A DNA stretch of 64,000 nt from positions 78,479 to 142,478 of the forward strand of contig LDXR01000007.1 in assembly GCA_001443495.1 (NCBI GenBank), written 5' to 3'. The DNA is from a candidate division NC10 bacterium CSP1-5. Its GTDB lineage: Bacteria > Methylomirabilota > Methylomirabilia > Methylomirabilales > CSP1-5. The notes below the pieces were generated by a model. That model was not told where the DNA came from, made no database searches, and worked only from the letters and a program-made list of their open reading frames with translations. Positions 1 to 64,000 of the stretch are shown here, piece after piece (within the stretch, counting starts at the first letter, position 1; each line of letters opens with the position of its first letter). Both the position numbers and the translations under genes were made by a program.

Positions 1-232
1 CTCGGCGTGCGGCGGCCTGGGAAACCGAGGCGCGATCCATGCGGGCCGGTCTTGCACGGAGCGTGAACACGGAGGGACCCAGGCCGCAAGCGGCCGATCA
101 GGGTCGCCGCGGAAGGCCTGGAGGGAGGGGCGAAGGCGCCGCTTCTTCTCCCGGCGCACTTGACTTTGTTGCGAAGGGACGGATAGCCTGGAGCGGGATA
201 GGTGAGGGACATTTTGGAGTGGGAGGGATGCC

Positions 233-1051
233 ATGTGTCTTGCAGCCACATTGGAGATGTTCCGGTCTCAGCGCCTTTCGCCCGAGCCGCTGAGCTGGAT
301 GGCGATGGGCCCCACCGCCGTTGCTGGTGGGTCCCCCGCCAATCGCAAGACGAGGCCCCTGAGGCTCTCGCATGTGGTTGATCTCACTCAGACCCTCAGC
401 CCGAAATTTCCGAGCTGGCCGGGGTACCCGTCCATCGAGGTGCGCAACACCCACAACTACGCGCGCGACGGTTTCCTTGCCAATGCCTGGCACGTCCATG
501 AGCACAGTGGGACCCATGTGGACGCCCCTCTTCATTTCAGCGCGCAGGGCTGGTCGGCCGCCGAGATCCCCCAGGAAAGCCTGGTGGTCCCCGCAGTTGT
601 CATCGACATCCGGGGCCGGGTGCGGCGGGACCCGGATACCCAGGTGCGGATGGAGGATATCAGGGCGTGGGAAAAGAAACATGGACGGGTTCCCCGAGGG
701 GCGGCGGTGCTGATGTGGAGCGGATGGGAGCGTCGAGCGGGCGATCAGGCAGCCTACCGAAACATGGACAATCAGGGGATCATGCACTTCCCCGGCTTCA
801 GCCGGGAGGCGGCCGAATTCCTGGTGAAAGAACGCACCGCTGGCGGGGTCGGCGTGGACACCCTCAGCCTCGATTACGGCCCATCCACAAACTTCGGCGC
901 GCATTTTGCAGTCTTGCCCGCCAACCGGTGGGGGATCGAAAACCTGGCGAATCTGGGTCGGATCCCGCCCAAGGGTGCGACTCTCTTTGTTGGTGTGCCG
1001 CGCGTACAGGGGGCCTCGGGAGGCCCCAGCAGAATCCTCGCCGTGTGGTAG
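233..1051 (+). CDS. Cyclase-family metal-dependent hydrolase (kynurenine formamidase-like)
   Basis: A 272-residue protein of the cyclase family, which holds a metal-dependent hydrolase fold and includes arylformamidases. The family metal-binding signature HSGTHVDAPLHF lies at residues 91-102. The segment VVDLTQTLSP at 48-57 is where most family members begin, so this protein has an N-terminal extension of about 45 residues that resembles a degraded Tat or leader segment. The ATG at 233 is supported by a GGGAGGG ribosome site at 221-227. The substrate cannot be told from sequence; kynurenine formamide, other amides and isatin are all used within the family. The next gene is 142 bp away behind its own promoter, so it is probably transcribed alone. 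Confidence 0.85.
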   Translation: MCLAATLEMFRSQRLSPEPLSWMAMGPTAVAGGSPANRKTRPLRLSHVVDLTQTLSPKFPSWPGYPSIEVRNTHNYARDGFLANAWHVHEHSGTHVDAPLHFSAQGWSAAEIPQESLVVPAVVIDIRGRVRRDPDTQVRMEDIRAWEKKHGRVPRGAAVLMWSGWERRAGDQAAYRNMDNQGIMHFPGFSREAAEFLVKERTAGGVGVDTLSLDYGPSTNFGAHFAVLPANRWGIENLANLGRIPPKGATLFVGVPRVQGASGGPSRILAVW

Positions 1052-1071
1052 ATCCGGCCGCGCCAGACGAC

Positions 1072-1101
1072 TTGACGTGTCCTTTAGTCGTATGCTAGAT
1101 T
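1072..1101 (+). promoter_or_regulatory. Candidate sigma-70 promoter for the NYN gene
   Basis: TTGACG at 1072-1077 and TAGATT at 1096-1101 are separated by 18 bp. The site lies just after the cyclase stop codon and about 90 bp before the NYN start, so the transcript would carry the hairpin at 1142-1178 in its leader. The -10 match is modest. Confidence 0.35.
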
Positions 1102-1141
1102 TATTGGTGATGGAGATTGTCGCAGGGTGAGAATGACTGAG

Positions 1142-1178
1142 GCCCCGAGCGGTGACGAGCCGACGGGGCTTTCTTCTT
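1142..1178 (+). terminator. GC-rich hairpin followed by a T-rich tract (attenuator or terminator)
   Basis: GCCCCG (1142-1147) pairs with CGGGGC (1164-1169), with a CGG/CCG inner helix, followed by TTTCTTCTT (1170-1178). It has the form of a rho-independent terminator but lies only 16 bp before the NYN start and downstream of a candidate promoter. It could end the cyclase transcript or act as an attenuator for the NYN gene. Confidence 0.5.
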
Positions 1179-1193
1179 GCGTAGGGGAGGCAG

Positions 1194-1946
1194 ATGAACG
1201 ACGAACGCAAACTGGCCCTCTTCATTGATTTTGAGAATATCGCTCTGGGCGCCCGCGAGGCCAAGTATAAAACGTTCGAGGTTGGCCTGGTCCTCGAACG
1301 ACTGGTGGAGAAGGGCAAGATCATGGTGAAGCGGGCGTACGCCGACTGGGAGAAATATACCGAGTACAAGCGGGGTTTCCACGAGGCCGCCATCGAACTT
1401 ATCGAGATCCCGCGGCGATCGTACAGTGGCAAGAATTCTGCGGATATTCGCATGGTCGTTGATGCCATGGACCTGTCGTACTCCAAGGAGCACATCGACA
1501 CCTTCGTGATAGCCTCGGGGGATAGCGACTTCTCCCCCCTGGTCTCCAAGCTCCGGGAGAACAACAAGTTTGTCATTGGGGTTGGGGTCAAGAACTCCTC
1601 CTCCGAACTGCTGGTGGCGAACTGTGATGAGTTCATCTACTACGAGGACCTGGTTCGGGGGATCAAGAAGCCGCGCATGGAGAGTTTGCCCGAAAAGAAA
1701 GCGGAGGTCTTCGAACTCCTGGTCGATTCCATCCTGGCCCTCATGCGCGAGAATAAGGACGTCCTCTGGGCCTCGATGATCAAGCAGACCATGATGCGCA
1801 AGCGTCCCGCCTTCAATGAGTCATACTACGGGTACAGCACCTTCTCCAAGCTCCTTGAGGACGCCGCCAAACACAGGATCGTCGAGCTGAAGAAGGAGGA
1901 GAAAAGCCGGACCTACATCATCATGGGCCTCGGGGAAGGGCACTAG
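1194..1946 (+). CDS. NYN-domain putative RNase with C-terminal OST-HTH/LOTUS domain
   Basis: A 250-residue LabA/DUF88-type protein. The N-terminal NYN (PIN-like) domain carries the acidic residues expected for metal-dependent RNA cleavage: FIDFEN at 10-15, SADIRMVVDAMD at 82-93 and SGDSDF at 108-113. After a linker, residues about 165-248 look like an OST-HTH/LOTUS RNA-binding domain. Members of this architecture are thought to act in RNA turnover, but the substrate here is unknown. An AGGGGAGG site precedes the ATG. The gene stands alone behind a possible attenuator hairpin. Confidence 0.88.
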   Translation: MNDERKLALFIDFENIALGAREAKYKTFEVGLVLERLVEKGKIMVKRAYADWEKYTEYKRGFHEAAIELIEIPRRSYSGKNSADIRMVVDAMDLSYSKEHIDTFVIASGDSDFSPLVSKLRENNKFVIGVGVKNSSSELLVANCDEFIYYEDLVRGIKKPRMESLPEKKAEVFELLVDSILALMRENKDVLWASMIKQTMMRKRPAFNESYYGYSTFSKLLEDAAKHRIVELKKEEKSRTYIIMGLGEGH

Positions 1947-1955
1947 CGGCCAGCG

Positions 1956-2044
1956 GCTAGGACGCTAGCACGCTAGGACGCGCGAATGCTCAGATCATCG
2001 GGGAACTTTTGCGTTCCAGCCTGCCAGCGTTCCAGCATTCCAGC
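1956..2044. repeat. Two octamer tandem arrays after the NYN gene
   Basis: GCTAGGAC, GCTAGCAC and GCTAGGAC follow one another without gaps at 1956-1979. After 33 bp a second array of four octamers of the form NTKCCAGC (GTTCCAGC, CTGCCAGC, GTTCCAGC, ATTCCAGC) fills 2013-2044. Both lie between the NYN stop and a 59-codon gene. Confidence 0.8.
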
Positions 2045-2061
2045 CGCCAAAGGCGAGGGCG

Positions 2062-2241
2062 ATGGAGCAGGGACTCAAAGAGGCGATCAAGTGGATCAAT
2101 GCCGAGCTTCAGGATAACCCCCAGGCCAGGGTCGGGCTCCTGATTGACCAGGCGTCTCGACAGTTCAACCTGACCCCTCTCCAAACCGATTTCCTCTACC
2201 GCGAATATCAGCGAAAGGGCAATCCGGCGAAGCCCGCGTAG
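2062..2241 (+). CDS. Small conserved-looking hypothetical protein (59 aa)
   Basis: An ATG at 2062 with a GGCGAGGG sequence just upstream opens a 59-codon frame ending in TAG at 2239-2241. The protein begins MEQGLKEAIKWINAEL and contains VGLLIDQASRQFNLTPLQTD, so it is predicted to be mostly helical, charged and soluble with no signal or membrane segment. Similar tiny proteins with a LIDxASxxFxL(S/T)PLxxxFL pattern are, as I recall, common hypothetical genes in Gram-negative bacteria, but I cannot name a family. It lies between the NYN gene and the convergent permease gene. Confidence 0.6.
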   Translation: MEQGLKEAIKWINAELQDNPQARVGLLIDQASRQFNLTPLQTDFLYREYQRKGNPAKPA

Positions 2242-2286
2242 CCATCCGAGCAGTGAAGGAATCGCAAGTATCTTTGGCGATCTCCG

Positions 2287-4845
2287 CTATTCGTACTTCA
2301 CCGCGTCGGCGATATTGACGCGGGAAGCGTACAGCGCGGGGAGGAAGCCGGCGAGGAGCGACGTCAACAGGACGAGCCCGGCCGAGGTGACGAGGATGGT
2401 CGGGGGAAACGCAAAGAGGATCGACCAGCCGAAGGACTGCTTATTGATGACGTGGATCAGGACGAGGGCCAGGAAGAGACCGATGATGACACCGAGGATC
2501 TCCGCCAGAAGGCCCAAGAGCCCCGCCTCCTGAAGGACCACCCGGAATACCTGCCCGCGAGACGCTCCGACTGATCGCAGGATGCCGATCTCGCGCTGTC
2601 GCTCCAACACCGACGCCCAGAGCACATTCAGGATCCCGAGGGCAGCCACGATCACCGCGATGATCCTCAGGGCATGCGTCACGGCGAATGTCTGGTCGAA
2701 GATCTCCAAGACCCGTCTCTTGAGGTCCTGATTTCGCATCACCAGGATGGCTGCCCCCTCGCCCGCCCTCTTGATCCGCTCCGTCATGACATCCGGATCC
2801 GCGTCCGACGTCAGGTAGACCGCCAACACATTGATCCCCTGCTCCCCCCAATGCCGCCGGAAGAGGCTGCGGTCCATGGCGATCTTCCCCCCATCGGTCG
2901 TGTAGTCGTAGAAAATGCCGGCCACAGGAAAGGATGCGGCGCCGTTCGGAGTGTGAATGAGAACCTGGTCTCCCGAGTGAATGCCGTGCGTCAGAGCGAC
3001 GGTCTCAGAGATGATGATCCCTTCTTGAGCTTTGGCGCCCCGCAGGATTGCTGAGGAGTCGCCCCGGAGGAAGAGCAGCCTGCCACGGGCTGCCACGACC
3101 TCGAAATCGCCGGCGGCGAGGAGAAGCTCACGTCCACGAAAGGCGATCTTAAGTCCCGTGAAGGGATCCACGGCCGCGATCCCTGCGATCGCGCGAACGC
3201 GGTCCGACAGTTCCGAGGGCAGGATCGCACGGACGCCCTTGGTGAAGCGGGAAGCGGGGGTCACGACGAGATCCGCCCGGATCGTCTCCTGCACCCAGAC
3301 CTCCACCGTGCCGCGGAAGCTGCCGATCATGATCGCCAACCCGATCAGCATGCCGAGGGCGGTCATCATCGCTGCCACGGCCACCGCGTGCCTTCCTCGA
3401 TACCCGCTGAGATGCGAGGCGAGGAGGAGCCCCGTCCCTCCGGGGACTCTCTGTCCGAGGTTGCGGATCGCCCAGGAAAATCCCAGGAGTGCCGACGGGG
3501 TGAGCAGGGCGCCGCCCAGAACGAGCAGGACCAGCGCGACGTACCCGAAGAGCGGGGTGCTGCCGACGGCCCCCTGCCGCGACGCCCAGTAGGCCCCGCT
3601 GAGAAGCAAGAGGCCGAGGAGCGAGAGGAGGGCGGGCCGCCGGCTGTGTGGACTGGCCAGCCCTGGATCAAGGGCTTCTCGCACGGTGAGCCTCCCTGCA
3701 TGAAGACTGGGGTGCAGCGCGGCGAGAAGGGAAGAGGAGAGGCCCAGACCGAAGGCCGTCAGGACCGTGAAGGGGTCGAACTCCACGGCCGTGACCCGGA
3801 TGAAGCCATACAGATGCGAGATCGTCCGGGAGACAGTGTTGAGAACTTGGCCGGCCAAGAGGTAGCCGAGACCGAGGCCCATGAGCGACCCGATCCCTCC
3901 TAAGACCAGGGCCTCGCCGATGAAGAGGGCCGCGACCTCGCCCCCCGTGACTCCCAGGGATCGGAGGATGCCGATCTGCCGCCGCCGCTGGATGACCGAG
4001 AGGGAGAGGGTGTTGTAAATGACGAAGGCCGCCACCACCAGCGAGATGGCGCTCAGGGCATTGAGATTCAGTCGGAAGGCCGCCAGCATCTTTTCGACTT
4101 GTTGATTGCGCCCCTCCGGCCGTTCAATGGTCAGATGGTGTGGGAGGACCTGTGCCAGCTCGGTGGCTGTCGTGTCAATTCCTGCGGTTTCCTCGAGGAC
4201 CAGGTCGATCCGGTCGAGCCTTCCAATCCTGTCAAAGCTCTCCTGCGCAGTCGCGATGTCCATCAGGGCCAGATGGCCCTCCAGTGCTCGGGCAGGCCCT
4301 CGGGGTTCCAGGAGGCCCCGGATCGTGAACGAACGGCGGCGGCTCCCGGTGAGCAGGGTGATGTGATCGCCCACCGCAAGACCGTGAGTCGTGGCGAACG
4401 GCCGGGAGAGAAAAAGGGTCTCCGGCTGCAGGAGGATCTTGAGATCAACTGCCTCATCCTGTCCCGCGAGCAGGTACTCACGGAAGGCCTCCTCGGCCAA
4501 GAGGTCCACCCCGAGAACGAGGAGGACTTCTCCAGGACGTCCGTCCACCGGCGCGACATTCAGGACGAGGGGGGCCGCAGACTGTACCCCCTTTGCCGCT
4601 CGCACCGTGAGGAGAAGAGTTTCGTCAAACCCGACCTCTCCGGCCGTGACGGTCAGGGCGCTGCGGCCGGCGACCGCATCGATGGTCCGATGGAAAGAAG
4701 CCAGAACGCTTCGGTTCGCCAACTGGATGGCGGCGAAGGCCGCGACCCCGATGCCAATGCCGAAGATGGTGAGGGTTGTTCGGACGGGAGAATGTTCTAC
4801 CCCACGACCGAGGAGGAGGAGCAGGGCCCGGACCCGGCTGATCAC
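2287..4845 (-). CDS. ABC transporter permease, FtsX/MacB-type, two-module
   Basis: An 852-residue inner-membrane permease with two MacB_PCD/FtsX modules. There is an N-terminal membrane segment, a large periplasmic domain, an FtsX block around residues 265-385, further membrane segments around 400-480, a second periplasmic domain and a C-terminal FtsX block around 720-850. The phrase RRQIGILRSLGVT after the first block is repeated as RQREIGILRSVGAS near the C-terminus, showing the internal duplication. Such permeases work with LolD-like ATPases in lipoprotein or other envelope export, not import. Its start overlaps the ATPase stop by 4 bp (ATGA), indicating translational coupling. The exported substrate is unknown. 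Confidence 0.88.
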   Translation of the reverse strand: MISRVRALLLLLGRGVEHSPVRTTLTIFGIGIGVAAFAAIQLANRSVLASFHRTIDAVAGRSALTVTAGEVGFDETLLLTVRAAKGVQSAAPLVLNVAPVDGRPGEVLLVLGVDLLAEEAFREYLLAGQDEAVDLKILLQPETLFLSRPFATTHGLAVGDHITLLTGSRRRSFTIRGLLEPRGPARALEGHLALMDIATAQESFDRIGRLDRIDLVLEETAGIDTTATELAQVLPHHLTIERPEGRNQQVEKMLAAFRLNLNALSAISLVVAAFVIYNTLSLSVIQRRRQIGILRSLGVTGGEVAALFIGEALVLGGIGSLMGLGLGYLLAGQVLNTVSRTISHLYGFIRVTAVEFDPFTVLTAFGLGLSSSLLAALHPSLHAGRLTVREALDPGLASPHSRRPALLSLLGLLLLSGAYWASRQGAVGSTPLFGYVALVLLVLGGALLTPSALLGFSWAIRNLGQRVPGGTGLLLASHLSGYRGRHAVAVAAMMTALGMLIGLAIMIGSFRGTVEVWVQETIRADLVVTPASRFTKGVRAILPSELSDRVRAIAGIAAVDPFTGLKIAFRGRELLLAAGDFEVVAARGRLLFLRGDSSAILRGAKAQEGIIISETVALTHGIHSGDQVLIHTPNGAASFPVAGIFYDYTTDGGKIAMDRSLFRRHWGEQGINVLAVYLTSDADPDVMTERIKRAGEGAAILVMRNQDLKRRVLEIFDQTFAVTHALRIIAVIVAALGILNVLWASVLERQREIGILRSVGASRGQVFRVVLQEAGLLGLLAEILGVIIGLFLALVLIHVINKQSFGWSILFAFPPTILVTSAGLVLLTSLLAGFLPALYASRVNIADAVKYE

Positions 4846-5522
4846 TCCAGGATCCGCCCGTCACGGAGGTGGACAATCCGCTGAGCGTAGGAGGCCGCCT
4901 GCTGACTGTGGGTGGCGAGGACTACGGTGTATCCCTCCTGCCGGTTCAGGGTCTGCAAAAGCGTGAGGACCGCCTCGCCTGCCTTCGAATCGAGGTTCCC
5001 GGTCGGTTCGTCAGCAAGAAGGAGCGATGGTCGGGTGATGACGGCCCGCGCCACGGCGGCCCGCTGCATCTCACCGCCTGAGAGTTGATGCGGCCAATGG
5101 TTTATTCGCTCTGTCAGGTCCAGTCCCTGGATCGCCTCAGCCACCCGTTGCTGGACATCGCGGAGAAGGCTGCCCGCCAGGAGGAGGGGCAAGGCGACAT
5201 TCTCCCCCAGGGTCAGGTGCGGCAGGAGGTTATACAGCTGATAGACGATCCCCACCCTTTCCCTGCGCAGACGCGTGAGTTGTGTTTCGTCCATCGCGCT
5301 GAACGGCTTTCCTTCAAACCCTATCTCCCCGCTCGTCGGCCGGTCAATCCCCGCCATCAGATGAAGCATCGTGCTCTTGCCGCAGCCGCTCGGACCCATC
5401 ACGGCCACAAACTCTCCCCGACGGATCTCCAGGCTCACCCCCTGGAGCGCCAGGATCGGCTGCGGTCCCTTGTCATAGCTCTTGGTGACCTGTTCCAGGT
5501 GGATGATGGGGGGCGTCCTCAT
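4842..5522 (-). CDS. ABC transporter ATP-binding protein, LolD/MacB-like
   Basis: A 226-residue ATPase of the LolD/MacB/FtsE exporter class. Walker A GPSGCGKST is at 43-51, the signature LSGGEMQRAAVARA near 143, and Walker B LLLADEPTGNLDS near 162-174, followed by the switch His in LATHS. It would energise the FtsX-type permease encoded immediately downstream with a 4-bp overlap. The SDR gene ends upstream with a 20-bp gap, so the three minus-strand genes probably form one unit. Confidence 0.93.
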   Translation of the reverse strand: MRTPPIIHLEQVTKSYDKGPQPILALQGVSLEIRRGEFVAVMGPSGCGKSTMLHLMAGIDRPTSGEIGFEGKPFSAMDETQLTRLRRERVGIVYQLYNLLPHLTLGENVALPLLLAGSLLRDVQQRVAEAIQGLDLTERINHWPHQLSGGEMQRAAVARAVITRPSLLLADEPTGNLDSKAGEAVLTLLQTLNRQEGYTVVLATHSQQAASYAQRIVHLRDGRILE

Positions 5523-5542
5523 TGCTGTCGTCCCCCGCTCAC

Positions 5543-6340
5543 TTAGGCCTTGCGGGAGGTCACAATGCCTATGACCCAGTCCGCCAGCGTCGGGGAGAGG
5601 GCGTTCAGCACGACGAGGAGCCTGGCGGGGGGATAGACTATCACCTCCGGGCGGGGAGATCTGGCGCAGCGGATAATGGCCCTCGCCACATGGGACGGGG
5701 TCTGCACGGGCGGCTTGGGACCGGGCTTTCGTCCCCGGGGATCTTTGGCAGCGTCGAAGAACTCCGTGGCGGTCCCCACCGGGCAGATGACGCTCACCCT
5801 GATTCCGCTCCCCTTCAGCTCTAGGCGGAGCGACTCGGAAAGCCCGATGAGGGCAAACTTGCTGGCACAGTACGCTCCGGAGAGGGGGATGCCTCGTTTC
5901 CCGACGATGGACGAGACATTGATGATATGCCCGCTTCCCTGCCTCCGCATGATCGGCAGCGCTGCCCGGATCCCGTAAAATGCCCCGAGGAAGTTGACCC
6001 GAAGGATCATCTCCATATCCTCGGGGCTGGTCTCCTCTACCAGGGCAACGAGGCCGACGCCGGCATTGTTGACCAGGATGTCCACCCGGCCGAAGCGTTC
6101 GAGCGCGCGCTCGACCATGGCCTCGACCTGGTCCTGCTGGGCCACATCGGTGGGGAGGCTCAGCACCTCCGTCCCAAGGGCCTCGATCTCATGCTCGAGC
6201 CCCTGAAGGCGTTGCTGACGACGCGCGGCCAGGACCAGGCGGGCCCTCTCGCGGGCAAAATGGAGGGCCGTCTCCCGCCCGATACCACTCGACGCGCCGG
6301 TCACGATCACGACCTGCCCGGCGAGGCCTGTGCCCAACAC
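5543..6340 (-). CDS. Short-chain dehydrogenase/reductase (classical SDR)
   Basis: A 265-residue Rossmann-fold oxidoreductase. The cofactor motif TGASSGIG lies at about 14-21, NNAGVG near 91, and the catalytic SGAYCASK (Tyr-x3-Lys) near 153-160 with the catalytic Ser in NVSSIVG. An Arg-Arg pair after strand 2 (LAARRQQR) favours NADP(H). The C-terminal tail is hydrophobic, so the enzyme may associate with the membrane. It is the first gene of a minus-strand group with the ABC exporter, but no substrate can be inferred. Confidence 0.9.
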   Translation of the reverse strand: MLGTGLAGQVVIVTGASSGIGRETALHFARERARLVLAARRQQRLQGLEHEIEALGTEVLSLPTDVAQQDQVEAMVERALERFGRVDILVNNAGVGLVALVEETSPEDMEMILRVNFLGAFYGIRAALPIMRRQGSGHIINVSSIVGKRGIPLSGAYCASKFALIGLSESLRLELKGSGIRVSVICPVGTATEFFDAAKDPRGRKPGPKPPVQTPSHVARAIIRCARSPRPEVIVYPPARLLVVLNALSPTLADWVIGIVTSRKA

Positions 6341-6422
6341 GCGCCTCCGTCGGCTGGTATTCCTGGTGGTGAGTCAACCGCTCTCGGGCGCGGCCGTCGT
6401 GGCCAAGCGGAGCGGGGAAGCG

Positions 6423-6719
6423 CTATTCCTGCGGGTAGGCGATGATCACGGCGTCCAGATGGAGGACCCGGTACTCGGCATCTCCCATGTAGAAATAATG
6501 CCCCTCCACCCCTTCGGGGCTCTCCTCGAAGGCCACGAAGGCGCCCACTTGAGGCATCTCCCGGAAGGTGTTGGCCCCGGCGTCGAAGCCGTCTCCAGTC
6601 GCGACCACGCGGCCGTACCGGATTGGGGAACCCCGTGGGCAGTGGATCGTCACGCCTGCTGGTGGCTGCGAGAGGACCTGAATCAGGAAATTGACCCCGT
6701 ACACCTTATATGGCATCAT
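6423..6719 (-). CDS. Small GroES-like beta protein (hypothetical)
   Basis: A protein of 98 residues beginning MMPYKVYG. The start at 6719 (or the adjacent ATG at 6716) is chosen because GGAGGGGAGGAG lies directly upstream; the frame could extend further but without a ribosome site. The middle and end (YGRVVATGDGFDAG, VGAFVAFEES, DAVIIAYP) follow the order of conserved positions in GroES co-chaperonins (GRVVAVG, VGDxVxF, DILAI), suggesting a GroES-like beta barrel. There is no groEL beside it and the mobile loop region is not recognisable. It could be a divergent GroES-fold protein with another role. Confidence 0.6.
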   Translation of the reverse strand: MMPYKVYGVNFLIQVLSQPPAGVTIHCPRGSPIRYGRVVATGDGFDAGANTFREMPQVGAFVAFEESPEGVEGHYFYMGDAEYRVLHLDAVIIAYPQE

Positions 6720-6922
6720 GACTCCTCCCCTCCAGACGTGGACGTCGAAGATCATCATAGCACATTATCGTCCAGGCGGTGAGGCCGGAGAAATACCTGC
6801 CACCCCTGGCGTCACACCCTTGAGAGGGGTTGGTAGTTTCTGCCGGACGGGATACACTCGCAGGGGCATCTCGGGGGATGATGGAGAGGGTGCAGGCCGT
6901 TCGAGGGGCTCGGAGCAGAGAT

Positions 6923-7588
6923 GTGAGAAGCGACAAGGGGACAAGTCCTGAGGCGGTCCTGGAAGGGATGATCCGGCGGAGGCTGCTGGCGGTTATCCGG
7001 ACAAAGACCCCGGAGCAAGCCCTGGCGGCTGCGGAGGCGGTGGCGGCGGGAGGTATCTTGAGCCTCGAGGTCTCCGTGACCATGCCCGATGCGGACCAGG
7101 TAATCAAGGCCTTGGCACCCCGACACGGCCTCACCGTCGGCGCCGGGGGTGTGCTGAGTAAGGAGCAGGCAGAGCTGGCCCTTCAGGCCGAGGCCCGGTT
7201 CCTGGTCTCGCCTGTCGGCGATATCAGCCTGGTCCCCCTGTGCCGGGAGGCGGGGGCGGTGAGCGTCATCGGTGCCCTGACCCCGACTGAGATCCTCGCC
7301 GTCCATCGGGCCGGGGCGGACGTGGTGAAGATCTTTCCCGTGGACCCCCTCGGCGGTCCGCGCTATCTCCGAGCGGTCCTCGACCCGTTGCCCCCCCTCC
7401 CCCTGATGGTCGAGGGGGGTGTCACCCTGGAAAATCTGCCGGACTATTTGGGACTTCCAATTCGGCTTATCGCTCTCGGTGAGCATGTGGTCGTTCCTCG
7501 ACTGGTGGCCAAGGGGGTGTATGCCCCCATCACGGCGCGGGCCAGAGATCTTGTCCTGCTGGTGGAAAAGCGGCAAGGGAAGAGATAG
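6923..7588 (+). CDS. eda: KDPG/KHG aldolase (2-dehydro-3-deoxyphosphogluconate aldolase)
   Basis: A class I aldolase of about 221 residues that splits 2-keto-3-deoxy-6-phosphogluconate into pyruvate and glyceraldehyde 3-phosphate in the Entner-Doudoroff route. The Schiff-base lysine is in DVVKIFPVDPLGG, the conserved Glu in LSLEVSVTMPD, and VGAGGVLSKEQ and VEGGVTLENLP match the family phosphate and substrate loops. I chose the GTG at 6923 because GGAG at 6912-6915 is 7 bp upstream and the length then fits the family; an ATG at 6878 is possible but badly spaced. No edd or zwf gene is nearby. Confidence 0.87.
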   Translation: MRSDKGTSPEAVLEGMIRRRLLAVIRTKTPEQALAAAEAVAAGGILSLEVSVTMPDADQVIKALAPRHGLTVGAGGVLSKEQAELALQAEARFLVSPVGDISLVPLCREAGAVSVIGALTPTEILAVHRAGADVVKIFPVDPLGGPRYLRAVLDPLPPLPLMVEGGVTLENLPDYLGLPIRLIALGEHVVVPRLVAKGVYAPITARARDLVLLVEKRQGKR

Positions 7589-7606
7589 AGGGGGCCATTT
7601 CTCCAG

Positions 7607-7635
7607 TTGGCGTTGCGCCGTCGTTGTGCCATAAT
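7607..7635 (+). promoter_or_regulatory. Candidate sigma-70 promoter for citrate synthase
   Basis: TTGGCG at 7607-7612 and CATAAT at 7630-7635 are 17 bp apart in the gap between eda and gltA, giving a leader of about 60 nt. Confidence 0.4.
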
Positions 7636-7704
7636 TGACGACACAGAGACATCCGGTCAGGCCTGAGGCAAGGGGCGGGGAGAGAGGGGCAAAGGAGCGC
7701 GGCC

Positions 7705-8994
7705 ATGGGGAAACAGACGGTGACCATCACGGATAACCGCACCGGCAAGACCTACGAGATCCCGATTGAGCACGGGGCCATTCGGGCCATGGATCTCCGC
7801 CAGATCAAGGTCTCCGAGGACGACTTTGGCCTGATGAGCTATGACCCCGCCTTCATGAACACGGCCTCATGCAAGAGTACGATCACCTTCATCGATGGGG
7901 AGAAGGGGATCCTGCAGTATCGGGGCTACCCCATCGAGCAGCTGGCCGAGCGGAGCACGTTTCTGGAGACCGCATATCTCATCCTCCACGGCGAACTCCC
8001 CACGCGCGCGCAGCTCGACGAGTGGACCTACCACATCACCCACCACACGATGATCCACGAGAACATCAAGAAGTTCATGGATGGCTTCCATTACGACGCG
8101 CATCCGATGGGGATCCTGGTCGGGACGGTGGGGGCGCTCTCCACTTTTTACCCCGACGCCAAGAACATCATGGATCCCGCCAACCGGAAAAGGCAGATCT
8201 ACCGCCTGATCGCCAAGATGCCCACCATGGCAGCCTTCGCCTACCGGCATAGCCTGGGGATGCCCTATGCCTATCCGGACAACGATCTCACCTTTGCCGG
8301 TAACTTCCTCAACATGCTCTTCAAGATGACCGAGATGAAATACAAACCCAATCCGGTGCTGGAGAGGGCCCTGGACGTCCTGTTCATCCTCCACGCGGAC
8401 CACGAGCAAAACTGCAGTGCCAATGCCATGCGCAGCGTCGGGAGCTCCCACGTCGATCCCTACTCTGCAGTGGCGGCGGCCACCGCGGCGCTCTATGGGC
8501 CGCTGCACGGCGGGGCCAACGAGGCGGTCCTCCGGATGCTCCGCGAGATCGGCTCCAAGGACAAGGTCCCGGAGTTCGTCAAGAAGGTCAAGGCGCGCGA
8601 GGCGCTCCTCATGGGCTTTGGCCACCGGGTCTACAAGAGCTATGACCCCCGGGCCAAGGTCATCAAGAATCTGGCGTATCAGATCTTTCAGGAGAGGGGG
8701 ACGAATCCTCTCCTGGAGATCGCCATCGAGTTGGAGCGAATCGCCCTGCAGGATGAGTTCTTCGTCAAGCGGAAGCTCTATCCGAACGTGGACTACTACA
8801 CCGGAATGATCTACGAGGCCATGGGCTTTCCGGTGGAGGTCTTTCCGGTCCTCTTTGCTATCGGGCGGACACCCGGCTGGATCGCCCAGTGGCAGGAGAT
8901 GCTCCTCGATTCCGAGCAGAAGATCGCGCGTCCGCGCCAGCTCTATGTCGGGTCCGGGAAGCGCGACTACGTTCCCATCGAGCAGCGCCGGTAA
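7705..8994 (+). CDS. gltA: Citrate synthase (type II)
   Basis: A 429-residue citrate synthase that condenses acetyl-CoA with oxaloacetate at the entry of the TCA cycle. The three catalytic/substrate histidine regions are visible as LHADHEQNCS, GPLHGGANE and GFGHRVYK, and the catalytic Asp in NVDYYTG. The N-terminal beta-rich domain (about 1-55) and length match the hexameric bacterial type. An AAGGAG sequence precedes the ATG. It is flanked by eda on the same strand 116 bp upstream and a convergent HAD gene, and appears to have its own promoter. Confidence 0.97.
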   Translation: MGKQTVTITDNRTGKTYEIPIEHGAIRAMDLRQIKVSEDDFGLMSYDPAFMNTASCKSTITFIDGEKGILQYRGYPIEQLAERSTFLETAYLILHGELPTRAQLDEWTYHITHHTMIHENIKKFMDGFHYDAHPMGILVGTVGALSTFYPDAKNIMDPANRKRQIYRLIAKMPTMAAFAYRHSLGMPYAYPDNDLTFAGNFLNMLFKMTEMKYKPNPVLERALDVLFILHADHEQNCSANAMRSVGSSHVDPYSAVAAATAALYGPLHGGANEAVLRMLREIGSKDKVPEFVKKVKAREALLMGFGHRVYKSYDPRAKVIKNLAYQIFQERGTNPLLEIAIELERIALQDEFFVKRKLYPNVDYYTGMIYEAMGFPVEVFPVLFAIGRTPGWIAQWQEMLLDSEQKIARPRQLYVGSGKRDYVPIEQRR

Positions 8995-9048
8995 GTGCCG
9001 CGGCAGACGGCTCCCCCGGGGATCGTTCGCGAGGTGTGCTCCGCGTCG

Positions 9049-9789
9049 TCACAAGATGCCCTTGATCTCCTCCAGGCGTTTCACGATGTGATCCGGGGGC
9101 GGGATCGCCTCGTCGAGGCCGTCTCCCTTCCGATCCAGCCAAATGGCTCCCATACCGACTCCCTTCGCCCCCGCGATGTCAATGCTAGGGCTGTCCCCGA
9201 TGAAGATCGCCTCGGATGGGGTGATCCGAAGGGCCTGACAGGCCACCTCGAAGATAGCGGCATGAGGCTTGCGCTGGCCTATCTCTTCGGAGATAAGGAT
9301 TAACTCGAAGGACGAGGTCATCCCGGCCCGGTCCAGGATCTGTCGGGCGGTGGGACCGTGATCGAAGTTGGAGATGAGGGCGAGTCGATATCTGGGCCTC
9401 AGCCAGTCGAGCAGCTCTCTGTGTTCGGGCGGGGCATGGACGGCGTCGGCGATGCACGCCATGTGAACGTCCAGCAGGCTCGCCAGAAAGGACTCACTGT
9501 CCTGGGTGAGCGGGACCTGGAGCATCTGAAAGAACAGGTGGAACCGCTCGCGGGCTGAGACCTCGCGCTCCTCCACCTCACGCAGACGAGCCGCCTCATC
9601 GAAGCTCTTCCGGAAGGCTTGATAGAACGCCTCCATGGAAATATGGCCGTGCCGGGCGGCGAAGATGGGGTAGATTACGGCGCTCGTCGAGCGGATGGCT
9701 TCTCCGTTGATGTGGATGAGGGGGAGGCGCTCCCGGACAAAGTCGGCCAGGGTGTCGAAGAGATCAAAGATGACGACCCGGTAGCTCAT
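9049..9789 (-). CDS. HAD-superfamily hydrolase
   Basis: A 246-residue haloacid-dehalogenase-fold protein with motif I FDLFDTL at the N-terminus (nucleophile Asp and general acid Asp), motif II LISNFD, motif III Lys in QRKPHAAIFE, and motif IV IFIGDSPSIDIAGAK. A helical cap lies between motifs I and II. Most relatives are small-molecule phosphatases; the substrate cannot be predicted. It converges on gltA and is followed by the ChrA unit on the same strand. Confidence 0.9.
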   Translation of the reverse strand: MSYRVVIFDLFDTLADFVRERLPLIHINGEAIRSTSAVIYPIFAARHGHISMEAFYQAFRKSFDEAARLREVEEREVSARERFHLFFQMLQVPLTQDSESFLASLLDVHMACIADAVHAPPEHRELLDWLRPRYRLALISNFDHGPTARQILDRAGMTSSFELILISEEIGQRKPHAAIFEVACQALRITPSEAIFIGDSPSIDIAGAKGVGMGAIWLDRKGDGLDEAIPPPDHIVKRLEEIKGIL

Positions 9790-9837
9790 GAGTCCCTCGA
9801 CGAAGCTGGTTTATGGTAGCGGAATCGGGGATGAAGA

Positions 9838-10989
9838 TCAACTGACCCATGGCCACAGGAGCCGCCCGACGACGGCACCCCCGAGCACGAGCCAGGTCGC
9901 GTTCACCCGCCAGCGCAGGCCGGCCCCCGCCGCCGCCAGCGCGATGACCCAGGCGGGCCAGCTGGTGAGCGTCGAGACCGAGAGTTTCACCGTGACGGCC
10001 GCCATCAATGCCAGCGAGCTTACGTTCACCGCGTCGAGGAAGGCCGCCATCCATCGCGATCGTCGCAGCCGGGGCAACACGAGACCGAGCGCGGCGACGA
10101 AGATGAAGGACGGGAGAAAGATACCCGCCGTCGCCACCACCGCGCCGGGCAGTCCCCCGAGGATGTAGCCGATGAAGGTAGCCGTGCTGAGCACCGGGCC
10201 CGGCGTGAGCTGGCCGATGGCGATCGCATCGAGAAGCTGCGCCTCGTTGAGCCAACCGTAATCCCGGACGAGCCCGCCCTCGAGGAACGCCACCAAGACG
10301 TAGCCGCTCCCGTACAGCACCGCCCCGACCTTCAGGAAAAACAACCCGAGTTTTACGAGCGAGACGCTCGCCGCCGCTGCACTTCCACCCCCCGCGGCCG
10401 CAACGATGCCCGTCGCGGGTGCGGAGATCCACGCAAGGAGCGCAAGGCTGCCGGCTCGCCCGAGCCACAGCATGCCGATCACGCCCCCGAGGAGCAGGAG
10501 GACAATCTCGTCCCACCCGACGAGCGACGCGACCGCCACGGCGCATCCGAGACTCAGAAGCGGCATCCCCTTGGCGGCGCTTCGGCCCAGCCGCCACACG
10601 GCGGCGAGGATGATGGCGATCAGCGCCGGCTTGATCCCGAACAGGAAAGGGACAACCCGGGGCAGCGTGCCGAACGTGACGTAGGCCCAGGCGAAGCCGG
10701 TCGTGATCAGCACGGCAGGGATGATGAAGCAGAGACCTGCGATGAGGAGGCCGGCCCATCCGGCCCGGAGGTACCCGACGTGGATGGCCATTTCGGTCGA
10801 GTTTGGCCCGGGGATCAGGTTGGTCGCGCCCACGAGGTCCAGAAAGTGCTCGCGGGTGAGCCAGCGGCGGCGCTCGACCACCTCCTCTTCCATCATGGCG
10901 ATGTGCGCCGCGGGGCCGCCGAAGCCGATCAGGCCGAGCTTCAGGAATAGGCGTGCCAGCTCCGCGAGTCGCCCAGGTGGTGTCTCCAT
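9838..10989 (-). CDS. chrA: Chromate/anion transporter, ChrA family (two-domain)
   Basis: A 383-residue membrane protein with two homologous CHR domains. The first carries GFGGPAAHIAMM and IPGPNSTEMAIHVGY, the second GQLTPGPVLSTATFIGY, the paired family motifs. ChrA proteins export chromate or related oxyanions in exchange for, or driven by, proton or sulfate gradients. It is the last gene of a minus-strand unit with an MFS permease 18 bp upstream and an ETHE1-like protein before that, so an endogenous sulfur oxyanion is as plausible a substrate as chromate (inference). Confidence 0.9.
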   Translation of the reverse strand: METPPGRLAELARLFLKLGLIGFGGPAAHIAMMEEEVVERRRWLTREHFLDLVGATNLIPGPNSTEMAIHVGYLRAGWAGLLIAGLCFIIPAVLITTGFAWAYVTFGTLPRVVPFLFGIKPALIAIILAAVWRLGRSAAKGMPLLSLGCAVAVASLVGWDEIVLLLLGGVIGMLWLGRAGSLALLAWISAPATGIVAAAGGGSAAAASVSLVKLGLFFLKVGAVLYGSGYVLVAFLEGGLVRDYGWLNEAQLLDAIAIGQLTPGPVLSTATFIGYILGGLPGAVVATAGIFLPSFIFVAALGLVLPRLRRSRWMAAFLDAVNVSSLALMAAVTVKLSVSTLTSWPAWVIALAAAGAGLRWRVNATWLVLGGAVVGRLLWPWVS

Positions 10990-11007
10990 CCGTCCCGTGT
11001 CCTGGGA

Positions 11008-12351
11008 TCAGCTTCCGTGAGGAATGGGGTGGGCTGATTGCCGAACCTCGGTCGGACGCCGCTCGGGAAGTGTCTCGTACATGCGGAGGGCCACGATAAG
11101 CCCCGACAGGAGCGTCAGGGCGGCCACGACATGAATGGCGGCGGCCATCCCGAGGAGATCGGCAATCAGACCGGCCAATAGCGCCCCTATAGCATATCCC
11201 AGATCGCGCCAGAAGCGATAGACCCCCATGGAGGTGGCCCGCCAGCCCGCATGGGCAACATCGCTGATAGCTGCCAGCAGGACCGGGTACACCATCGCCG
11301 TCCCCAGGCCCTGCAAAACCGCGGCAAGAATCCACCACGAATACGTGGGAACAAGCACTGTTAACCAGATGCCGACGGCCTGCACTCCCATCCCCCCCGC
11401 AATGAGCCACTTCCGGCCGAGGCGATCGCTCAGTGGGCCCGTGATGGGTTGGAGCAGTCCCCACACCGCGGGATAGACCGCCTTGATGATCCCGATGGCA
11501 GCCACGCCCAGGCCATGCGAGGAGAAGAAGAGCGGGTAAATTCCCCAAGACATCCCATCATTGAGGTTGTTGACCAGACCAGCTTGACTACAGGATGAAA
11601 GCGCCCGTTCCTTCCAGGAGGTCAGCGCAAAAATCTCCTTAACCGAGGGGTGCCTCGCCCCAGGATTGTCAGAACTCGCTGATGTAAGGGCGGGCGCGTG
11701 AGATGTATGCTGCCGTGCCTCGAACCGAGCATAATCGATGGTCTCCCGGACAAACAACACAGAGCAGACCAGGCCTAACGCGGCGATGCCGATGCCCAGG
11801 TAGAAGGGCTCCGGGCGGAGGGAGTAGGCGGCGGCGATCTCACCCGTGACGTATGCCATGGTGCCGACGGCAAGATAACCTGCGAACTCGTTCAGGCCGA
11901 GGGCAAGTCCGCGCCGCTTGGGGCCCACCAGGTCCACCTTCATAATCACCGTCATGGACCAGGTCAGGGCCTGGTTGATGCCGAGCACGATGTTGGCAAC
12001 ATCGAACCAGATCCAGCGGTTGGCGTAAATGATAATGAAAGGGACCGGCAGTCCGATGATCCAGCCCAGGACTAGCACGCGCTTGCGTCCCCAGGATTCG
12101 GAGATCCGGGCGGCGAAGAAGTTGCAGATGGCCTTGACGATGCCGAAGCTGATGATGAAGGAGACGATGGCGGTCTTCGAGGCGAGGCCGAACTCCTGCT
12201 CACCGATCAACGGCACGACGGTCCGCTCGAGCCCGACCATAGATCCCACGAAGGCCGTGATCAGGACCAAGAGCGAGAACTGGCCTATGTTCTCCCGGAG
12301 GCCGAGGCGTAGCTCGGCTGCAGGACGCTTCACATCGGCATTCCCACTCAC
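11008..12351 (-). CDS. Major facilitator superfamily transporter
   Basis: A 447-residue transporter with about twelve predicted membrane helices in two halves separated by a hydrophilic loop near residues 210-245. The MFS loop motif between helices 2 and 3 is seen as ARISESWGRKRVL, and its counterpart in the second half as GPLSDRLGRKWLI. The gene starts only 3 bp after the stop of the candidate selenoprotein hydrolase, so they must be co-transcribed. The substrate is unknown; export of a sulfur-containing product is an inference from neighbours. Confidence 0.9.
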   Translation of the reverse strand: MSGNADVKRPAAELRLGLRENIGQFSLLVLITAFVGSMVGLERTVVPLIGEQEFGLASKTAIVSFIISFGIVKAICNFFAARISESWGRKRVLVLGWIIGLPVPFIIIYANRWIWFDVANIVLGINQALTWSMTVIMKVDLVGPKRRGLALGLNEFAGYLAVGTMAYVTGEIAAAYSLRPEPFYLGIGIAALGLVCSVLFVRETIDYARFEARQHTSHAPALTSASSDNPGARHPSVKEIFALTSWKERALSSCSQAGLVNNLNDGMSWGIYPLFFSSHGLGVAAIGIIKAVYPAVWGLLQPITGPLSDRLGRKWLIAGGMGVQAVGIWLTVLVPTYSWWILAAVLQGLGTAMVYPVLLAAISDVAHAGWRATSMGVYRFWRDLGYAIGALLAGLIADLLGMAAAIHVVAALTLLSGLIVALRMYETLPERRPTEVRQSAHPIPHGS

Positions 12352-12354
12352 GGC

Positions 12355-13092
12355 TCAGGTCTCGCCGCGATTCTTGCACCGAATGGTGGCAAACTCGGGG
12401 GGCTGCGAGGGCAAGTTCTCGAGCATGAATCGCACGAACTCGGCCTTTGGCCGGGGCTTCAGCGCCGGATTGAACCGCCGCTCGAATCCCAGCGTGGAGC
12501 TAGGATTGCCGCTCATCGCGCGACCGCAGGCCGAGCCGGCGAAGTGGGTCGGATAGAGCGCCAGCGCGTCATCAAGTGGAGCGAGCTTGATGAAGAGGCT
12601 GTCGTAGAGCTGTTCAGCGAGCACCCGGGACTCTTCGGGGCCATGGAGGTCTGGGCGGCCGGCGTCCCCGACGAAGAGGGTGTCCCCGGTCAAGAGGAGC
12701 CAAGGTTCGGGACCTCTGGTCTTGTCGGTCACGAGCAGGCAGATGCTGTCAGAGGAATGACCCGGCGTGTGGAGGACCCGCACCTTGACGTTGCCCAGCT
12801 CAAGCTGGTCCCCATCTTTCAACGGTTGGAAGGGAAAATGCGCCTGCGCAGCCCCGTGGAGGTAAATAGGGGCGCCCGTCTTCGCCGCCAGCTCGCGGCA
12901 GCCGGAGAGGTGATCCGCGTGAATGTGGGTCTCGATGATATGCGTGATCCGCATTCGGCTTCTCTCGCTGGCCTCGAGATACTGATCGATCTCCTGCTGT
13001 GGATCCACCACAGCTGCAGAGGCTCTTCCGCCTCACCCGAAGAGATATGAGGCACAGCCGGTCTCTGGTCTGAGGAATTGCCTGAAAATCAT
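12355..13092 (-). CDS. Candidate selenoprotein: ETHE1/persulfide-dioxygenase-like MBL hydrolase with in-frame TGA (Sec20)
   Basis: Read from the ATG at 13092 (GGAGG at 13098-13102, 5 bp upstream), the frame gives MIFRQFLRPETGCASYLFG, then TGA at 13033-13035, then GGRASAAVVDPQQEIDQYLE and the rest, 245 residues in all. Only the full reading restores the N-terminal strands of the MBL fold; a start after the TGA would lose them. The metal site is intact: THIHADHLSG, HTPGHSSD, LLTGDTLF and PTHFAGSACGR. As I recall, close homologues have Cys in the motif SYLFGCGG where this gene has TGA, so selenocysteine is the likely reading. A hairpin at 12996-13014 fits a bacterial SECIS. ETHE1-type enzymes oxidise glutathione persulfide to sulfite. 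It heads an operon with the MFS and chrA genes. The alternative is a nonsense mutation. Confidence 0.82.
12996..13035 (-). promoter_or_regulatory. Candidate SECIS element of the MBL selenoprotein
   Basis: On the minus strand, TGA (13035-13033) is followed after 18 nt by GCTGTGG (13014-13008), loop TGGAT (13007-13003) and CCACAGC (13002-12996). That is a perfect 7-bp stem with a 5-nt loop, G at loop position 2, and the loop begins 25 nt after the TGA. These values fall in the range used for bacterial SECIS recognition by SelB. Confidence 0.75.
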
Positions 13093-13122
13093 TGTGGCCT
13101 CCTGTGCCGTCTGCCTCGGGGC

Positions 13123-13137
13123 CACTGAAATTCAGTG
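13123..13137. promoter_or_regulatory. Palindromic operator candidate upstream of the MBL selenoprotein gene
   Basis: CACTGAA-A-TTCAGTG is a perfect inverted repeat with 7-bp arms, centred about 38 bp before the ATG of the MBL gene, between the AT-rich region and the ribosome site. No regulator gene is adjacent, so its ligand is unknown. Confidence 0.45.
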
Positions 13138-13503
13138 TCCCTTCTGTCGTCATTTTCAACAGCCACATACTATTGGTCAAATCAATAATATAAACATTTC
13201 TGATTGCTTTTACGAATACATATTTAACTATTTGGAATAAAAGATTTTTATTATCATAAAGGCTCTGTTGCAGAAGGAATTTTGGCGAGCCTGGCATGGT
13301 GGAGGAGGGGAAAGTAAGGAGCAAGGGACCGAGAGCGACGCGAAGAGTGCTTATAAACCACTTACCGAAAGCATTGTCGTTTTAGCGGCGTGGTTTGCGG
13401 GAAAGGGGCGATTCACGCATCCCTCGGGTTAAAAGAGGGGAATCATACATCAGTTGTCGTCCGTCTAATACGGTGAGGCACAATTGGACCCAAGAACCTT
13501 CGG

Positions 13504-13520
13504 TTGGCACGCCGCTTGCT
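13504..13520 (+). promoter_or_regulatory. Sigma-54 promoter for the small Cys-rich gene
   Basis: The sequence TTGGCACG-CCGC-TTGCT matches the sigma-54 consensus almost completely: GG of the -24 element at 13506-13507 and GC of the -12 element at 13518-13519. Transcription would start near 13531, 31 bp before the ATG at 13562 and just ahead of its AGGAGG site. Confidence 0.75.
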
Positions 13521-13561
13521 AACTTGGCATGATGAAGCGTGGCACAAGGAGGCTGACGGAA

Positions 13562-13702
13562 ATGCTATTCTGCGCTTCATGCAAAATCTGGGTTCAGCCG
13601 ATCCAATGGGTCGCCTACATGCTGAATGGCTTGTTGGATATACACCAGGCGTGCCCTTGCTGCCACGATAAACTCCAGCAGCGCGAACCCGCCACTGTAT
13701 AA
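13562..13702 (+). CDS. 46-residue Cys-rich small protein (putative zinc-binding)
   Basis: The frame ATG 13562 to TAA 13700-13702 encodes 46 residues with Cys at 4, 7, 31, 33 and 34 and His at 28 and 35. FCASCKIW at the start and ACPCCHDK near the end would form a compact zinc- or metal-binding site around a hydrophobic helix. AGGAGG at 13547-13552 is 9 bp upstream, and a near-perfect sigma-54 promoter lies 42 bp before the ATG, which makes the reading much more likely than its size alone. I do not recognise the family. It is convergent with metG. Confidence 0.6.
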   Translation: MLFCASCKIWVQPIQWVAYMLNGLLDIHQACPCCHDKLQQREPATV

Positions 13703-13844
13703 ACCACCTACGTCTGTCCTCCACACCGTCCTGTATCATTCCCAGCCACTGCAGCCTTTTTGAGCATCCTGCACCAACGGTGCTCCGGATTGTAGCGAGG
13801 CTCTTGCACCGAACGATGGCGGAGAGAGGGCGGTATGCCCTGTA

Positions 13845-15746
13845 TCAGCGGATCTTGGAGCCGGGGGGAATATCCTTGTCTGGGGTGAGCAGGATAATGC
13901 GCCCTTCGGCGTCCTCGGCGGCCAGGAGCATCCCCTGGGATTGGATTCCCTGGATGCGCGCGGCCTGGAGGTTGGCAACGACGGCCACCTTTTTGCCGAT
14001 CAGCGCCTCTGGGGCGTACTGCCCCTGCAGCCCCGCGACCAAGGTTCGTTCCTCCTCGCCGAGACGCACGGTGAGTTTGAGGAGCTTTTTCGAACCGGCG
14101 ACCGGCTCGGCGCGCACGATTTCGGCCACCCTGAGGTCAAGGCGCTGAAACTCCGCGAGGCTTACCTGGGAGTTAGCGGGATCGGCCTCTTCCTGGGCCC
14201 GGATCGCCGCAAAGCCCCCCTCCACGCGGGGGAAGAGGGGTGGCCCCTTGCGGATCATGCCGGACGTGGGACCGCTTCCCCAAGCGGCCTGACCGATCCG
14301 CATCGCCTCAACGTTTCCGTGGATCCCTAATTGGTCGGTGATGGCCTGCCCCGTCTCGGGCAGGAAAGGCGAGACGAGGAGCCCCACGATCCGCAAGGCC
14401 TCCCAGGCATGGTACAGGACCCGCTCCAGGGCGTGAGGGTCCTTCTTGCTGAGCTCCCAGGGCTTGGTGCTGTCGATATACTTGTTGACCGCATTCACCA
14501 GCTCCCACAGAGCCTCCAGGGCACGATTGAAGGCGAGCTCATCCACTGCGCCCGTGACGGTCGTCGGGGTAACTTCGGCCTGCTGTATCAGCTCGCGGTC
14601 CTGGAGACTTTCGGGGTTCATCCGCTGGGGGATCCTGCCGCTGACATACTTTTCGATCATAGTCAAGACGCGGCTCAGCAGATTGCCGAGATCATTGGCC
14701 AGGTCGGAGTTCAGCCGGCTGACCAAGGCGTCTTCACTGAAGCTGGCATCCAGTCCGAAGACCATCTCTCTCAGGAGGAAGTAGCGCAGGGCGTCCCGGC
14801 CGTATTTCTGGGTGAGATCGAGCGGCCGAACCACATTGCCGAGACTCTTGGACATCTTGCCCCACTCCACCTTCCAGTACCCGTGCACGTGCAGGTGGCG
14901 GTAAAGTGGGATCTCGGCCGCCCAAAGCATGGTGGGCCAGTAAATGCCGTGCGGTTTGACGATGTCCTTGGCGATCAGGTGATTGGCCTGGGGCCAGAAG
15001 GTCCGGTATTCGTCGCTGTCCGGATAGCCGAGGCCACTCAAGTAATTGATTAGGGCGTCAAACCAGACGTACGTAACATAGTCGCGATCAAAAGGGAGCG
15101 GGATCCCCCATCTCAGGCGGCTCACCGGCCGCGAGATGCACAGGTCTTCGAGGGGCTCGCGAAGAAAGGCCAGCACTTCATTTCGGTACCGCTCGGGACG
15201 GATGAAGTCGGGGTGTTCCTCGAGGTGCTTGATCAGCCTGTCCTGGTACCTGCTCATGCGAAAGAAGTAATTTCGCTCCTTGATGAAGGTGGGCTCGACC
15301 CGATGGTCGGGGCATTTGCCGTCCTCGAGCTCGCGCTCGGCATAAAAGCGCTCGCAGCCGAAGCAGTACCGGCCGCCGTACTCCCCGAGGTAGATCTCCC
15401 CACGGTCGTAGATCCGTTGCAGGAGGGCCTGAACCACTCGCTGGTGGGAGGGCTCGGTGGTGCGGATAAAGCGGGTATAGGTGATCTTCAAGGCCTGCCA
15501 AGTGTCGCGGAAGGCACCGCTGATCCGGTCGGCGTACGCCTGCGGTTCATCACCGGCCTTGGCAGCCGCCTGGGCAATCTTGTCCCCGTGCTCGTCGGTC
15601 CCCGTAAGAAAGAAGACGCGATGCCCCGTGAATCGCTTGAACCGCGCCAGGGCATCGGCCAGGATGGTCGTGTAGGCGTGGCCGAGGTGCGGGACGTCGT
15701 TGACGTAATAGATCGGGGTGGTGATGTAGATGATCCGCTCACTCAT
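13845..15746 (-). CDS. metG: Methionyl-tRNA synthetase
   Basis: A 633-residue class I synthetase that charges tRNA-Met. The ATP-binding HIGH-type motif is HLGH at 19-22 and the KMSKS loop is KMSKSLGNV near residue 300. A zinc knuckle in the connective peptide is visible (YCFGCERFY with a following GKCPDH). The C-terminal 110 residues (FQRLDLRVAEIVRAEPV onward) are the EMAP/Trbp111-type tRNA-binding domain that makes the enzyme dimeric. It is the last gene of the selA-tmk-holB unit, 40 bp after holB. Confidence 0.97.
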   Translation of the reverse strand: MSERIIYITTPIYYVNDVPHLGHAYTTILADALARFKRFTGHRVFFLTGTDEHGDKIAQAAAKAGDEPQAYADRISGAFRDTWQALKITYTRFIRTTEPSHQRVVQALLQRIYDRGEIYLGEYGGRYCFGCERFYAERELEDGKCPDHRVEPTFIKERNYFFRMSRYQDRLIKHLEEHPDFIRPERYRNEVLAFLREPLEDLCISRPVSRLRWGIPLPFDRDYVTYVWFDALINYLSGLGYPDSDEYRTFWPQANHLIAKDIVKPHGIYWPTMLWAAEIPLYRHLHVHGYWKVEWGKMSKSLGNVVRPLDLTQKYGRDALRYFLLREMVFGLDASFSEDALVSRLNSDLANDLGNLLSRVLTMIEKYVSGRIPQRMNPESLQDRELIQQAEVTPTTVTGAVDELAFNRALEALWELVNAVNKYIDSTKPWELSKKDPHALERVLYHAWEALRIVGLLVSPFLPETGQAITDQLGIHGNVEAMRIGQAAWGSGPTSGMIRKGPPLFPRVEGGFAAIRAQEEADPANSQVSLAEFQRLDLRVAEIVRAEPVAGSKKLLKLTVRLGEEERTLVAGLQGQYAPEALIGKKVAVVANLQAARIQGIQSQGMLLAAEDAEGRIILLTPDKDIPPGSKIR

Positions 15747-15786
15747 CGAAATCGAGATGGATGGCGCTCCACGCGGGGTGATCCGC

Positions 15787-16770
15787 CTAGGCGGCTTGAA
15801 GGTCGCGGAGCATGAGGAACATCACCTCCAAGCTGAGTCGCGGGTTCGCGTACCGGCCGAGTCCGTCCAACGTCTGCTTCACCGTGCGATACATCGCCAG
15901 AAGCTGCCTGAGCGCGAGGTCCTTACTCTGGCCTCGCAGGGCCGCTTCGCGGTTTCGATAAACCAGGAGGTCCTGGCGACCCGTCACCTTTGAGACCATG
16001 AGGTCCCGGCACCAGGCGAGGAGCGCCTCGAGGAAGAGAGGGACGGTCTCCTTCTGGCGGAGGATCTGCTCTGTCAGCTCGAGCACGGGGACCGTCCTTC
16101 CGGGGGGAAGGGCAAAGACCTGCCCCACCAGATCCCAGACCTCTGAGAGCGGGCTCTTGCGCAGCTCTTGCGCCCGGCCGAGGCTGCCGCCAGCGAGGCT
16201 GGCCAGGAGGGTGGCCTCCCCCTCTTCACACCCCTGCTCCCGGAGCCGGGTGGCGATAACCCCTTCGGGCAGGGGGGCGAATCGGATCTGACTACAGCGG
16301 GAAACGATCGGGGGAAGAAGCGCCGAGGCCTCTGGGGCGATGAGGATCAGGAAGGTAGCTCGTGGGGGCTCTTCCAAGGTCTTGAGGAGCGCATTCTGGG
16401 CCTGCTCCGTCATCGTCTCGGCCTGATCCAGGATGAAAACCTTTCCTCGTCCCTCGTAAGGCGTGAGGGGTGCCTCGCGGGTCAGGGTGCGGATCTGATC
16501 GATCTTGACCGTGGCGCCTTCCGGGATGACCAGATGGACATCGGGGTGAATTTTCTTGGCGATCTTGCTACAGGCGGGACATCGGTCACAGCAATCGCCG
16601 TTGACCCTGTCCAGGCAGTTCAGCGCTTTGGCAACCGTGATGGCCGTCAGAAACCGCCCGACCCCTTTCGGTCCGGTGAAGAGGAGCGCATGCGGCAGGC
16701 GATCGATCCCGATCGCCCGCTTGAGCAGCGAGACCGCGCGTTCCTGGCCGAGGATGCCGGCAAAGCCCAC
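15787..16770 (-). CDS. holB: DNA polymerase III delta-prime subunit
   Basis: A 327-residue AAA+ clamp-loader subunit. It starts with GFAGILGQERAVSLLKRAI, has a P-loop-like GPKGVGRFLTA in which the usual GKT/S is changed (common for delta prime, which need not hydrolyse ATP), a four-Cys zinc module CCDRCPACSKIA, Walker B-like VFILDQAETM, and the sensor region LLPPIVSRCSQIRF with the SRC trigger. Its start overlaps the tmk stop by 1 bp, the usual tmk-holB arrangement. Confidence 0.92.
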   Translation of the reverse strand: MGFAGILGQERAVSLLKRAIGIDRLPHALLFTGPKGVGRFLTAITVAKALNCLDRVNGDCCDRCPACSKIAKKIHPDVHLVIPEGATVKIDQIRTLTREAPLTPYEGRGKVFILDQAETMTEQAQNALLKTLEEPPRATFLILIAPEASALLPPIVSRCSQIRFAPLPEGVIATRLREQGCEEGEATLLASLAGGSLGRAQELRKSPLSEVWDLVGQVFALPPGRTVPVLELTEQILRQKETVPLFLEALLAWCRDLMVSKVTGRQDLLVYRNREAALRGQSKDLALRQLLAMYRTVKQTLDGLGRYANPRLSLEVMFLMLRDLQAA

Positions 16771-17438
16771 TACCGTTTTTCCCCTTGAACAGCCCAGCTC
16801 GCGATCAGCGGCTCGACCCGCTGCCAGATCTCTCTGGCGATTGTCTCTTCCTGGCGCGTGGCATCGACGACGAGGAATCGATGAGGTTCCTCCCGAGCGA
16901 GGTGGAGATACCCCTCCCGCACCCGGTCGTGGAACTCGAGGGCCTCCGACTCCAGGCGATCCAGGAAGGGCTCGGGCAGTGAGACCTGGCCGCGCGCCCT
17001 CACCCGGTGGAGCCCCTCGCGAGGGTCGAGATCGAGGAGGATGGTGAGGTCCGGCGTGAGGCCCCCGGTGGCGACCTGATTCATTGTGCCGATGCGCCTC
17101 AGGTCCAGGCGTCGCCCGTGTCCCTGGTAAGCGACGGTTGCATCGGCGAATCGATCACACACAACGATGATCCCCGCCTCAAGGGACGGGCGGATGCACT
17201 CGCGACTGAGTTGGGCACGCGAGGCCAGATAGAGAAAGAGTTCGGCCTCGGCCGCCATCTCCTGATCGCGGGTCGTGAGCAGCATGGACCGAATCGCATC
17301 GCCGAGGGATGTCCCTCCGGGCTCTCGGGTCTCCGTCACGGGCTGCCCGGCGTGCCGCAGGCTGGTGGCCAAGCGTCGGAGTTGCGTGGTCTTGCCCGAG
17401 CCCTCGACGCCTTCAAATGTGAGAAGCAGACCGCGCAT
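16770..17438 (-). CDS. tmk: Thymidylate kinase
   Basis: A 222-residue dTMP kinase that makes dTDP for DNA synthesis. The P-loop is FEGVEGSGKTTQ at 8-19, the DRF/DRY motif appears as VVCDRFADATVAYQGHGR, the TREPGGT substrate loop is present, and the LID region follows at about 140-160. It lies between a conserved helical protein gene (6-bp gap) and holB (1-bp overlap). Confidence 0.96.
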   Translation of the reverse strand: MRGLLLTFEGVEGSGKTTQLRRLATSLRHAGQPVTETREPGGTSLGDAIRSMLLTTRDQEMAAEAELFLYLASRAQLSRECIRPSLEAGIIVVCDRFADATVAYQGHGRRLDLRRIGTMNQVATGGLTPDLTILLDLDPREGLHRVRARGQVSLPEPFLDRLESEALEFHDRVREGYLHLAREEPHRFLVVDATRQEETIAREIWQRVEPLIASWAVQGEKR

Positions 17439-17444
17439 CTTCCC

Positions 17445-18239
17445 CTAATCTTTTTTTGGCGCTGGACCCTTCGCCCGGCGGTCCAGGACCTGCTTGGCGG
17501 CCCGGGAGACCGCGGCAGGGATGTTGCGATCGCTGGCCAAGAACTTGAGTTCCCTGTCGGTGAGATTGGGAAGCCCGAGAGCCAACGAGACCCCCACGGG
17601 AGTTTTCGGATTGTGGAGGAGGCCGGTGATCACCAATTTGTTGGCCCGGAAGCGCCGGATGTTGGCGATGGCCCTGAGGACTTTATCGGAGATATCCCGC
17701 ATTTGCGCGATAATGGCAATCTCCTCGTCGCTGATGCGCGGGCTGTTCACCACCTCGAGGGCGATCATGTCGTTGGGGTCCTTGATCAGGATCATCCGCG
17801 CGTCCTTATTCCCCTTCTTCGCCAGGGCCAGCTTCTGCCCCGTGTTCATCTCCCGGATCAACTGCACGAGGGTCTTCTTGCGCTCGCGCTCTTCTTTCGT
17901 GGTTTCGTGCAGGATCCATTGCACTCTGCGGCGGTCCGTCTCGGTCAGGCCGGGGTTCTTGAGGAGGGCATGGCCCACGACGGGGTTGTGAAAGATGAAG
18001 ACCCGATCCTCCAGCAGTTGGGCCGCCACCGAAGCCGGCGCCCGTTCCGCCATATAGATAATGGCGGGGAGGGGGGTCAGGGGATTCGCGACGAGGAGCT
18101 TCCAGAGTTCTTCATCATCGGGGAATTGGGCGGGCAACTCCTCGAGGAGCTGGGGCTCTATCTCTTGCGATTGGGCGAGGCGGGTAGCCTCATCGCGGGT
18201 GAGCGCGGACGGAGTCGGAGTGGCGCTCGGATCGCTCAT
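17445..18239 (-). CDS. Conserved alpha-helical repeat protein of unknown function
   Basis: A 264-residue protein I cannot name with certainty. It is soluble, without signal or membrane segments, and built from repeated short helices resembling HEAT or variant leucine-rich repeats: units such as LLVANPLTPLPAIIYMAE, KDPNDMIALEVVNSP and HNPKTPVGVSLALGLPNL recur with a period of about 35-40 residues around an NP(x)TP motif. Similar proteins occur, as I recall, near tmk in delta-proteobacteria. It starts 4 bp inside the selA end and ends 6 bp before tmk, so it is co-translated with both. A scaffold role is only a guess. Confidence 0.85.
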   Translation of the reverse strand: MSDPSATPTPSALTRDEATRLAQSQEIEPQLLEELPAQFPDDEELWKLLVANPLTPLPAIIYMAERAPASVAAQLLEDRVFIFHNPVVGHALLKNPGLTETDRRRVQWILHETTKEERERKKTLVQLIREMNTGQKLALAKKGNKDARMILIKDPNDMIALEVVNSPRISDEEIAIIAQMRDISDKVLRAIANIRRFRANKLVITGLLHNPKTPVGVSLALGLPNLTDRELKFLASDRNIPAAVSRAAKQVLDRRAKGPAPKKD

Positions 18240-19672
18240 GAGCTCAGCTCATCTGCAAGTATTGGACCGACGGCGCCGATCAAAAGCCCCACCTCGTCCT
18301 CGCGGACAGTTCGCATATCGAGGAGAACCTTTTCCCCTTTGATGCGCGCCACCACAGCCGGCTCTGCTTCCCTGAGCAGGGCCTCCAGTCGATGCGGGGA
18401 CACCTCGGACCTCTGAAGCGCGACGCAATACGTGGGGAGGCCCTGGGCAGGAAGCGCCCCCCCTCCCACCTCAGACCACTGCTCCTCGACGGTCACGCGG
18501 ACCGAGGGATGTGCCCGCGCCTGCAAGCCCGCGCGCACCCGCTCGGCGCGCTGCTCGATCTCGTGGAGCGGGCAGGCGATCATGGCCAGGGCGGGAATGG
18601 CACCGAGACCCTTCTCCCCTTCTAGGTAGGCCCGGAGGGTAGCCTCGAGGGCCGCGAGGGAGAGTTTGTCGATGCGCACCGCTCGCGCCAGCGGGTTTTT
18701 CCGGAGGCGCTCGATCATCAGCTTTTTCCCTACGATGAGCCCCGCCTGGGGCCCTCCGAGGAGCTTGTCTCCGCTGAACGCGATCAGATCCACCTCACTC
18801 CGAAGGGTCTCCTGGACGGTGGGCTCCCCCTTGAGGCCGAATGGGGCGAGATCGGCGATGGCGCCGCTGCCCATGTCGATCATCACCGGGAGGGCCCGGC
18901 GCCGGCCCAGCGCCACCAGGTCCGCGAGGGGGACGTCGCTGGTAAAGCCGAGAATCCGAAAGTTGCTGGGGTGCACCTTCAGGAGCAGGGCTGTCCTCTC
19001 CCCGATCGCATCTTCGTAGTCTTTGAGGCGGGTCCGGTTCGTGGTGCCCACCTCCCTGAGAACCGCCCCCGCCTTTCGCATGACGTCCGGGATTCGGAAG
19101 GAGTCTCCGATCTCGATCAACTCCCCTCGGGAGACCACCACCTCGCGGCCTTCGGCGAGCGTATTGATGCTCAGCAGGACGGCGGCAGCGTTGTTGTTTA
19201 CCGCAAGGGCCCCCTCGGCTCCCGTGAGGCGGGTGAGAAGGCCCTGTATATGCCCTTGCCGAGAGCCTCTGGCGCCTCTGGGGAGATCGAATTCTAAGGT
19301 CGAGTAGTGCTGCGCGACCTCGTGGAGGCGGGCCAGCGCCTCAGGAGACAGAGGGGCCCGGCCGAGGTTCGTATGGAGGATGACCCCGGTGGCGTTGATC
19401 ACCCGGCGCAGGCTTGGGCGGGCCAGGTGCAGGGTCTTGCGGCACACCTGCGCGAGGAGTGTGGAAAGATCGGGGACGAAAGTCTCGATCCCCTCGCGGA
19501 GGAGGGCTAGAATCTTTTGTCGGCGCTCCTCGAGGGTCTCCCGGACCGCCTCGATCACCGTCCACCGGGGATACGCCTCGAGGAGTTTCTGGATGACCGG
19601 CTCCTGGAGGAGTTCGTCGACCGACGGAATCTGGCGGAGGAGGAGGCCCGCCTGGTGCTCTGGAATAGCCAT
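18236..19672 (-). CDS. selA: L-seryl-tRNA(Sec) selenium transferase
   Basis: A 478-residue PLP enzyme that converts Ser-tRNA(Sec) to Sec-tRNA(Sec) using selenophosphate. The PLP lysine is in FSGDKLLGGPQAG, the phosphate-binding region in VINATGVILHTNLGRAPLS and VNNNAAAVLL, and the Asp in MIDMGSGAI. The N-terminal helical domain for tRNA(Sec) recognition is complete. It is the first gene of a minus-strand unit with tmk, holB and metG. selB, selC and selD are not in the window. Its presence supports reading three in-frame TGA codons in this window as selenocysteine. Confidence 0.97.
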   Translation of the reverse strand: MAIPEHQAGLLLRQIPSVDELLQEPVIQKLLEAYPRWTVIEAVRETLEERRQKILALLREGIETFVPDLSTLLAQVCRKTLHLARPSLRRVINATGVILHTNLGRAPLSPEALARLHEVAQHYSTLEFDLPRGARGSRQGHIQGLLTRLTGAEGALAVNNNAAAVLLSINTLAEGREVVVSRGELIEIGDSFRIPDVMRKAGAVLREVGTTNRTRLKDYEDAIGERTALLLKVHPSNFRILGFTSDVPLADLVALGRRRALPVMIDMGSGAIADLAPFGLKGEPTVQETLRSEVDLIAFSGDKLLGGPQAGLIVGKKLMIERLRKNPLARAVRIDKLSLAALEATLRAYLEGEKGLGAIPALAMIACPLHEIEQRAERVRAGLQARAHPSVRVTVEEQWSEVGGGALPAQGLPTYCVALQRSEVSPHRLEALLREAEPAVVARIKGEKVLLDMRTVREDEVGLLIGAVGPILADELSS

Positions 19673-19695
19673 GTGCGGCCTCGTGTGCTCTTTGT

Positions 19696-19725
19696 ATCAT
19701 ACCCTCCGAGCCCCGCGCAACGCAA
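19696..19725 (-). promoter_or_regulatory. Candidate sigma-70 promoter of the selA operon
   Basis: On the minus strand TTGCGT (19725-19720) and TATGAT (19701-19696) are separated by 18 bp and lie just upstream of the selA start at 19672. Confidence 0.4.
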
Positions 19726-19741
19726 ATTGGCGCGGGGACCG

Positions 19742-19769
19742 GAAAACCAAAAGCCACCCGGAGGTGGCT
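19742..19769 (-). terminator. Rho-independent terminator after the zinc-ribbon gene
   Basis: On the minus strand AGCCACC-TCCG-GGTGGCT forms a perfect 7-bp hairpin (19769-19752) followed by TTTTGGTTTT. It lies downstream of the zinc-ribbon gene and upstream of the selA promoter, separating the two minus-strand units. Confidence 0.78.
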
Positions 19770-19907
19770 CTTGGTCGGTGCTTCTTCCGCCTAGCGCCGT
19801 TCCAACTTTTCTCACCCAATACACGGGTGTGCGATGCCAAGGCCCAAGCCTGCTGGCCGCCTTGGCCCGTTCCCTGGCTGGAACGGGCGCAATAACCTGG
19901 AACGGCA

Positions 19908-20210
19908 CTAGGAGAGTTCGTGGACCGCCCCTGCCCGTCTGGCCTGATAGCACGGCTTGCAATAGACCGGGCGGTCCGGCATAGGTCTGAAAGGGACGGT
20001 CGTCCGTTGGCCACACTGGGAGCAGACCGCTTCGAAGATCTCCCTGGGACCGGCGCTGACCCCGCCCCCCTTTCTCATCGCCTTACAACTCTTGCACCGT
20101 TTGGGTTCGTTGGTGAATCCCTTCTGGGCGAAGAACTCCTGCTCACCCGCCGTAAAGGCGAATTCTTTGCCGCAATCTACACATACCAAAATCTTATCTT
20201 GCAAGGCCAT
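19908..20210 (-). CDS. Zinc-ribbon domain protein (CxxC-x(n)-CxxC)
   Basis: A 100-residue protein with two zinc ribbons. The first is VCVDCGKEFAFTAGEQEFFAQKG followed by RCKSCKAMRK, the zf-dsDNA-like 'probable zinc-ribbon' family, and the second is VCSQCGQRTTVPF with VYCKPCYQAR, the CxxCGx-RPVYCxxCY pattern common in NC10, Chloroflexi and CPR-type genomes. The ATG at 20210 is chosen for the AGGAGG site just upstream. It probably binds nucleic acid or protein; its function is unknown. A terminator follows. Confidence 0.85.
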   Translation of the reverse strand: MALQDKILVCVDCGKEFAFTAGEQEFFAQKGFTNEPKRCKSCKAMRKGGGVSAGPREIFEAVCSQCGQRTTVPFRPMPDRPVYCKPCYQARRAGAVHELS

Positions 20211-20297
20211 GGGTTTCCTCCTCGATAGGCATCCATCGTCCTGGTCCTTCGAGCCCTGCGAAACCTTCAAGGTCCCATCCACCCCTCCTTTGTCTGC

Positions 20298-21443
20298 TCA
20301 CCTTCGAACCCCCAAGCGGGGAAAGACCAGCTCCTGAACGCGGCCCACCTGGGTTCGTGCATAGTGCCATGCCTCCTCCTTCCGCGGCCCTTCGGTCCGG
20401 TACGGGGCGTCGGCGAGGGAGGTCTCTGTGCATCCCTCGGCCCGAAACTGGGGGAGAAAGGCGGCCGGAAGTTCGGGACCGACCTCGATTCCCGCCATGA
20501 GGGCCCAGACCGCAGTCCAGGCGCGGGGAACGTTCCCCAGGTGGTAGCCTCCACCTCCGAGGGCGAGCCAGCGGGGGGCACTCTCGGCGAGGATCGCGAC
20601 GGCCCTGAGGAAGCCCTGCATCGTCAGTCGCAGATGGGACAAGGGGTCACTCCGGTGGGCGTCGATCCCCAACTGGGTGACGACCACATCCGGACGAAAC
20701 GTCTCGAGAAGAGGAGGGACGGTCTCCTCGAATGCCCAGATGAAGATCTCGTCATCGGTCTCGGGGGCGAGGGGCACATTGACCGAAAATCCCTCGCCCT
20801 TCCCGGTCCCGATCTCCTCCGGGAAGCCGGTGCCAGGAAAGAGGGTGAGACCGGTCTCATGCAGCGAGATGGTCAGCACCTGATCCGTGTCGTAGAAGGC
20901 GTCTTGGACTCCGTCTCCATGGTGCGCATCGATGTCCACATAGGCTACCCGCAGCCCGTGGTCGATCAACAAGCGGATGGCCACGGCGGCGTCGTTGATA
21001 TAGCAGAAGCCCGAGGCGCGACCGGATGCGGCGTGGTGGAGGCCTCCCGCGATGTTGAAGGCGCGCGGGGTCTCGCCGGCCGCGAGCAGCCGGGCCGCTT
21101 CGAGCGACGCCCCGGTAAGGAGGGTGGACCAGGCGTACACGCCCTCAAAGATGGGATTATCGCTGGTGCCGAGGCCGAAGTGCCAGGAGCGGGGGACCGA
21201 GACCCCTGCACTCGCCGCCCGGAGGACGTCCAGGTACTCTTTCGTGTGGATGCGGCGGAGCTCATCTTCGGTGGCGGTCGGGACGTCGGCCAATCGGGTA
21301 TGGGCAGAATGAAAGAGGCCGTAGGCGTGGATGAGATCATGGGTGTGCGTCAGGCGGCGGATCTTCATGGGGTGGCTGGGACCGTAGTCAAACTCCCGGT
21401 ACTTCTGGGTGTAGAAGAAAACGGCCTGGGTCGCGTTGGTCAT
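20298..21443 (-). CDS. Histone deacetylase family protein (AcuC-like)
   Basis: A 381-residue arginase/deacetylase-fold zinc hydrolase. The metal and catalytic positions are visible in GLRVAYVDIDAHHGDGVQDAFY (paired His and DxDxHHGDG) and in LGIDAHRSDPLSHL, with the Tyr region GGGGYHLGNV. In bacteria such proteins deacetylate acetyl-lysine, as AcuC does for acetyl-CoA synthetase, or small amides such as acetylpolyamines. The ATG at 21443 starts at the conserved N-terminus (QAVFFYTQKYREFDYGPSHP). The next gene upstream, moaC, is 43 bp away on the same strand. Confidence 0.9.
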   Translation of the reverse strand: MTNATQAVFFYTQKYREFDYGPSHPMKIRRLTHTHDLIHAYGLFHSAHTRLADVPTATEDELRRIHTKEYLDVLRAASAGVSVPRSWHFGLGTSDNPIFEGVYAWSTLLTGASLEAARLLAAGETPRAFNIAGGLHHAASGRASGFCYINDAAVAIRLLIDHGLRVAYVDIDAHHGDGVQDAFYDTDQVLTISLHETGLTLFPGTGFPEEIGTGKGEGFSVNVPLAPETDDEIFIWAFEETVPPLLETFRPDVVVTQLGIDAHRSDPLSHLRLTMQGFLRAVAILAESAPRWLALGGGGYHLGNVPRAWTAVWALMAGIEVGPELPAAFLPQFRAEGCTETSLADAPYRTEGPRKEEAWHYARTQVGRVQELVFPRLGVRR

Positions 21444-21486
21444 CTCCGGTTGCCTTCTGGAGCGAGGAACCTTAACGCACAGAGGG

Positions 21487-21975
21487 TCAATCCTTTTCGC
21501 CCGGGCGGCGATACGTGCCACTCCTTCCCCCACGCTTGGAAACGAGTCGGATATTCTCGATGGTCATCTCTTTGTCTCGAGCCTTGCACATGTCATAGAT
21601 CGTGAGGGCTGCCACCGAGACGGCCGTGAGCGCCTCCATTTCGGCTCCGGTCTTGCCATGCACCTTCACCCGGGACTCGATCTCGATCGTTCCCCGGTCT
21701 GCGTCGGGGCTAAAGGTGACCTCGGCGGAGGTGATCAGGAGGGGATGGCAGAGTGGGATGAGGCGATCGACTCCCTTGGCGGCCATGATCCCGGCCACGC
21801 GGGCCACAGCCAACACATCCCCCTTGGGGATCGATTTGTCGAGAATCATCCGAAGGGTTTCAGGTTTTAGACGGATGGTGCCTCGGGCCGTCGCGTCTCG
21901 GGTGGCGTCAGCCTTTTCGCTGATATCCACCATCCGGGCTCTGCCCAGGGGATCCAGATGGGATAACGGTTGCAT
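21487..21975 (-). CDS. moaC: Cyclic pyranopterin monophosphate synthase
   Basis: A 162-residue MoaC that converts the GTP-derived 3',8-cyclo intermediate to cyclic pyranopterin monophosphate in molybdopterin synthesis. LSHLDPLGRARMVDIS is the normal N-terminus, so the start at 21975 is right even though it lies inside the upstream gene. The active-site signature IPLCHPLLITS and the catalytic Lys/Asp region MEALTAVSVAALTIYDMCKA are present. The neighbouring tungstate transporter suggests that molybdopterin here may carry tungsten. Confidence 0.95.
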   Translation of the reverse strand: MQPLSHLDPLGRARMVDISEKADATRDATARGTIRLKPETLRMILDKSIPKGDVLAVARVAGIMAAKGVDRLIPLCHPLLITSAEVTFSPDADRGTIEIESRVKVHGKTGAEMEALTAVSVAALTIYDMCKARDKEMTIENIRLVSKRGGRSGTYRRPGEKD

Positions 21976-22201
21976 CTTGGGCCTGCGTATGACGCCGCAT
22001 GATGGCGTACATTTCGTCCTTGATCTTGAGTTTGAGTTTCTGCAGCTCTTTGCGCTTGCGCTCTTGATCGCTGGTCAGGTAATAGATCCGATCGAACTCC
22101 ATGATCTTGCGATCAAACTCTCTATGCTTTTCGGCGAGGCGGCGGAATTCGGTATCTTCCTCCTTCAGCCGCGCAAAGAGCTGCGCCTCGGTTTCATTCA
22201 T
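21908..22201 (-). CDS. DUF465/YdcH-like small coiled-coil protein
   Basis: A 97-residue, highly charged helical protein with the pattern FxRLxEExxEFRRLxEKHREFDxKIxE at 9-36 and EKKRKELQKLKLKIKDEM-type sequence at 47-64, typical of the YdcH/DUF465 family, whose members are about 70 residues long. The C-terminal 25 residues (TQAQDATVIPSG...) are extra and lie entirely over the start of moaC in another frame. AGGAGG stands 6 bp before the ATG. It is the first gene of the moaC unit. Function is unknown; the family is thought to act as a small structural or regulatory protein. Confidence 0.8.
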   Translation of the reverse strand: MNETEAQLFARLKEEDTEFRRLAEKHREFDRKIMEFDRIYYLTSDQERKRKELQKLKLKIKDEMYAIMRRHTQAQDATVIPSGSPGQSPDGGYQRKG

Positions 22202-22411
22202 ATGTAACCTCCTTTCGCAGAGCAGAGATTCTTCCCGGTAAGGGCAAGCGCTTTTGGATAGAGGGGGACGAAGGCTGGGTGGGCACGTAGACCCTGCATC
22301 GGCAGGCTAAAGCGTCCGACCTGAGTCATATCCCCTACGGCGTGTGTCACGTACAGACCAGGGCAGTAGGCTAGTGAAAACCGCCGGGAAAGTCAAGAAG
22401 AAAAATGGGGG
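22202..22411 (-). other. 210-nt leader of the DUF465-moaC unit, no gene
   Basis: On the minus strand a TTGACT box (22396-22391) lies 17 bp before TAGCCT, a weak promoter, followed by a leader of about 165 nt. CCTGC-CGAT-GCAGG forms a 5-bp hairpin and other short GC helices are possible. I looked for a molybdenum-cofactor riboswitch because moaC follows, but could not match its conserved core. Confidence 0.35.
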
Positions 22412-23407
22412 TTAGAGGGGTTTGACCGCCGTACTCTTGAATGTGATGTAAACCCGGGCGCCGATGGCAAGGCCAAGCTCCTGGAACGACTGCTGCGTCA
22501 CGCGGACGGTGAAGGGCTCCCCCGCCTCCACGGCGACGTCGAGCACCCCTTCTGCGTGTTCTTCAATCCGGGTCACGCGTCCTTTAAACGCGTTACGGGC
22601 GCTCGACTGGAGCGGCTCCTGGGAGAGCAGGATCTCATCGGGACCGATGGAGATATGCCCGGTCGTGGACAAGCCGGGAGGGACGGCGATGCGCACCTTG
22701 CCGGTGTCGAACAAGGCGGTCTCCCCATTGGTGAGGAGCCGCCCGGTAAAGAGGTTTTCGTACGGGGACGGCGAGGGGCGGCCATCTCTCAGGACCACGA
22801 CGTCGCGGGCCAGCCGGTGGGCCAGGCGCCCGTCATGGGTACTGAATATCAGGGTCTGTCCCCGTTCCTCCCTCGCTCGGAATACCTCCTCCAACGCCTT
22901 GGCCGTTATCTGATCCACGTTGGCAAGGGGTTCGTCGAGGAGAAGGACCTCCGGGTCCAGGACTAACGCCCTGGCAATGGCCACCCGCTTTTCTTCGCCC
23001 CCCGAAAGCTCTCGAGCCCTCCGCTTCTGAATATCGGCGCACCCCACCAGGGTCAAGGCTTGCCCAACCCGTTGCTGAATCTCCGCCCGAGGGACGCCGC
23101 GAGCTCTGAGGCCGAAAGCGACGTTCTCCAGCACCGTCGTGTCAAAAAGGAGGGGGTTCTGGTGAAGCAGGCAGACCTTTTGGCGATGGCGCGCGAGATG
23201 CTCCGAAGTTATCGGCTCGCCCTCGTAGGTCACCGTGCCGCGGACGGGATCCATCAGTCCTGCAAGCACTCTGAGAAGCGTGGTCTTCCCCGCCCCATTG
23301 GGACCCATGACGGCGGTGCTTGAGCCTGCCCTGATAGCGAGGCTCTCGATCGACAGCGCCATTCGGGCACCGTATCTCACTTCGATGTTGCGGAGCATGA
23401 AGGGCAT
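22412..23407 (-). CDS. tupC: Tungstate ABC transporter ATP-binding protein
   Basis: A 331-residue importer ATPase. Walker A is GPNGAGKTT at about 35-43, the signature is LSGGEEKRVAIARAL, and Walker B is VLLLDEPLANVD. Residues 240-331 form a C-terminal TOBE/Mop-like domain (LLSQEPLQSSARNAFKGRV and FTVRVTQQSFQELGL) that binds oxyanions and can couple uptake to intracellular tungstate or molybdate. It follows the permease gene by 9 bp. Confidence 0.9.
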   Translation of the reverse strand: MPFMLRNIEVRYGARMALSIESLAIRAGSSTAVMGPNGAGKTTLLRVLAGLMDPVRGTVTYEGEPITSEHLARHRQKVCLLHQNPLLFDTTVLENVAFGLRARGVPRAEIQQRVGQALTLVGCADIQKRRARELSGGEEKRVAIARALVLDPEVLLLDEPLANVDQITAKALEEVFRAREERGQTLIFSTHDGRLAHRLARDVVVLRDGRPSPSPYENLFTGRLLTNGETALFDTGKVRIAVPPGLSTTGHISIGPDEILLSQEPLQSSARNAFKGRVTRIEEHAEGVLDVAVEAGEPFTVRVTQQSFQELGLAIGARVYITFKSTAVKPL

Positions 23408-23416
23408 GAGGGACGC

Positions 23417-24106
23417 CTATCGTCTCCGGACTAGCAGCCTAACGACAACGTTGGTCACGAGGGAAAAAAGGATGAGGATCACGCCGAGGGCGATGGCAAA
23501 GGCGAACTCGCCTTTCCCCGTCTCCAAGACTATCGCGGTGGCCAAGGTCCGGGTGTATCCCCGGATGTTCCCGCCGACCATGAGGGCGGATCCCACTTCC
23601 GCCACCACTCGGGCGAAGCCGGCCAGGACCGCGGCGGCGACCGCGTATCGGGCCTCCAGGATCACCATGAGCGCGGCTCGCGGGCGGGAGGCTCCCAGGG
23701 TGAGTCCGGTCTCCCGAACCCTTGGATCCACGCCCGTGAGGGCGGCGACGGCCAGGGCGATCACAATGGGGATGGCGAGGATGAACTCGCCGATGACAAT
23801 AGCGGTCGGGGTGAAGAGGAGTTGGAGATCACCGAGCGGGCCTTGGCGAGAGAGGAAGGCGAAGACCGAGAGCCCCACCACCACGGTGGGCAGGGCCATC
23901 AGAGTGTTGATCAGGGTGATCAGGCCCTCCTTGCCTCGGAAGTTTCCCTCCACGAGGAGGACCGCGCAGGGGATCCCAGCGGCCGAGGCCAGAAGGGTCG
24001 CGCCGAGGGACACCTGAAGAGTGAGCCAGGTGATCTGATACACCTCGGGGTTAAGGGTGGCGATGAGGGTGCCCGCTTGCAGCAGACCTTCCAGTAGAAA
24101 ATCCAT
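23417..24106 (-). CDS. tupB: Tungstate ABC transporter permease
   Basis: A 229-residue inner-membrane permease of the TupB/CysW type with about five membrane helices. The cytoplasmic EAA loop, which contacts the ATPase, is recognisable around ETGLTLGASRPRAALMVILEARYA. The ATG at 24106 is used because it follows the tupA stop by 7 bp; an upstream start would overlap tupA by about 40 bp. Confidence 0.92.
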   Translation of the reverse strand: MDFLLEGLLQAGTLIATLNPEVYQITWLTLQVSLGATLLASAAGIPCAVLLVEGNFRGKEGLITLINTLMALPTVVVGLSVFAFLSRQGPLGDLQLLFTPTAIVIGEFILAIPIVIALAVAALTGVDPRVRETGLTLGASRPRAALMVILEARYAVAAAVLAGFARVVAEVGSALMVGGNIRGYTRTLATAIVLETGKGEFAFAIALGVILILFSLVTNVVVRLLVRRR

Positions 24107-24113
24107 GGCCGCC

Positions 24114-24923
24114 TCACGGTTTCGGAATGGCCGTCGGAATGAAAAGGGGTTGGCCAAATTCCTTTGTCCCGAAATTGGCGATGATCTTTTGACCTTCAGG
24201 CGAGGTGAGCCAGCCGATCAAGAGCATTGCCCCGAGGTAGTTGACGTGCGCGTGTCTGGCCGGGTTGACGGCGATGACATGATAGGGATTGAAGAGGACG
24301 GGATCCCCCTCCATGAGAATCGGCAGGTCGAGCTTCTGTCGAAAGGCCAGATAGGTCCCCCGATCCGTGAGGGTGTAAGCCCGCTTCTGGTCAGCGATGA
24401 CCAGTATCGCTCCCATCCCGCGCCCCGCCTCGAGGTACCAGGGAAGCGACGGGGTCAACCTCGCCTTCTCCCACAGACTCAGCTCCTTCGCGTGCGTTCC
24501 GGACCGGTCTCCCCGCGAGATGAAGAGGGCCTTCGTTTCCGCAATTCGTTGAAAGGCCTGCTGAGCTTCTGAAGCCCCTTTGATCCCCGCTGGATCATGG
24601 GCAGGGCCCACGATGACAAAATCGTTATACATGACGGGGCGGCGGTTGACTCCAAAGCCCTGCTTCACAAACTCCTCTTCGAGCTCCGGCGCATGCACCA
24701 GCGCAACATCTACATCCCCCCGCTCGGCCAGTTTCAGGGCCTTTCCCGTCCCCACCGGGATCACGTCCACCTGAAGCCGAGATCGTGTCTCGAAGGGGGG
24801 GATCAGGACGGCCAGGAGGCCGGAGTTTTCGGTGCTGGTCGTCGTCGAGAGGCGCAGTCGCCCCTCGGCCGCCTCTGCTGGAAAGCTCGCGACGAGAAGG
24901 AGGGCGAGGATCGCGTAAATCAT
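24114..24923 (-). CDS. tupA: Tungstate-binding periplasmic protein
   Basis: A 269-residue solute-binding protein with an N-terminal signal peptide (IYAILALLLVASFPAEAAEG). The TupA anion-binding signature TTTSTENSGLL follows the mature start directly, and SRGDRSGTHAKEL provides the second oxyanion loop. This signature separates tungstate-specific TupA from ModA and WtpA. Its start overlaps the regulator stop by 4 bp, so regulator, tupA, tupB and tupC form one transcript. Confidence 0.95.
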   Translation of the reverse strand: MIYAILALLLVASFPAEAAEGRLRLSTTTSTENSGLLAVLIPPFETRSRLQVDVIPVGTGKALKLAERGDVDVALVHAPELEEEFVKQGFGVNRRPVMYNDFVIVGPAHDPAGIKGASEAQQAFQRIAETKALFISRGDRSGTHAKELSLWEKARLTPSLPWYLEAGRGMGAILVIADQKRAYTLTDRGTYLAFRQKLDLPILMEGDPVLFNPYHVIAVNPARHAHVNYLGAMLLIGWLTSPEGQKIIANFGTKEFGQPLFIPTAIPKP

Positions 24924-25843
24924 ACGGTCTCCGCTCGAGGCGAAGGATCGGTGGCGAGGATGCGGCCGGATTCGGTCGTATCGTAGCCACCCAGTGCGTC
25001 CACCCGGGTCCGGAATTCTCGCGAGCCGGCAACCTCCAAGAGGACCTGGATGCCGCGGGAGAAGAAACGCTCCTTCGGCACCAGGATGTCGAAGCGCTCC
25101 CTGGTGAGGGGGATAAACTCGAGGTCGAGGAGGCGCGCGGCGGCGTGTGTCGCGAGCCCGGCATCACCCTCTCCTCGGAGTATCTTCAACCCCACCGCGA
25201 GGTGGGTAGGGACCGCCACCTGGTATCCGGTGATCTGTTCGGGGTCGATGCCGAGCCGCGCCAGCTCTTGGTCGACGAAAATGCGGGTTCCCGATCCGTC
25301 TTGGCGGTTGACGAACCGGAGGCCGCCGCGGGTCAGATCGGCCACCGACCGAAGCCTAAAGGGGTTTCCGGGCCGCGTGACGAGGCCCAGCTCCCGGTGG
25401 AATAGGGGGACGACTGCAGCGCCGGAGGGAATGGTGCTCCCAAGGTATGGGAGGTTGTATTCACCGGTCTCTGGGTGGCGCACATGGGCCAGGGCAAGAT
25501 CTGCGACGCCGTCTCGAAGGGCGACGAGGCCGGCGCTACTGCCGACCGTGGCGAGGAAAAAGGAGGGGCAAGCCCGCCGCCTGGCGTAGAGCTCTGTCAG
25601 GATGCCAAGACTCGGGTCGTCGCTGCCGGCCGCCAGCAGGAAGGGCCGTTCCTCTTCCTTTCGCCGCCACCCTGGACCCTTCGCACTGTCCTCGATCCAC
25701 TGGTCGATGAGCGCCTTCGGAAAGATCCATTTCCCGGTCACCCGGGTACACGGGATTCTGCCAGCTTTGGCCAGATAGTAGACCTTCTTCTCGTGGATCC
25801 CGAGATAGGCAGCAACTTCTTTGGTGTTCATGAGTTCGGTCAT
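24920..25843 (-). CDS. One-component regulator: excisionase-type HTH plus periplasmic-binding-like domain
   Basis: A 307-residue protein. The N-terminal 55 residues (MNTKEVAAYLGIHEKKVYYLAKAGRIP) are a MerR/excisionase-type helix-turn-helix. The remainder is a type 2 periplasmic-binding fold without signal peptide, with RQDGSGTRIFVDQ as the likely oxyanion loop, so it should sense tungstate or molybdate in the cytoplasm. It heads the tup operon and probably controls it. The ATG at 25843 has GGAGGGGAG upstream. A palindrome and promoter lie directly before it. Confidence 0.88.
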   Translation of the reverse strand: MTELMNTKEVAAYLGIHEKKVYYLAKAGRIPCTRVTGKWIFPKALIDQWIEDSAKGPGWRRKEEERPFLLAAGSDDPSLGILTELYARRRACPSFFLATVGSSAGLVALRDGVADLALAHVRHPETGEYNLPYLGSTIPSGAAVVPLFHRELGLVTRPGNPFRLRSVADLTRGGLRFVNRQDGSGTRIFVDQELARLGIDPEQITGYQVAVPTHLAVGLKILRGEGDAGLATHAAARLLDLEFIPLTRERFDILVPKERFFSRGIQVLLEVAGSREFRTRVDALGGYDTTESGRILATDPSPRAETV

Positions 25844-25865
25844 CTTTCTCCCCTCCGGTGATCGA

Positions 25866-25894
25866 GATTTATGCCTAATTTGGAAAAAAGTCAA
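25866..25894 (-). promoter_or_regulatory. Sigma-70 promoter of the tup operon
   Basis: On the minus strand TTGACT (25894-25889) and TAAATC (25871-25866) are exactly 17 bp apart in an AT-rich patch, with a 15-20 nt leader before the regulator ATG at 25843. Confidence 0.6.
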
Positions 25895-25905
25895 TAAACA
25901 TTACT

Positions 25906-25922
25906 AATAATTACAAATTATT
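25906..25922. promoter_or_regulatory. Palindromic operator candidate of the tup regulator
   Basis: AATAATT-ACA-AATTATT is a perfect inverted repeat with 7-bp arms, located 12 bp upstream of the -35 box of the tup promoter. It could be an activator or autorepressor site for the encoded one-component regulator. Confidence 0.5.
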
Positions 25923-26109
25923 CCACAAAATTCCATTATGGATCAGAACCCATATCCCTGAGCTATGGGGAGGCCACCCCCCCAGAATCCCGCTGGTAGT
26001 CGATAGTCCATTTGAGAGCCCACAGGCATTGTTCAGCGATTCCCGATGTGGTATACCGAGCCTGCTTCGTGCGTTGGGGATCGGCCAACGAGAGAGGCGG
26101 AAGGGCGAC

Positions 26110-27291
26110 ATGACCATGCAGGATTTCTTCGGTCGCGAACTCGAGCGCTTGAAGCGCAAGGACTCTTACCGGTGGCTCCGGGCCATGGAGGGGCCGCCTG
26201 AGGCGCGGATGCGGGTCGATGGCCGCGAGGTGATCGTCCTCTGTAGCAGTAACTACCTGGGTCTGGCGACCCACCCGCGGTTGAAGGCGGCCGCGATCGA
26301 GGCCACCGAGCGCCTCGGCGTTTGCTCCGCCGCTTCTCGACTCATCGCCGGCAATAATGAGCTCTACCGCATCCTGGAAGAGCGATTGGCCGTTTTCAAG
26401 AGGCGTGAGGCCGCGCTCGTCTTCAGCACCGGCTACATGGCGAACCTGGGGGTCATCTCGGCGGTGGTGGGCGACGGGGACGTGGTCTATACCGACGCGC
26501 TGAGTCACGCAAGCATCGTCGACGGCTGCCGCTTGAGCCGGGCGACGGTGAAGATCTTTCCCCACAATGACGTCGATGCCCTGGAAGACCTATTGAAGTC
26601 AGACACCGGGTTTCGGCGGAGGCTCATCGCGGTTGACGGGGTCTACAGCATGGACGGAGATCTGACACCCCTTCCCGATCTCGTCAAGTTGTCCAAAGAT
26701 TACGACGCACTGCTCATGCTTGATGATGCGCACGGGACCGGAATCCTGGGCGAGCGGGGAGGGGGCACGGCGGAGCACTTCGGTCTGGACGATCCCGATG
26801 CGGTCGATATCGAGATCGGCACCCTGGGCAAGGCGTTGGGGAGCTTCGGGGCCTATGTCGTGGGCAGCCGGAGCCTGCGGGAATATCTCATCAATCGATC
26901 GCGGAGTTTTATCTTTACCTGTGCCCTGGCCCCGTCGGCCCTGGCCGCCGCCCTCGCCACCCTGGACGTCCTGGATGAGGAGCCGGCGCATCGGCAGAGG
27001 CTCTGGGAAAACCTCCGTCATTTCCGAGAAGGTCTGCACCGTCTGGGCCTCTCCACAGAGCCCAGTGCGACCCATATCCTTCCCGTCATGACCTATGACC
27101 GGCAGCGGACGATGGCGCTCTGCGAGCGGCTGCTGGAGCTTGGCGTCTTCTGCCAGGGGATCCGGCCCCCGACCGTCCCTCCCGGGACCAGCCGGCTCCG
27201 CTTCACCGTCACCGCCGCGCACACGCGGGCCGATCTGGACCGGGCGCTCGAGGCCGTTGAAAAAGCCTTCCGCGAGTTCGCCCCCCTCTGA
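26110..27291 (+). CDS. bioF: 8-amino-7-oxononanoate synthase (or related alpha-oxoamine synthase)
   Basis: A 393-residue PLP enzyme that joins pimeloyl-thioester and alanine in biotin synthesis. [13 protein letters not shown], the [11 protein letters not shown] substrate region, the [12 protein letters not shown] cofactor Asp-His motif and the PLP lysine in [14 protein letters not shown] are all present. The ATG at 26110 (or 26116) gives the family length. Glycine C-acetyltransferase (kbl) is the closest alternative; bioA and bioD 10 kb downstream favour bioF. No other biotin gene adjoins it. Confidence 0.85.
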
Positions 27292-27390
27292 GCGGTCGTT
27301 GTTGGCCGGCCTCGCAAGCACATCCGCGCAGGGCGGGGACTCATTCGCGCAGAGACTCTGAACGGGAGTTCGTGCGAGGGGGAACGTGCA

Positions 27391-27852
27391 ATGCTCAGTC
27401 AATCCACTAGGTGGCGATTGACGACGCAACTCGAATGCCTTCAAGTCGTACTGGGCGGGAGGGATGCTGCGGTGATCAACCGGCGTCCGGCATCAGGCAA
27501 GTGGTCGGCCCACGAGAATCTCGCGCACCTCGCTCGGATTCACGAAATCTATCTCGAGCGAATTCGCCGGATCCTGAGCGAGGAGCGGCCACAGCTTCCC
27601 CGGTACACAGCCGAGGATGACCCGGAGTGGCCGCAGTGGGTGAGGATGTCAACCGAGGAGGTCGTGCAGCGGCTGATGGCGCTACGAGATGAGCTCGTCC
27701 GGGTCGTCACACCGCTCTCCCTGGACCGCCTCAACCGGATCGGTGTCCATTCCGCGCTCGGTGGCATGACGATTCCGGAGTGGATCGAGTTCTTCCTGCT
27801 ACACGAGGCGCATCATCTCTACGCTGCGATGCAGCGCGCTCGCGACGGATAG
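27391..27852 (+). CDS. DinB-like domain protein
   Basis: A 153-residue four-helix DinB/YfiT-type protein. The three metal-binding histidines are in place: [12 protein letters not shown] near 48-56 and [14 protein letters not shown] near 136-146. The segment [13 protein letters not shown] is the family hallmark. Some relatives are thiol (bacillithiol or mycothiol) S-transferases; the exact role here is unknown. It follows bioF by about 100 bp. Confidence 0.85.
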
Positions 27853-28067
27853 ACCGTCGGGGGTTTGTGCCTAGAACTGGAGCGTGCCCCGCGCCCGCAA
27901 CTCAGAGGGGCGAAGGCTGTGATAGACGAAGGCAATACGCATCGCGGATCTCCTGGCAAGTGACTCCAAAGCCCTGAAACCATCACGCCCCACTGTTCGT
28001 CTATTATACGTCAAGGTGAGTTACGTCGGATTCCAGCAGTGCCTCAGGCACCAGGGGGATGTGAACC

Positions 28068-28766
28068 ATGAAGATTGTTTCCGTCAACGTGGGACTGCCG
28101 CGGGAAGTGATCTGGAAGGGTAAGAGAGTCACCACCGGGATCCTTAAAGAACCCATCACCGGGCGCGTGATGATGCGGAGGCTGAATCTGGACGGGGACC
28201 GACAGGCGGACTTGTCCGTCCACGGTGGACCCAGCAAGGCGGTGTATGTGTACCCGGTCCAGCATTATGACTATTGGCGGGGGGAATTGCCTGAGATGAA
28301 GCTGCCCTGGGGCATGTTCGGCGAAAATCTGACCACCGAAGGATTGCTGGAGGATGCCGTCAGCATTGGAGATCGGCTTCGCATCGGCTCAGCCGAAGTG
28401 ATGGTGACTGAACCGCGGATGCCCTGCTACAAACTGGGGATTAAGTTCGGGCGGGAGGACATCATCAAGCGGTTTCTGAGAAGCGGTCGGACCGGCTTTT
28501 ATGTGGCGGTCTTGCAAGAAGGTGAGGTCGGAGCCGGAGACAGCGTGGATCTCATCGGTCGCGACGGAAACGATGTCACAGTGGCCGACATCACCCGCTT
28601 ATACGTGAATGAAAGGGACAACCTGGACCTGTTGCATCGCGCGATCCAGGTCGAGGCCTTGCCCGAAAGCTGGCGCGACCACTTTCGGCAGCAGATCCAA
28701 AAACTGGGTCGCTCCGTGGAGAGAGAGCGGCAGGCGAAGTCGCGGGCATCGCCGTGTTGTGAGTGA
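28068..28766 (+). CDS. MOSC domain protein (YiiM-like)
   Basis: A 232-residue MOSC-domain protein followed by a 3-alpha domain, the YiiM arrangement. LDGDRQADLSVHGGPSKAVYVYP, WGMFGENLTTEGL and the conserved Cys in EPRMPCYKLGIKFG are diagnostic. MOSC proteins bind molybdenum cofactor through this Cys and reduce N-hydroxylated compounds. It ends 13 bp from the 3' end of the convergent DedA-rhodanese gene. Confidence 0.92.
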   Translation: MKIVSVNVGLPREVIWKGKRVTTGILKEPITGRVMMRRLNLDGDRQADLSVHGGPSKAVYVYPVQHYDYWRGELPEMKLPWGMFGENLTTEGLLEDAVSIGDRLRIGSAEVMVTEPRMPCYKLGIKFGREDIIKRFLRSGRTGFYVAVLQEGEVGAGDSVDLIGRDGNDVTVADITRLYVNERDNLDLLHRAIQVEALPESWRDHFRQQIQKLGRSVERERQAKSRASPCCE

Positions 28767-28778
28767 GCGAAAGGGCAA

Positions 28779-29753
28779 CTACGACGCGCTGGCGCTCATG
28801 CCCATCGGAGACGCGGGACTGCCCCGGGACTCGACGGCAAAGCCCCGTTCGCGCCAGGCGTCAAAGCCACCGGCGAGTGGTCGGACGCGCGTGATCCCTC
28901 GCCGCCGTAACAGAAGCGCCACCCGGGCGCTCGAGGCCTCGCTGGGTCACGTGCAGTACAGGACGAGCTCGCGGTTGCGCGGGATTTCCTGGTGGCGCTG
29001 CTCGAGTTGATCCGGCGAGAGCTGGATGGCGCCGGGAATGGTCGCTGGCTCTGCCTCGAAGTCGAGCGAGTGACGCAGATCCACGACCACCAGATCTTCG
29101 CCGGCATCGAGCTTGCGTTTGAGTTCCTCCGGGGTGATCCGGTCGATCCGCAGCCGGCGCACAAACCGACGCCGCTGCACATACTTCCAGCCGATGTACC
29201 CCGTCAGGGCGACCACGAGAATCAATACGAGCCGGGCGCCGAGCTCCGCAGCGTGGGCTGCAACCCGCTCGATTTGATCACTAAAGACGAAGCCGAGCCC
29301 CGTATACGCGCCCACCCAAATCAATGCCCCCACCCCGTCGAAGAATAGAAAGCGCGGGAGCCGCATGCGGAAAATCCCCGCCAGGGGCGGTGCCACCGTG
29401 CTCAATCCAGGGACGAACTTAGCCACGATCAGCGAGCGGGCGCCATGCCGGACGAAGAAATCTTCCGTCCGGCGAACGCATGAGTCCGGCTCGAGGGCGA
29501 TCCGGCAGAGGAGCTGCAAGACCCTGCTGCCGCGTCGGCGACCCAGCTCGTACCAGATCGTGTCGGCGAGCAGCGTCGCCAGGGACCCCACGCCGATGGC
29601 GAGGGCGAAGCTTAATTGCTCGGCGCCGGCAAGGGCTCCGGCGGCGAGCATCAATGGGGCGGCGGGGATGGGCAAACCGACCTGCTCGACGAACACCACC
29701 GCGAACAGGACCGAGTACCCGTGCCGGATCAGGAACTCCAGTGCCTCACTCAT
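28779..29753 (-). CDS. Candidate selenoprotein: DedA membrane protein fused to rhodanese with in-frame TGA (Sec269)
   Basis: From the ATG at 29753 the frame encodes a DedA/SNARE-associated membrane domain (about 1-190: GVGSLATLLADTIWYELGRRRG, FVPGLSTVAPPLAG) then a rhodanese domain (about 205-320) starting ITPEELKRKLDAGEDLVVVDLR. At residue 269 it meets TGA (28947-28949) in the active loop, LVLYCT-TGA-PSEASSARVALLL, and continues in frame through a complete rhodanese end (RVRPLAGGFDAWRERGF) to TAG at 28779-28781, 324 residues. As I recall, homologues of this fusion read YCTCPNEA, so TGA replaces the second Cys of a CxC motif. A SECIS-like hairpin follows. Likely a membrane-tethered sulfurtransferase or sulfane-sulfur reductase. 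Nonsense mutation is the alternative, but the conserved downstream frame argues against it. Confidence 0.85.
28914..28949 (-). promoter_or_regulatory. Candidate SECIS element of the DedA-rhodanese selenoprotein
   Basis: After TGA (28949-28947) the minus strand has AGCGCC (28931-28926), loop CGGGT (28925-28921) and GGCGCT (28920-28915), extended by a G-T wobble pair to 7 bp. The loop begins 21 nt after the TGA with G at loop position 2. Confidence 0.75.
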
Positions 29754-29853
29754 CGCAACGGTCCCCTCCTTCGCTCTTGCGAGCCTGCGAGGTTAGTAAT
29801 ACGTCCGCAGGTAATGACGGCAGCCCACGGAATGATGGACACGAGCAACGATT

Positions 29854-30022
29854 CTAGCAGCCGTTGGGGCCTGTGCATCCCGGTTCTGGCGTTAGGCGAC
29901 CGGCCACCCGGAAGGCGCCGCTCACCACCTGCCCCCCACCCTGTAGCAGCCCCCAAAGCGCATCACTCTCATCGGTTGTCGCGGGACTCGCGAAGGCAAG
30001 GAGGAGCAGCGGCGCCAGTGCG
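29854..30022 (-). pseudogene. 5' remnant of a secreted histidine-phosphatase-like gene
   Basis: Just after the OsmC stop, one minus-strand frame reads a signal-like ALAPLLLLAFASPATTDES followed by DALWGLLQGGGQVV, which resembles the N-terminus of secreted histidine phosphatases (ALWxxLxxGGxVVLMRHA). The RHG catalytic motif is missing and the frame ends about 25 residues later in TAG at 29854-29856. There is no good start codon. I read it as a decayed gene; it could be chance similarity. Confidence 0.35.
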
Positions 30023-30487
30023 CTACTCTTCGACCACCGCGCCGTCCCATTCGATCGCGATGCCCCGCTGCACGGACTGCGAGGCCGGACAGCCTTTCTC
30101 GTGGATCTCGATCGCACGCAGGGCCTCCTCACGCTTTCCCTGGGGAACCTTCACGTGATAGTGGACCTTGATCCGCGTGATCAGAGGTTTGCCGTCTACA
30201 TTCTCGATGAAGCCCTCCACCTCCGAGGACAACTTGTCCGGCTGTGTCGGAATCTTGCGTGCCGCTAGCGCCCCGGCCAGCGTGCCGGTCATTCAGCCGG
30301 CCACCGCGGCGATGATGTGGTCGAGGGTCGTGGGCACGTCCTCCGGCGGCTCCACCCCGTAGAATTTCTTGATCCCCCCGTGGACGCCGTAGCGGACCGG
30401 CTCGGGAAAGTTCTCGATGTAGGCCCGGCGGAGGGGACCCTTATCCTTGATGATTTTCACCTTGGAGACGTGAATCAACTCAGCCAT
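30023..30487 (-). CDS. Candidate selenoprotein: OsmC/YhfA-family peroxidase with in-frame TGA (Sec65)
   Basis: The gene starts at the ATG at 30487 with AGGAGG 7 bp upstream. Residues 1-64 end in TTLDHIIAAVAG, then TGA (30293-30295), then MTGTLAGALAARKIPTQ and on to EWDGAVVEE, 154 residues. OsmC/Ohr proteins have the peroxidatic Cys in AAVAGCMTGTL, exactly at the TGA, and the second Cys is present in EKGCPASQSVQRG. The two halves are otherwise a complete OsmC fold. Selenocysteine-containing OsmC-like proteins have been described, and a SECIS-like hairpin follows the TGA. It should reduce organic hydroperoxides or sulfane sulfur in the cytoplasm. It sits in the redox island next to the DedA-rhodanese gene. 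Confidence 0.88.
30263..30295 (-). promoter_or_regulatory. Candidate SECIS element of the OsmC selenoprotein
   Basis: After TGA (30295-30293) the minus strand has CGCTGGC (30282-30276), loop CGGGGC (30275-30270) and GCTAGCG (30269-30263), seven pairs including one G-T wobble. The loop begins 17 nt after the TGA with G at loop position 2. Confidence 0.75.
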
Positions 30488-30600
30488 GTTTGCTCCTCCT
30501 TGTCAGAATGGGACGTTTCTTCTTTTGATGTCCGGCGCTCCCCGTTGGATTCACCGAGTGTCGGCCGCTTCCCTTGGAGTCTCAAAGCGACAGCGTCGGG

Positions 30601-31464
30601 CTAAACTGCACCATGCTTCTTAAGCCACTCCTGCAAGCGCTTCCATCCATCTTCGGCCGGTTCCCTCCGGTAGCTGGGCCGGTAGTCGGCGTAGAAGGCG
30701 TGGGGTGCTCCGGGGTAGACGATGATCTCTGACGGACTCCCCGCCGACTTCAGGGTCTTGCGCATCTCCTCGACGGTATCGAGCGGGATGCCCGGATCAT
30801 CGCCTCCGTACAGGCCGAGGACGGGGGCCTTGAGCGCGCCGACGACGTCGATCGGATACTGGGGCTGCAGTTCCGTGCGATTGCCGGTGAGCCGGCCGTA
30901 CCAGGCCACGCCGGCTTTGAGCTGGGGGTTGTGGGCGGCATACAGCCAGACGATCCTCCCGCCCCAGCAGAACCCGGTGATGCCGAGCTTCGCGATGTTC
31001 CCTTTGCCGCCCGCCTTGGCCCACGCGACGGTGGCGTCGAGGTCCGCCATCACCTGCGCGTCGGGGACCTTCGAGACCACTTTCGCGAAAATCTCCTTGC
31101 TCTCGGATATTCCCGACACATCCCCCTGGCGGGCGAAGAGCTCGGGGGAGACAGCGAAGTAACCCATCTTCGCAAATCGGCGACAGATATCCTTGATGTG
31201 TTCGTGAACGCCGAATATTTCCTGCACGACCAGGACCACGGGGAACGCAGTTCCGGTGGCCGGCATCGCCCGGTAGACCGGGATCTGGCCATCGGCGGTC
31301 GGAATCTTCACCTCACCCGCGATCAACCCGCTGGTATCGGTGGTGATCGTCTGTGCTGATACAGGGCGTACGGCGAGCGCGAAGCCGACAGCCAGTGTGG
31401 TCATGACAAACTCTCGCCGTGTGAACTCCGTCTTGGGCATCAGGCTGCGTAGTTCCTCGTCCAA
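30601..31464 (-). CDS. Dienelactone hydrolase family protein, Tat-exported
   Basis: An alpha/beta-hydrolase of about 287 residues with the dienelactone hydrolase triad: Cys in [12 protein letters not shown], Asp in GGDDPGIP and His in [12 protein letters not shown]. The N-terminus has a twin-arginine signal ([23 protein letters not shown]), so the enzyme is exported folded. I use the TTG at 31464 because AGGAGG stands 9 bp upstream and the peptide [11 protein letters not shown] precedes the Tat motif as in relatives; the ATG at 31440 is the alternative. The natural ester or lactone substrate is unknown. Confidence 0.88.
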
Positions 31465-31512
31465 ACCCTGATTCCTCCTTTCCCATCCGGTGTTGGGGGT
31501 CAAGGGCGGGAC

Positions 31513-32142
31513 TCAACGCCGCAGCAACTTGAAGCCGATGCCCGAACCCATCTTTTGCGCATATGCGAGATGAATCCAGAGCATGGCTAGTGGCTCGAGC
31601 AGGCGCGCCGCCTGCAAGGGACCAGCATCCACAGCCTCGAAGCCGAGCTCTTGGGTGAGTCTCGCAACGGCAGTCTTGGCTGCAGCGTCATCGCCGCAGA
31701 TAAACATCGTAGCCTGCTCGGCGCCGAAGTGTGGACTCGCCATGTTTTCGGCGCCGGTCATATTGAACGCCTTCACGATGCGAGCGCCCGGTGTCTTCTT
31801 GGCAATCTCTTCGGCGGCAGACGTGGTGTGACCGATCTCCAGGCCGCCCAAATCTTGCTTGAGCGGATTCGTGCAGTCGATCAGAATCTTGCCCGACAAC
31901 GGGCCAGCCGCTTTGAGGGCGTGGTCCACAGAGGGCCAAGGAGGAGCGAAAAGGATAACCTCGCCGAACTGCACAGCCTCGGCAGGGGAACCCGCCCGAG
32001 TGTTGGGGCCGGCCAACGTGGCGAGACTCTCCAGTTTTTTGGGGTCCCGCGAGTAGCTGAAGAGAATCTTGTGGCCACGCCTCGCCCAGGCCTTTCCCAG
32101 CGTGCTGCCCACATTGCCTGAGCCAACAATCCCGATGTTCAT
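31513..32142 (-). CDS. NADP oxidoreductase, F420-reductase/dinucleotide-binding family
   Basis: A 209-residue Rossmann protein starting MNIGIVGSGNVGSTLGKAWARRGH, the dinucleotide-binding motif of the NADPH-dependent F420 reductase-like family, with SRDPKK after strand 2 suggesting NADP. FAPPWPSV, DCTNPL and VKAFNMTGAENM match the conserved core. The ATG at 32142 is preceded by GGGGAG; an upstream ATG at 32160 has no site. Without F420 genes nearby the electron partner is uncertain. It begins 22 bp after the alcohol dehydrogenase gene. Confidence 0.88.
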   Translation of the reverse strand: MNIGIVGSGNVGSTLGKAWARRGHKILFSYSRDPKKLESLATLAGPNTRAGSPAEAVQFGEVILFAPPWPSVDHALKAAGPLSGKILIDCTNPLKQDLGGLEIGHTTSAAEEIAKKTPGARIVKAFNMTGAENMASPHFGAEQATMFICGDDAAAKTAVARLTQELGFEAVDAGPLQAARLLEPLAMLWIHLAYAQKMGSGIGFKLLRR

Positions 32143-32163
32143 CCTCTTCTCCCCAGTCATTTC

Positions 32164-33153
32164 TTACGGGGTTGTAATCACCGCGCGGAAGCGAACCTTG
32201 CCTTCAGCAACACGCTCGTAGGCCTTGGTGATTTCGTCGAGTCGGTAGGTTTCGGTAATGACCTTTACCTTGCCCTGTGCGGCATAGTCAAGGGCCTCGT
32301 AAAGGAACTCCATCCCGTTTTGCTGTGAGCCGATGATCCGAAGGCGCTTCAAGATGGCGTCGGCTGGTGGGACCGGAAAGGGTTTGGCCTCGTAGCCCAT
32401 CAGAACGAAACGCCCGTCAGGGCGTAGTCCTTGGATGCTGTCGGCCATGGCGTCGTTCGAGTTACTGGTGCCGAGGATCACGTCGGCACCCCCGATACCG
32501 GCCAGGCCCTGCCCATCGCGGACGATCTCATCGGCCCCTAGCTGGCGGATGGACCGATCCTTGTCGGGCGACCGGGAAACCGCGATCGTGGTGAAGCCGG
32601 CGGCCTTCGCGTACTGCACCGCGAGGTGGCCCAGGCCACCGATGCCGACCACGGCGATGCGCTCGTGCGGTTTGGGCTCAGCAATCCGCAAACCAGACCA
32701 CACCGTATAGCCGGCACACAGGATGGGTGCGGCCTGCTCGTAGGAAAGCCCCTCGGGTAGAAGCACGGCGGCGTTTGCATAGGCCAGCATGAATTCGGCG
32801 TGGCCGCCTGACATCTCCCCGCTCGTGCCCGCTTGCTGCGCGCAGAACATGGGTGTGCCGCGGAGACACCACTCGCAGCGCCCACATGCGGCTTGCAGCC
32901 AGGGCACCCCCACGCGATCGCCCACGCGCCGCATGGTGACACCCGGACCGACGGCGACGATCTCCCCCACCGGTTCGTGTCCCAGGATGCGGGGGAAGTC
33001 TCCCGGCAGCTCGCCCCTGGTCTGATGCACGTCTGTGTAACAGATCCCGCTGCCGCGGATCTTGATCAAGACCTGATTGGGGCCCGGTTCCGGCGTTGGA
33101 ACCTCCTTCACTTCCCATTTCCCGTGAACAGTGGGAACCACTGCAGCTCGCAT
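32164..33153 (-). CDS. Zinc-dependent alcohol dehydrogenase
   Basis: A 329-residue medium-chain dehydrogenase of the AdhA type. The catalytic zinc ligands are in GSGICYTDVHQTRG and LGHEPVGEIV, the structural zinc Cys cluster is CGRCEWCLRGTPMFC, and the cofactor loop is VVGIGGLGHLAVQYAKAAG. Oxidation of small alcohols or reduction of aldehydes with NAD(P) is expected. In this island it may detoxify reactive aldehydes (inference). Confidence 0.93.
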   Translation of the reverse strand: MRAAVVPTVHGKWEVKEVPTPEPGPNQVLIKIRGSGICYTDVHQTRGELPGDFPRILGHEPVGEIVAVGPGVTMRRVGDRVGVPWLQAACGRCEWCLRGTPMFCAQQAGTSGEMSGGHAEFMLAYANAAVLLPEGLSYEQAAPILCAGYTVWSGLRIAEPKPHERIAVVGIGGLGHLAVQYAKAAGFTTIAVSRSPDKDRSIRQLGADEIVRDGQGLAGIGGADVILGTSNSNDAMADSIQGLRPDGRFVLMGYEAKPFPVPPADAILKRLRIIGSQQNGMEFLYEALDYAAQGKVKVITETYRLDEITKAYERVAEGKVRFRAVITTP

Positions 33154-33165
33154 GATCCTGGCTCC

Positions 33166-33738
33166 TCAACGGCCGTCGCGAGGCGGGACGATCCAGTAGT
33201 AGACCGTGTGCTGGCCGCCCGACACCGTCACCCTGATCGTCTTCTCCGGTTTCCAGTCGCCCATGTCGTAGTTGTGCGACACGACTCGGGTCCCTGACCG
33301 CAGCTCGCTCAAGAGCTTGGGTCGCAGCTTCATGTTCACGGACGGCAGCAAATACAGCGTCACCACGGTCGCCTCGCGAAGGTCGGCCTGGAAGATGTCT
33401 CCTTGCAGGAACTGCACGCGGTCTGTGACGCCGGCCTGCCGTGCGTTATCGTTCGCTTCCTGGACGCGCTGCGGGTCGAGGTCGATGCCGACTCCGCGGG
33501 TACCGAAGTGCTGGGCAGCGGCGATAACGATCCGCCCGTCGCCGGAGCCGAGGTCGTACAGCACGTCGTTCGCGTTCACGTTGGCCACCTGCAACATCTC
33601 GGTGACGACAAGCATCGGAGTGGGGACAAATGGGACGTCAAGGTCCGGCACCGTTGTGACGGTCTGCGCATTGACGGGCAGCGCGACCAAGAGACACAGC
33701 GCGAGGAGAGCCATGGTGGGAGGTCGTTGATATCGCAT
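33166..33738 (-). CDS. Exported SAM-dependent methyltransferase-like protein
   Basis: A 190-residue protein with a signal peptide (MALLALCLLVALPVNAQ) followed by a class I methyltransferase fold: motif I VLYDLGSGDGRIVIAAAQ, an acidic loop GVGIDLDPQRV, and VQFLQGDIFQ. The ATG at 33738 has AGGAGG 8 bp upstream. Exported methyltransferases of this type are known as family members near redox genes, but a periplasmic SAM supply is unproven, so its true chemistry is uncertain. Confidence 0.85.
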   Translation of the reverse strand: MRYQRPPTMALLALCLLVALPVNAQTVTTVPDLDVPFVPTPMLVVTEMLQVANVNANDVLYDLGSGDGRIVIAAAQHFGTRGVGIDLDPQRVQEANDNARQAGVTDRVQFLQGDIFQADLREATVVTLYLLPSVNMKLRPKLLSELRSGTRVVSHNYDMGDWKPEKTIRVTVSGGQHTVYYWIVPPRDGR

Positions 33739-33824
33739 CTCATATTCCTCCTTGTAGGATGTCCCAACGTGGGACAAGCAGGATCAGTGCGCCAACGGCG
33801 CGACTGTCGCATCGGCATACTATT

Positions 33825-34439
33825 TCATCGAGCCTTTCCATGGACGAGGGGCGAGGGTTGGCCCCACTGACCGCTGAAGACAAAGGAGTCCAGGGGCTTG
33901 CGGGTGCGCGGGGCCAGCTCGCGCTCACGCAGGTCATCTGGCAACCGGCCCGGATCGTCGAGATAGCCGATCGCCATCACCGCGACCGGCTCGTAGCCCT
34001 CGGGGATCCCGTACACCTCCCGCGCCCTGTCCACGTGGAATCCGGCCATCTGGTGGACGAAGAGGCCGAGGGCCATCCCCTGGATTACCAAGTTTTCGAC
34101 CGCCAGACCGACGTCATGAAAGGCGTGTCGATTCGGCTTCCGGTTTCTCTCAAAGGCCAGCCTGGCCACCGAGAGCATGAGGACCGGCGCATGCTGGGCC
34201 CATCGGACGTTGCCTTCGACGAGACAACTCAGCAAGCGCTCGTATTCACCTGCATGCCCCTTGGTGGCGACGATGAAGCTCCACGGTTGCTCGTTGTAGG
34301 AGGACGGCGCCCATCGAGCGGCCTCCAGAAGGCTGCGGAGCTTGTCCGGTTCAACCACGCGGTCGGCGAAGGCGCGCGGGCTCCAGCGCTCCCGCAGCAG
34401 CCCGTGAATCTCGTGTGTAGTCTCGGCGAGTTTCTGCAT
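33825..34439 (-). CDS. Nitroreductase family protein
   Basis: A 204-residue FMN-dependent oxidoreductase. RWSPRAFADRVVEPDKLRSLLEAARWAPSSYNEQPW is split across the FMN-binding arginine and the SSxNxQPW loop, and AFHDVGLAVENLVIQ and EPVAVMAIGYLDDP complete the family fold. It should reduce nitro compounds, quinones or similar electrophiles with NAD(P)H. Confidence 0.92.
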   Translation of the reverse strand: MQKLAETTHEIHGLLRERWSPRAFADRVVEPDKLRSLLEAARWAPSSYNEQPWSFIVATKGHAGEYERLLSCLVEGNVRWAQHAPVLMLSVARLAFERNRKPNRHAFHDVGLAVENLVIQGMALGLFVHQMAGFHVDRAREVYGIPEGYEPVAVMAIGYLDDPGRLPDDLRERELAPRTRKPLDSFVFSGQWGQPSPLVHGKAR

Positions 34440-34467
34440 CGTTGATTTTCCTCGCTGATCATGGCGG

Positions 34468-34743
34468 TCACACCGATTTGCCCTCTACATATGCCCGCAA
34501 CATCCAGGCCATTTTTTCGTGCTTCTCCATCAAGCCGGTCAGGAAGTCGTTCGTGCCGATGTCGTGGTAGCGGTCCGCACAGGTCTCGAGGTCCACGCGC
34601 AGCGCCCGAATCAGTGCCTCGTGGTCGGCGAGGAGGTAGTTTTTCGTCTTCGTGTTCAGCACATATTCGTCGGCGAGGACCGTATTGAGAATCTTTACGA
34701 CGCCTTCACCCTCCTTGTTGGCCAGTCCGATGTTCGGTTTCAT
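34468..34743 (-). CDS. Internally deleted Dps/ferritin-like protein
   Basis: A 91-residue protein whose two ends are typical of Dps: the start IGLANKEGEGVVKILNTVLADEYVLNTKTKNY (helix A) runs straight into LLADHEALIRALRVDLETC and GTNDFLTGLMEKHEKMAWMLRAYVEG (helices C-D). The roughly 65 residues between, which carry most of the ferroxidase ligands (His in helix A end, Asp and Glu in helix B), are absent without frameshift. AGGAGG precedes the ATG. Either a degenerate gene, a small two-helix derivative, or an assembly deletion. Confidence 0.8.
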   Translation of the reverse strand: MKPNIGLANKEGEGVVKILNTVLADEYVLNTKTKNYLLADHEALIRALRVDLETCADRYHDIGTNDFLTGLMEKHEKMAWMLRAYVEGKSV

Positions 34744-34795
34744 GTGTGTTCCTCCTTGCTGTTTGGCTCAATGTGCGAAGACTAAAGCATGGTCG

Positions 34796-35494
34796 CTACG
34801 GTAGGTCCAGGAAGATCAGCGCCGCGGCTTCCGTGGCCTGGAGCGCCAGCTCCGGTTCGTCGGCAATTCGGGCCTGGTCCCCTGCCGCGAGGGGGGTACC
34901 GTTCACCGTGAGGCTACCGGTAATCACAAAGAGGTAAGCCTTGCGACTCGGTCGACTCTTGTGGGTCACTTCCTGTCCCGCCCGCAAGCTCGACACGTAG
35001 ATGACTGCGTCTTGGTCGATGGTCAGTGTTTCCGCAACGTTGCCCCCAGACACAACCGGCAGGAGCTTTCCGCCTCGCTCTTCGACCGTGAAGCGACGCT
35101 GCTCCCATTGAGGGGGAAGGCCCTTCGTCCGGGGCGTGATCCAGAGCTGAAGCAGGTGAACGGGACGCTCTGTGGAGTGGTTATACTCGGCGTGGACGAT
35201 CCCGGTGCCGGCGGACATCCCCTGGACCTCGCCGGCACGGATGACCCCGCGGTTTCCCTGGTTATCCTGGTGTTCCAGCTCTCCATCCAGAACATAGGTG
35301 ACGATCTCCATATCGCGGTGCGGGTGGGCACCGAATCCCTGCCCTGGCTGGATGATGTCGTCGTTGACGACACGGAGCGCCCCCCAGTTCATGTTGGCGG
35401 GGTCGTAGTAATCATCAAAGGAGAAGTGCCAGTAGGTGGAGAGCCACCCGAGGTCTCTGTGGTGCCGCTCTTTGGATTGGATGATTTTGATCAC
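34796..35494 (-). CDS. Pirin family protein (YhaK-like)
   Basis: A 232-residue bicupin. FGAHPHRDMEIVTYVLDGELEH holds the metal-binding His residues of the pirin cupin, and GMSAGTGIVHAEYNHS the fourth ligand region. Bacterial pirins such as YhaK and quercetinase-like YhhW respond to or oxidise aromatic and redox-active compounds. It lies beside the MarR regulator in the redox island. Confidence 0.93.
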   Translation of the reverse strand: MIKIIQSKERHHRDLGWLSTYWHFSFDDYYDPANMNWGALRVVNDDIIQPGQGFGAHPHRDMEIVTYVLDGELEHQDNQGNRGVIRAGEVQGMSAGTGIVHAEYNHSTERPVHLLQLWITPRTKGLPPQWEQRRFTVEERGGKLLPVVSGGNVAETLTIDQDAVIYVSSLRAGQEVTHKSRPSRKAYLFVITGSLTVNGTPLAAGDQARIADEPELALQATEAAALIFLDLP

Positions 35495-35537
35495 GCGCGT
35501 TACCTTTGCTATGACAGCGGGCTGATTCCCTGCTCAA

Positions 35538-36008
35538 TCAAGCGGTCTTCTCGCGCGCGAGCTCCAGGAGTTCGACCAGCGCCTGGAGCCGCTTCGTCCC
35601 CAGGTGCCCCAGGTGCTGCGTGTGCAGATGAACGATCGGAGCGTCGAGGCGCCTCAGGAGGCGGAGCCCCCCTTCCGTGATCCGAACCATGACGACCCTC
35701 CGATCCTTCCTGTTGCGCTCCCGCGCGATGAGTCCGCGGGCCTCGAGCCGATCAAGGAGGCGGGTGACGTCGGGGTCACGGGTGATCAGGCGTTCGCACA
35801 CTTCCCGGCAGGCGAGCCCGTGGGGACCGGCGCCCCGCAGGATGCGGAGCACGTTGTACTGGGGGTGTGAAAGTCCGACCGACTTCAGGACCTTTGCCTG
35901 GCCGCGCAACAACGCATCGGTGGTCCGCAAGAGGTTCAGAAACGCCTCTTGCTCCAGCGTCCGGAAGGGCTTCTTTTGTTTGATCTCTGCCTGCAGCCGT
36001 CCAGCCAT
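35538..36008 (-). CDS. MarR-family transcriptional regulator
   Basis: A 156-residue winged-helix regulator. SHPQYNVLRILRGAGPHGLACREVCERLITRDPDVTRLLDRLEARGLI covers helices and recognition helix, split here by the usual turn, followed by the wing RERNRKDRRVVMVRIT. It is the most upstream gene of the minus-strand redox island and divergent from bioA. Its own promoter contains a small palindrome, suggesting autoregulation. Electrophiles or oxidants are typical signals of the family. There is one Cys in the HTH region (LACREVCERL has two), which could sense oxidation. Confidence 0.93.
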   Translation of the reverse strand: MAGRLQAEIKQKKPFRTLEQEAFLNLLRTTDALLRGQAKVLKSVGLSHPQYNVLRILRGAGPHGLACREVCERLITRDPDVTRLLDRLEARGLIARERNRKDRRVVMVRITEGGLRLLRRLDAPIVHLHTQHLGHLGTKRLQALVELLELAREKTA

Positions 36009-36017
36009 GGTATGAAG

Positions 36018-36046
36018 AATATATTCGTTTCAACGATAAATGTCAA
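36018..36046 (-). promoter_or_regulatory. marR promoter with operator between the boxes
   Basis: On the minus strand TTGACA (36046-36041) and TATATT (36023-36018) are 17 bp apart, close to ideal. The palindrome TCGTT-TC-AACGA (36025-36036) fills the spacer, as expected for a MarR autorepressor site. Confidence 0.7.
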
Positions 36047-36078
36047 GAGGAAGGTCTCTTGGTGAGGCGGAGCGACCC

Positions 36079-36119
36079 TTGACGCGGACGAGCCGCCCCG
36101 GTATCGTACGGTTACGATA
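36079..36119 (+). promoter_or_regulatory. bioA promoter overlapped by a perfect palindrome
   Basis: TTGACG (36079-36084) and TATCGT (36102-36107) are 17 bp apart. TATCGTA-CGGT-TACGATA (36102-36119), a perfect inverted repeat, covers the -10 box, about 33 bp before the bioA GTG. It does not match the BirA, BioR or BioQ operators I know and shares TATCGT and ACGA half-site letters with the marR site 56 bp away. Confidence 0.6.
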
Positions 36120-36151
36120 AACCTTTCTGGCCCGCCAGGCAGGGGTCGCCC

Positions 36152-37507
36152 GTGATCTCCAAAGCGATCTTGCAGCAGAAGGATTACCGGCATCTGTGGC
36201 ACCCCTTTACCCAAATGCAGGAATGGTTTGCCGAAGAGGCGTTGATCATCGACCGGGGGGAGGGCAACTATCTCATCGATGTCGATGGTAACCGCTACCT
36301 CGATGGTGTGTCCTCCCTCTGGTGTAACGTGCACGGGCACAACCGGCGCGAGATCGATGAGGCGATCATCGCACAGCTTGGGCGGATCGCCCACTCGACC
36401 CTCCTCGGCCTCTCCCACCCTCCCGCGATTCTCCTGGCAGAACGGTTGGTCGAGATCGCCCCGCCCGGCCTCACCAAGGTCTTCTACTCCGACAACGGGG
36501 CGACGGCGGTGGAGATTGCCCTGAAGATGGCGTTTCAGTATTGGCGGCAGAAAGGCCCGGAGAGGTTCCGAGGGAAGACCACCTTTCTCTACTTCACGGG
36601 GGGGTATCATGGGGATACCCTGGGGGCCGTGAGCGTGGGAGGCATCGACCTGTTCCACCACCTCTATAAGCCCCTCCTCTTCGAGGCCTTTCCCCTGCCT
36701 GCCCCCTATAGCGCGGCGGAGAGAGAGGCGGCCCTCAAGGAAGCGCAGCGGACGATTGAAGCCCGCCATCCTGAGGTGGCGGGCCTCATCATGGAGCCGG
36801 TGATTCAGGGGGCGTCGGGGATGCGACCCTACCCTTCGGGTTTCACGCGAGCCGTCTGGGAGCTCTGTCGGGATCACGAGATCCTCTTCATCGCGGATGA
36901 GGTAGCCACCGGGTTCGGTCGCACTGGGAAGATGTTCGCCTGCGAGCATGAGGGGGTCGTGCCGGATCTGCTCGCCATTGCCAAGGGCCTCACGGGCGGG
37001 TACCTGCCCCTGGCTGCGACCCTCGCCACGCAAGAGATCTTCGACGCCTTCCTGGGCGCGGTGGAGCAGCAGAAGACCTTTTACCACGGCCACACGTACA
37101 CGGGAAACCCCTTGGGCTGCGCCGCCGCCCTGGCCAGCCTGGAGATCTTTGCGAGGGATCAGGTCCTCAAGCACCTGGAACCCAAGATCGCCTTCCTCAA
37201 GGTGGGCCTCGAGCGACTCCGGTCCTTACGCCACGTGGGCGAGATCCGTCACGTCGGATTGATGGGGGGCATCGAGCTGTTCGAGGACGTGGCCGCTCGC
37301 CTCGGTTACCCGCCCGGGAGGAGGATGGGGCACCGCGTGATCACGGAGGCGCGCCGACATGGCGTCATCATGCGATCCCTGGGTGACGTCATCGTCGTGA
37401 TGCCCCCCCTGTCCGTCACCACAGACGAGATTGATACCCTCATTCATGTGGTCCACCGGGCGATCAAGACGATCACCGAGGGCGATGCCTCTTACCGTGA
37501 ACCGTGA
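36152..37507 (+). CDS. bioA: Adenosylmethionine-8-amino-7-oxononanoate aminotransferase
   Basis: A 451-residue class III aminotransferase that makes 7,8-diaminononanoate with SAM as amino donor. LWHPFTQMQEW near the N-terminus is the BioA hallmark, with YFSDNGATAVEIALK-type PLP contact (here YSDNGATAVEIALK), FIADEVATGFGRTG and the PLP lysine in LLAIAKGLTGGYLPLAAT. It starts with GTG. It begins the bioA-aminotransferase-bioD run; its last codons overlap a heptamer repeat. Confidence 0.95.
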   Translation: MISKAILQQKDYRHLWHPFTQMQEWFAEEALIIDRGEGNYLIDVDGNRYLDGVSSLWCNVHGHNRREIDEAIIAQLGRIAHSTLLGLSHPPAILLAERLVEIAPPGLTKVFYSDNGATAVEIALKMAFQYWRQKGPERFRGKTTFLYFTGGYHGDTLGAVSVGGIDLFHHLYKPLLFEAFPLPAPYSAAEREAALKEAQRTIEARHPEVAGLIMEPVIQGASGMRPYPSGFTRAVWELCRDHEILFIADEVATGFGRTGKMFACEHEGVVPDLLAIAKGLTGGYLPLAATLATQEIFDAFLGAVEQQKTFYHGHTYTGNPLGCAAALASLEIFARDQVLKHLEPKIAFLKVGLERLRSLRHVGEIRHVGLMGGIELFEDVAARLGYPPGRRMGHRVITEARRHGVIMRSLGDVIVVMPPLSVTTDEIDTLIHVVHRAIKTITEGDASYREP

Positions 37508-37544
37508 ACACTGAACCGTGACCGTATGCCGTGAACCATGAACC
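37494..37544. repeat. Heptamer array across the bioA stop codon
   Basis: Copies of ACCGTGA and variants (ACCGTGA, ACCGTGA, ACACTGA, ACCGTGA, then CCGTGA and ACCATGA) run from the last codons of bioA through the gap to the ATG of the next gene at 37538. The bioA TGA and the next ATG are both made of repeat units, and no ribosome site is visible between them. Confidence 0.75.
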
Positions 37545-38329
37545 ACCAAGGGCGCATCAGTCGTACGTTGCTGTACGGCGAGGGGCTTTTCGAAACCTTG
37601 CGGGTGTATCGGGGCCGCCAGGTCCCTCTCCTCGAGGCGCACTGCCGGCGGATGGCGCGCGGAGCACAGTTCTTTCGGTTTCCCTTCTCGCCGTCGGCCT
37701 TCAGGAGGGCCGTCCAAGAGGAACTGCAGATGGTCTCTGAGGAGGCCGAGGCGCGCCTCCGGGTCACGTTGGAGGTCTGGGGAGAGGAGGGCCCGGCGGA
37801 GACCCGGTTGATCGCCCGCTCCGCCCCGTTGAGCGGCACGGGTGAGGGTGAAGGGGTGCGCCTGATCACAGCCCCCTTCGCCCGCTCCTCCGGTTCCCCC
37901 CTGCTCGCCTTCAAGACCACCAACTACTTTGAGAACAGTTACGCTCGGCAATGGGCCCGGCTTCAGGAGTATGACGATGCCCTGTTTTTCAACGAGCGGG
38001 CGGAGGTCACCGAGACGACGGCCGCGAACCTCTTCCTCATTCGTGAGGCGACGTTAGTGACGCCTCCGGTCTCTGCAGGACTCCTGCCGGGGATTGCGCG
38101 GGGTGTCGTGCTTGCCTGCGCCAAAGGGCACGGTCTCATCGCAGAAGAGCGCCCGGTGACGGCGGCCGATTTGCAAGGGGCCGAGGAAATCCTCCTCTCC
38201 AATGCGGTGATCGAGGTCGTGCCGGTCAGGGAGATTGCCGGGGTTTTTGCAGGGCGTTCCCCCTTCGATCGGGCGGGCGCGCTTCGGGCCGCGTACCGGG
38301 AGCAGGTCTTTGCAGGAGGGATTCCCTGA
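37538..38329 (+). CDS. Class IV aminotransferase (aminodeoxychorismate lyase / branched-chain type)
   Basis: A 263-residue fold-type IV PLP enzyme. The PLP lysine is in LLAFKTTNYFENSYAR, and the cofactor Glu region is ERAEVTETTAANLFLIREATLVTPPVSAGLLPGI in two adjoining parts. Length and the YGEGLFETLRV start resemble PabC. Between bioA and bioD it could act in folate synthesis or supply an amino acid step; PabC, D-alanine or branched-chain activity cannot be separated from sequence alone. Its start lies in a heptamer repeat without a Shine-Dalgarno sequence. Confidence 0.85.
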   Translation: MNHQGRISRTLLYGEGLFETLRVYRGRQVPLLEAHCRRMARGAQFFRFPFSPSAFRRAVQEELQMVSEEAEARLRVTLEVWGEEGPAETRLIARSAPLSGTGEGEGVRLITAPFARSSGSPLLAFKTTNYFENSYARQWARLQEYDDALFFNERAEVTETTAANLFLIREATLVTPPVSAGLLPGIARGVVLACAKGHGLIAEERPVTAADLQGAEEILLSNAVIEVVPVREIAGVFAGRSPFDRAGALRAAYREQVFAGGIP

Positions 38330-38380
38330 GGATTGCATCAAGGTCCTTGTTGTCGTCAGTCGGGGAACGGGCCTATCCTT

Positions 38381-38401
38381 ACGGCTGACGGCTGACAGAT
38401 G
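38381..38401. repeat. Short heptamer repeat before bioD
   Basis: ACGGCTG, ACGGCTG and the related ACAGATG follow each other in the 84-bp gap between the aminotransferase and bioD, the third small-unit array in this window. Confidence 0.6.
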
Positions 38402-38413
38402 GGTCGGGGGAGC

Positions 38414-39118
38414 ATGGGGAAGGGTCTCTTCATCACCGGGACCGACACCGGCGTGGGGAAAACATTCGTCGCGGGCCTCTTGGCGGGCCTTTTGCGAGCC
38501 CGTGGCATCGATGTGGGCGTGATGAAGCCGGTCGAGACCGGCTGCCCCAGACAGGATGGGCGGCTCGAGCCTCGGGACGCGCTCACCCTCAAGGAGCGAG
38601 CGGGAACGACCGATCGGCTGGATGAGATCTGTCCCTATGCGCTCGAGATGCCGGTTGCCCCGTCGGTGGCGGCGGAAGCGGCAGGCGTCGCCATCGACCT
38701 TGACCGGATTACCGGATGGTTCCAGGATCTCGCCGCGCGTCATCAACTGACGCTCGTGGAGGGGGCGGGGGGACTCCTGGTTCCGCTCACCGACACGGCC
38801 GACACCACGCACCTGATTCAAAAGCTCCGCATACCGGTCCTCGTGGTGACGCGAACCTCCCTGGGGACGATCAACCACACCCTCCTCACCTGTTATTGGG
38901 CCAGGCAGAAAAGGCTGTCCATCCTCGGCGTGGTCCTGAATAGTCCGACCGGCCCGCCCGACCCTGCCGAGGAGGCGAACCTCGAGGCGCTCGCCGCGCG
39001 GCTCCCGACACCCCTCCTGGGTCGTGTCCCCTACTTTCCGGAGGCCTCGTATGACCTCTCCCGGGTGAGAGCATCGCTCGACGTGGACCGCCTGCTGGCA
39101 CTCTTGGGGCACCCGTGA
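38414..39118 (+). CDS. bioD: ATP-dependent dethiobiotin synthetase
   Basis: A 234-residue P-loop enzyme closing the ureido ring of dethiobiotin. GLFITGTDTGVGKTFVAGLL holds the P-loop, VMKPVETGC the substrate lysine, and VEGAGGLLVPLTD the second nucleotide motif. The ATG at 38414 has GGGGGAG upstream and skips a five-residue extension. Its TGA overlaps the ATG of the DUF309 gene. Confidence 0.96.
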   Translation: MGKGLFITGTDTGVGKTFVAGLLAGLLRARGIDVGVMKPVETGCPRQDGRLEPRDALTLKERAGTTDRLDEICPYALEMPVAPSVAAEAAGVAIDLDRITGWFQDLAARHQLTLVEGAGGLLVPLTDTADTTHLIQKLRIPVLVVTRTSLGTINHTLLTCYWARQKRLSILGVVLNSPTGPPDPAEEANLEALAARLPTPLLGRVPYFPEASYDLSRVRASLDVDRLLALLGHP

Positions 39119-39894
39119 TGCGATCAGAGCTTCGCGACAAAGTGGCCGAGCTCTTGATGGAGGCCATCCGGCACCGCGACCGGTCGTTGCTCGTGTTCTG
39201 GCTTCGCGCATACTGCCAGATGGTCGAGGGGCGCGATCCCCCGGCCGTGCCCTTTGTCCGACTGGCGCGCTTCGTGGGGCGCCACCGGACGGAGCTCAGG
39301 TGGTGTGGGGACCCGGGGGAGGGTTGGGGGCGAAGCCTCGTCTCCGACTCGGGCCTCTTTCATTCCGGCGATAGAGAACAGGTGGTCATTGCCCCGCGAT
39401 ACCGGAAAGAGCTTCCGCTCGTCTGCGCCAGGGCGGCGGCCTATTGGGAATTCCTCAGGGAGCTACACCGCCGGAGCTACCCCTCGGGGCTCCCAGGGGC
39501 GCTTCAGCAAGCGGCCCTCCTGTGGCAACACCGCCTCTTCTTCGAGTTCCATGAGCTGCTGGAGGCGATCTGGATGGACTGGCGGGGGCCCGAGCGGCGA
39601 TTTCTCCAGGGCCTCATCCAGCTCGGCGTCGCCTTCTATCACGTGCAGCGAAACAATTGCCGCGGTGCCATGAGCATGTTCCGAAACGGGTGGACCAAGG
39701 TGGCGCCCCACACCCCCCGCTACTGTGGGGTGGAGCTGCAAGAATTTCTGAAGCGTATCGCAGGATGCCGTGAGCGCGTCGAACGGCTGGGTCCGGGGCG
39801 CTGCATCGACTTTGACTGGTCGTCGGTGCCGCCGCTCCAGGTGGCGGGCGAGAGACAGGCCGCCGTCGCCGGTTCGGCCCGGCTGGGGAGCTGA
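39118..39894 (+). CDS. DUF309 domain protein
   Basis: A 258-residue protein whose residues about 125-205 carry the DUF309 helical domain: LFFEFHELLEAIWMDW, RFLQGLIQLGVAFYHVQRNN and a later GW. The N-terminal 100 residues are not recognised. The family is predicted to bind metal through its His and Glu residues, but no reaction is known. It is translationally coupled to bioD by the TGATG overlap, though a biotin role is only suggested by position. Confidence 0.83.
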   Translation: MRSELRDKVAELLMEAIRHRDRSLLVFWLRAYCQMVEGRDPPAVPFVRLARFVGRHRTELRWCGDPGEGWGRSLVSDSGLFHSGDREQVVIAPRYRKELPLVCARAAAYWEFLRELHRRSYPSGLPGALQQAALLWQHRLFFEFHELLEAIWMDWRGPERRFLQGLIQLGVAFYHVQRNNCRGAMSMFRNGWTKVAPHTPRYCGVELQEFLKRIAGCRERVERLGPGRCIDFDWSSVPPLQVAGERQAAVAGSARLGS

Positions 39895-39910
39895 AGGGGA
39901 CCAGCCTGTC

Positions 39911-39938
39911 TTGACGGGGTATTGTGAGGAGGTATACT
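39911..39938 (+). promoter_or_regulatory. Sigma-70 promoter of ilvD
   Basis: TTGACG (39911-39916) and TATACT (39933-39938) are 16 bp apart, about 68 bp before the ilvD ATG. Confidence 0.6.
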
Positions 39939-40005
39939 AGCCCCGCTCTTGATCTTCTCGGAGATGGGGAGGGATAGGCGAGGGGAACGCGGGGAGGAAT
40001 GCGCC

Positions 40006-41679
40006 ATGAAGGTGGATCCGAAAGCGCGCAGTCGTGCCATTACCGAGGGGCCCGACCGGGCGCCGGCCCGGGCGATGCTCAAGGCGATCGGCTTCAAGGA
40101 TCAGGACCTGGAGCGGCCCCTCGTGGGCGTCGCCAACACCTGGATCGAGATCGGCCCGTGTAACTACCACCTCCGCCGCCTGGCCGCCAAGGTGAAAGAG
40201 GGCATCCGTGCGGCGGGCGGGACGCCCCTGGAGTTCAATACGGTCTCCATCTCCGACGGGATCACCATGGGGAGCGAGGGGATGAAGGCCTCCCTCGTCA
40301 GTCGCGAGGTCATTGCCGACTCCATCGAGCTCGTAAGCCGGGGCAACATGTTCGATGCCGTGGTCGCGCTGTCCGGGTGCGACAAGACGATCCCCGGAAC
40401 GGTCATGGCGCTCGTCCGCGTCAACGTCCCGGGCCTGATGCTCTACGGCGGCTCGATCATGTACGGTGAGCACGGTGGACGTCGGCTGACGATTCAGGAT
40501 GTCTTTGAGGCGGTCGGGGCCTTCAATGCCGGGAAGATTTCGGCCCAGGAGTTCCGCGCCATCGAAGACTCCTCGTGTCCCGGCCCCGGCGCCTGCGGCG
40601 GGCAGTTCACCGCCAACACCATGGCGACGGCCTTCGAGATGCTGGGGATCTCGCCGATGGGGCTGGGCGACGTCCCCGCCATGGATCCCCGGAAAGACGA
40701 GGTCGCTTTCGAGTGCGGCCGGATGGTGATGGACCTGCTCCGGAAGGGGGTCACCCCCCGGCAGATCATCACCCGCAAGGCGATGGAAAACGCCATTGCG
40801 GGCGTGATGGCCACCGGGGGATCGACCAACGCCGTGTTGCACCTGCTGGCGGTTGCGCGCGAATCGGGCGTGCGCCTCGGGATCGACGATTTCGATCGGA
40901 TCTCTCGCCGGATCCCGGTCCTGGCCGATCTGAAGCCGTGGGGCCGGTTCACCGCCCCCGAAATGTACCGCGCTGGCGGGATGGCAGTCGTCGCCCGGCG
41001 ATTGCTCGAGGCCAGGCTGCTCCACGGGGATGCGTTGACGGTCACCGGACGGACGATCGGCGAGGAGGCGCGGGCAGCGCGCGAGGCATCGGGGCAGGAG
41101 GTCATTCGTCCGGTCAGGAGTCCCCTGAAGCAGACAGGGGGAATGGCCGTCCTCCGCGGGAACCTCGCCCCGGAAGGGTGTGTGATTAAGCTGGCCGGGC
41201 ATGAGCGCACGGCCCACCGGGGCCCGGCACGCGTCTTTGACCGTGAGGAGGATGCCTTTGCGGCGGTGAAGCGGGGACGCATCAAACCGGGCGACGTCGT
41301 GGTCATCCGCTACGAGGGGCCAAAGGGGGGCCCGGGAATGCGCGAGATGCTTGGCGTGACCGGAGCGATCGTCGGCGCGGGCCTGGGAGCGTCTGTCGCG
41401 CTGATGACGGACGGCCGCTTCTCCGGGGCGACGCACGGCTTCATGGTAGGGCACGTGGCCCCGGAGGCCGCCGTCGGCGGGCCGATCGCGGCGATCAAGA
41501 ACGGGGACTCGATCGTGATCGACGTCAAGAGGCGCCGGATCGACGTCGAGGTCTCGGCCGCCGAGATGAAGCGGCGGCTGGCGAAGTGGAGACCGCCGAA
41601 GCCACGGTACACCTCGGGGGTGATGGCCAAGTATGCCCGTCTCGTCTCCTCGGCCTCCGAGGGGGCCGTGACCGGCTGA
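40006..41679 (+). CDS. ilvD: Dihydroxy-acid dehydratase
   Basis: A 557-residue Fe-S dehydratase of branched-chain amino acid synthesis. Cluster and metal ligands are visible as [17 protein letters not shown] and [15 protein letters not shown]; the latter also carries the IlvD/EDD signature. [12 protein letters not shown] and [15 protein letters not shown] complete the active site. The ATG at 40006 has GGGGAGGA upstream, and a good promoter precedes it. Phosphogluconate dehydratase (edd) is a related alternative, but length and motifs fit IlvD. Confidence 0.95.
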
Positions 41680-41802
41680 GCCCCAGCAGGCGCCCGGGCA
41701 TCCTGTCAGAGGCGCGCCATCTGCCAGAGGTCAGAGTTGACCACACGCGGACATCCAAAGCCCAGGATCGCGGGGGAGAAGGGACGAGCCGGCACGGCAC
41801 GT

Positions 41803-42234
41803 ATGCCGGTTCGCCAGCAGGTCTCTTCCGGAGGCGTCGTCTATCGCCACGGTTCCAATGAGGTGGAGATCGCGCTCATCAGCCTGAAGGGCGGCAGGGT
41901 GTGGGCCTTGCCCAAGGGGGTGGTTGAACCGGGCGAGGATCCCGAGGAGACAGCTCTTCGTGAAGTGCGGGAAGAGACGGGGCTCACCGCGCGGTGTATG
42001 GGGAAGGTCGGGGAGATCGAATACTGGTTTGTGGACCGCGAGGCAGGGCATCGCATCCATAAGCGGGTCCACTTCTATCTTTTCGAGCACACCGGGGGAG
42101 ATACGAGCCAGCACGACTTCGAGGTGGATGAGGTGTGCTGGGTCCCGCTGCAGGAGGCCTTGGCGCGTCTCAGCTACCGCGGCGAACGAGAGATGGTGGA
42201 GAAGGCCAGCCAGGTCCTCCGTGAGCAGGGGTAG
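41803..42234 (+). CDS. Nudix hydrolase
   Basis: A 143-residue protein with a complete Nudix box GVVEPGEDPEETALREVREETGL at about residues 40-62, split here as GVVEPGEDPEET and ALREVREETGL, which binds the divalent metal. The start at 41803 places the first strand (VSSGGVVYRHG) near the N-terminus; no strong ribosome site supports it, so an upstream start is possible. The family cleaves nucleoside diphosphates linked to other groups; the pattern LPKGVVEPGE resembles Ap4A/diadenosine hydrolases. Confidence 0.9.
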   Translation: MPVRQQVSSGGVVYRHGSNEVEIALISLKGGRVWALPKGVVEPGEDPEETALREVREETGLTARCMGKVGEIEYWFVDREAGHRIHKRVHFYLFEHTGGDTSQHDFEVDEVCWVPLQEALARLSYRGEREMVEKASQVLREQG

Positions 42235-42258
42235 TTGCCTTGCCGGCGTCGCGCATCC

Positions 42259-43134
42259 CTACAGAGGCGTCGCCTTCTTGATTTCCTCGAGCAGATCGGC
42301 ACTCAGGGTGCCGGTGTAGACCTCGCTCACCGGGCCTCGCAATGTGACCTCCCATTCCGGCTGGATCGTGATGTCGAGATCCCCGCCCGGCATCTGGATC
42401 GTCACCCGGTCATCCGTCAGTCCCAGACGGCGGCAGGCAGCAGCCACGGCGCAGGCACTCGATCCAGAGGCCAGCGTGTACCCGGCCCCTCGTTCCCAGA
42501 TCAGGATCGCCACTCGGTCCCGGGAGCGCACCTTGGCGAACTGCACGTTGGTGCGGTGGGGGAAGGCGGGATGGTGCTCGATCTGGGGTCCAAGCCGGCG
42601 AACCTCCTCCGGGTTGAGGCGATCGACGGGGATCACGCAGTGGGGATTGCCCATCGAGACTGCGGTGAACTGGAAGCGTTCCCCGTCCACGCGCAGCTCC
42701 TCGTTCACCACCTCTCGCTCATCACCCGCCACCGGGATGTCGTGGCTGCGAAAGCTTGCCCGTCCCATCTCGACCGTCACGGTGGTCACCCGATCCCGGT
42801 CGCCTTCCAAGTTGACCCGCACGAGCCCCCCCTTTGTCTCGATATAGAAGGTCTTTTCTCGGGTGTACCCATGCTCGAAGAGGTACTTGGCAAAGATGCG
42901 GAGGCCATTGCCGCTCTTCTCGGCCTCAGTCCCGTCAGGATTGAAGATCCGGAGGACAAAAGGGACATTTTGCGGACCCGCGAGGAGCAGAATGCCATCC
43001 GAACCGAGGCCGTAGTGCCGGTGGCACAGGAGGCGAACCGCTTCCGGGGTGATCCGAAAATCGAGGTCGGCCTCGTTGAGAACGATATAGTCGTTCCCGA
43101 GGCCATGAGACTTGACAAATTTGGTCACGGCCAT
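42259..43134 (-). CDS. dapF: Diaminopimelate-epimerase-like protein with Cys-to-Ser change
   Basis: A 291-residue DapF-fold protein. FVKSHGLGNDYIVLN, NPDGTEAEKSGNGLRIF and SGSSACAVAAACRRLG match the family. The epimerase uses two cysteines; the second is present (GSSACA) but the first, in the PROSITE pattern N-x-D-G-[ST]-x4-C-[GA]-N, is Ser74 here (EKSGNGLR). It could still act as a slow epimerase, have another acid-base pair, or catalyse a related isomerisation. It stands alone, convergent with the Nudix gene. Confidence 0.87.
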   Translation of the reverse strand: MAVTKFVKSHGLGNDYIVLNEADLDFRITPEAVRLLCHRHYGLGSDGILLLAGPQNVPFVLRIFNPDGTEAEKSGNGLRIFAKYLFEHGYTREKTFYIETKGGLVRVNLEGDRDRVTTVTVEMGRASFRSHDIPVAGDEREVVNEELRVDGERFQFTAVSMGNPHCVIPVDRLNPEEVRRLGPQIEHHPAFPHRTNVQFAKVRSRDRVAILIWERGAGYTLASGSSACAVAAACRRLGLTDDRVTIQMPGGDLDITIQPEWEVTLRGPVSEVYTGTLSADLLEEIKKATPL

Positions 43135-43331
43135 CCTCCGGCGGCATCACCTTAAGAGAGCAATGCGGAGCGGTCAAGGGAAATTCTCTTGCCCGGCCAC
43201 CTCCCGTCATCCATACTGGGGTGAACCGAACCAACACCTCCGTTTCTGTTCGTTGATCTCCTGGGACAGGCATGACTCGGAAGAGGCACGGGGGTGCGGC
43301 GCGGCATGCTACCAGCGAAGGGAGGAGAGCG

Positions 43332-43622
43332 ATGCCCACCTATGTGATTCTCGGGAACTATAGCGATCAGGGGATCCGGAACATTAAAGACACGACCAAA
43401 CGCGCCGAGGCCTTTCGGAATTTCGCCAAGGGGATGGGGGTGGCGGTGAAGGAGATCTACTGGACCATGGGCCGGTACGATGTCGTCACGATCATCGATG
43501 CCCCCGATGACCCTACTGCAACCCGCCTGCTGTTGGCGGCCGGTGCCCTGGGCAACGTCCGGACGGAGACCCTGCGGGCGTTTACGGAAAGGGACATGGG
43601 GCAAATCCTGAAGGGGATCTGA
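43332..43622 (+). CDS. GYD-domain protein
   Basis: A 96-residue ferredoxin-like alpha/beta protein of the GYD family, with YVILGNYSDQGIRNIKDTTKRA at the start and YWTMGRYDVVTIIDAPDD in the middle, where GRYD is the signature. GGAGGAG precedes the ATG at 43332. These dimeric stress-response or ligand-binding barrels have no known reaction. Confidence 0.88.
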   Translation: MPTYVILGNYSDQGIRNIKDTTKRAEAFRNFAKGMGVAVKEIYWTMGRYDVVTIIDAPDDPTATRLLLAAGALGNVRTETLRAFTERDMGQILKGI

Positions 43623-43657
43623 TGAGGCCTTGAGTCGGGTTGCCTCCATCGGCGGGA

Positions 43658-46600
43658 TTATCCTCGCGCCCTCTCGAGGGCCATCCTCTTGGCCGTCTTC
43701 AGGTCCACCTTTCCCGTGCCGAGCATCGGTATGCTCCCGACCGAGTAAAGATGCTCTCGTTTGGGAATCCAAAGCTTCGGGAGATTGGTCTGGCCTAATC
43801 GCTCCCAGAGCTGCTCCGGCGTGATCTCTGTATGCGTGTAGAGGGCCACGAGCCGCTCGCCCTTCTGGTCATCCGGCAGTGCGGTGACCACCGAGGCGTC
43901 CTCCCCCAGAATGGCGTTGATAGCCTCCTCCAGCTTGATATGGGGAACCATCTCGCCGCCGATCTTGCTGAAGCGGGAGAGGCGGTCCGTGATACTGATG
44001 AAGCCGTCCTCATCGACGGAGGCGATATCTCCGGTGACATACCAGCCGTCTCGCATGACCTCCGCCGTCTCTTCGGGCTGGCCAAGATAGCCGAGCATCT
44101 GATTGGGGCCTTTGACCAGGAGCAGTCCCTCTTCCCCGGGTGGGAGGGTCTTACCGGTTTCGGGATCTACCGCCCTTACCGCGACGCCTGGGAGGGGATG
44201 CCCCACCGTCCCGGGCTTGAAGCCCGTTTGGCGGTAAGCGCCCCGCTCGAAATCCTGCGTGTTCACGGAAACCACGGGTGCCAACTCGGTGCATCCGTAT
44301 CCCTCCAAGAGGTCCAGACCGTACTTCTCCTTAAACGCCCTCGCGATGGGTTCGCGCAGCTTTTCGGCGCCGGCAATGGCAAGCCGGAGCGAGGCAAACT
44401 CCTCGGCCGAGCATTTCCGGAGATAGGCCGCGTAGAACGTGGGGGTGCCTATCAGAATCGTGGCTTGGTATCTGGAGACCATCTCGCCGATGGTCTTCGC
44501 GTCCAAGGGGTTTGCGTGATACACGACGCCAAAGCCGGCCAGGAGTGGGAACCACAGGCTACCGGTGAATCCGAAGGAATGAAAGAACGGCAAGGCCCCC
44601 ATGAGCCGGTCTTCCCTGGTCACCCAAAAGACCTGGGCCAACCCCTCGACGTTTGAGATGATGTTCTGATGCGACAGCATCGCGCCCTTCGGCATTCCGG
44701 TGCTCCCGCTGGTAAAGATGACGGTGGCCAGGGCCTGCGGTGATCGCTTTCCATCGTGGCAGAGGGTCGCGAGCAGCCGGCGTGGCAAGAGCAGGGCGAG
44801 GAGGCCGGCCTGAACTTTGTGAAGAAGGGTTATCTGTTTCATCACGTCTTCGACAAAGACCATCCCCTCCATCTCTTTGAGTTTTGCCTTGCCCAAGAAG
44901 ATCCTGGAGGTCACGATGGTCCGGATGCCGCACTGCTGGATCGCCGAGGCCATGGCTTCGCGCCCGGCGGTGAAATTCAGATTGACAGGGACCTTCCCGG
45001 CGAACAGCACCGCGATGTTTGCCAGGGCCCCACCGACGGACGGGGGAAGGGCGATCCCCACCATCCGCTCGTCGGGACATCGGCTGCGCACCCACCGGCC
45101 AAGCAGCAGGCTGCCGACGAGCGCCCTGCCATACGTCAGCTCGGTGCCGCTGGAGTCGGCCATCGCAAACGAAAACCACCGCCATTTGGCGGTCTGGATG
45201 AACCGGAGCTGGAGCAGATCGCTGGGGCTTTGTCGATAGTCCACCGCAGCGCTACCGAGCTCCTGAATGGCCTGACGAACATCCTCGGCCTTTGACGTGG
45301 AGGGCAGAGGGGGGCCGAAGGACACCGTGATGGGATAGGGGAGGCGCTCGGGCCGCTTCCAGAAGAATTTTCCCTGCTTGAAGCTGAAGATACTCCCCCA
45401 CAGCCGGTCGAGGTGAACGGGAATGATCGGGATGTCCAGCCCATCGACGATCCGCTCAAAGCCCCTTCTGAACGGGAGGAGGTTGCCCGTCCGGCTCACC
45501 GCCCCCTCGGCAAAGATGCACACCACGTGGCCCTGACGCAGCTCCTCGCGCGCCCGCTCGAGGGATTCGATGAGCTCTTTTCGGCGGCCGGCTTGAACCG
45601 GGATGGCCTTCATCAGGCGAAAAAGCCAGTTGAGGACCTTGAGTTCGTAATAGGGTCGGTAGACCATGAAGCGGATGAACCGCTGCACGCAGGCGCCGAC
45701 CAGGAGTCCGTCGACGTGGGACATGTGGTTGCAGACCAGGAGTGCCGGCCCACGGAAGGGCACGTGCTCCTGTCCCACGACCCGGATTCGATACATCGTA
45801 TGGGTGAGCATCCAGAGGGTGAAGCGGACGAGAAACTCGGGCAGGAGGCGCAGGATGTAGGCCGTGGCGACGAGGGTGAAGAGCCCGAGAATGAAGATGA
45901 TCCGGTCCGCTGGCACCTGGAGGAGATCCCGCAGCACCCAGAGGACACCAGAGGCCAGGAGGACACCCCCGGTCGTGAGAAAATTGGCCGTCGCGATCAC
46001 CCGGCCCCTCTCCTCTCGGCCGCTCCTCTGCTGGAGGAGGGCATTCAACGGGACAATGAAGAGCCCGCCGGACAGCCCGAGCAAACACAGGGCCGTTGCC
46101 GCCTGGACATACGACGAGGCAGATGAGGCCAGCAGGAGCGAAAAGCCCCCGATGCCGATCGAGCCCAACGGCACCAATCCGAGCTCGACCTTTCCCGCCG
46201 AAAGGCGCCCGGCTGCCAGGCTCCCCAGCCCGATTCCGACGGCGAGGAATGTGCTGAGCATTCCGGTGCGAAAGTCGTCCAGCCCCATCACCTCTTTGCC
46301 CAAGAGGATAATGTCCAACTGAAGCAGGGCTCCCAGGAACCAGAAGTAGGCGATCCCCAGCACCGTGAGCCAGAGAGCCTTCTCGGAGTAAAGCCGCCTG
46401 AGGCCGATGCCGATCTCGGCCCAGGGGTTCACGCGAAACGGCTTTCGGGCGCCCGAAGGCGGGACGGGGTGGATTCCGAAACTCGCGAGCGTCCCGGCGA
46501 TGGCGACCACGATCAGGACAAGGCTGATCAACCCCAGCCGGTCGTACCACGCGGCGAACATCATGCTGCCAATCGAGGTGCCGAGGATGATCGCCAGGAA

Positions 46601-47059
46601 GGTCGTCATCTCTAGAAGACCGTTGCCCCGTGAGAGATCCTGGTCAGGTAGCATCTCAGGCAGGATGCCGTATTTGGCCGGACTGAAGAAGGTAGAGTGC
46701 AGGGCCATGACGAAGAGCACTCCCAGCATTGGCTCGATCCGCCCGGAAAGGAACGCGAACGCACCCAGCACCATGGCGACAACCTCGAGGCCCTTGGTCG
46801 CGACGAGGACGGTGCGCTTGCTGAAGACGTCGGCCGCGTGACCCGCGTAGCCGGAGAAGAGAAAGAAGGGCAGGATGAAGACCACCCCCGAGAGCGAGAG
46901 ATACGCACTCCCGCCGCTTGAGTTCGTCGCCGCGCTCACCGCCACCATGGCGACAACCATCTTGTAGAGGTTATCGTTGAAGGCCCCGAGGAACTGTGTC
47001 CAGAGAAAGGCCTGAAACCCCACTGATTTCAGGAGGTCTTTGTATGTTCCGGCCGACAC
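43658..47059 (-). CDS. aas: Trifunctional LplT-like MFS / PlsC acyltransferase / acyl-[ACP] synthetase fusion
   Basis: A protein of about 1133 residues with three parts. Residues about 1-410 are a 12-helix MFS lysophospholipid flippase like LplT. About 430-640 is a PlsC acyltransferase with VCNHMSHVDG (HX4D motif NHMSHVD) and FAEGAVSRTG. About 670-1130 is an AMP-forming acyl-ACP/acyl-CoA synthetase with TSGSTGMPKGAMLSH, GYGCTELAPV and YVTGDIASVDEDG. In E. coli LplT and Aas are separate genes that take up and reacylate lysophosphatidylethanolamine; here all three steps are on one chain. A GTG at 47059 is chosen because the upstream gene ends at 47139. Confidence 0.92.
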   Translation of the reverse strand: MSAGTYKDLLKSVGFQAFLWTQFLGAFNDNLYKMVVAMVAVSAATNSSGGSAYLSLSGVVFILPFFLFSGYAGHAADVFSKRTVLVATKGLEVVAMVLGAFAFLSGRIEPMLGVLFVMALHSTFFSPAKYGILPEMLPDQDLSRGNGLLEMTTFLAIILGTSIGSMMFAAWYDRLGLISLVLIVVAIAGTLASFGIHPVPPSGARKPFRVNPWAEIGIGLRRLYSEKALWLTVLGIAYFWFLGALLQLDIILLGKEVMGLDDFRTGMLSTFLAVGIGLGSLAAGRLSAGKVELGLVPLGSIGIGGFSLLLASSASSYVQAATALCLLGLSGGLFIVPLNALLQQRSGREERGRVIATANFLTTGGVLLASGVLWVLRDLLQVPADRIIFILGLFTLVATAYILRLLPEFLVRFTLWMLTHTMYRIRVVGQEHVPFRGPALLVCNHMSHVDGLLVGACVQRFIRFMVYRPYYELKVLNWLFRLMKAIPVQAGRRKELIESLERAREELRQGHVVCIFAEGAVSRTGNLLPFRRGFERIVDGLDIPIIPVHLDRLWGSIFSFKQGKFFWKRPERLPYPITVSFGPPLPSTSKAEDVRQAIQELGSAAVDYRQSPSDLLQLRFIQTAKWRWFSFAMADSSGTELTYGRALVGSLLLGRWVRSRCPDERMVGIALPPSVGGALANIAVLFAGKVPVNLNFTAGREAMASAIQQCGIRTIVTSRIFLGKAKLKEMEGMVFVEDVMKQITLLHKVQAGLLALLLPRRLLATLCHDGKRSPQALATVIFTSGSTGMPKGAMLSHQNIISNVEGLAQVFWVTREDRLMGALPFFHSFGFTGSLWFPLLAGFGVVYHANPLDAKTIGEMVSRYQATILIGTPTFYAAYLRKCSAEEFASLRLAIAGAEKLREPIARAFKEKYGLDLLEGYGCTELAPVVSVNTQDFERGAYRQTGFKPGTVGHPLPGVAVRAVDPETGKTLPPGEEGLLLVKGPNQMLGYLGQPEETAEVMRDGWYVTGDIASVDEDGFISITDRLSRFSKIGGEMVPHIKLEEAINAILGEDASVVTALPDDQKGERLVALYTHTEITPEQLWERLGQTNLPKLWIPKREHLYSVGSIPMLGTGKVDLKTAKRMALERARG

Positions 47060-47138
47060 GGGACGCTTACCCCTCTTCGATGGGCTGTCAATCGACGCGG
47101 AGCCACCAGCAGCCGTCCCGCGCCGATCCCGGCGCCTC

Positions 47139-48077
47139 TCAGGAACGCGCGACCAGTTCTTCTGGCCTTGCCTCGGACGACCGTGGGATGCGATCGCGAT
47201 AATTCGAGCGGCCGACGTAGAACTGCTGGCCGCGCCAGGCTGACGCATTCCGGTTGATCACCGACTCGAGCTGCCGGACTCGCTTATCGGTCGGTGGATG
47301 CGTGGCGAAATAATGCTCCAAAGCCTTTTCGAGGGCGATGCCCAGCTCTCCGACCATGAGGGTCGGTTTCCTGCGCGGCTTCTTCACCTGCCGCACCCGC
47401 TTGACCTTGGCCAGGCGTTCAAAGACCGTGATTGCCGCCCGAGGGTCGTATCCGGCCATCGCCGCGAGAATCACTCCTCCCGCGTCCGCCTCGAGCTCAT
47501 GTTGCTCGTTGAAGCCGAGGTTGACGAGCTGGTATTGAATTCTTACGATCATCGCCAGCTCGCGTCCGACAATCTTGCGCGCGGCGAGTTCATATTGCAG
47601 GCGCTCGATGCAGTGCCTGAGGTCCACATGGCTGATTTCGTGCCCGAGGATCGCGGCCAGCTCAGCCTCCGATTCCAGAAAATTTAGCATCCCGGTGGTG
47701 ATGACAATGCCTCCGCCCGGCAGGGCGAATGCGTTGATCATCGGGGAATCGAGGATGGCGAACCGGTAGCTGATCCCCTTCCGTTGGACGTGGGGTACGA
47801 GGCTCTGCCCCACAGCGGCCACATACGCCTGGAGCACCGGATCGTCCTTGAGGCGCCAGGGCCTGTGCGTATCGATCTCCTGGCCGATCTCCATTTCCCG
47901 TTCATCAGAAACCCGGGTGATGGTCAATCCCACTCGATCCATGTCGCGGATGACGTCGGCCCAGATCTCGACGACCGATTCCAGGCTGACTTCACGATCA
48001 GTTCTACTCATGGCCAGGAGACCCGCCGCCGTGGCCGTGAGCAGGCAGATGCCAACCAGGACAACATTCCGCTTCAT
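47139..48077 (-). CDS. M48-family metalloprotease, exported
   Basis: A 312-residue zinc protease with an N-terminal membrane or signal segment (NVVLVGICLLTATAAGLLAM). The zinc motif HEISHVDLRH (HExxH) and the third ligand region HELEADAGG are intact, with INAFALPGGGIVITTGML upstream as in BepA/YfgC. It probably degrades or chaperones outer-membrane proteins in the periplasm. It starts 14 bp after the DUF2339 stop and may be co-transcribed with it. Confidence 0.92.
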   Translation of the reverse strand: MKRNVVLVGICLLTATAAGLLAMSRTDREVSLESVVEIWADVIRDMDRVGLTITRVSDEREMEIGQEIDTHRPWRLKDDPVLQAYVAAVGQSLVPHVQRKGISYRFAILDSPMINAFALPGGGIVITTGMLNFLESEAELAAILGHEISHVDLRHCIERLQYELAARKIVGRELAMIVRIQYQLVNLGFNEQHELEADAGGVILAAMAGYDPRAAITVFERLAKVKRVRQVKKPRRKPTLMVGELGIALEKALEHYFATHPPTDKRVRQLESVINRNASAWRGQQFYVGRSNYRDRIPRSSEARPEELVARS

Positions 48078-48090
48078 GTCCGCACTCCGC

Positions 48091-50775
48091 TCAGATGTAC
48101 CGCTTGATGAGGTCCTTGTACTTCGTGTAGGCGAACGAGACGAGCAGCAGGATGATCCCGAGGAGGATGAAGGAAAGGATCCGGTAGATCGTCTCGAGAC
48201 CCCTGAGATCGATCACGAAGACCTTGAAGAGGCAGACCGCGAAGAGTCCGAGGCCGGAAAGCCTTAGCGTGCGCTCCCGCAGCAGGAAGCCGGCGGCCAT
48301 GAGGCCGAGCCCCTCGATTGTCCAGGCCACCGTGAGCAGGTTACCCCGGACCTCAAAAAAGAGCAGGATGGCCAGCAGAAAGCCCCCCAGGATCGAGAAG
48401 ATCCCCTGGGCATTTGCGTCGAGGCGCGCGAGGCCCCTCTGCGCTTCCTTGGCTTTGGGGAAGAGCTCACGGCGGTACAGGCACAGGAGCTGAGAGATGA
48501 AGAGGAGCGCGATCACGGGCACGGTCGTGGCGAGCCGCTCCGGAATCCCGTACAGACTCCCGACCAGGAAGAAGTTCGTGGACCAGCTCCGCCAGACGGT
48601 CAGGATCGCAATCAGGCAGCCCTGGATCCTCAGGTCCCGATTCCGCAGGATGATCCCGAGCGTCAGCAGGATAAATCCCAGGGCCGCCCAGGCAAGCACG
48701 GTCAGCGACCTCGTTAGTTCGAATCGAGCGAGGATCACGAGCAAGGCAGCTGCGGTATAGGAGTAAACTTGCGGGAGATGCTTTTCGTACTCCGCGAGTC
48801 TCCCCGCATCCCCCTCCTCCTTTAGCCTGTGCACCAGGTAATAGAAAATGGCGATGATCGGGACCACGGTGACGACCCGGTGCGAGAGGCCGAGGATTTC
48901 GCCCGGAGCAGTGAAATTGGCGAGGAAAAGTCGGCCAAAGGCGAGGGCCGAGAGCAGATATGCCTGGATCCGCAGGGGGACCTGCCCGAACCGGACTCCC
49001 GCTTCGAGCAGGATCAGGCCCATAAAGCCCCACGCGAGGGCGACGGCCACTGGGTCGAGTTCCTTCCAGAGAAGGATGGCCAGAAGGGCCGATCCACTGT
49101 AAGAAAACATCGGCCCGACATATTTTTCGTCCTTGAGGACCTTGCCTGTGCCGAGGGACTTCGGCAGCCACCAAAGCAGGAGATAGAAGAAGGCAATGGC
49201 AGGTAGGACGGTGGCCCAGCGTAAGACATCAGGCGGCTCCGGCGTTCCGTAGAGATTTATGACGAAGAGCGCGCCAAGGGCAACCGCAGAGAGGAGGTAA
49301 GCCTGCATCCGGAAGACCATCTCCTTGAGATAGGATCCTAACGCCAGCACGACCGCTGCTTCCAACAGCCAGGCGATGGCCAACCAGTGTTGGCTCAGAG
49401 GCGACGATGGTGGCTTGAGGGGGAACGTGAGCGCAATGAGCAGAACGGCGACGGAGGCATTGATGAGGTGGTACTTATGTCTCCCCAGCACTCGGAGCAA
49501 GTAGCTGCTCGCAACGTAGGCGAGTGCCGTGAGGCCTGTAAGCAGATATCGGGCATCGGGGAAGACGATCCCGACCTGCCGATACGACAGCCCAAGGAAA
49601 GCCACCGTGTTGGCGAGACTGGCGGCGAAGCCAATCTTCTCTTCCGTGTCGTTCCCGGGTTCTAGGACGAAATCGAACGCGGAAAAGAGCAGCCAGTAGA
49701 GGACCAGCATGCCCTGCGCGAGCCAGAAGCTGTCGGTGTGAACGAGCTGCGCGGGTCCCCCCATTCGATATTCAAGCCAGAGGAGGTGATTCAGGTAGGT
49801 GGCCGCGACACCGAAAAGCCCCAGAGCAGACGAGCCGGTCCCGCGGAGGATCGCGACGAGCGACGCTGCCAGGATGGCGGAGGCTACGAGAGCAAACCCG
49901 GTGAGGGGGCTGATGGCAACGGTGAGAAAGCCCAGGAAGTAGGCTATCCCGGTGACGACTTGTGACCGGTATTTCAGCGAGTGCAGTATCATTCCCCCAG
50001 CGATAACGGCGAGGAGGGCGATCCCACGGATCGGGTCGTGGATGATTTTCGAGACCTCGATATTGTGGGCGGCGTACCCCGTGAAATACAGAAGCGCCCA
50101 GCCGCCGCCGATGAGCGGCTTGGCGAAAAGCGAGTATTTTTCAACTCGTTCGAGAAGGACGCCCCCGAAAAGCAGGGTCAGGCTGGTCACAACGCCCGTG
50201 GCGACTCTCCCGAGGGGACCCATGTACCGAAGGGAGTAACCGAGGAACAGGGCGACGCCGATGACGAAAACGACGATCCCGATCTTGTTCAGCCATTTAC
50301 CCCCGATAACGGCTTCCCAGTCGGCGGCATCAACACCCATCTTTGCCAGGTTGGGAGAGATGCGCTCCCGCAGTTTCGCCGCCGGGGGGGTTGGCCGAGG
50401 CATCGGGGGTGTTCGGGGCGGGGCCGCTTTGGCGGGCGTCGCTTCGGCGACTGCTCTGGCTGGCTCTATACGAGGGATAGGGGGTCGCTCGGCAATGAGT
50501 TGCCCCCATGCCTCGGCGCCTTTAACCTGGGCCACCGACGGCGCGACCTCCGGCTGCGGTGCATGTTCAACGTGCGGCTTCGGAGGCGGGGGCGCTGCCT
50601 GGGACAAGCTGATCTGCTGCTCTAGGTCCTGGATCCGGGCCGCGAGGTAGGTAACCTGCTCCGTGAGTCGCTTGAACCGCTTCCGCCAGATCAGCCAGAT
50701 GATCACCAGCGGGGCGATCGAAAATGCGAAGAAGGCGAACATATAGAAGAACCAGAGGAAAACCATCTCTCCCAC
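48091..50775 (-). CDS. DUF2339 polytopic membrane protein
   Basis: An 894-residue membrane protein. After an N-terminal helix (1-30), a coiled coil (32-57) and a Pro/Ala-rich linker (58-130), about 25 hydrophobic segments follow to the end. The phrase WEAVIGGKWLNKIGIVVFVIGVALFLGYSLRYMG, read in two parts as WEAVIGGKWLNKIG and VIGVALFLGYS, is the DUF2339 hallmark. Function is unknown; envelope or sporulation-like roles have been suggested for relatives. Confidence 0.92.
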   Translation of the reverse strand: MGEMVFLWFFYMFAFFAFSIAPLVIIWLIWRKRFKRLTEQVTYLAARIQDLEQQISLSQAAPPPPKPHVEHAPQPEVAPSVAQVKGAEAWGQLIAERPPIPRIEPARAVAEATPAKAAPPRTPPMPRPTPPAAKLRERISPNLAKMGVDAADWEAVIGGKWLNKIGIVVFVIGVALFLGYSLRYMGPLGRVATGVVTSLTLLFGGVLLERVEKYSLFAKPLIGGGWALLYFTGYAAHNIEVSKIIHDPIRGIALLAVIAGGMILHSLKYRSQVVTGIAYFLGFLTVAISPLTGFALVASAILAASLVAILRGTGSSALGLFGVAATYLNHLLWLEYRMGGPAQLVHTDSFWLAQGMLVLYWLLFSAFDFVLEPGNDTEEKIGFAASLANTVAFLGLSYRQVGIVFPDARYLLTGLTALAYVASSYLLRVLGRHKYHLINASVAVLLIALTFPLKPPSSPLSQHWLAIAWLLEAAVVLALGSYLKEMVFRMQAYLLSAVALGALFVINLYGTPEPPDVLRWATVLPAIAFFYLLLWWLPKSLGTGKVLKDEKYVGPMFSYSGSALLAILLWKELDPVAVALAWGFMGLILLEAGVRFGQVPLRIQAYLLSALAFGRLFLANFTAPGEILGLSHRVVTVVPIIAIFYYLVHRLKEEGDAGRLAEYEKHLPQVYSYTAAALLVILARFELTRSLTVLAWAALGFILLTLGIILRNRDLRIQGCLIAILTVWRSWSTNFFLVGSLYGIPERLATTVPVIALLFISQLLCLYRRELFPKAKEAQRGLARLDANAQGIFSILGGFLLAILLFFEVRGNLLTVAWTIEGLGLMAAGFLLRERTLRLSGLGLFAVCLFKVFVIDLRGLETIYRILSFILLGIILLLVSFAYTKYKDLIKRYI

Positions 50776-50949
50776 CTCGCGCCTTTCTCACCACCGGTTC
50801 GGGCCCGGCTTCTTTCTCATTGCGTCCTGCCCTATCCGCTCATCCGCTGCAAAGCCCGTGCCCCGCGCTCTTAAACCGGCACCATTGTACTAATCAGGCT
50901 CGGTCCAACAAGGCCCAGATGCTCTGGCATGCCCAACCATCCGCTGCTG

Positions 50950-52434
50950 TCAGAGCACGTCGGCGAACATCCTTTTGTAGTGGCGGTACCAGTCGCTCCG
51001 GAATCGCTCCTCGGGGTCGTACTTCCGCTTGAGCCGGAGAAACTCTGGGAACTGGGGGTAGCAAGCCAAGACCTGCTCGCGGGTCGCGAACCGGTGGTAT
51101 GTCAGATAGTAGCTTCCACCGTGGGGAATGGCGAGATCGATAAGGCGACGGAAGTCCTGGGCAGCCCGCTCGAGACCCTGTGGACTGTGGACAACATGAA
51201 GGTTGAAGATGATACATGCGTAGGGTTTCTTGGCCCACGCGAGGAAGCTCTCGTCCTCTCGTTCGATGAGCCGGATCGTCCCATAGATCACATTGACCCC
51301 GTTCTGGTTAAAGTCCCTGCGGACGTCCTCCAGAAAGCGGGTCAGGGCGTCCCGTGGCACGTAAACCTCGGTGATCATTTCGGTCGCCCGCTCAGAGGCG
51401 CCCAGCCGCCGGTCCAGCCAGTCGTGGTAGTTGTCGATGTACACGCTGAGCTGGTGCGTATCCGACCAGTAGATCTGACCCGACGTTGAAAGGTAGTGGC
51501 CGGCGTACTCCTCGAACGCGCGTTTCTTGTCCGTGTGGGAAAGATAGAGAAGCCGCCGCCAGTCCTGCTCCGAAAATTCTTTCTGCCCCCCCGGCATCGG
51601 AGTCCTGTCGTCAACTACTCGATAGCATGAGAAGACTCCCTGGCGGAGAAATGCGTCCGACCGCTCGTCGGTTGCATACTGAAAGTCGCCGAACAGGAAT
51701 CCATCGCCGATCCGGTTCTCGAACGCAGGTATCAGGTCCTCCATCTCGATGATTTCCACCACGCGCTCCAGCTTTCGCCTTGGCGCGAGGCGGAGCCGGA
51801 CGGAGGTAATGATCCCGAACAACCCATAGCCGCCGATAACGAGGCGGAAGAGGTCGGCGTTCTGGTCTCGGTCGCAGGTCCTGAGATGTCCCTCGGCATC
51901 AAGAAGTGTGAGCGAGTCGACATCCTGGATGATGGGTTTGGAGCGGAGACTTCGCCCATGCACGTTTGCGGCCAGTGAGCCCCCAATGCAGAACCGATCG
52001 CCCCCGGTCTGCTTCTGGACGATTCCCCATTGGGGTGACCGACCTTTCTGGACCGTGAGCAAGTACTCAATTAATTCTGGCCACTGGATCCCGGCCTCGA
52101 CCTCGACGATCCCGCGGTTAGAATCAAAGCTCAAGACACGATTATATTGTCCGGTATCGATCAGCACCGTATCGGCGCCGAATTGCTGGCCTCCCATGGC
52201 GTGTCGCCCGCCTGCAACGGAGACAGCCTTCCCTTCACGCCGCGCCTTAAGGATGGCGGCTCGGATTGCCTCCGCGGAATCGATGGACACGACCCGGTCC
52301 ACCCGGGTGGGATTGAGCTGCGAATGGACGTCGTTGACGATCGTCCCAGCCGGCGTTGACGTTTGCTTGGCGCAACCGTATGGCCACAAGGCCAGCATTC
52401 CCGCCGCCTTCATGAAGTCCCGTCGGTTCATCAT
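50950..52434 (-). CDS. FAD-linked oxidase, Tat-exported (GlcD/BBE-like)
   Basis: A 494-residue flavoprotein. The N-terminus MMNRRDFMKAAGMLALWPYG is a Tat signal, followed by a Cys (YGCAKQ) that may be lipidated. The PCMH FAD-binding domain shows AVSVAGGRHAMGGQQ (the His is a common flavin-linking position) and CIGGSLAANVHGRS with IGGYGLFGIITSVRLRL. The C-terminal part resembles sugar- or alditol-oxidising enzymes. An upstream ATG at 52527 would bury the Tat signal, so 52434 is used. Substrate unknown. Confidence 0.88.
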   Translation of the reverse strand: MMNRRDFMKAAGMLALWPYGCAKQTSTPAGTIVNDVHSQLNPTRVDRVVSIDSAEAIRAAILKARREGKAVSVAGGRHAMGGQQFGADTVLIDTGQYNRVLSFDSNRGIVEVEAGIQWPELIEYLLTVQKGRSPQWGIVQKQTGGDRFCIGGSLAANVHGRSLRSKPIIQDVDSLTLLDAEGHLRTCDRDQNADLFRLVIGGYGLFGIITSVRLRLAPRRKLERVVEIIEMEDLIPAFENRIGDGFLFGDFQYATDERSDAFLRQGVFSCYRVVDDRTPMPGGQKEFSEQDWRRLLYLSHTDKKRAFEEYAGHYLSTSGQIYWSDTHQLSVYIDNYHDWLDRRLGASERATEMITEVYVPRDALTRFLEDVRRDFNQNGVNVIYGTIRLIEREDESFLAWAKKPYACIIFNLHVVHSPQGLERAAQDFRRLIDLAIPHGGSYYLTYHRFATREQVLACYPQFPEFLRLKRKYDPEERFRSDWYRHYKRMFADVL

Positions 52435-52586
52435 CCGTAAGTCTCTCACGACCGTTTCTCTAGCGATTCGATTCTGCTGGCCTCCGCAGGAACCGCGCCC
52501 GGCGCCTTTCCGCCGGTAGTCTTGCAAGAATCGGGCTCACGCCAACCAGCTTCACCGCTCATCCATCGGTCCACGCTCGGGGCCGG

Positions 52587-53027
52587 CTAATGGCCTACCG
52601 CCAGAGGTCGCGTCGGGAAGTCCCTCTCTGGCATGGCCACCCCTTCGGAGAAGGCATAGTTCGACACGACGCCGTTCTGGTTGAGGTAAACGTTCAGGAT
52701 GTCCGCGCTGTGGCGGGACTCACTATACAGCAGGATCGTCCAATTCGATTGCTTCCCGTAGAAGTACGTGAGGACCTCTTGATCGCCTTTCGACTCGACA
52801 CGGTATGGGGGGCCAAACAGGGTCAAGATTTCTGCCCGTGTCGTCTTGCCGGCAACGATCTTAGGGATGCCCTCTTCCTTGATGGGCGATCCGACGAGGT
52901 GGCGCGCCGCACAACCGGCCATGATCCACCCGGCGATGAACAGGATCGCTGCCGTGGATACGAAATGATGTCGCGTGGTTTTGCCCTCCAACATAGCCGG
53001 AAATGGTGCGGTCATCCCCTGCCTCAT
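52587..53027 (-). CDS. SmpA/OmlA (BamE)-like lipoprotein
   Basis: A 146-residue protein with a signal peptide ending in the lipobox IMAGC near residue 37, followed by a SmpA/OmlA-type domain: KIVAGKTTRAEILTLFGPPYRVESKGDQ and VLTYFYGKQ are typical of BamE-like proteins (I split the motif at the loop). The ATG at 53027 has AAAGGAG 6 bp upstream. It likely sits in the outer membrane, but many such proteins are not part of the BAM complex. Confidence 0.82.
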   Translation of the reverse strand: MRQGMTAPFPAMLEGKTTRHHFVSTAAILFIAGWIMAGCAARHLVGSPIKEEGIPKIVAGKTTRAEILTLFGPPYRVESKGDQEVLTYFYGKQSNWTILLYSESRHSADILNVYLNQNGVVSNYAFSEGVAMPERDFPTRPLAVGH

Positions 53028-53197
53028 GGCCAACTCCTTTCCTTGAGAGTGTCACCCAGCCCGAGGTTATGCTTGCCAAAGCTACCCAGATAGGGGGCAA
53101 GGGGTGTGCCACGAGGTCTCTCGTATCGAGCCATAGAGGAAATCAGGGGCTTACCTCGCAGGTGGAGGTGTGTCGGGGTCGTCGGGCTTGACAATTG

Positions 53198-54784
53198 ATG
53201 TCAGGTTATATACATGCTTTGTACATCACGGAGGGGGGCGTGGCCTTCCTGACGCAAAAAGAGCGGGGCTTTCTGCGGGCGGTGGCCAACCTGGGCTACT
53301 GCAATCCGTTCCTGCCGGAGAGGATTCAGTACGAACGCGAGGCCCTGGGGGCGGACTTCCGCGAGGCGGAGCCGATCTGGAGCCTGCGGGTCGCCGATCC
53401 CGACCGGCCCCACGTCAACATCATCAAGACCACCGCCAAGGTCGAGACGCTGGTCAAGAAGTTGCGGGAACGACTCGCCGGCGGGGCGAGCGCCTCGGAG
53501 GATGATCTGGTCCTCTATGAGACCGGCGTCCTCTTCCTCCTCTATCATCGGTACAACATCCGTCTCCACACGGCGATCCTCAGCGCGACCGACCAGAAGA
53601 CTGGGCAGAAGCATTTCGGTTTCTATCGAGACTTTTTGCGGGACTGGCAGCACTACTTTGCCATTCCGGGGGTAACGCTGCCGTCGCACCATGAGTCGTC
53701 CCATCTCTTTGCCTGCTTCTTTCAAATCCGCCGCGCCTTCCACCACATCTTCAGCTATATCATCGGGGGCTCGATGGCGGCGGCGCGGCTTCGCGCTGCG
53801 GTCTGGCAATCGATTTTCACGCATGACATGCGCCGATATCGCGATGCGCTGTACGAGCGGATGGGGGATATTACGACCCTCGTCACGGGGCCGACGGGGA
53901 CCGGGAAAGAACTCGTCGCCCGGGCCATCAGCCTGTCCCGATACGTGCCCTTCGATCCCAAGACCTTGACCTTCGTCGAGGACTTCACCGGGGCGTTCCA
54001 TGCGCTGAACCTCTCCGCCCTGGCTCCCACCCTGATCGAGTCGGAGCTGTTCGGGCATCGGCGCGGGGCCTTTACGGGCGCACTCCAGGACCGGCGGGGC
54101 TGGCTCGAGGTCTGCCCGCAGTGGGGGACGGTCTTCCTCGACGAGATCGGCGACCTGGACACGTCGATCCAGGTCAAGCTCCTCCGGGTGCTCCACACGC
54201 GCACCTTCCAGCCGGTCGGCGATACGACCGAGCGCCATTTTCACGGCAAGATCATCGCCGCGACCAACCGCGATGTCGCCGAGGCGATGCGGAGGGGACA
54301 GTTCCGCGAGGATTTCTACTACCGGCTCTGTTCAGACGTCATCGTCACCCCGTCGCTGCAGGAGCAACTCCGTGAGTCTCCGAATGTCCTCCGAGAACTT
54401 ATCCTGTTCATCGCGCGCCGGGTAGCGGGGGCCGAGGCCGAGCGCCTGGCGGAAGAGGTCGAGGCCTGGGTCGTCAAGCACCTGGGCCGGGAGTACCCGT
54501 GGCCCGGGAGTATCCGCGAGTTGGAGCAATGCGTGCGCAGCGTCCTGATACGCAAGGAATACCGACCGCCTGAACCGCGCCCCCTGGCCGCCCGTGACGA
54601 ATTCGCAAGCGCCCTCGACCGCGGGACGCTGACGGCCGACGAGCTGTTGCGGCGCTACTGCACCCTCGTGTACGCCCAGACGGGGAGCTACGAAGAGACT
54701 GCGCGTTGCCTGCAGCTCGATCGCCGCACCGTTAAGTCCAAGATCGATCCCCAGCTGCTCGCTCGGTTACGCGCGAGCGGATAA
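53198..54784 (+). CDS. Sigma-54-interacting regulator with an unrecognised N-terminal domain
   Basis: A protein of about 528 residues. Residues 235-470 are a sigma-54 activator AAA+ domain with Walker A TGPTGTGKELVARA, the sigma-contact loop ELFGHRRGAFTGAL and Walker B TVFLDEIGDLD. A C-terminal Fis-like helix-turn-helix follows (ETARCLQLDRRTVKSKI). The first 220 residues contain no receiver, GAF or PAS domain; they begin AFLTQKERGFLRAVANLGYCNPFLPERI, a family-conserved sensory domain of unknown ligand. The exact start is uncertain because the ATG at 53198 has no ribosome site and GTG or TTG codons follow. Confidence 0.88.
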   Translation: MSGYIHALYITEGGVAFLTQKERGFLRAVANLGYCNPFLPERIQYEREALGADFREAEPIWSLRVADPDRPHVNIIKTTAKVETLVKKLRERLAGGASASEDDLVLYETGVLFLLYHRYNIRLHTAILSATDQKTGQKHFGFYRDFLRDWQHYFAIPGVTLPSHHESSHLFACFFQIRRAFHHIFSYIIGGSMAAARLRAAVWQSIFTHDMRRYRDALYERMGDITTLVTGPTGTGKELVARAISLSRYVPFDPKTLTFVEDFTGAFHALNLSALAPTLIESELFGHRRGAFTGALQDRRGWLEVCPQWGTVFLDEIGDLDTSIQVKLLRVLHTRTFQPVGDTTERHFHGKIIAATNRDVAEAMRRGQFREDFYYRLCSDVIVTPSLQEQLRESPNVLRELILFIARRVAGAEAERLAEEVEAWVVKHLGREYPWPGSIRELEQCVRSVLIRKEYRPPEPRPLAARDEFASALDRGTLTADELLRRYCTLVYAQTGSYEETARCLQLDRRTVKSKIDPQLLARLRASG

Positions 54785-54892
54785 ACCCCCTCCCGTTCCT
54801 CCAGCCCGCGAGTGGCCGAGTCCTGAGTTTCTCCGTAGCTCGTTTGCGGGTATACTGAGCTCAACACCACGCCTGGAGAAAGGGGTGATTTT

Positions 54893-56674
54893 TTGAAGCG
54901 CGTGGCCCAGAAGGCTCGTCCTATGGTGAAGCGAAGTCGAGGCAAGTCGGGGACCGACCCGCGGCAGGTCCGCGTGCAGCTCGACCGCGTCCTCCGGGAG
55001 ATGTTGGCCCACTTCCAGAGGCGAGAGGAACCGCTCCGTCGTCAATGGATGAAAGAGATGGAGACCCGGGGGTACCTGCGGGGCGGGACCTCGGAAGAGC
55101 TCGAGGCCGACTCGGTGGCCATTTACGAAACCTACCTCACCTGCCTCGCGACGAGGCATTATCACAAGGCTCAGGCGTTGGCCAAGGCCATGGCCGCCCG
55201 AGGGGTCCTTCGCCGCCTCACGCCGAAGCACATCTTCGGCGCCCTGTTGACGCTCCAGGGTGTATGTGAGGAGTCGCTGACGCAGAAGTTCGGGGAGAGG
55301 CCCGACCGGTTGATCCAGGTCCTCGAGCTCTTTAAGCCAGTTGCCAACCGGATCCTGGTTATTGTGGCCTTGGCCTTTCTCCAGGAGCGTGAGGGGGTCG
55401 TCCGCCGGGGCGTCGAGCAGTTCCGGGCGCTGGTCGAGGCCGGCATGGTCTTGGCGAAGGAGCTGTCGCTGGAATCGGTCCTCCAAAAGATTGCGGCGCT
55501 GGCGTGCAAGGTCCTCGGGGCCAAGTACGGGGCGGTCGGGGTGCTCAACGAAGACGGGCAGGGGTTGAGTCAGTTCATCACCGTGGGCATCGATGAAGAG
55601 GCCAAGGCGCGGATCGGTCCCCTGCCGGTGGGGAAAGGCATCCTGGGCGTGGTGGTCGGGGAGGAGAAGCCGCTCCGGTTGAAGGATCTGACCAGCGATC
55701 CCCGCGCGCACGGATTTCCAAGCCATCATCCCCCCATGCGGTCCTTTCTGGGCGTGCCCATTGTTTCGAAGGGCAAAGTTTTTGGGAACCTGTACCTCAC
55801 AGAGAAGCAGGGGGCGGAGGAATTCAGCAAAGAGGATGAGGCCTTGGCGGTGACCTTGGCGGCTCAGGCAGCTATCGCCGTGGAGAACGCCAGTTTGTAT
55901 GAAGAGGTGCGACGCTCGTACGAGCAGCTTCGGCGCTCGCAGGACCTCTTGCTCCGACAGGAAAAGCTGGCATCCTTGGGTCGCCTCGCCGCCGGGCTCG
56001 CCCATGAGATCAACAATCCCCTCTCCTCGGTGGCTGGCTTTGCCGAGGCCCTAGGGCGGCGGGCCCGATCGGCGCGGCTCGAGGAGGTAGAAGGGTTTCG
56101 AGACGTCCCCGAGTATCTCGCGTTTATCCAGCAAGAAGTCGGCCGGGCGACGGCTATCGTCAGACGACTGCTCGATTTCGCGCGGCAGCGGGAACCGAGC
56201 TTCGAGGCCCTCGATCTCGCGTCCCTCATCCAGGACACGGTGGCCTTAATCAGCCACCAGGCTGCGGTGACCAACAAGCGGATTGTGCTCGACCTCGCGC
56301 CAGGCCTGCCCGTGGTTCAGGTGGATCGTCAGATGCTCCAACAGGTGGTTCTGAACCTCTTGACCAACGCCCTTGACGCGATTGAGGACGAGGGCGAGGT
56401 CCGGATCACGGCTCTTCCGGCGCCAGGGCAGGTGGAAGTCCTCGTCCGAGATACCGGGTCCGGTATCCCGCCCGAGCACCTGGCCAAGGTCCTGGACCCC
56501 TTCTTCACTACCAAGGGGGTGGGCAAAGGGACGGGGCTGGGGCTCGCGATCTGCCAAGGGATTATCGAGCAGCATGGCGGCTCGATCGAGGTCAGGAGTG
56601 AGGGGGTGGGCAAAGGGACGACGGTGGCGATCCGACTTCCGGTGGTCGCACAGCAGAGGCGGACCGGAGCATGA
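54893..56674 (+). CDS. GAF-domain sensor histidine kinase (NtrB/AtoS-like)
   Basis: A 593-residue soluble kinase without membrane helices. After an N-terminal helical region (1-180) comes a GAF domain (about 190-330: GAVGVLNEDGQGL, FLGVPIVSKGKVFGNLYL), a coiled linker, HisKA with LASLGRLAAGLAHEINNPLSSVAG (phospho-His in AHEINNPL), then HATPase with NLLTNALDAIEDEG, DTGSGIPPEHL and GTGLGLAI. The gene starts with TTG and overlaps the regulator ATG by 4 bp, so they are a two-component pair. Confidence 0.93.
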   Translation: MKRVAQKARPMVKRSRGKSGTDPRQVRVQLDRVLREMLAHFQRREEPLRRQWMKEMETRGYLRGGTSEELEADSVAIYETYLTCLATRHYHKAQALAKAMAARGVLRRLTPKHIFGALLTLQGVCEESLTQKFGERPDRLIQVLELFKPVANRILVIVALAFLQEREGVVRRGVEQFRALVEAGMVLAKELSLESVLQKIAALACKVLGAKYGAVGVLNEDGQGLSQFITVGIDEEAKARIGPLPVGKGILGVVVGEEKPLRLKDLTSDPRAHGFPSHHPPMRSFLGVPIVSKGKVFGNLYLTEKQGAEEFSKEDEALAVTLAAQAAIAVENASLYEEVRRSYEQLRRSQDLLLRQEKLASLGRLAAGLAHEINNPLSSVAGFAEALGRRARSARLEEVEGFRDVPEYLAFIQQEVGRATAIVRRLLDFARQREPSFEALDLASLIQDTVALISHQAAVTNKRIVLDLAPGLPVVQVDRQMLQQVVLNLLTNALDAIEDEGEVRITALPAPGQVEVLVRDTGSGIPPEHLAKVLDPFFTTKGVGKGTGLGLAICQGIIEQHGGSIEVRSEGVGKGTTVAIRLPVVAQQRRTGA

Positions 56675-58029
56675 GAGAGAAACGTCCCATACAGGTGCTC
56701 GTGGTCGATGATGAAAAGCCGACCCGAGTCCTCATGGAGCGGGAACTCCCGCAGAGTGGCTGCGCGGTGGTCACCGTCAACAACGGGGAGGAGGCTCTCG
56801 AGGTCCTGTACAAGCAGGATTTCGATGTGGTGCTCCTTGATCTCAGAATGCCCGGCCTCGGAGGAATGGAAACCCTGCGACGGCTTCGCAGTAGCGGGGT
56901 GACTGCCGAGGTGGTGGTGCTCACGGGCCACCCCGAGATTGACAGCGCCATCGAGGCGATGAAGCTCGGCGCCTACGATTACCTGACCAAGCCCTTTAAA
57001 CTCTCGGAGGTCGAGGCGGTCCTGCGGCGTGCGGCCGAGAAGCGGCAACTCCAAGAGGAGAATACGGCCCTGCGCCGGATGGTGGGTCAGGCGGACCATG
57101 CCTCGGTGATTCTCGGGGAAAGTGAAGCCATGCGCGTCCTGCTCGAGACGGCAGGGCGAGTGGCGGCTTCGAACGCCCCTGTGCTCATCACCGGCGAGAC
57201 TGGGACGGGTAAGGGGCTCATCGCGAGAGCGATCCACCGGTCCAGTCCGCGGGCGGATCGTCCTTTTCTGGTGATCAATTGCAGCGCCTTTCAGGATCAG
57301 CTCCTGGAGAGCGAACTGTTCGGCCACGAAAAGGGGGCCTTTACGGGTGCCGTGAGCGCCAAGGCCGGGCTTTTTGAGGTGGCGGACGGGGGGACCGTCT
57401 TTCTGGATGAGGTGGCCGAGATGAGTCCGGCGATGCAGGCCAAGCTCCTCCAGATCCTTGACACCGGCGAGCTGAGGCGCGTGGGGGGGACCCGGCTCAA
57501 ACGGATCGATACACGGATCTTCGCCGCGACGAACAAGGAGCTTGAGCAGGAGGTGCGCGCCGGTCGCTTCCGGGAGGACCTCTTTTTCCGTCTGAACGTG
57601 GTGAGCCTCGAGGTCCCGCCCCTCCGGGACCGGAGGGAGGACATCCTCCGTCTGGTCGAGCACTTCCTCAGCCAGTTCCGACTGCCGGGTCAACAGGCCA
57701 AAGCCCTCTCTCCCGATGCGCTTCAGCTCCTCGTGGGATATGCGTGGCCAGGCAACGTCCGGGAGCTGGCCAATACGATTGAGCGCATTGTCCTTCTGGC
57801 CGCAGGGACTCTGATCGGGCCGGAGGACCTTCCGCCGAACGTCCGTCCTGGGACGGAGCTTCCGCGTCGGGAGAGGGATGTGCCTCCCTCGCTCGCGGAG
57901 GTCGAGCGGCTCTCGGTTCTCCGGGCGCTGAAATACACGGGGGGAAAGAAGGCGCCGGCAGCACGGCTCTTGGGGATCGATGTAAAGACCTTGACGCATA
58001 AGATCCGGGTTTACAACATCGACATTTGA
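56671..58029 (+). CDS. NtrC-family sigma-54-dependent response regulator
   Basis: A 452-residue regulator: receiver domain (about 5-120) with phospho-Asp in DVVLLDLRMPGLGG and the Lys in YLTKPFKL, AAA+ domain (about 145-385) with ITGETGTGKGLIARAIH, ELFGHEKGAFTGAV and TVFLDEVAEMS, and a Fis-type HTH (APAARLLGIDVKTLTHKI). It is coupled to the histidine kinase upstream. A sigma-54 promoter lies 147 bp after its stop and directs transcription into the ferredoxin/Suf region, its most likely nearby target. Confidence 0.95.
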   Translation: MREKRPIQVLVVDDEKPTRVLMERELPQSGCAVVTVNNGEEALEVLYKQDFDVVLLDLRMPGLGGMETLRRLRSSGVTAEVVVLTGHPEIDSAIEAMKLGAYDYLTKPFKLSEVEAVLRRAAEKRQLQEENTALRRMVGQADHASVILGESEAMRVLLETAGRVAASNAPVLITGETGTGKGLIARAIHRSSPRADRPFLVINCSAFQDQLLESELFGHEKGAFTGAVSAKAGLFEVADGGTVFLDEVAEMSPAMQAKLLQILDTGELRRVGGTRLKRIDTRIFAATNKELEQEVRAGRFREDLFFRLNVVSLEVPPLRDRREDILRLVEHFLSQFRLPGQQAKALSPDALQLLVGYAWPGNVRELANTIERIVLLAAGTLIGPEDLPPNVRPGTELPRRERDVPPSLAEVERLSVLRALKYTGGKKAPAARLLGIDVKTLTHKIRVYNIDI

Positions 58030-58347
58030 CCAGGGAGAAACTCCCAGCCATCCAGAAATTCCCTGGTTTCTGCGCGGGCTTTTCCCCTTCCTCGAGTCAC
58101 CCTCCAGGCAAAGCGGGACTGAGAATTCAACTGCTTAGGCGGATGGCCTGGCCGATTCACGTCTTGGGAAGCTAGTGGCACGGTGCTTGCCCCGTGGATG
58201 TTATATTATTGCTCAGGGGGAGCGGATCGCTCATTTGGTCCGGCGAGCCGCTCGGCTTGTCCCAGACCGGCACGGCCTACTTCAGTTGTTGGGGGCGGCC
58301 GGAGTGACTTCGGGTTTCCGCCGGCCGTCGCGGTAGGGAGGAATAAC
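58030..58347 (+). other. 318-bp intergenic region: hairpins and sigma-54 promoter
   Basis: Directly after the regulator stop, GGGAG-AAA-CTCCC (58033-58045) and CCAGGGA/TCCCTGG (58030-58036 with 58060-58066) form two mutually exclusive hairpins, which may end the two-component transcript. The sigma-54 promoter at 58176-58190 follows. No coding frame is convincing before the ferredoxin GTG at 58348. Confidence 0.6.
58176..58190 (+). promoter_or_regulatory. Sigma-54 promoter upstream of the ferredoxin gene
   Basis: TGGCACG-GTGC-TTGC matches the sigma-54 consensus, with the -24 GG at 58177-58178 and the -12 GC at 58189-58190. The start would be near 58202, leaving a leader of about 145 nt to the ferredoxin GTG. 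Confidence 0.75.
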
Positions 58348-58620
58348 GTGACCTATATCATTGCGGAGCCATGCATTGGCGTGAAAGACCGCGCGTGCGT
58401 GGATGTCTGCCCCGTGGAATGTATCTACGAGGGGGAAGACCAGCTCTACATCCACCCCGAAGAGTGCATCGACTGCGGCGCGTGTGAGCCGGAGTGTCCG
58501 GTGACGGCAATCTTCGAGGAGAGCGCGGTGCCGGAGCAGTGGAAGAACTACACTCCGAAAAATGCGCAGTTCTTTCGCGACAACCCCGGAGTCTCGCCTG
58601 CGCGCGGCAAGGGAAAATGA
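58348..58620 (+). CDS. fdxA: 7Fe/2[4Fe-4S]-type ferredoxin
   Basis: A 90-residue ferredoxin. The first half has [21 protein letters not shown], as separate [10 protein letters not shown] and upstream Cys, and the second cluster is [17 protein letters not shown]. The CxxxxxxC spacing of the first half fits the FdxA [3Fe-4S][4Fe-4S] type. GTG at 58348 has GGGAGGA upstream. It would serve as low-potential electron carrier; position suggests electron supply to Fe-S cluster assembly under sigma-54 control. Confidence 0.93.
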
Positions 58621-58662
58621 GGTCAACCGCGAGTGTGTCGCGCAACAGCGTAGGGAGCATAA

Positions 58663-59109
58663 TGGGGCGAGCTGGACTATCTCTTGGCGGACCTCCCCCC
58701 GGGGACTGGCGATGCGTCGTTGACGCTTGCCCAGGCCATTCCCCTCTCGGGGGCGGTGGTCGTCATGACCCCCCAGGGGGTGGCCGTCCAGATCGCGACG
58801 AAGACCTTGAACATGTTCCGGACCCTCAAGGTTCCCATCTTGGGGATCATTGAGAACATGAGCTACCTCCTCTGTCCCCACTGCGAGGCTCCGGTGGAGC
58901 TGTTCGGCCACGGCGGGGGGCGCAAGGCGAGCGAGCGCCTCGAGGTCCCCTTCCTCGGCGAGATCCCGCTCGATCCCGAGCCGTGCCACGGCGGCGATGT
59001 GGGGCGGCCCATCCTCATCGAGAAGCCCGACTCGCCTGTCGCCTCAATCTTCAGGCAGGTGGCGAGCAACCTGGCAGGACGGATCAGCGTGGAGGCGTTG
59101 GCCGCATAG
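58663..59109 (+). pseudogene. 5'-truncated Mrp/ApbC-type P-loop protein
   Basis: The frame opens right after an in-frame TAA (58660-58662) with WGELDYLLADLPPGTGDASLT and continues through the C-terminal half of an Mrp/NBP35 ATPase (QGVAVQIATKTLNMF, MSYLLCPHCEAPVELFG with its CxxC, PFLGEIPLDP). The N-terminal half with the Walker A motif is missing from the DNA upstream, where the ferredoxin gene ends 43 bp earlier. About 149 codons against some 350 in the family. A TTG at 58684 could be used, but the product would not bind ATP normally. Confidence 0.85.
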
Positions 59110-59137
59110 TCTCAATCTCAATCAGGAGGAAATCCCG

Positions 59138-59458
59138 GTGTTGACAGTGACCGAGAGGGCGGCTGCGAAGCTGAAGGACCTGATGGCGAAGGAGGGAATG
59201 CAGGACCAGGGGCTCCGCGTCCGGGTGATGGGAGGCGGCTGCTCTGGCTATCAGTACGAGATGGCCTTTGACACTCCCCGGGAGGGGGACAAGGTCATCG
59301 AGCAGGAGGGGATCAGGGTCGTGGTGGACCCCAAGAGCTTCCTCTTCCTCGCCGGCACGGAGATCGACTACCAGGAGGGGCTCATGGGGGGCGGCTTCGC
59401 CATCAAGAACCCGAACGCCAAAGGCTCCTGCGGCTGCGGGCAGTCGTTCCAGGCATAG
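59138..59458 (+). CDS. A-type Fe-S carrier (SufA/ErpA/HesB family)
   Basis: A 106-residue A-type carrier with the three cluster cysteines: GGGCSGYQYEMAFD in the middle and SCGCGQSF at the C-terminus. GTG at 59138 is supported by AGGAGGA 7 bp upstream. It transfers clusters assembled by SufBCD to target proteins. It lies between the mrp remnant and the suf promoter. Confidence 0.95.
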   Translation: MLTVTERAAAKLKDLMAKEGMQDQGLRVRVMGGGCSGYQYEMAFDTPREGDKVIEQEGIRVVVDPKSFLFLAGTEIDYQEGLMGGGFAIKNPNAKGSCGCGQSFQA

Positions 59459-59772
59459 GGGCGAGGGGGGGTTCATGGAGGCTATCGCTGCCGCGAGGGT
59501 TTCGTGGCTGGGTCTCTTCAGGCCCCAAATGCGCGCCTCTCCGGCTGAGGATCCGTTGACACGTATGGCGGTCTATTGTATAGTGAATGCAGAAACTCAC
59601 GTCTCAGACTGCCCCTCCCGGCCCGACCCCCGGATGCATACCGTGGTGAGATCTTACGTGAAGAGGCAGAAGGGTGTCTGCAGGCGGATGGGCTCCTGGA
59701 CGGGATGTGAGGGTGGCCGCTTAGCTGGGGGGCCAGCCCCAGAGTTCGAGACAGCATCGTAAAGGAGAAGCC
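59459..59772 (+). other. 314-bp leader of the suf operon, no gene
   Basis: The region contains a strong promoter at 59556-59584 and a leader of about 180 nt. Frames through it have no family resemblance or ribosome site. No IscR- or SufR-type regulator gene or obvious palindrome is present. Confidence 0.5.
59556..59584 (+). promoter_or_regulatory. Strong sigma-70 promoter of the suf operon
   Basis: TTGACA (59556-59561), a 17-bp spacer and TATAGT (59579-59584) match the consensus closely, about 190 bp upstream of sufB. Confidence 0.75.
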
Positions 59773-61215
<1,443 letters not shown>

Positions 61216-61248
61216 GCGGCGGGAGCGACTCTTCACAAAGGACGGACC

Positions 61249-62048
<800 letters not shown>

Positions 62049-62063
62049 TCAGAGGCCAAGGCG

Positions 62064-63404
62064 GTGGTCGCCGTGACACTAGCAAAGGATCGCTACCTCG
62101 AGAACTTCGACCGATTCGCGCGGGTCAGCGCGGGCAGCGGACAGGAGTGGTTGGGCCTGGTCCGCCAGGCGGCCATCGCCCGCTTCGCCGAGTTGGGCTT
62201 CCCGACCATCCGCGATGAGGATTGGCGGTTCACCAACGTCGCCCCGATTGCCCAGGCCTCTTTTGCGCGTGCCAATGGAAGTGGCGCCGAGCTGTCGCCC
62301 CGGGACATCGACCAATTCGCCGTTCCGGGCTTGGTCGGCCCGCAGCTCGTCTTTGTGAACGGCCGGTACGCACCTCGGCTCTCGTCTCCCGGTTCGCTCA
62401 GCGACGGGGCGACGGTGAGTAGCCTCGCCCAGGCCTTCACCGATGCCCGAACGGTGCTCGAGCCGCATCTGGCTCGGTACGCAGACTATGCGCGCGACGG
62501 GTTCACGGCCCTGAACACCGCCTTTATGGAGGACGGAGGGTTCGTGTACGTCCCCCGGGGGAGGGTGATCGAGGCGCCCATCCGCCTCCTCTACGTGTCG
62601 ACTGAAACCGCTGACCCGATCGTGACCCATCCGCGCAACGTGATCGTCCTGGAGGAAGACAGTCAGGCGGTCATCGTCGAGGAGTACGTCACATTGGGCG
62701 CCGAGGTCTATTTCTCGAACGTCGTCACGGAGGTCGTCGTCGGACAGAACAGCGTGCTGAGCCACTACCTGATCGAGCGGGACAGCGAGCAGGCCTTCAA
62801 CGTTTCGACGCTGCGCGTCCAGCAGGGGCGGAGCAGCAACGTCGCCTCCCACACCGTCCTGCTCGGCGGGGCGCTCGTGCGAAACAATGTCCACCCCGTG
62901 ATGGCCGGTGAAGGGAGCGAGTGTCTGATCAACGGACTCTTCATGGCAACCGGCCGCCAGCACATGGACAACTTCATGAGGGTCGAGCACGCCAGCCCCC
63001 ACTGCGACAGCCGGCAGTTCTACAATGGTATCCTCGACGGCCGGTCGCATGGCGTCTTCAGCGGTCGGATCATCGTCCACAAAGACGCCCAAAAGACCGA
63101 CGCCAAGCAGACGAACAAGAATCTGCTCCTGTCGGAAGAAGCCCAGATCGACAGCAAGCCCCAGTTGGAGATCTACGCCGACGACGTGAAATGCACCCAT
63201 GGGGCGACCATCGGGCAGATGGACGAGGGGGCGATCTTTTACCTGCGGTCTCGCGGCATCGCCGAGGATGCGGCGCGTGCCCTGCTCCTCTTTGGCTTTG
63301 CCAACGAGAGCCTCGAGCGCATGAAGGTCGGACCGATCCGCAAGTACCTGGAGGCGCTCGTGACACAATGGTTGCCTCAGGGGAAACTGGTGGAGGAAAG
63401 CTGA
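62064..63404 (+). CDS. sufD: Fe-S cluster assembly protein SufD
   Basis: A 446-residue SufD, partner of SufB in the SufBC2D complex. EEYVTLGAEVYFSNVVTEVVV and KTDAKQTNKNLLLSEEAQIDSKPQLEI carry the beta-helix core, split here at the turns, and DDVKCTHGATIGQMDEGAIFYLRSRGI the conserved C-terminal core with its His. No ATG is available; GTG at 62064 or 62073 is the start. Its TGA overlaps the sufS ATG. Confidence 0.95.
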   Translation: MVAVTLAKDRYLENFDRFARVSAGSGQEWLGLVRQAAIARFAELGFPTIRDEDWRFTNVAPIAQASFARANGSGAELSPRDIDQFAVPGLVGPQLVFVNGRYAPRLSSPGSLSDGATVSSLAQAFTDARTVLEPHLARYADYARDGFTALNTAFMEDGGFVYVPRGRVIEAPIRLLYVSTETADPIVTHPRNVIVLEEDSQAVIVEEYVTLGAEVYFSNVVTEVVVGQNSVLSHYLIERDSEQAFNVSTLRVQQGRSSNVASHTVLLGGALVRNNVHPVMAGEGSECLINGLFMATGRQHMDNFMRVEHASPHCDSRQFYNGILDGRSHGVFSGRIIVHKDAQKTDAKQTNKNLLLSEEAQIDSKPQLEIYADDVKCTHGATIGQMDEGAIFYLRSRGIAEDAARALLLFGFANESLERMKVGPIRKYLEALVTQWLPQGKLVEES

Positions 63405-64000
63405 TGATCCGCGCCGGTGGAGCGATGACCGCACGGTCCCGTGGAGGCCGGTCGGCTGCCTTCGAGGTCGAGCGGATCAGGCAGGACTTTCCGATCCTGG
63501 GAGAGAAGATTCGGGGGAAGCCGCTGGTGTATCTCGACAACGCCGCCACCAGCCAGAAGCCGCAGGTGGTCATTGACACCATCCGTCAGTTTCTTTCGAC
63601 GTACAATTCGAATGTCCATCGTGGGGTGCACCAGCTGAGCGAGCGGGCCACCGAAGTCTTCGAGCAGGCCCGCACAAGGGTGCAAAGCTTCATCAACGCC
63701 GCCGAGTCGAGGGAGATCATCTTCGTCCGCGGCACCACAGAGGCCATCAACCTGGTGGCCCAGAGCTACGGCCGGACCCACATCGGGACGGGCGATGAGA
63801 TCGTCATCTCGGCGATGGAGCACCACTCCAACATTGTCCCCTGGCAGATCCTGTGCGAGCAGACGGGTGCAGTCCTGCGGGTGGTGCCGATCAATGATGA
63901 CGGGGAGATGCTGCTGGACGAGTACGTCACACTCCTGACCCCCCGGACGCGTCTGGTCGCGGTGGCCCACGTCTCGAATGCCTTGGGGACCATCAACCCG
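63404..64000 (+). CDS. sufS: Cysteine desulfurase SufS (partial, runs off the end)
   Basis: The first 199 residues of a class V PLP enzyme that supplies sulfur from cysteine. VYLDNAATSQKPQVV, NVHRGVHQLSERAT, FVRGTTEAINLVAQSYG and SAMEHHSNIVPWQ (PLP-stacking His) are typical of the SufS group. The PLP lysine and active Cys lie beyond the window. Its ATG overlaps the sufD stop; an ATG at 63425 is a possible alternative. Confidence 0.96.
   Translation, partial: MIRAGGAMTARSRGGRSAAFEVERIRQDFPILGEKIRGKPLVYLDNAATSQKPQVVIDTIRQFLSTYNSNVHRGVHQLSERATEVFEQARTRVQSFINAAESREIIFVRGTTEAINLVAQSYGRTHIGTGDEIVISAMEHHSNIVPWQILCEQTGAVLRVVPINDDGEMLLDEYVTLLTPRTRLVAVAHVSNALGTINP

Follow-up and report, generated by a model that had tools for sequence, protein, structure and literature searches.

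A predicted selenoprotein of the CstB-type persulfide dioxygenase-like family in a candidate division NC10 bacterium

Genes and features of the locus

The gene analyzed here occupies positions 12355..13092 on the minus strand of the window, that is, the whole stretch of 64,000 nucleotides under study. From its read-through frame, sequence comparison and a structural model, it is predicted to encode a 245-residue, CstB-type persulfide dioxygenase-like protein of the metallo-beta-lactamase (MBL) fold, with selenocysteine at position 20 (Sec20). The start codon, ATG at 13092-13090 (minus strand), is preceded, at a spacing of 5 nt, by the Shine-Dalgarno sequence AGGAGG (13098..13103, minus strand), directly recognizable in the sequence, so that the start and the GGAGG site given in the preliminary description are borne out. 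Codon 20 is an in-frame TGA (13033..13035, minus strand), the predicted selenocysteine codon, at a site that is a TGA column in 40 distinct loci and is occupied by Cys in close relatives. The frame then stays open for 225 further codons, up to the terminal TGA at 12357-12355, in agreement with the previously described MBL enzyme that continues in the same frame beyond a TGA following 19 codons. The read-through product matches PF00753, the metallo-beta-lactamase superfamily (Pfam, E 4.5e-16), and aligns over its full length with the MBL domains of two solved persulfide dioxygenases, 3tp9 and 3r2u.

Directly downstream, on the same strand, lies a gene for a transporter of the major facilitator superfamily (MFS; 11008..12351, minus strand; Pfam MFS_1), followed here by a gene for a ChrA-type chromate transporter (9838..10989, minus strand; PF02417, E 4e-82; TIGR00937 over its cut-off), and Pfam thus upholds both transporter genes that had been proposed to stand behind the enzyme gene. 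The window also contains, at 18236..19672 on the minus strand, selA, which encodes L-seryl-tRNA(Sec) selenium transferase (TIGR00474, 600.7 bits against a cut-off of 267.9). The other components of the selenocysteine machinery are encoded elsewhere in the same genome, namely, selB (G000:C2:33776-35665), a tRNA-Sec with a UCA anticodon (C2:28880-28970) and selD (L100, G000:C13:29194-30120), which is itself a selenoprotein gene, with a TGA in the motif GAGUACK. Hence, all three genes that were to be looked for, selB, selC and selD, the latter of the Sec type, are present, along with selA.

Decoding of the TGA codon

We scanned 99 genomes, mostly from the same genus, order and class as the bacterium that carries the window, and the relatives with an internal stop have TGA. 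A TGA is found exactly at column 20 in 40 distinct loci, of which 33 belong to the own group of the window and 7 come from acidobacterial genomes; the latter comprise six distinct loci from the first scan and the class of G099, plus one (L184) in another acidobacterial class. Among the stops in this column, TGA accounts for 41 of the 41 hits (the 40 distinct loci, one of which was counted twice), and neither TAA nor TAG was found. Locus L184 (G1198:C300) is peculiar in that it is a Sec form with a hairpin of the own-group type and a LysR gene, yet is assigned to an acidobacterial bin; its resemblance to L114 around the site, together with its place on contig C300, suggests mis-binning or a (possibly recent) transfer. 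Between close pairs of these genes, dN/dS ranges from 0.07 to 0.27 downstream of the TGA and, where computable, from 0 to 0.16 upstream of it; given these low values on both flanks, both sides of the TGA appear to be translated and under selection. An in-frame TGA in a single gene would usually raise the suspicion of a pseudogene or a sequencing error, and the need to verify the codon had been pointed out from the start. However, independent genomes carry the TGA within an intact frame, and with 40 distinct loci from independent assemblies sharing it and the sequence beyond it under the purifying selection just described, such an explanation has next to no probability.

Close single-domain relatives that lack the TGA mostly contain Cys at this site (L172, L174, L185-L187 and L189-L191), with Ser in L180, and relatives that are longer or fused to a rhodanese domain contain Cys or Ser. 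Cys also occupies the Sec position in the structures 3tp9 and 3r2u, whereas type I (ETHE1-type) relatives have Asp. The expectation of Cys at the aligned position of homologues therefore holds for the close homologues, which are CstB-like (type III), but does not extend to the ETHE1-type proteins for which it had been formulated. Separately, one Cys homologue (L011, 6001-6723) contains an in-frame stop, at VVDP*TDV, which is perhaps an assembly error.

Downstream of the TGA, at 12996..13014 on the minus strand, there is a candidate bacterial SECIS hairpin, supported by conservation and codon use, with a 7-bp stem and the 5-nt loop UGGAU at 13007-13003 (GCTGTGG-TGGAT-CCACAGC). The stem starts 18 nt after the UGA, and the loop follows after 25 intervening nt, the spacing initially proposed for the loop. 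The segment GCTGTGGTGGATCCACAGC is almost unchanged across the 33 own-group loci, even though as much as half of the protein sequence differs between them. All seven stem pairs are present in each of the 34 own-type Sec genes, compared to none of the 45 Cys and none of the 29 Ser homologues. Codon use in the hairpin is equally unusual: the rare codon GCT encodes Ala27 in 32 of the 33 own-group loci (7% elsewhere in these genes), the rare codon CCA encodes Pro31 in all 33 (8% elsewhere), and GAT encodes Asp30 in 31 of the 33 (30% elsewhere). In an analysis of synonymous constraint, the top six of the 156 tested positions were all located in the segment that runs from the TGA through the hairpin. 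With so little variation in the stem, support from covariation amounts to one double compensatory change (L128), apart from a single U-G pair (L103). When folding energies were compared with those of synonymous shuffles, the hairpin did not stand out (mean z -0.49), perhaps because the GC-rich shuffles also fold, and Rfam and ARAGORN searches of the window gave no match.

Two further hairpins are worth recording. Own-class relatives commonly contain another hairpin, GCGCAG-CTGCGC, that overlaps the first (equivalent to 13028-13013 of the window; columns 8-23 of the A3 alignment); it shows several two-sided changes and has two bases in common with the main stem. The acidobacterial Sec genes contain a different candidate hairpin, GG.CGC-CGUGU-GCG.CC, which, being invariant, lacks covariation support and is unproved.

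These observations bear on the possibility that the TGA is a true stop and that translation restarts at a GTG, for instance the one at 13011, to give a shorter MBL protein; a frame of 218 amino acids does exist from that GTG. Codons 1-19, however, are under strong purifying selection and, in the structural model, form the first strands of the fold, as the preliminary description had anticipated for the residues around the TGA. Furthermore, the stop at this site is invariably TGA, the codons of the hairpin are frozen, and the stem is complete only in TGA-bearing genes, which makes reinitiation very improbable.

The distribution of selB agrees with selenocysteine decoding. Among the own-group genomes with Sec forms, selB scored over the cut-off in all those checked except for G015 (63% complete) and G038; within this group, co-occurrence is a weak test because selB exceeds the cut-off in 84 of the 99 genomes. 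In the acidobacterial genomes with Sec forms that were tested, selB was likewise over the cut-off. One close acidobacterial homologue with TGC at the site (L004) nests inside the Sec clade, and its genome has no selB over the cut-off, which, as judged from sequence comparison, looks like a change from Sec to Cys accompanied by the loss of decoding. A test of a single Sec clade ended in rejection, an outcome to be expected when L004 (and perhaps the long-branched L019) falls within the clade, so this rejection does not distinguish one gain of Sec from two. The frame would also be open if near-cognate decoding or a changed code assigned one of the standard amino acids to the TGA. This seems highly implausible given that the gene itself terminates with TGA, that the complete Sec machinery is encoded, and that TGC replaces the codon where selB is missing.

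Taken together, the Cys-aligned TGA, the presence of selA, selB, tRNA-Sec and selD in the genome and the independent TGA loci support the selenoprotein reading as originally put forward. On this comparative evidence, selenocysteine decoding at codon 20 is nearly certain, and the joint assignment of the gene as a selenoprotein of the CstB-type family is very likely.

Fold, metal site and possible function

The structural model of the read-through protein (pLDDT 96) has its best matches in 3tp9 (Z 38.5, 40% identity), 3r2u (36.2), 4ysb (32.2) and human ETHE1 (31.9). Glyoxalase II, with a Z of 23.5, falls well below the persulfide dioxygenase matches, including 4ysb and 4chl, and all the closest structures with a named function are persulfide dioxygenases. 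His56, His112 and Asp137, the equivalents of the iron ligands in persulfide dioxygenases, are kept in 30 of the 30 own-type Sec rows of the alignment, and His61, the third His of the THxHADH motif, is present in all Sec rows. The acidobacterial proteins L142, L007, L143, L145, L146 and L154, as well as L004, have His in place of Asp137 and Ala in place of His183, a substitution pattern that might denote a three-His iron site.

In type III enzymes, the third His of THxHADH is described as replaced by Phe or Tyr (PMC6060420). The protein encoded in the window consists of a single domain of 245 residues, without the C-terminal rhodanese domain, and scores 50.6 bits against the NCBIfam model of bifunctional Blh (NF040641), below the curated cut-off of 625. 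With His61 kept and the rhodanese domain absent, it is best described as CstB-like rather than as CstB. Of the initial assignment to ETHE1/persulfide dioxygenase-like enzymes, the relationship to MBL persulfide dioxygenases stands, while the protein is nearer to the CstB type than to ETHE1.

The gene neighborhood provides additional clues. The MFS gene is located directly downstream in 32 of the 35 Sec loci with enough sequence, in contrast to 2 of the 26 Cys and none of the 28 Ser loci in the same comparison; in the Cys single-domain relatives that were found later, an MFS gene is also downstream in most cases. A divergent LysR gene is located upstream in 24 own-group loci, and in the acidobacterial loci, a gene for an ArsR-rhodanese regulator is directly upstream. 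This arrangement suggests, by inference, a module for detoxification and export that responds to sulfur. In one locus (L104), the MFS gene is replaced by an arsenite methyltransferase-like gene, located some 1.0 kb downstream of the Sec gene start, and this gene itself contains an in-frame TGA (KVEIWTA-TGA-IGGALLE) resembling a known UxxG selenoprotein type.

The chemistry of the protein is less clear than its decoding. By analogy with the closest structures, persulfide dioxygenase-like chemistry appears slightly better than an even prospect. It is quite conceivable, if short of probable, that the gene encodes a real selenoprotein that acts instead as a thioesterase or another hydrolase, or that serves the MFS exporter by processing a metalloid such as arsenic or selenium. 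Such a role would be in line with the retention of His61 and His183, possible ligands of a second metal, in the own-type Sec forms, with the changed metal site of the acidobacterial forms, and with the arsenite methyltransferase-like gene at the MFS place in L104 and the ChrA gene that follows in the window. It is harder to reconcile with the ranking of the structural matches, in which persulfide dioxygenases stand well above glyoxalase II, and with the rhodanese domain of the acidobacterial regulator.

A scheme for the action of the protein can be outlined. SelB and tRNA-Sec very likely decode the UGA at codon 20 as selenocysteine, directed by the downstream hairpin, a reading supported by the comparative sequence data. 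Judging by its family, the protein probably binds one iron through His56, His112 and Asp137 and probably oxidizes a low-molecular-weight persulfide to sulfite. In the model, Sec20 is located at the end of the strand 13-20, before the turn to the strand 25-29; being at the end of strand 2, at a hairpin turn, it probably does not bind the metal. The end of the fold that bears Sec20 is presumably the one away from the metal, which suggests a peripheral role for this residue. As a peripheral nucleophile, Sec20 could accept sulfane sulfur from a donor or enter into a reversible selenenylsulfide. The strand that faces it carries Cys26 in 25 of the 30 own-type Sec rows and in 1 of the 21 Cys rows, so a Sec20-Cys26 selenenylsulfide is possible in the relatives that have this residue; the protein of the window has Ala26. 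The product might then be exported by the conserved MFS transporter. In its full form, with Sec at the sheet edge relaying sulfane sulfur (or selenium) to the distant iron site in conjunction with a dedicated MFS exporter, and with the acidobacteria using the same module with a rebuilt metal site (His for Asp137), this scheme is speculative and rather doubtful.

If the selenoprotein assignment is correct, an MBL-fold enzyme would be added to the selenoproteins and the use of selenium would be tied to the handling of reactive sulfur. The Sec forms and their Cys counterparts (L004, L172, L174, L185-L187 and L189-L191) offer a natural comparison that bears on why an enzyme keeps selenium. Automatic annotation is likely to truncate or miss such genes.

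Relationship to known systems

Neither an MBL-fold protein nor a persulfide dioxygenase appears among the 119 prokaryotic selenoprotein families and subfamilies that a 2026 inventory lists (PMC13188914). Term searches of other selenoprotein surveys likewise gave no such entry, and the literature searched, with Haft and Tolstoy 2025 and Deng et al. 2026 outside the search, contained no selenium-dependent MBL enzyme. Within the same bounds, the earlier remark that no described Sec-containing persulfide dioxygenase was known to its author agrees with the inventory and with the literature searched. The inventory also refers to a groundwater study in which 63 selenoproteins were predicted in a Methylomirabilota genome, along with further unvalidated candidates (PMC13188914).

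The rhodanese-type and other sulfur-handling selenoproteins resemble the predicted protein in having a Sec linked to sulfane sulfur and in being decoded by means of a UGA and a hairpin, but their folds differ from the MBL fold (PMC13188914, Table 1). ETHE1 and the bacterial type I persulfide dioxygenases (4chl, 4ysb and 5ve3) share with it the fold, the 2-His-1-Asp set of iron ligands and 25-32% identity, but in type I relatives the Sec position is taken by Asp. Within the same genome, a paralogue (L002, G000:C7:15250-15954) has an MBL domain that is 43% identical, but contains Ser at the Sec site and is fused to a rhodanese domain. The greatest likeness is to CstB, represented by the structures from Staphylococcus aureus (3r2u) and Alicyclobacillus (3tp9), with an MBL domain of 36-40% identity across the aligned structures (Z 36-38) and Cys both at the Sec site and at position 189. 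CstB differs in possessing a C-terminal rhodanese region, whereas the protein of the window consists of a single domain, has Sec instead of Cys, and keeps the third His of HxHADH, which is Phe in 3tp9.
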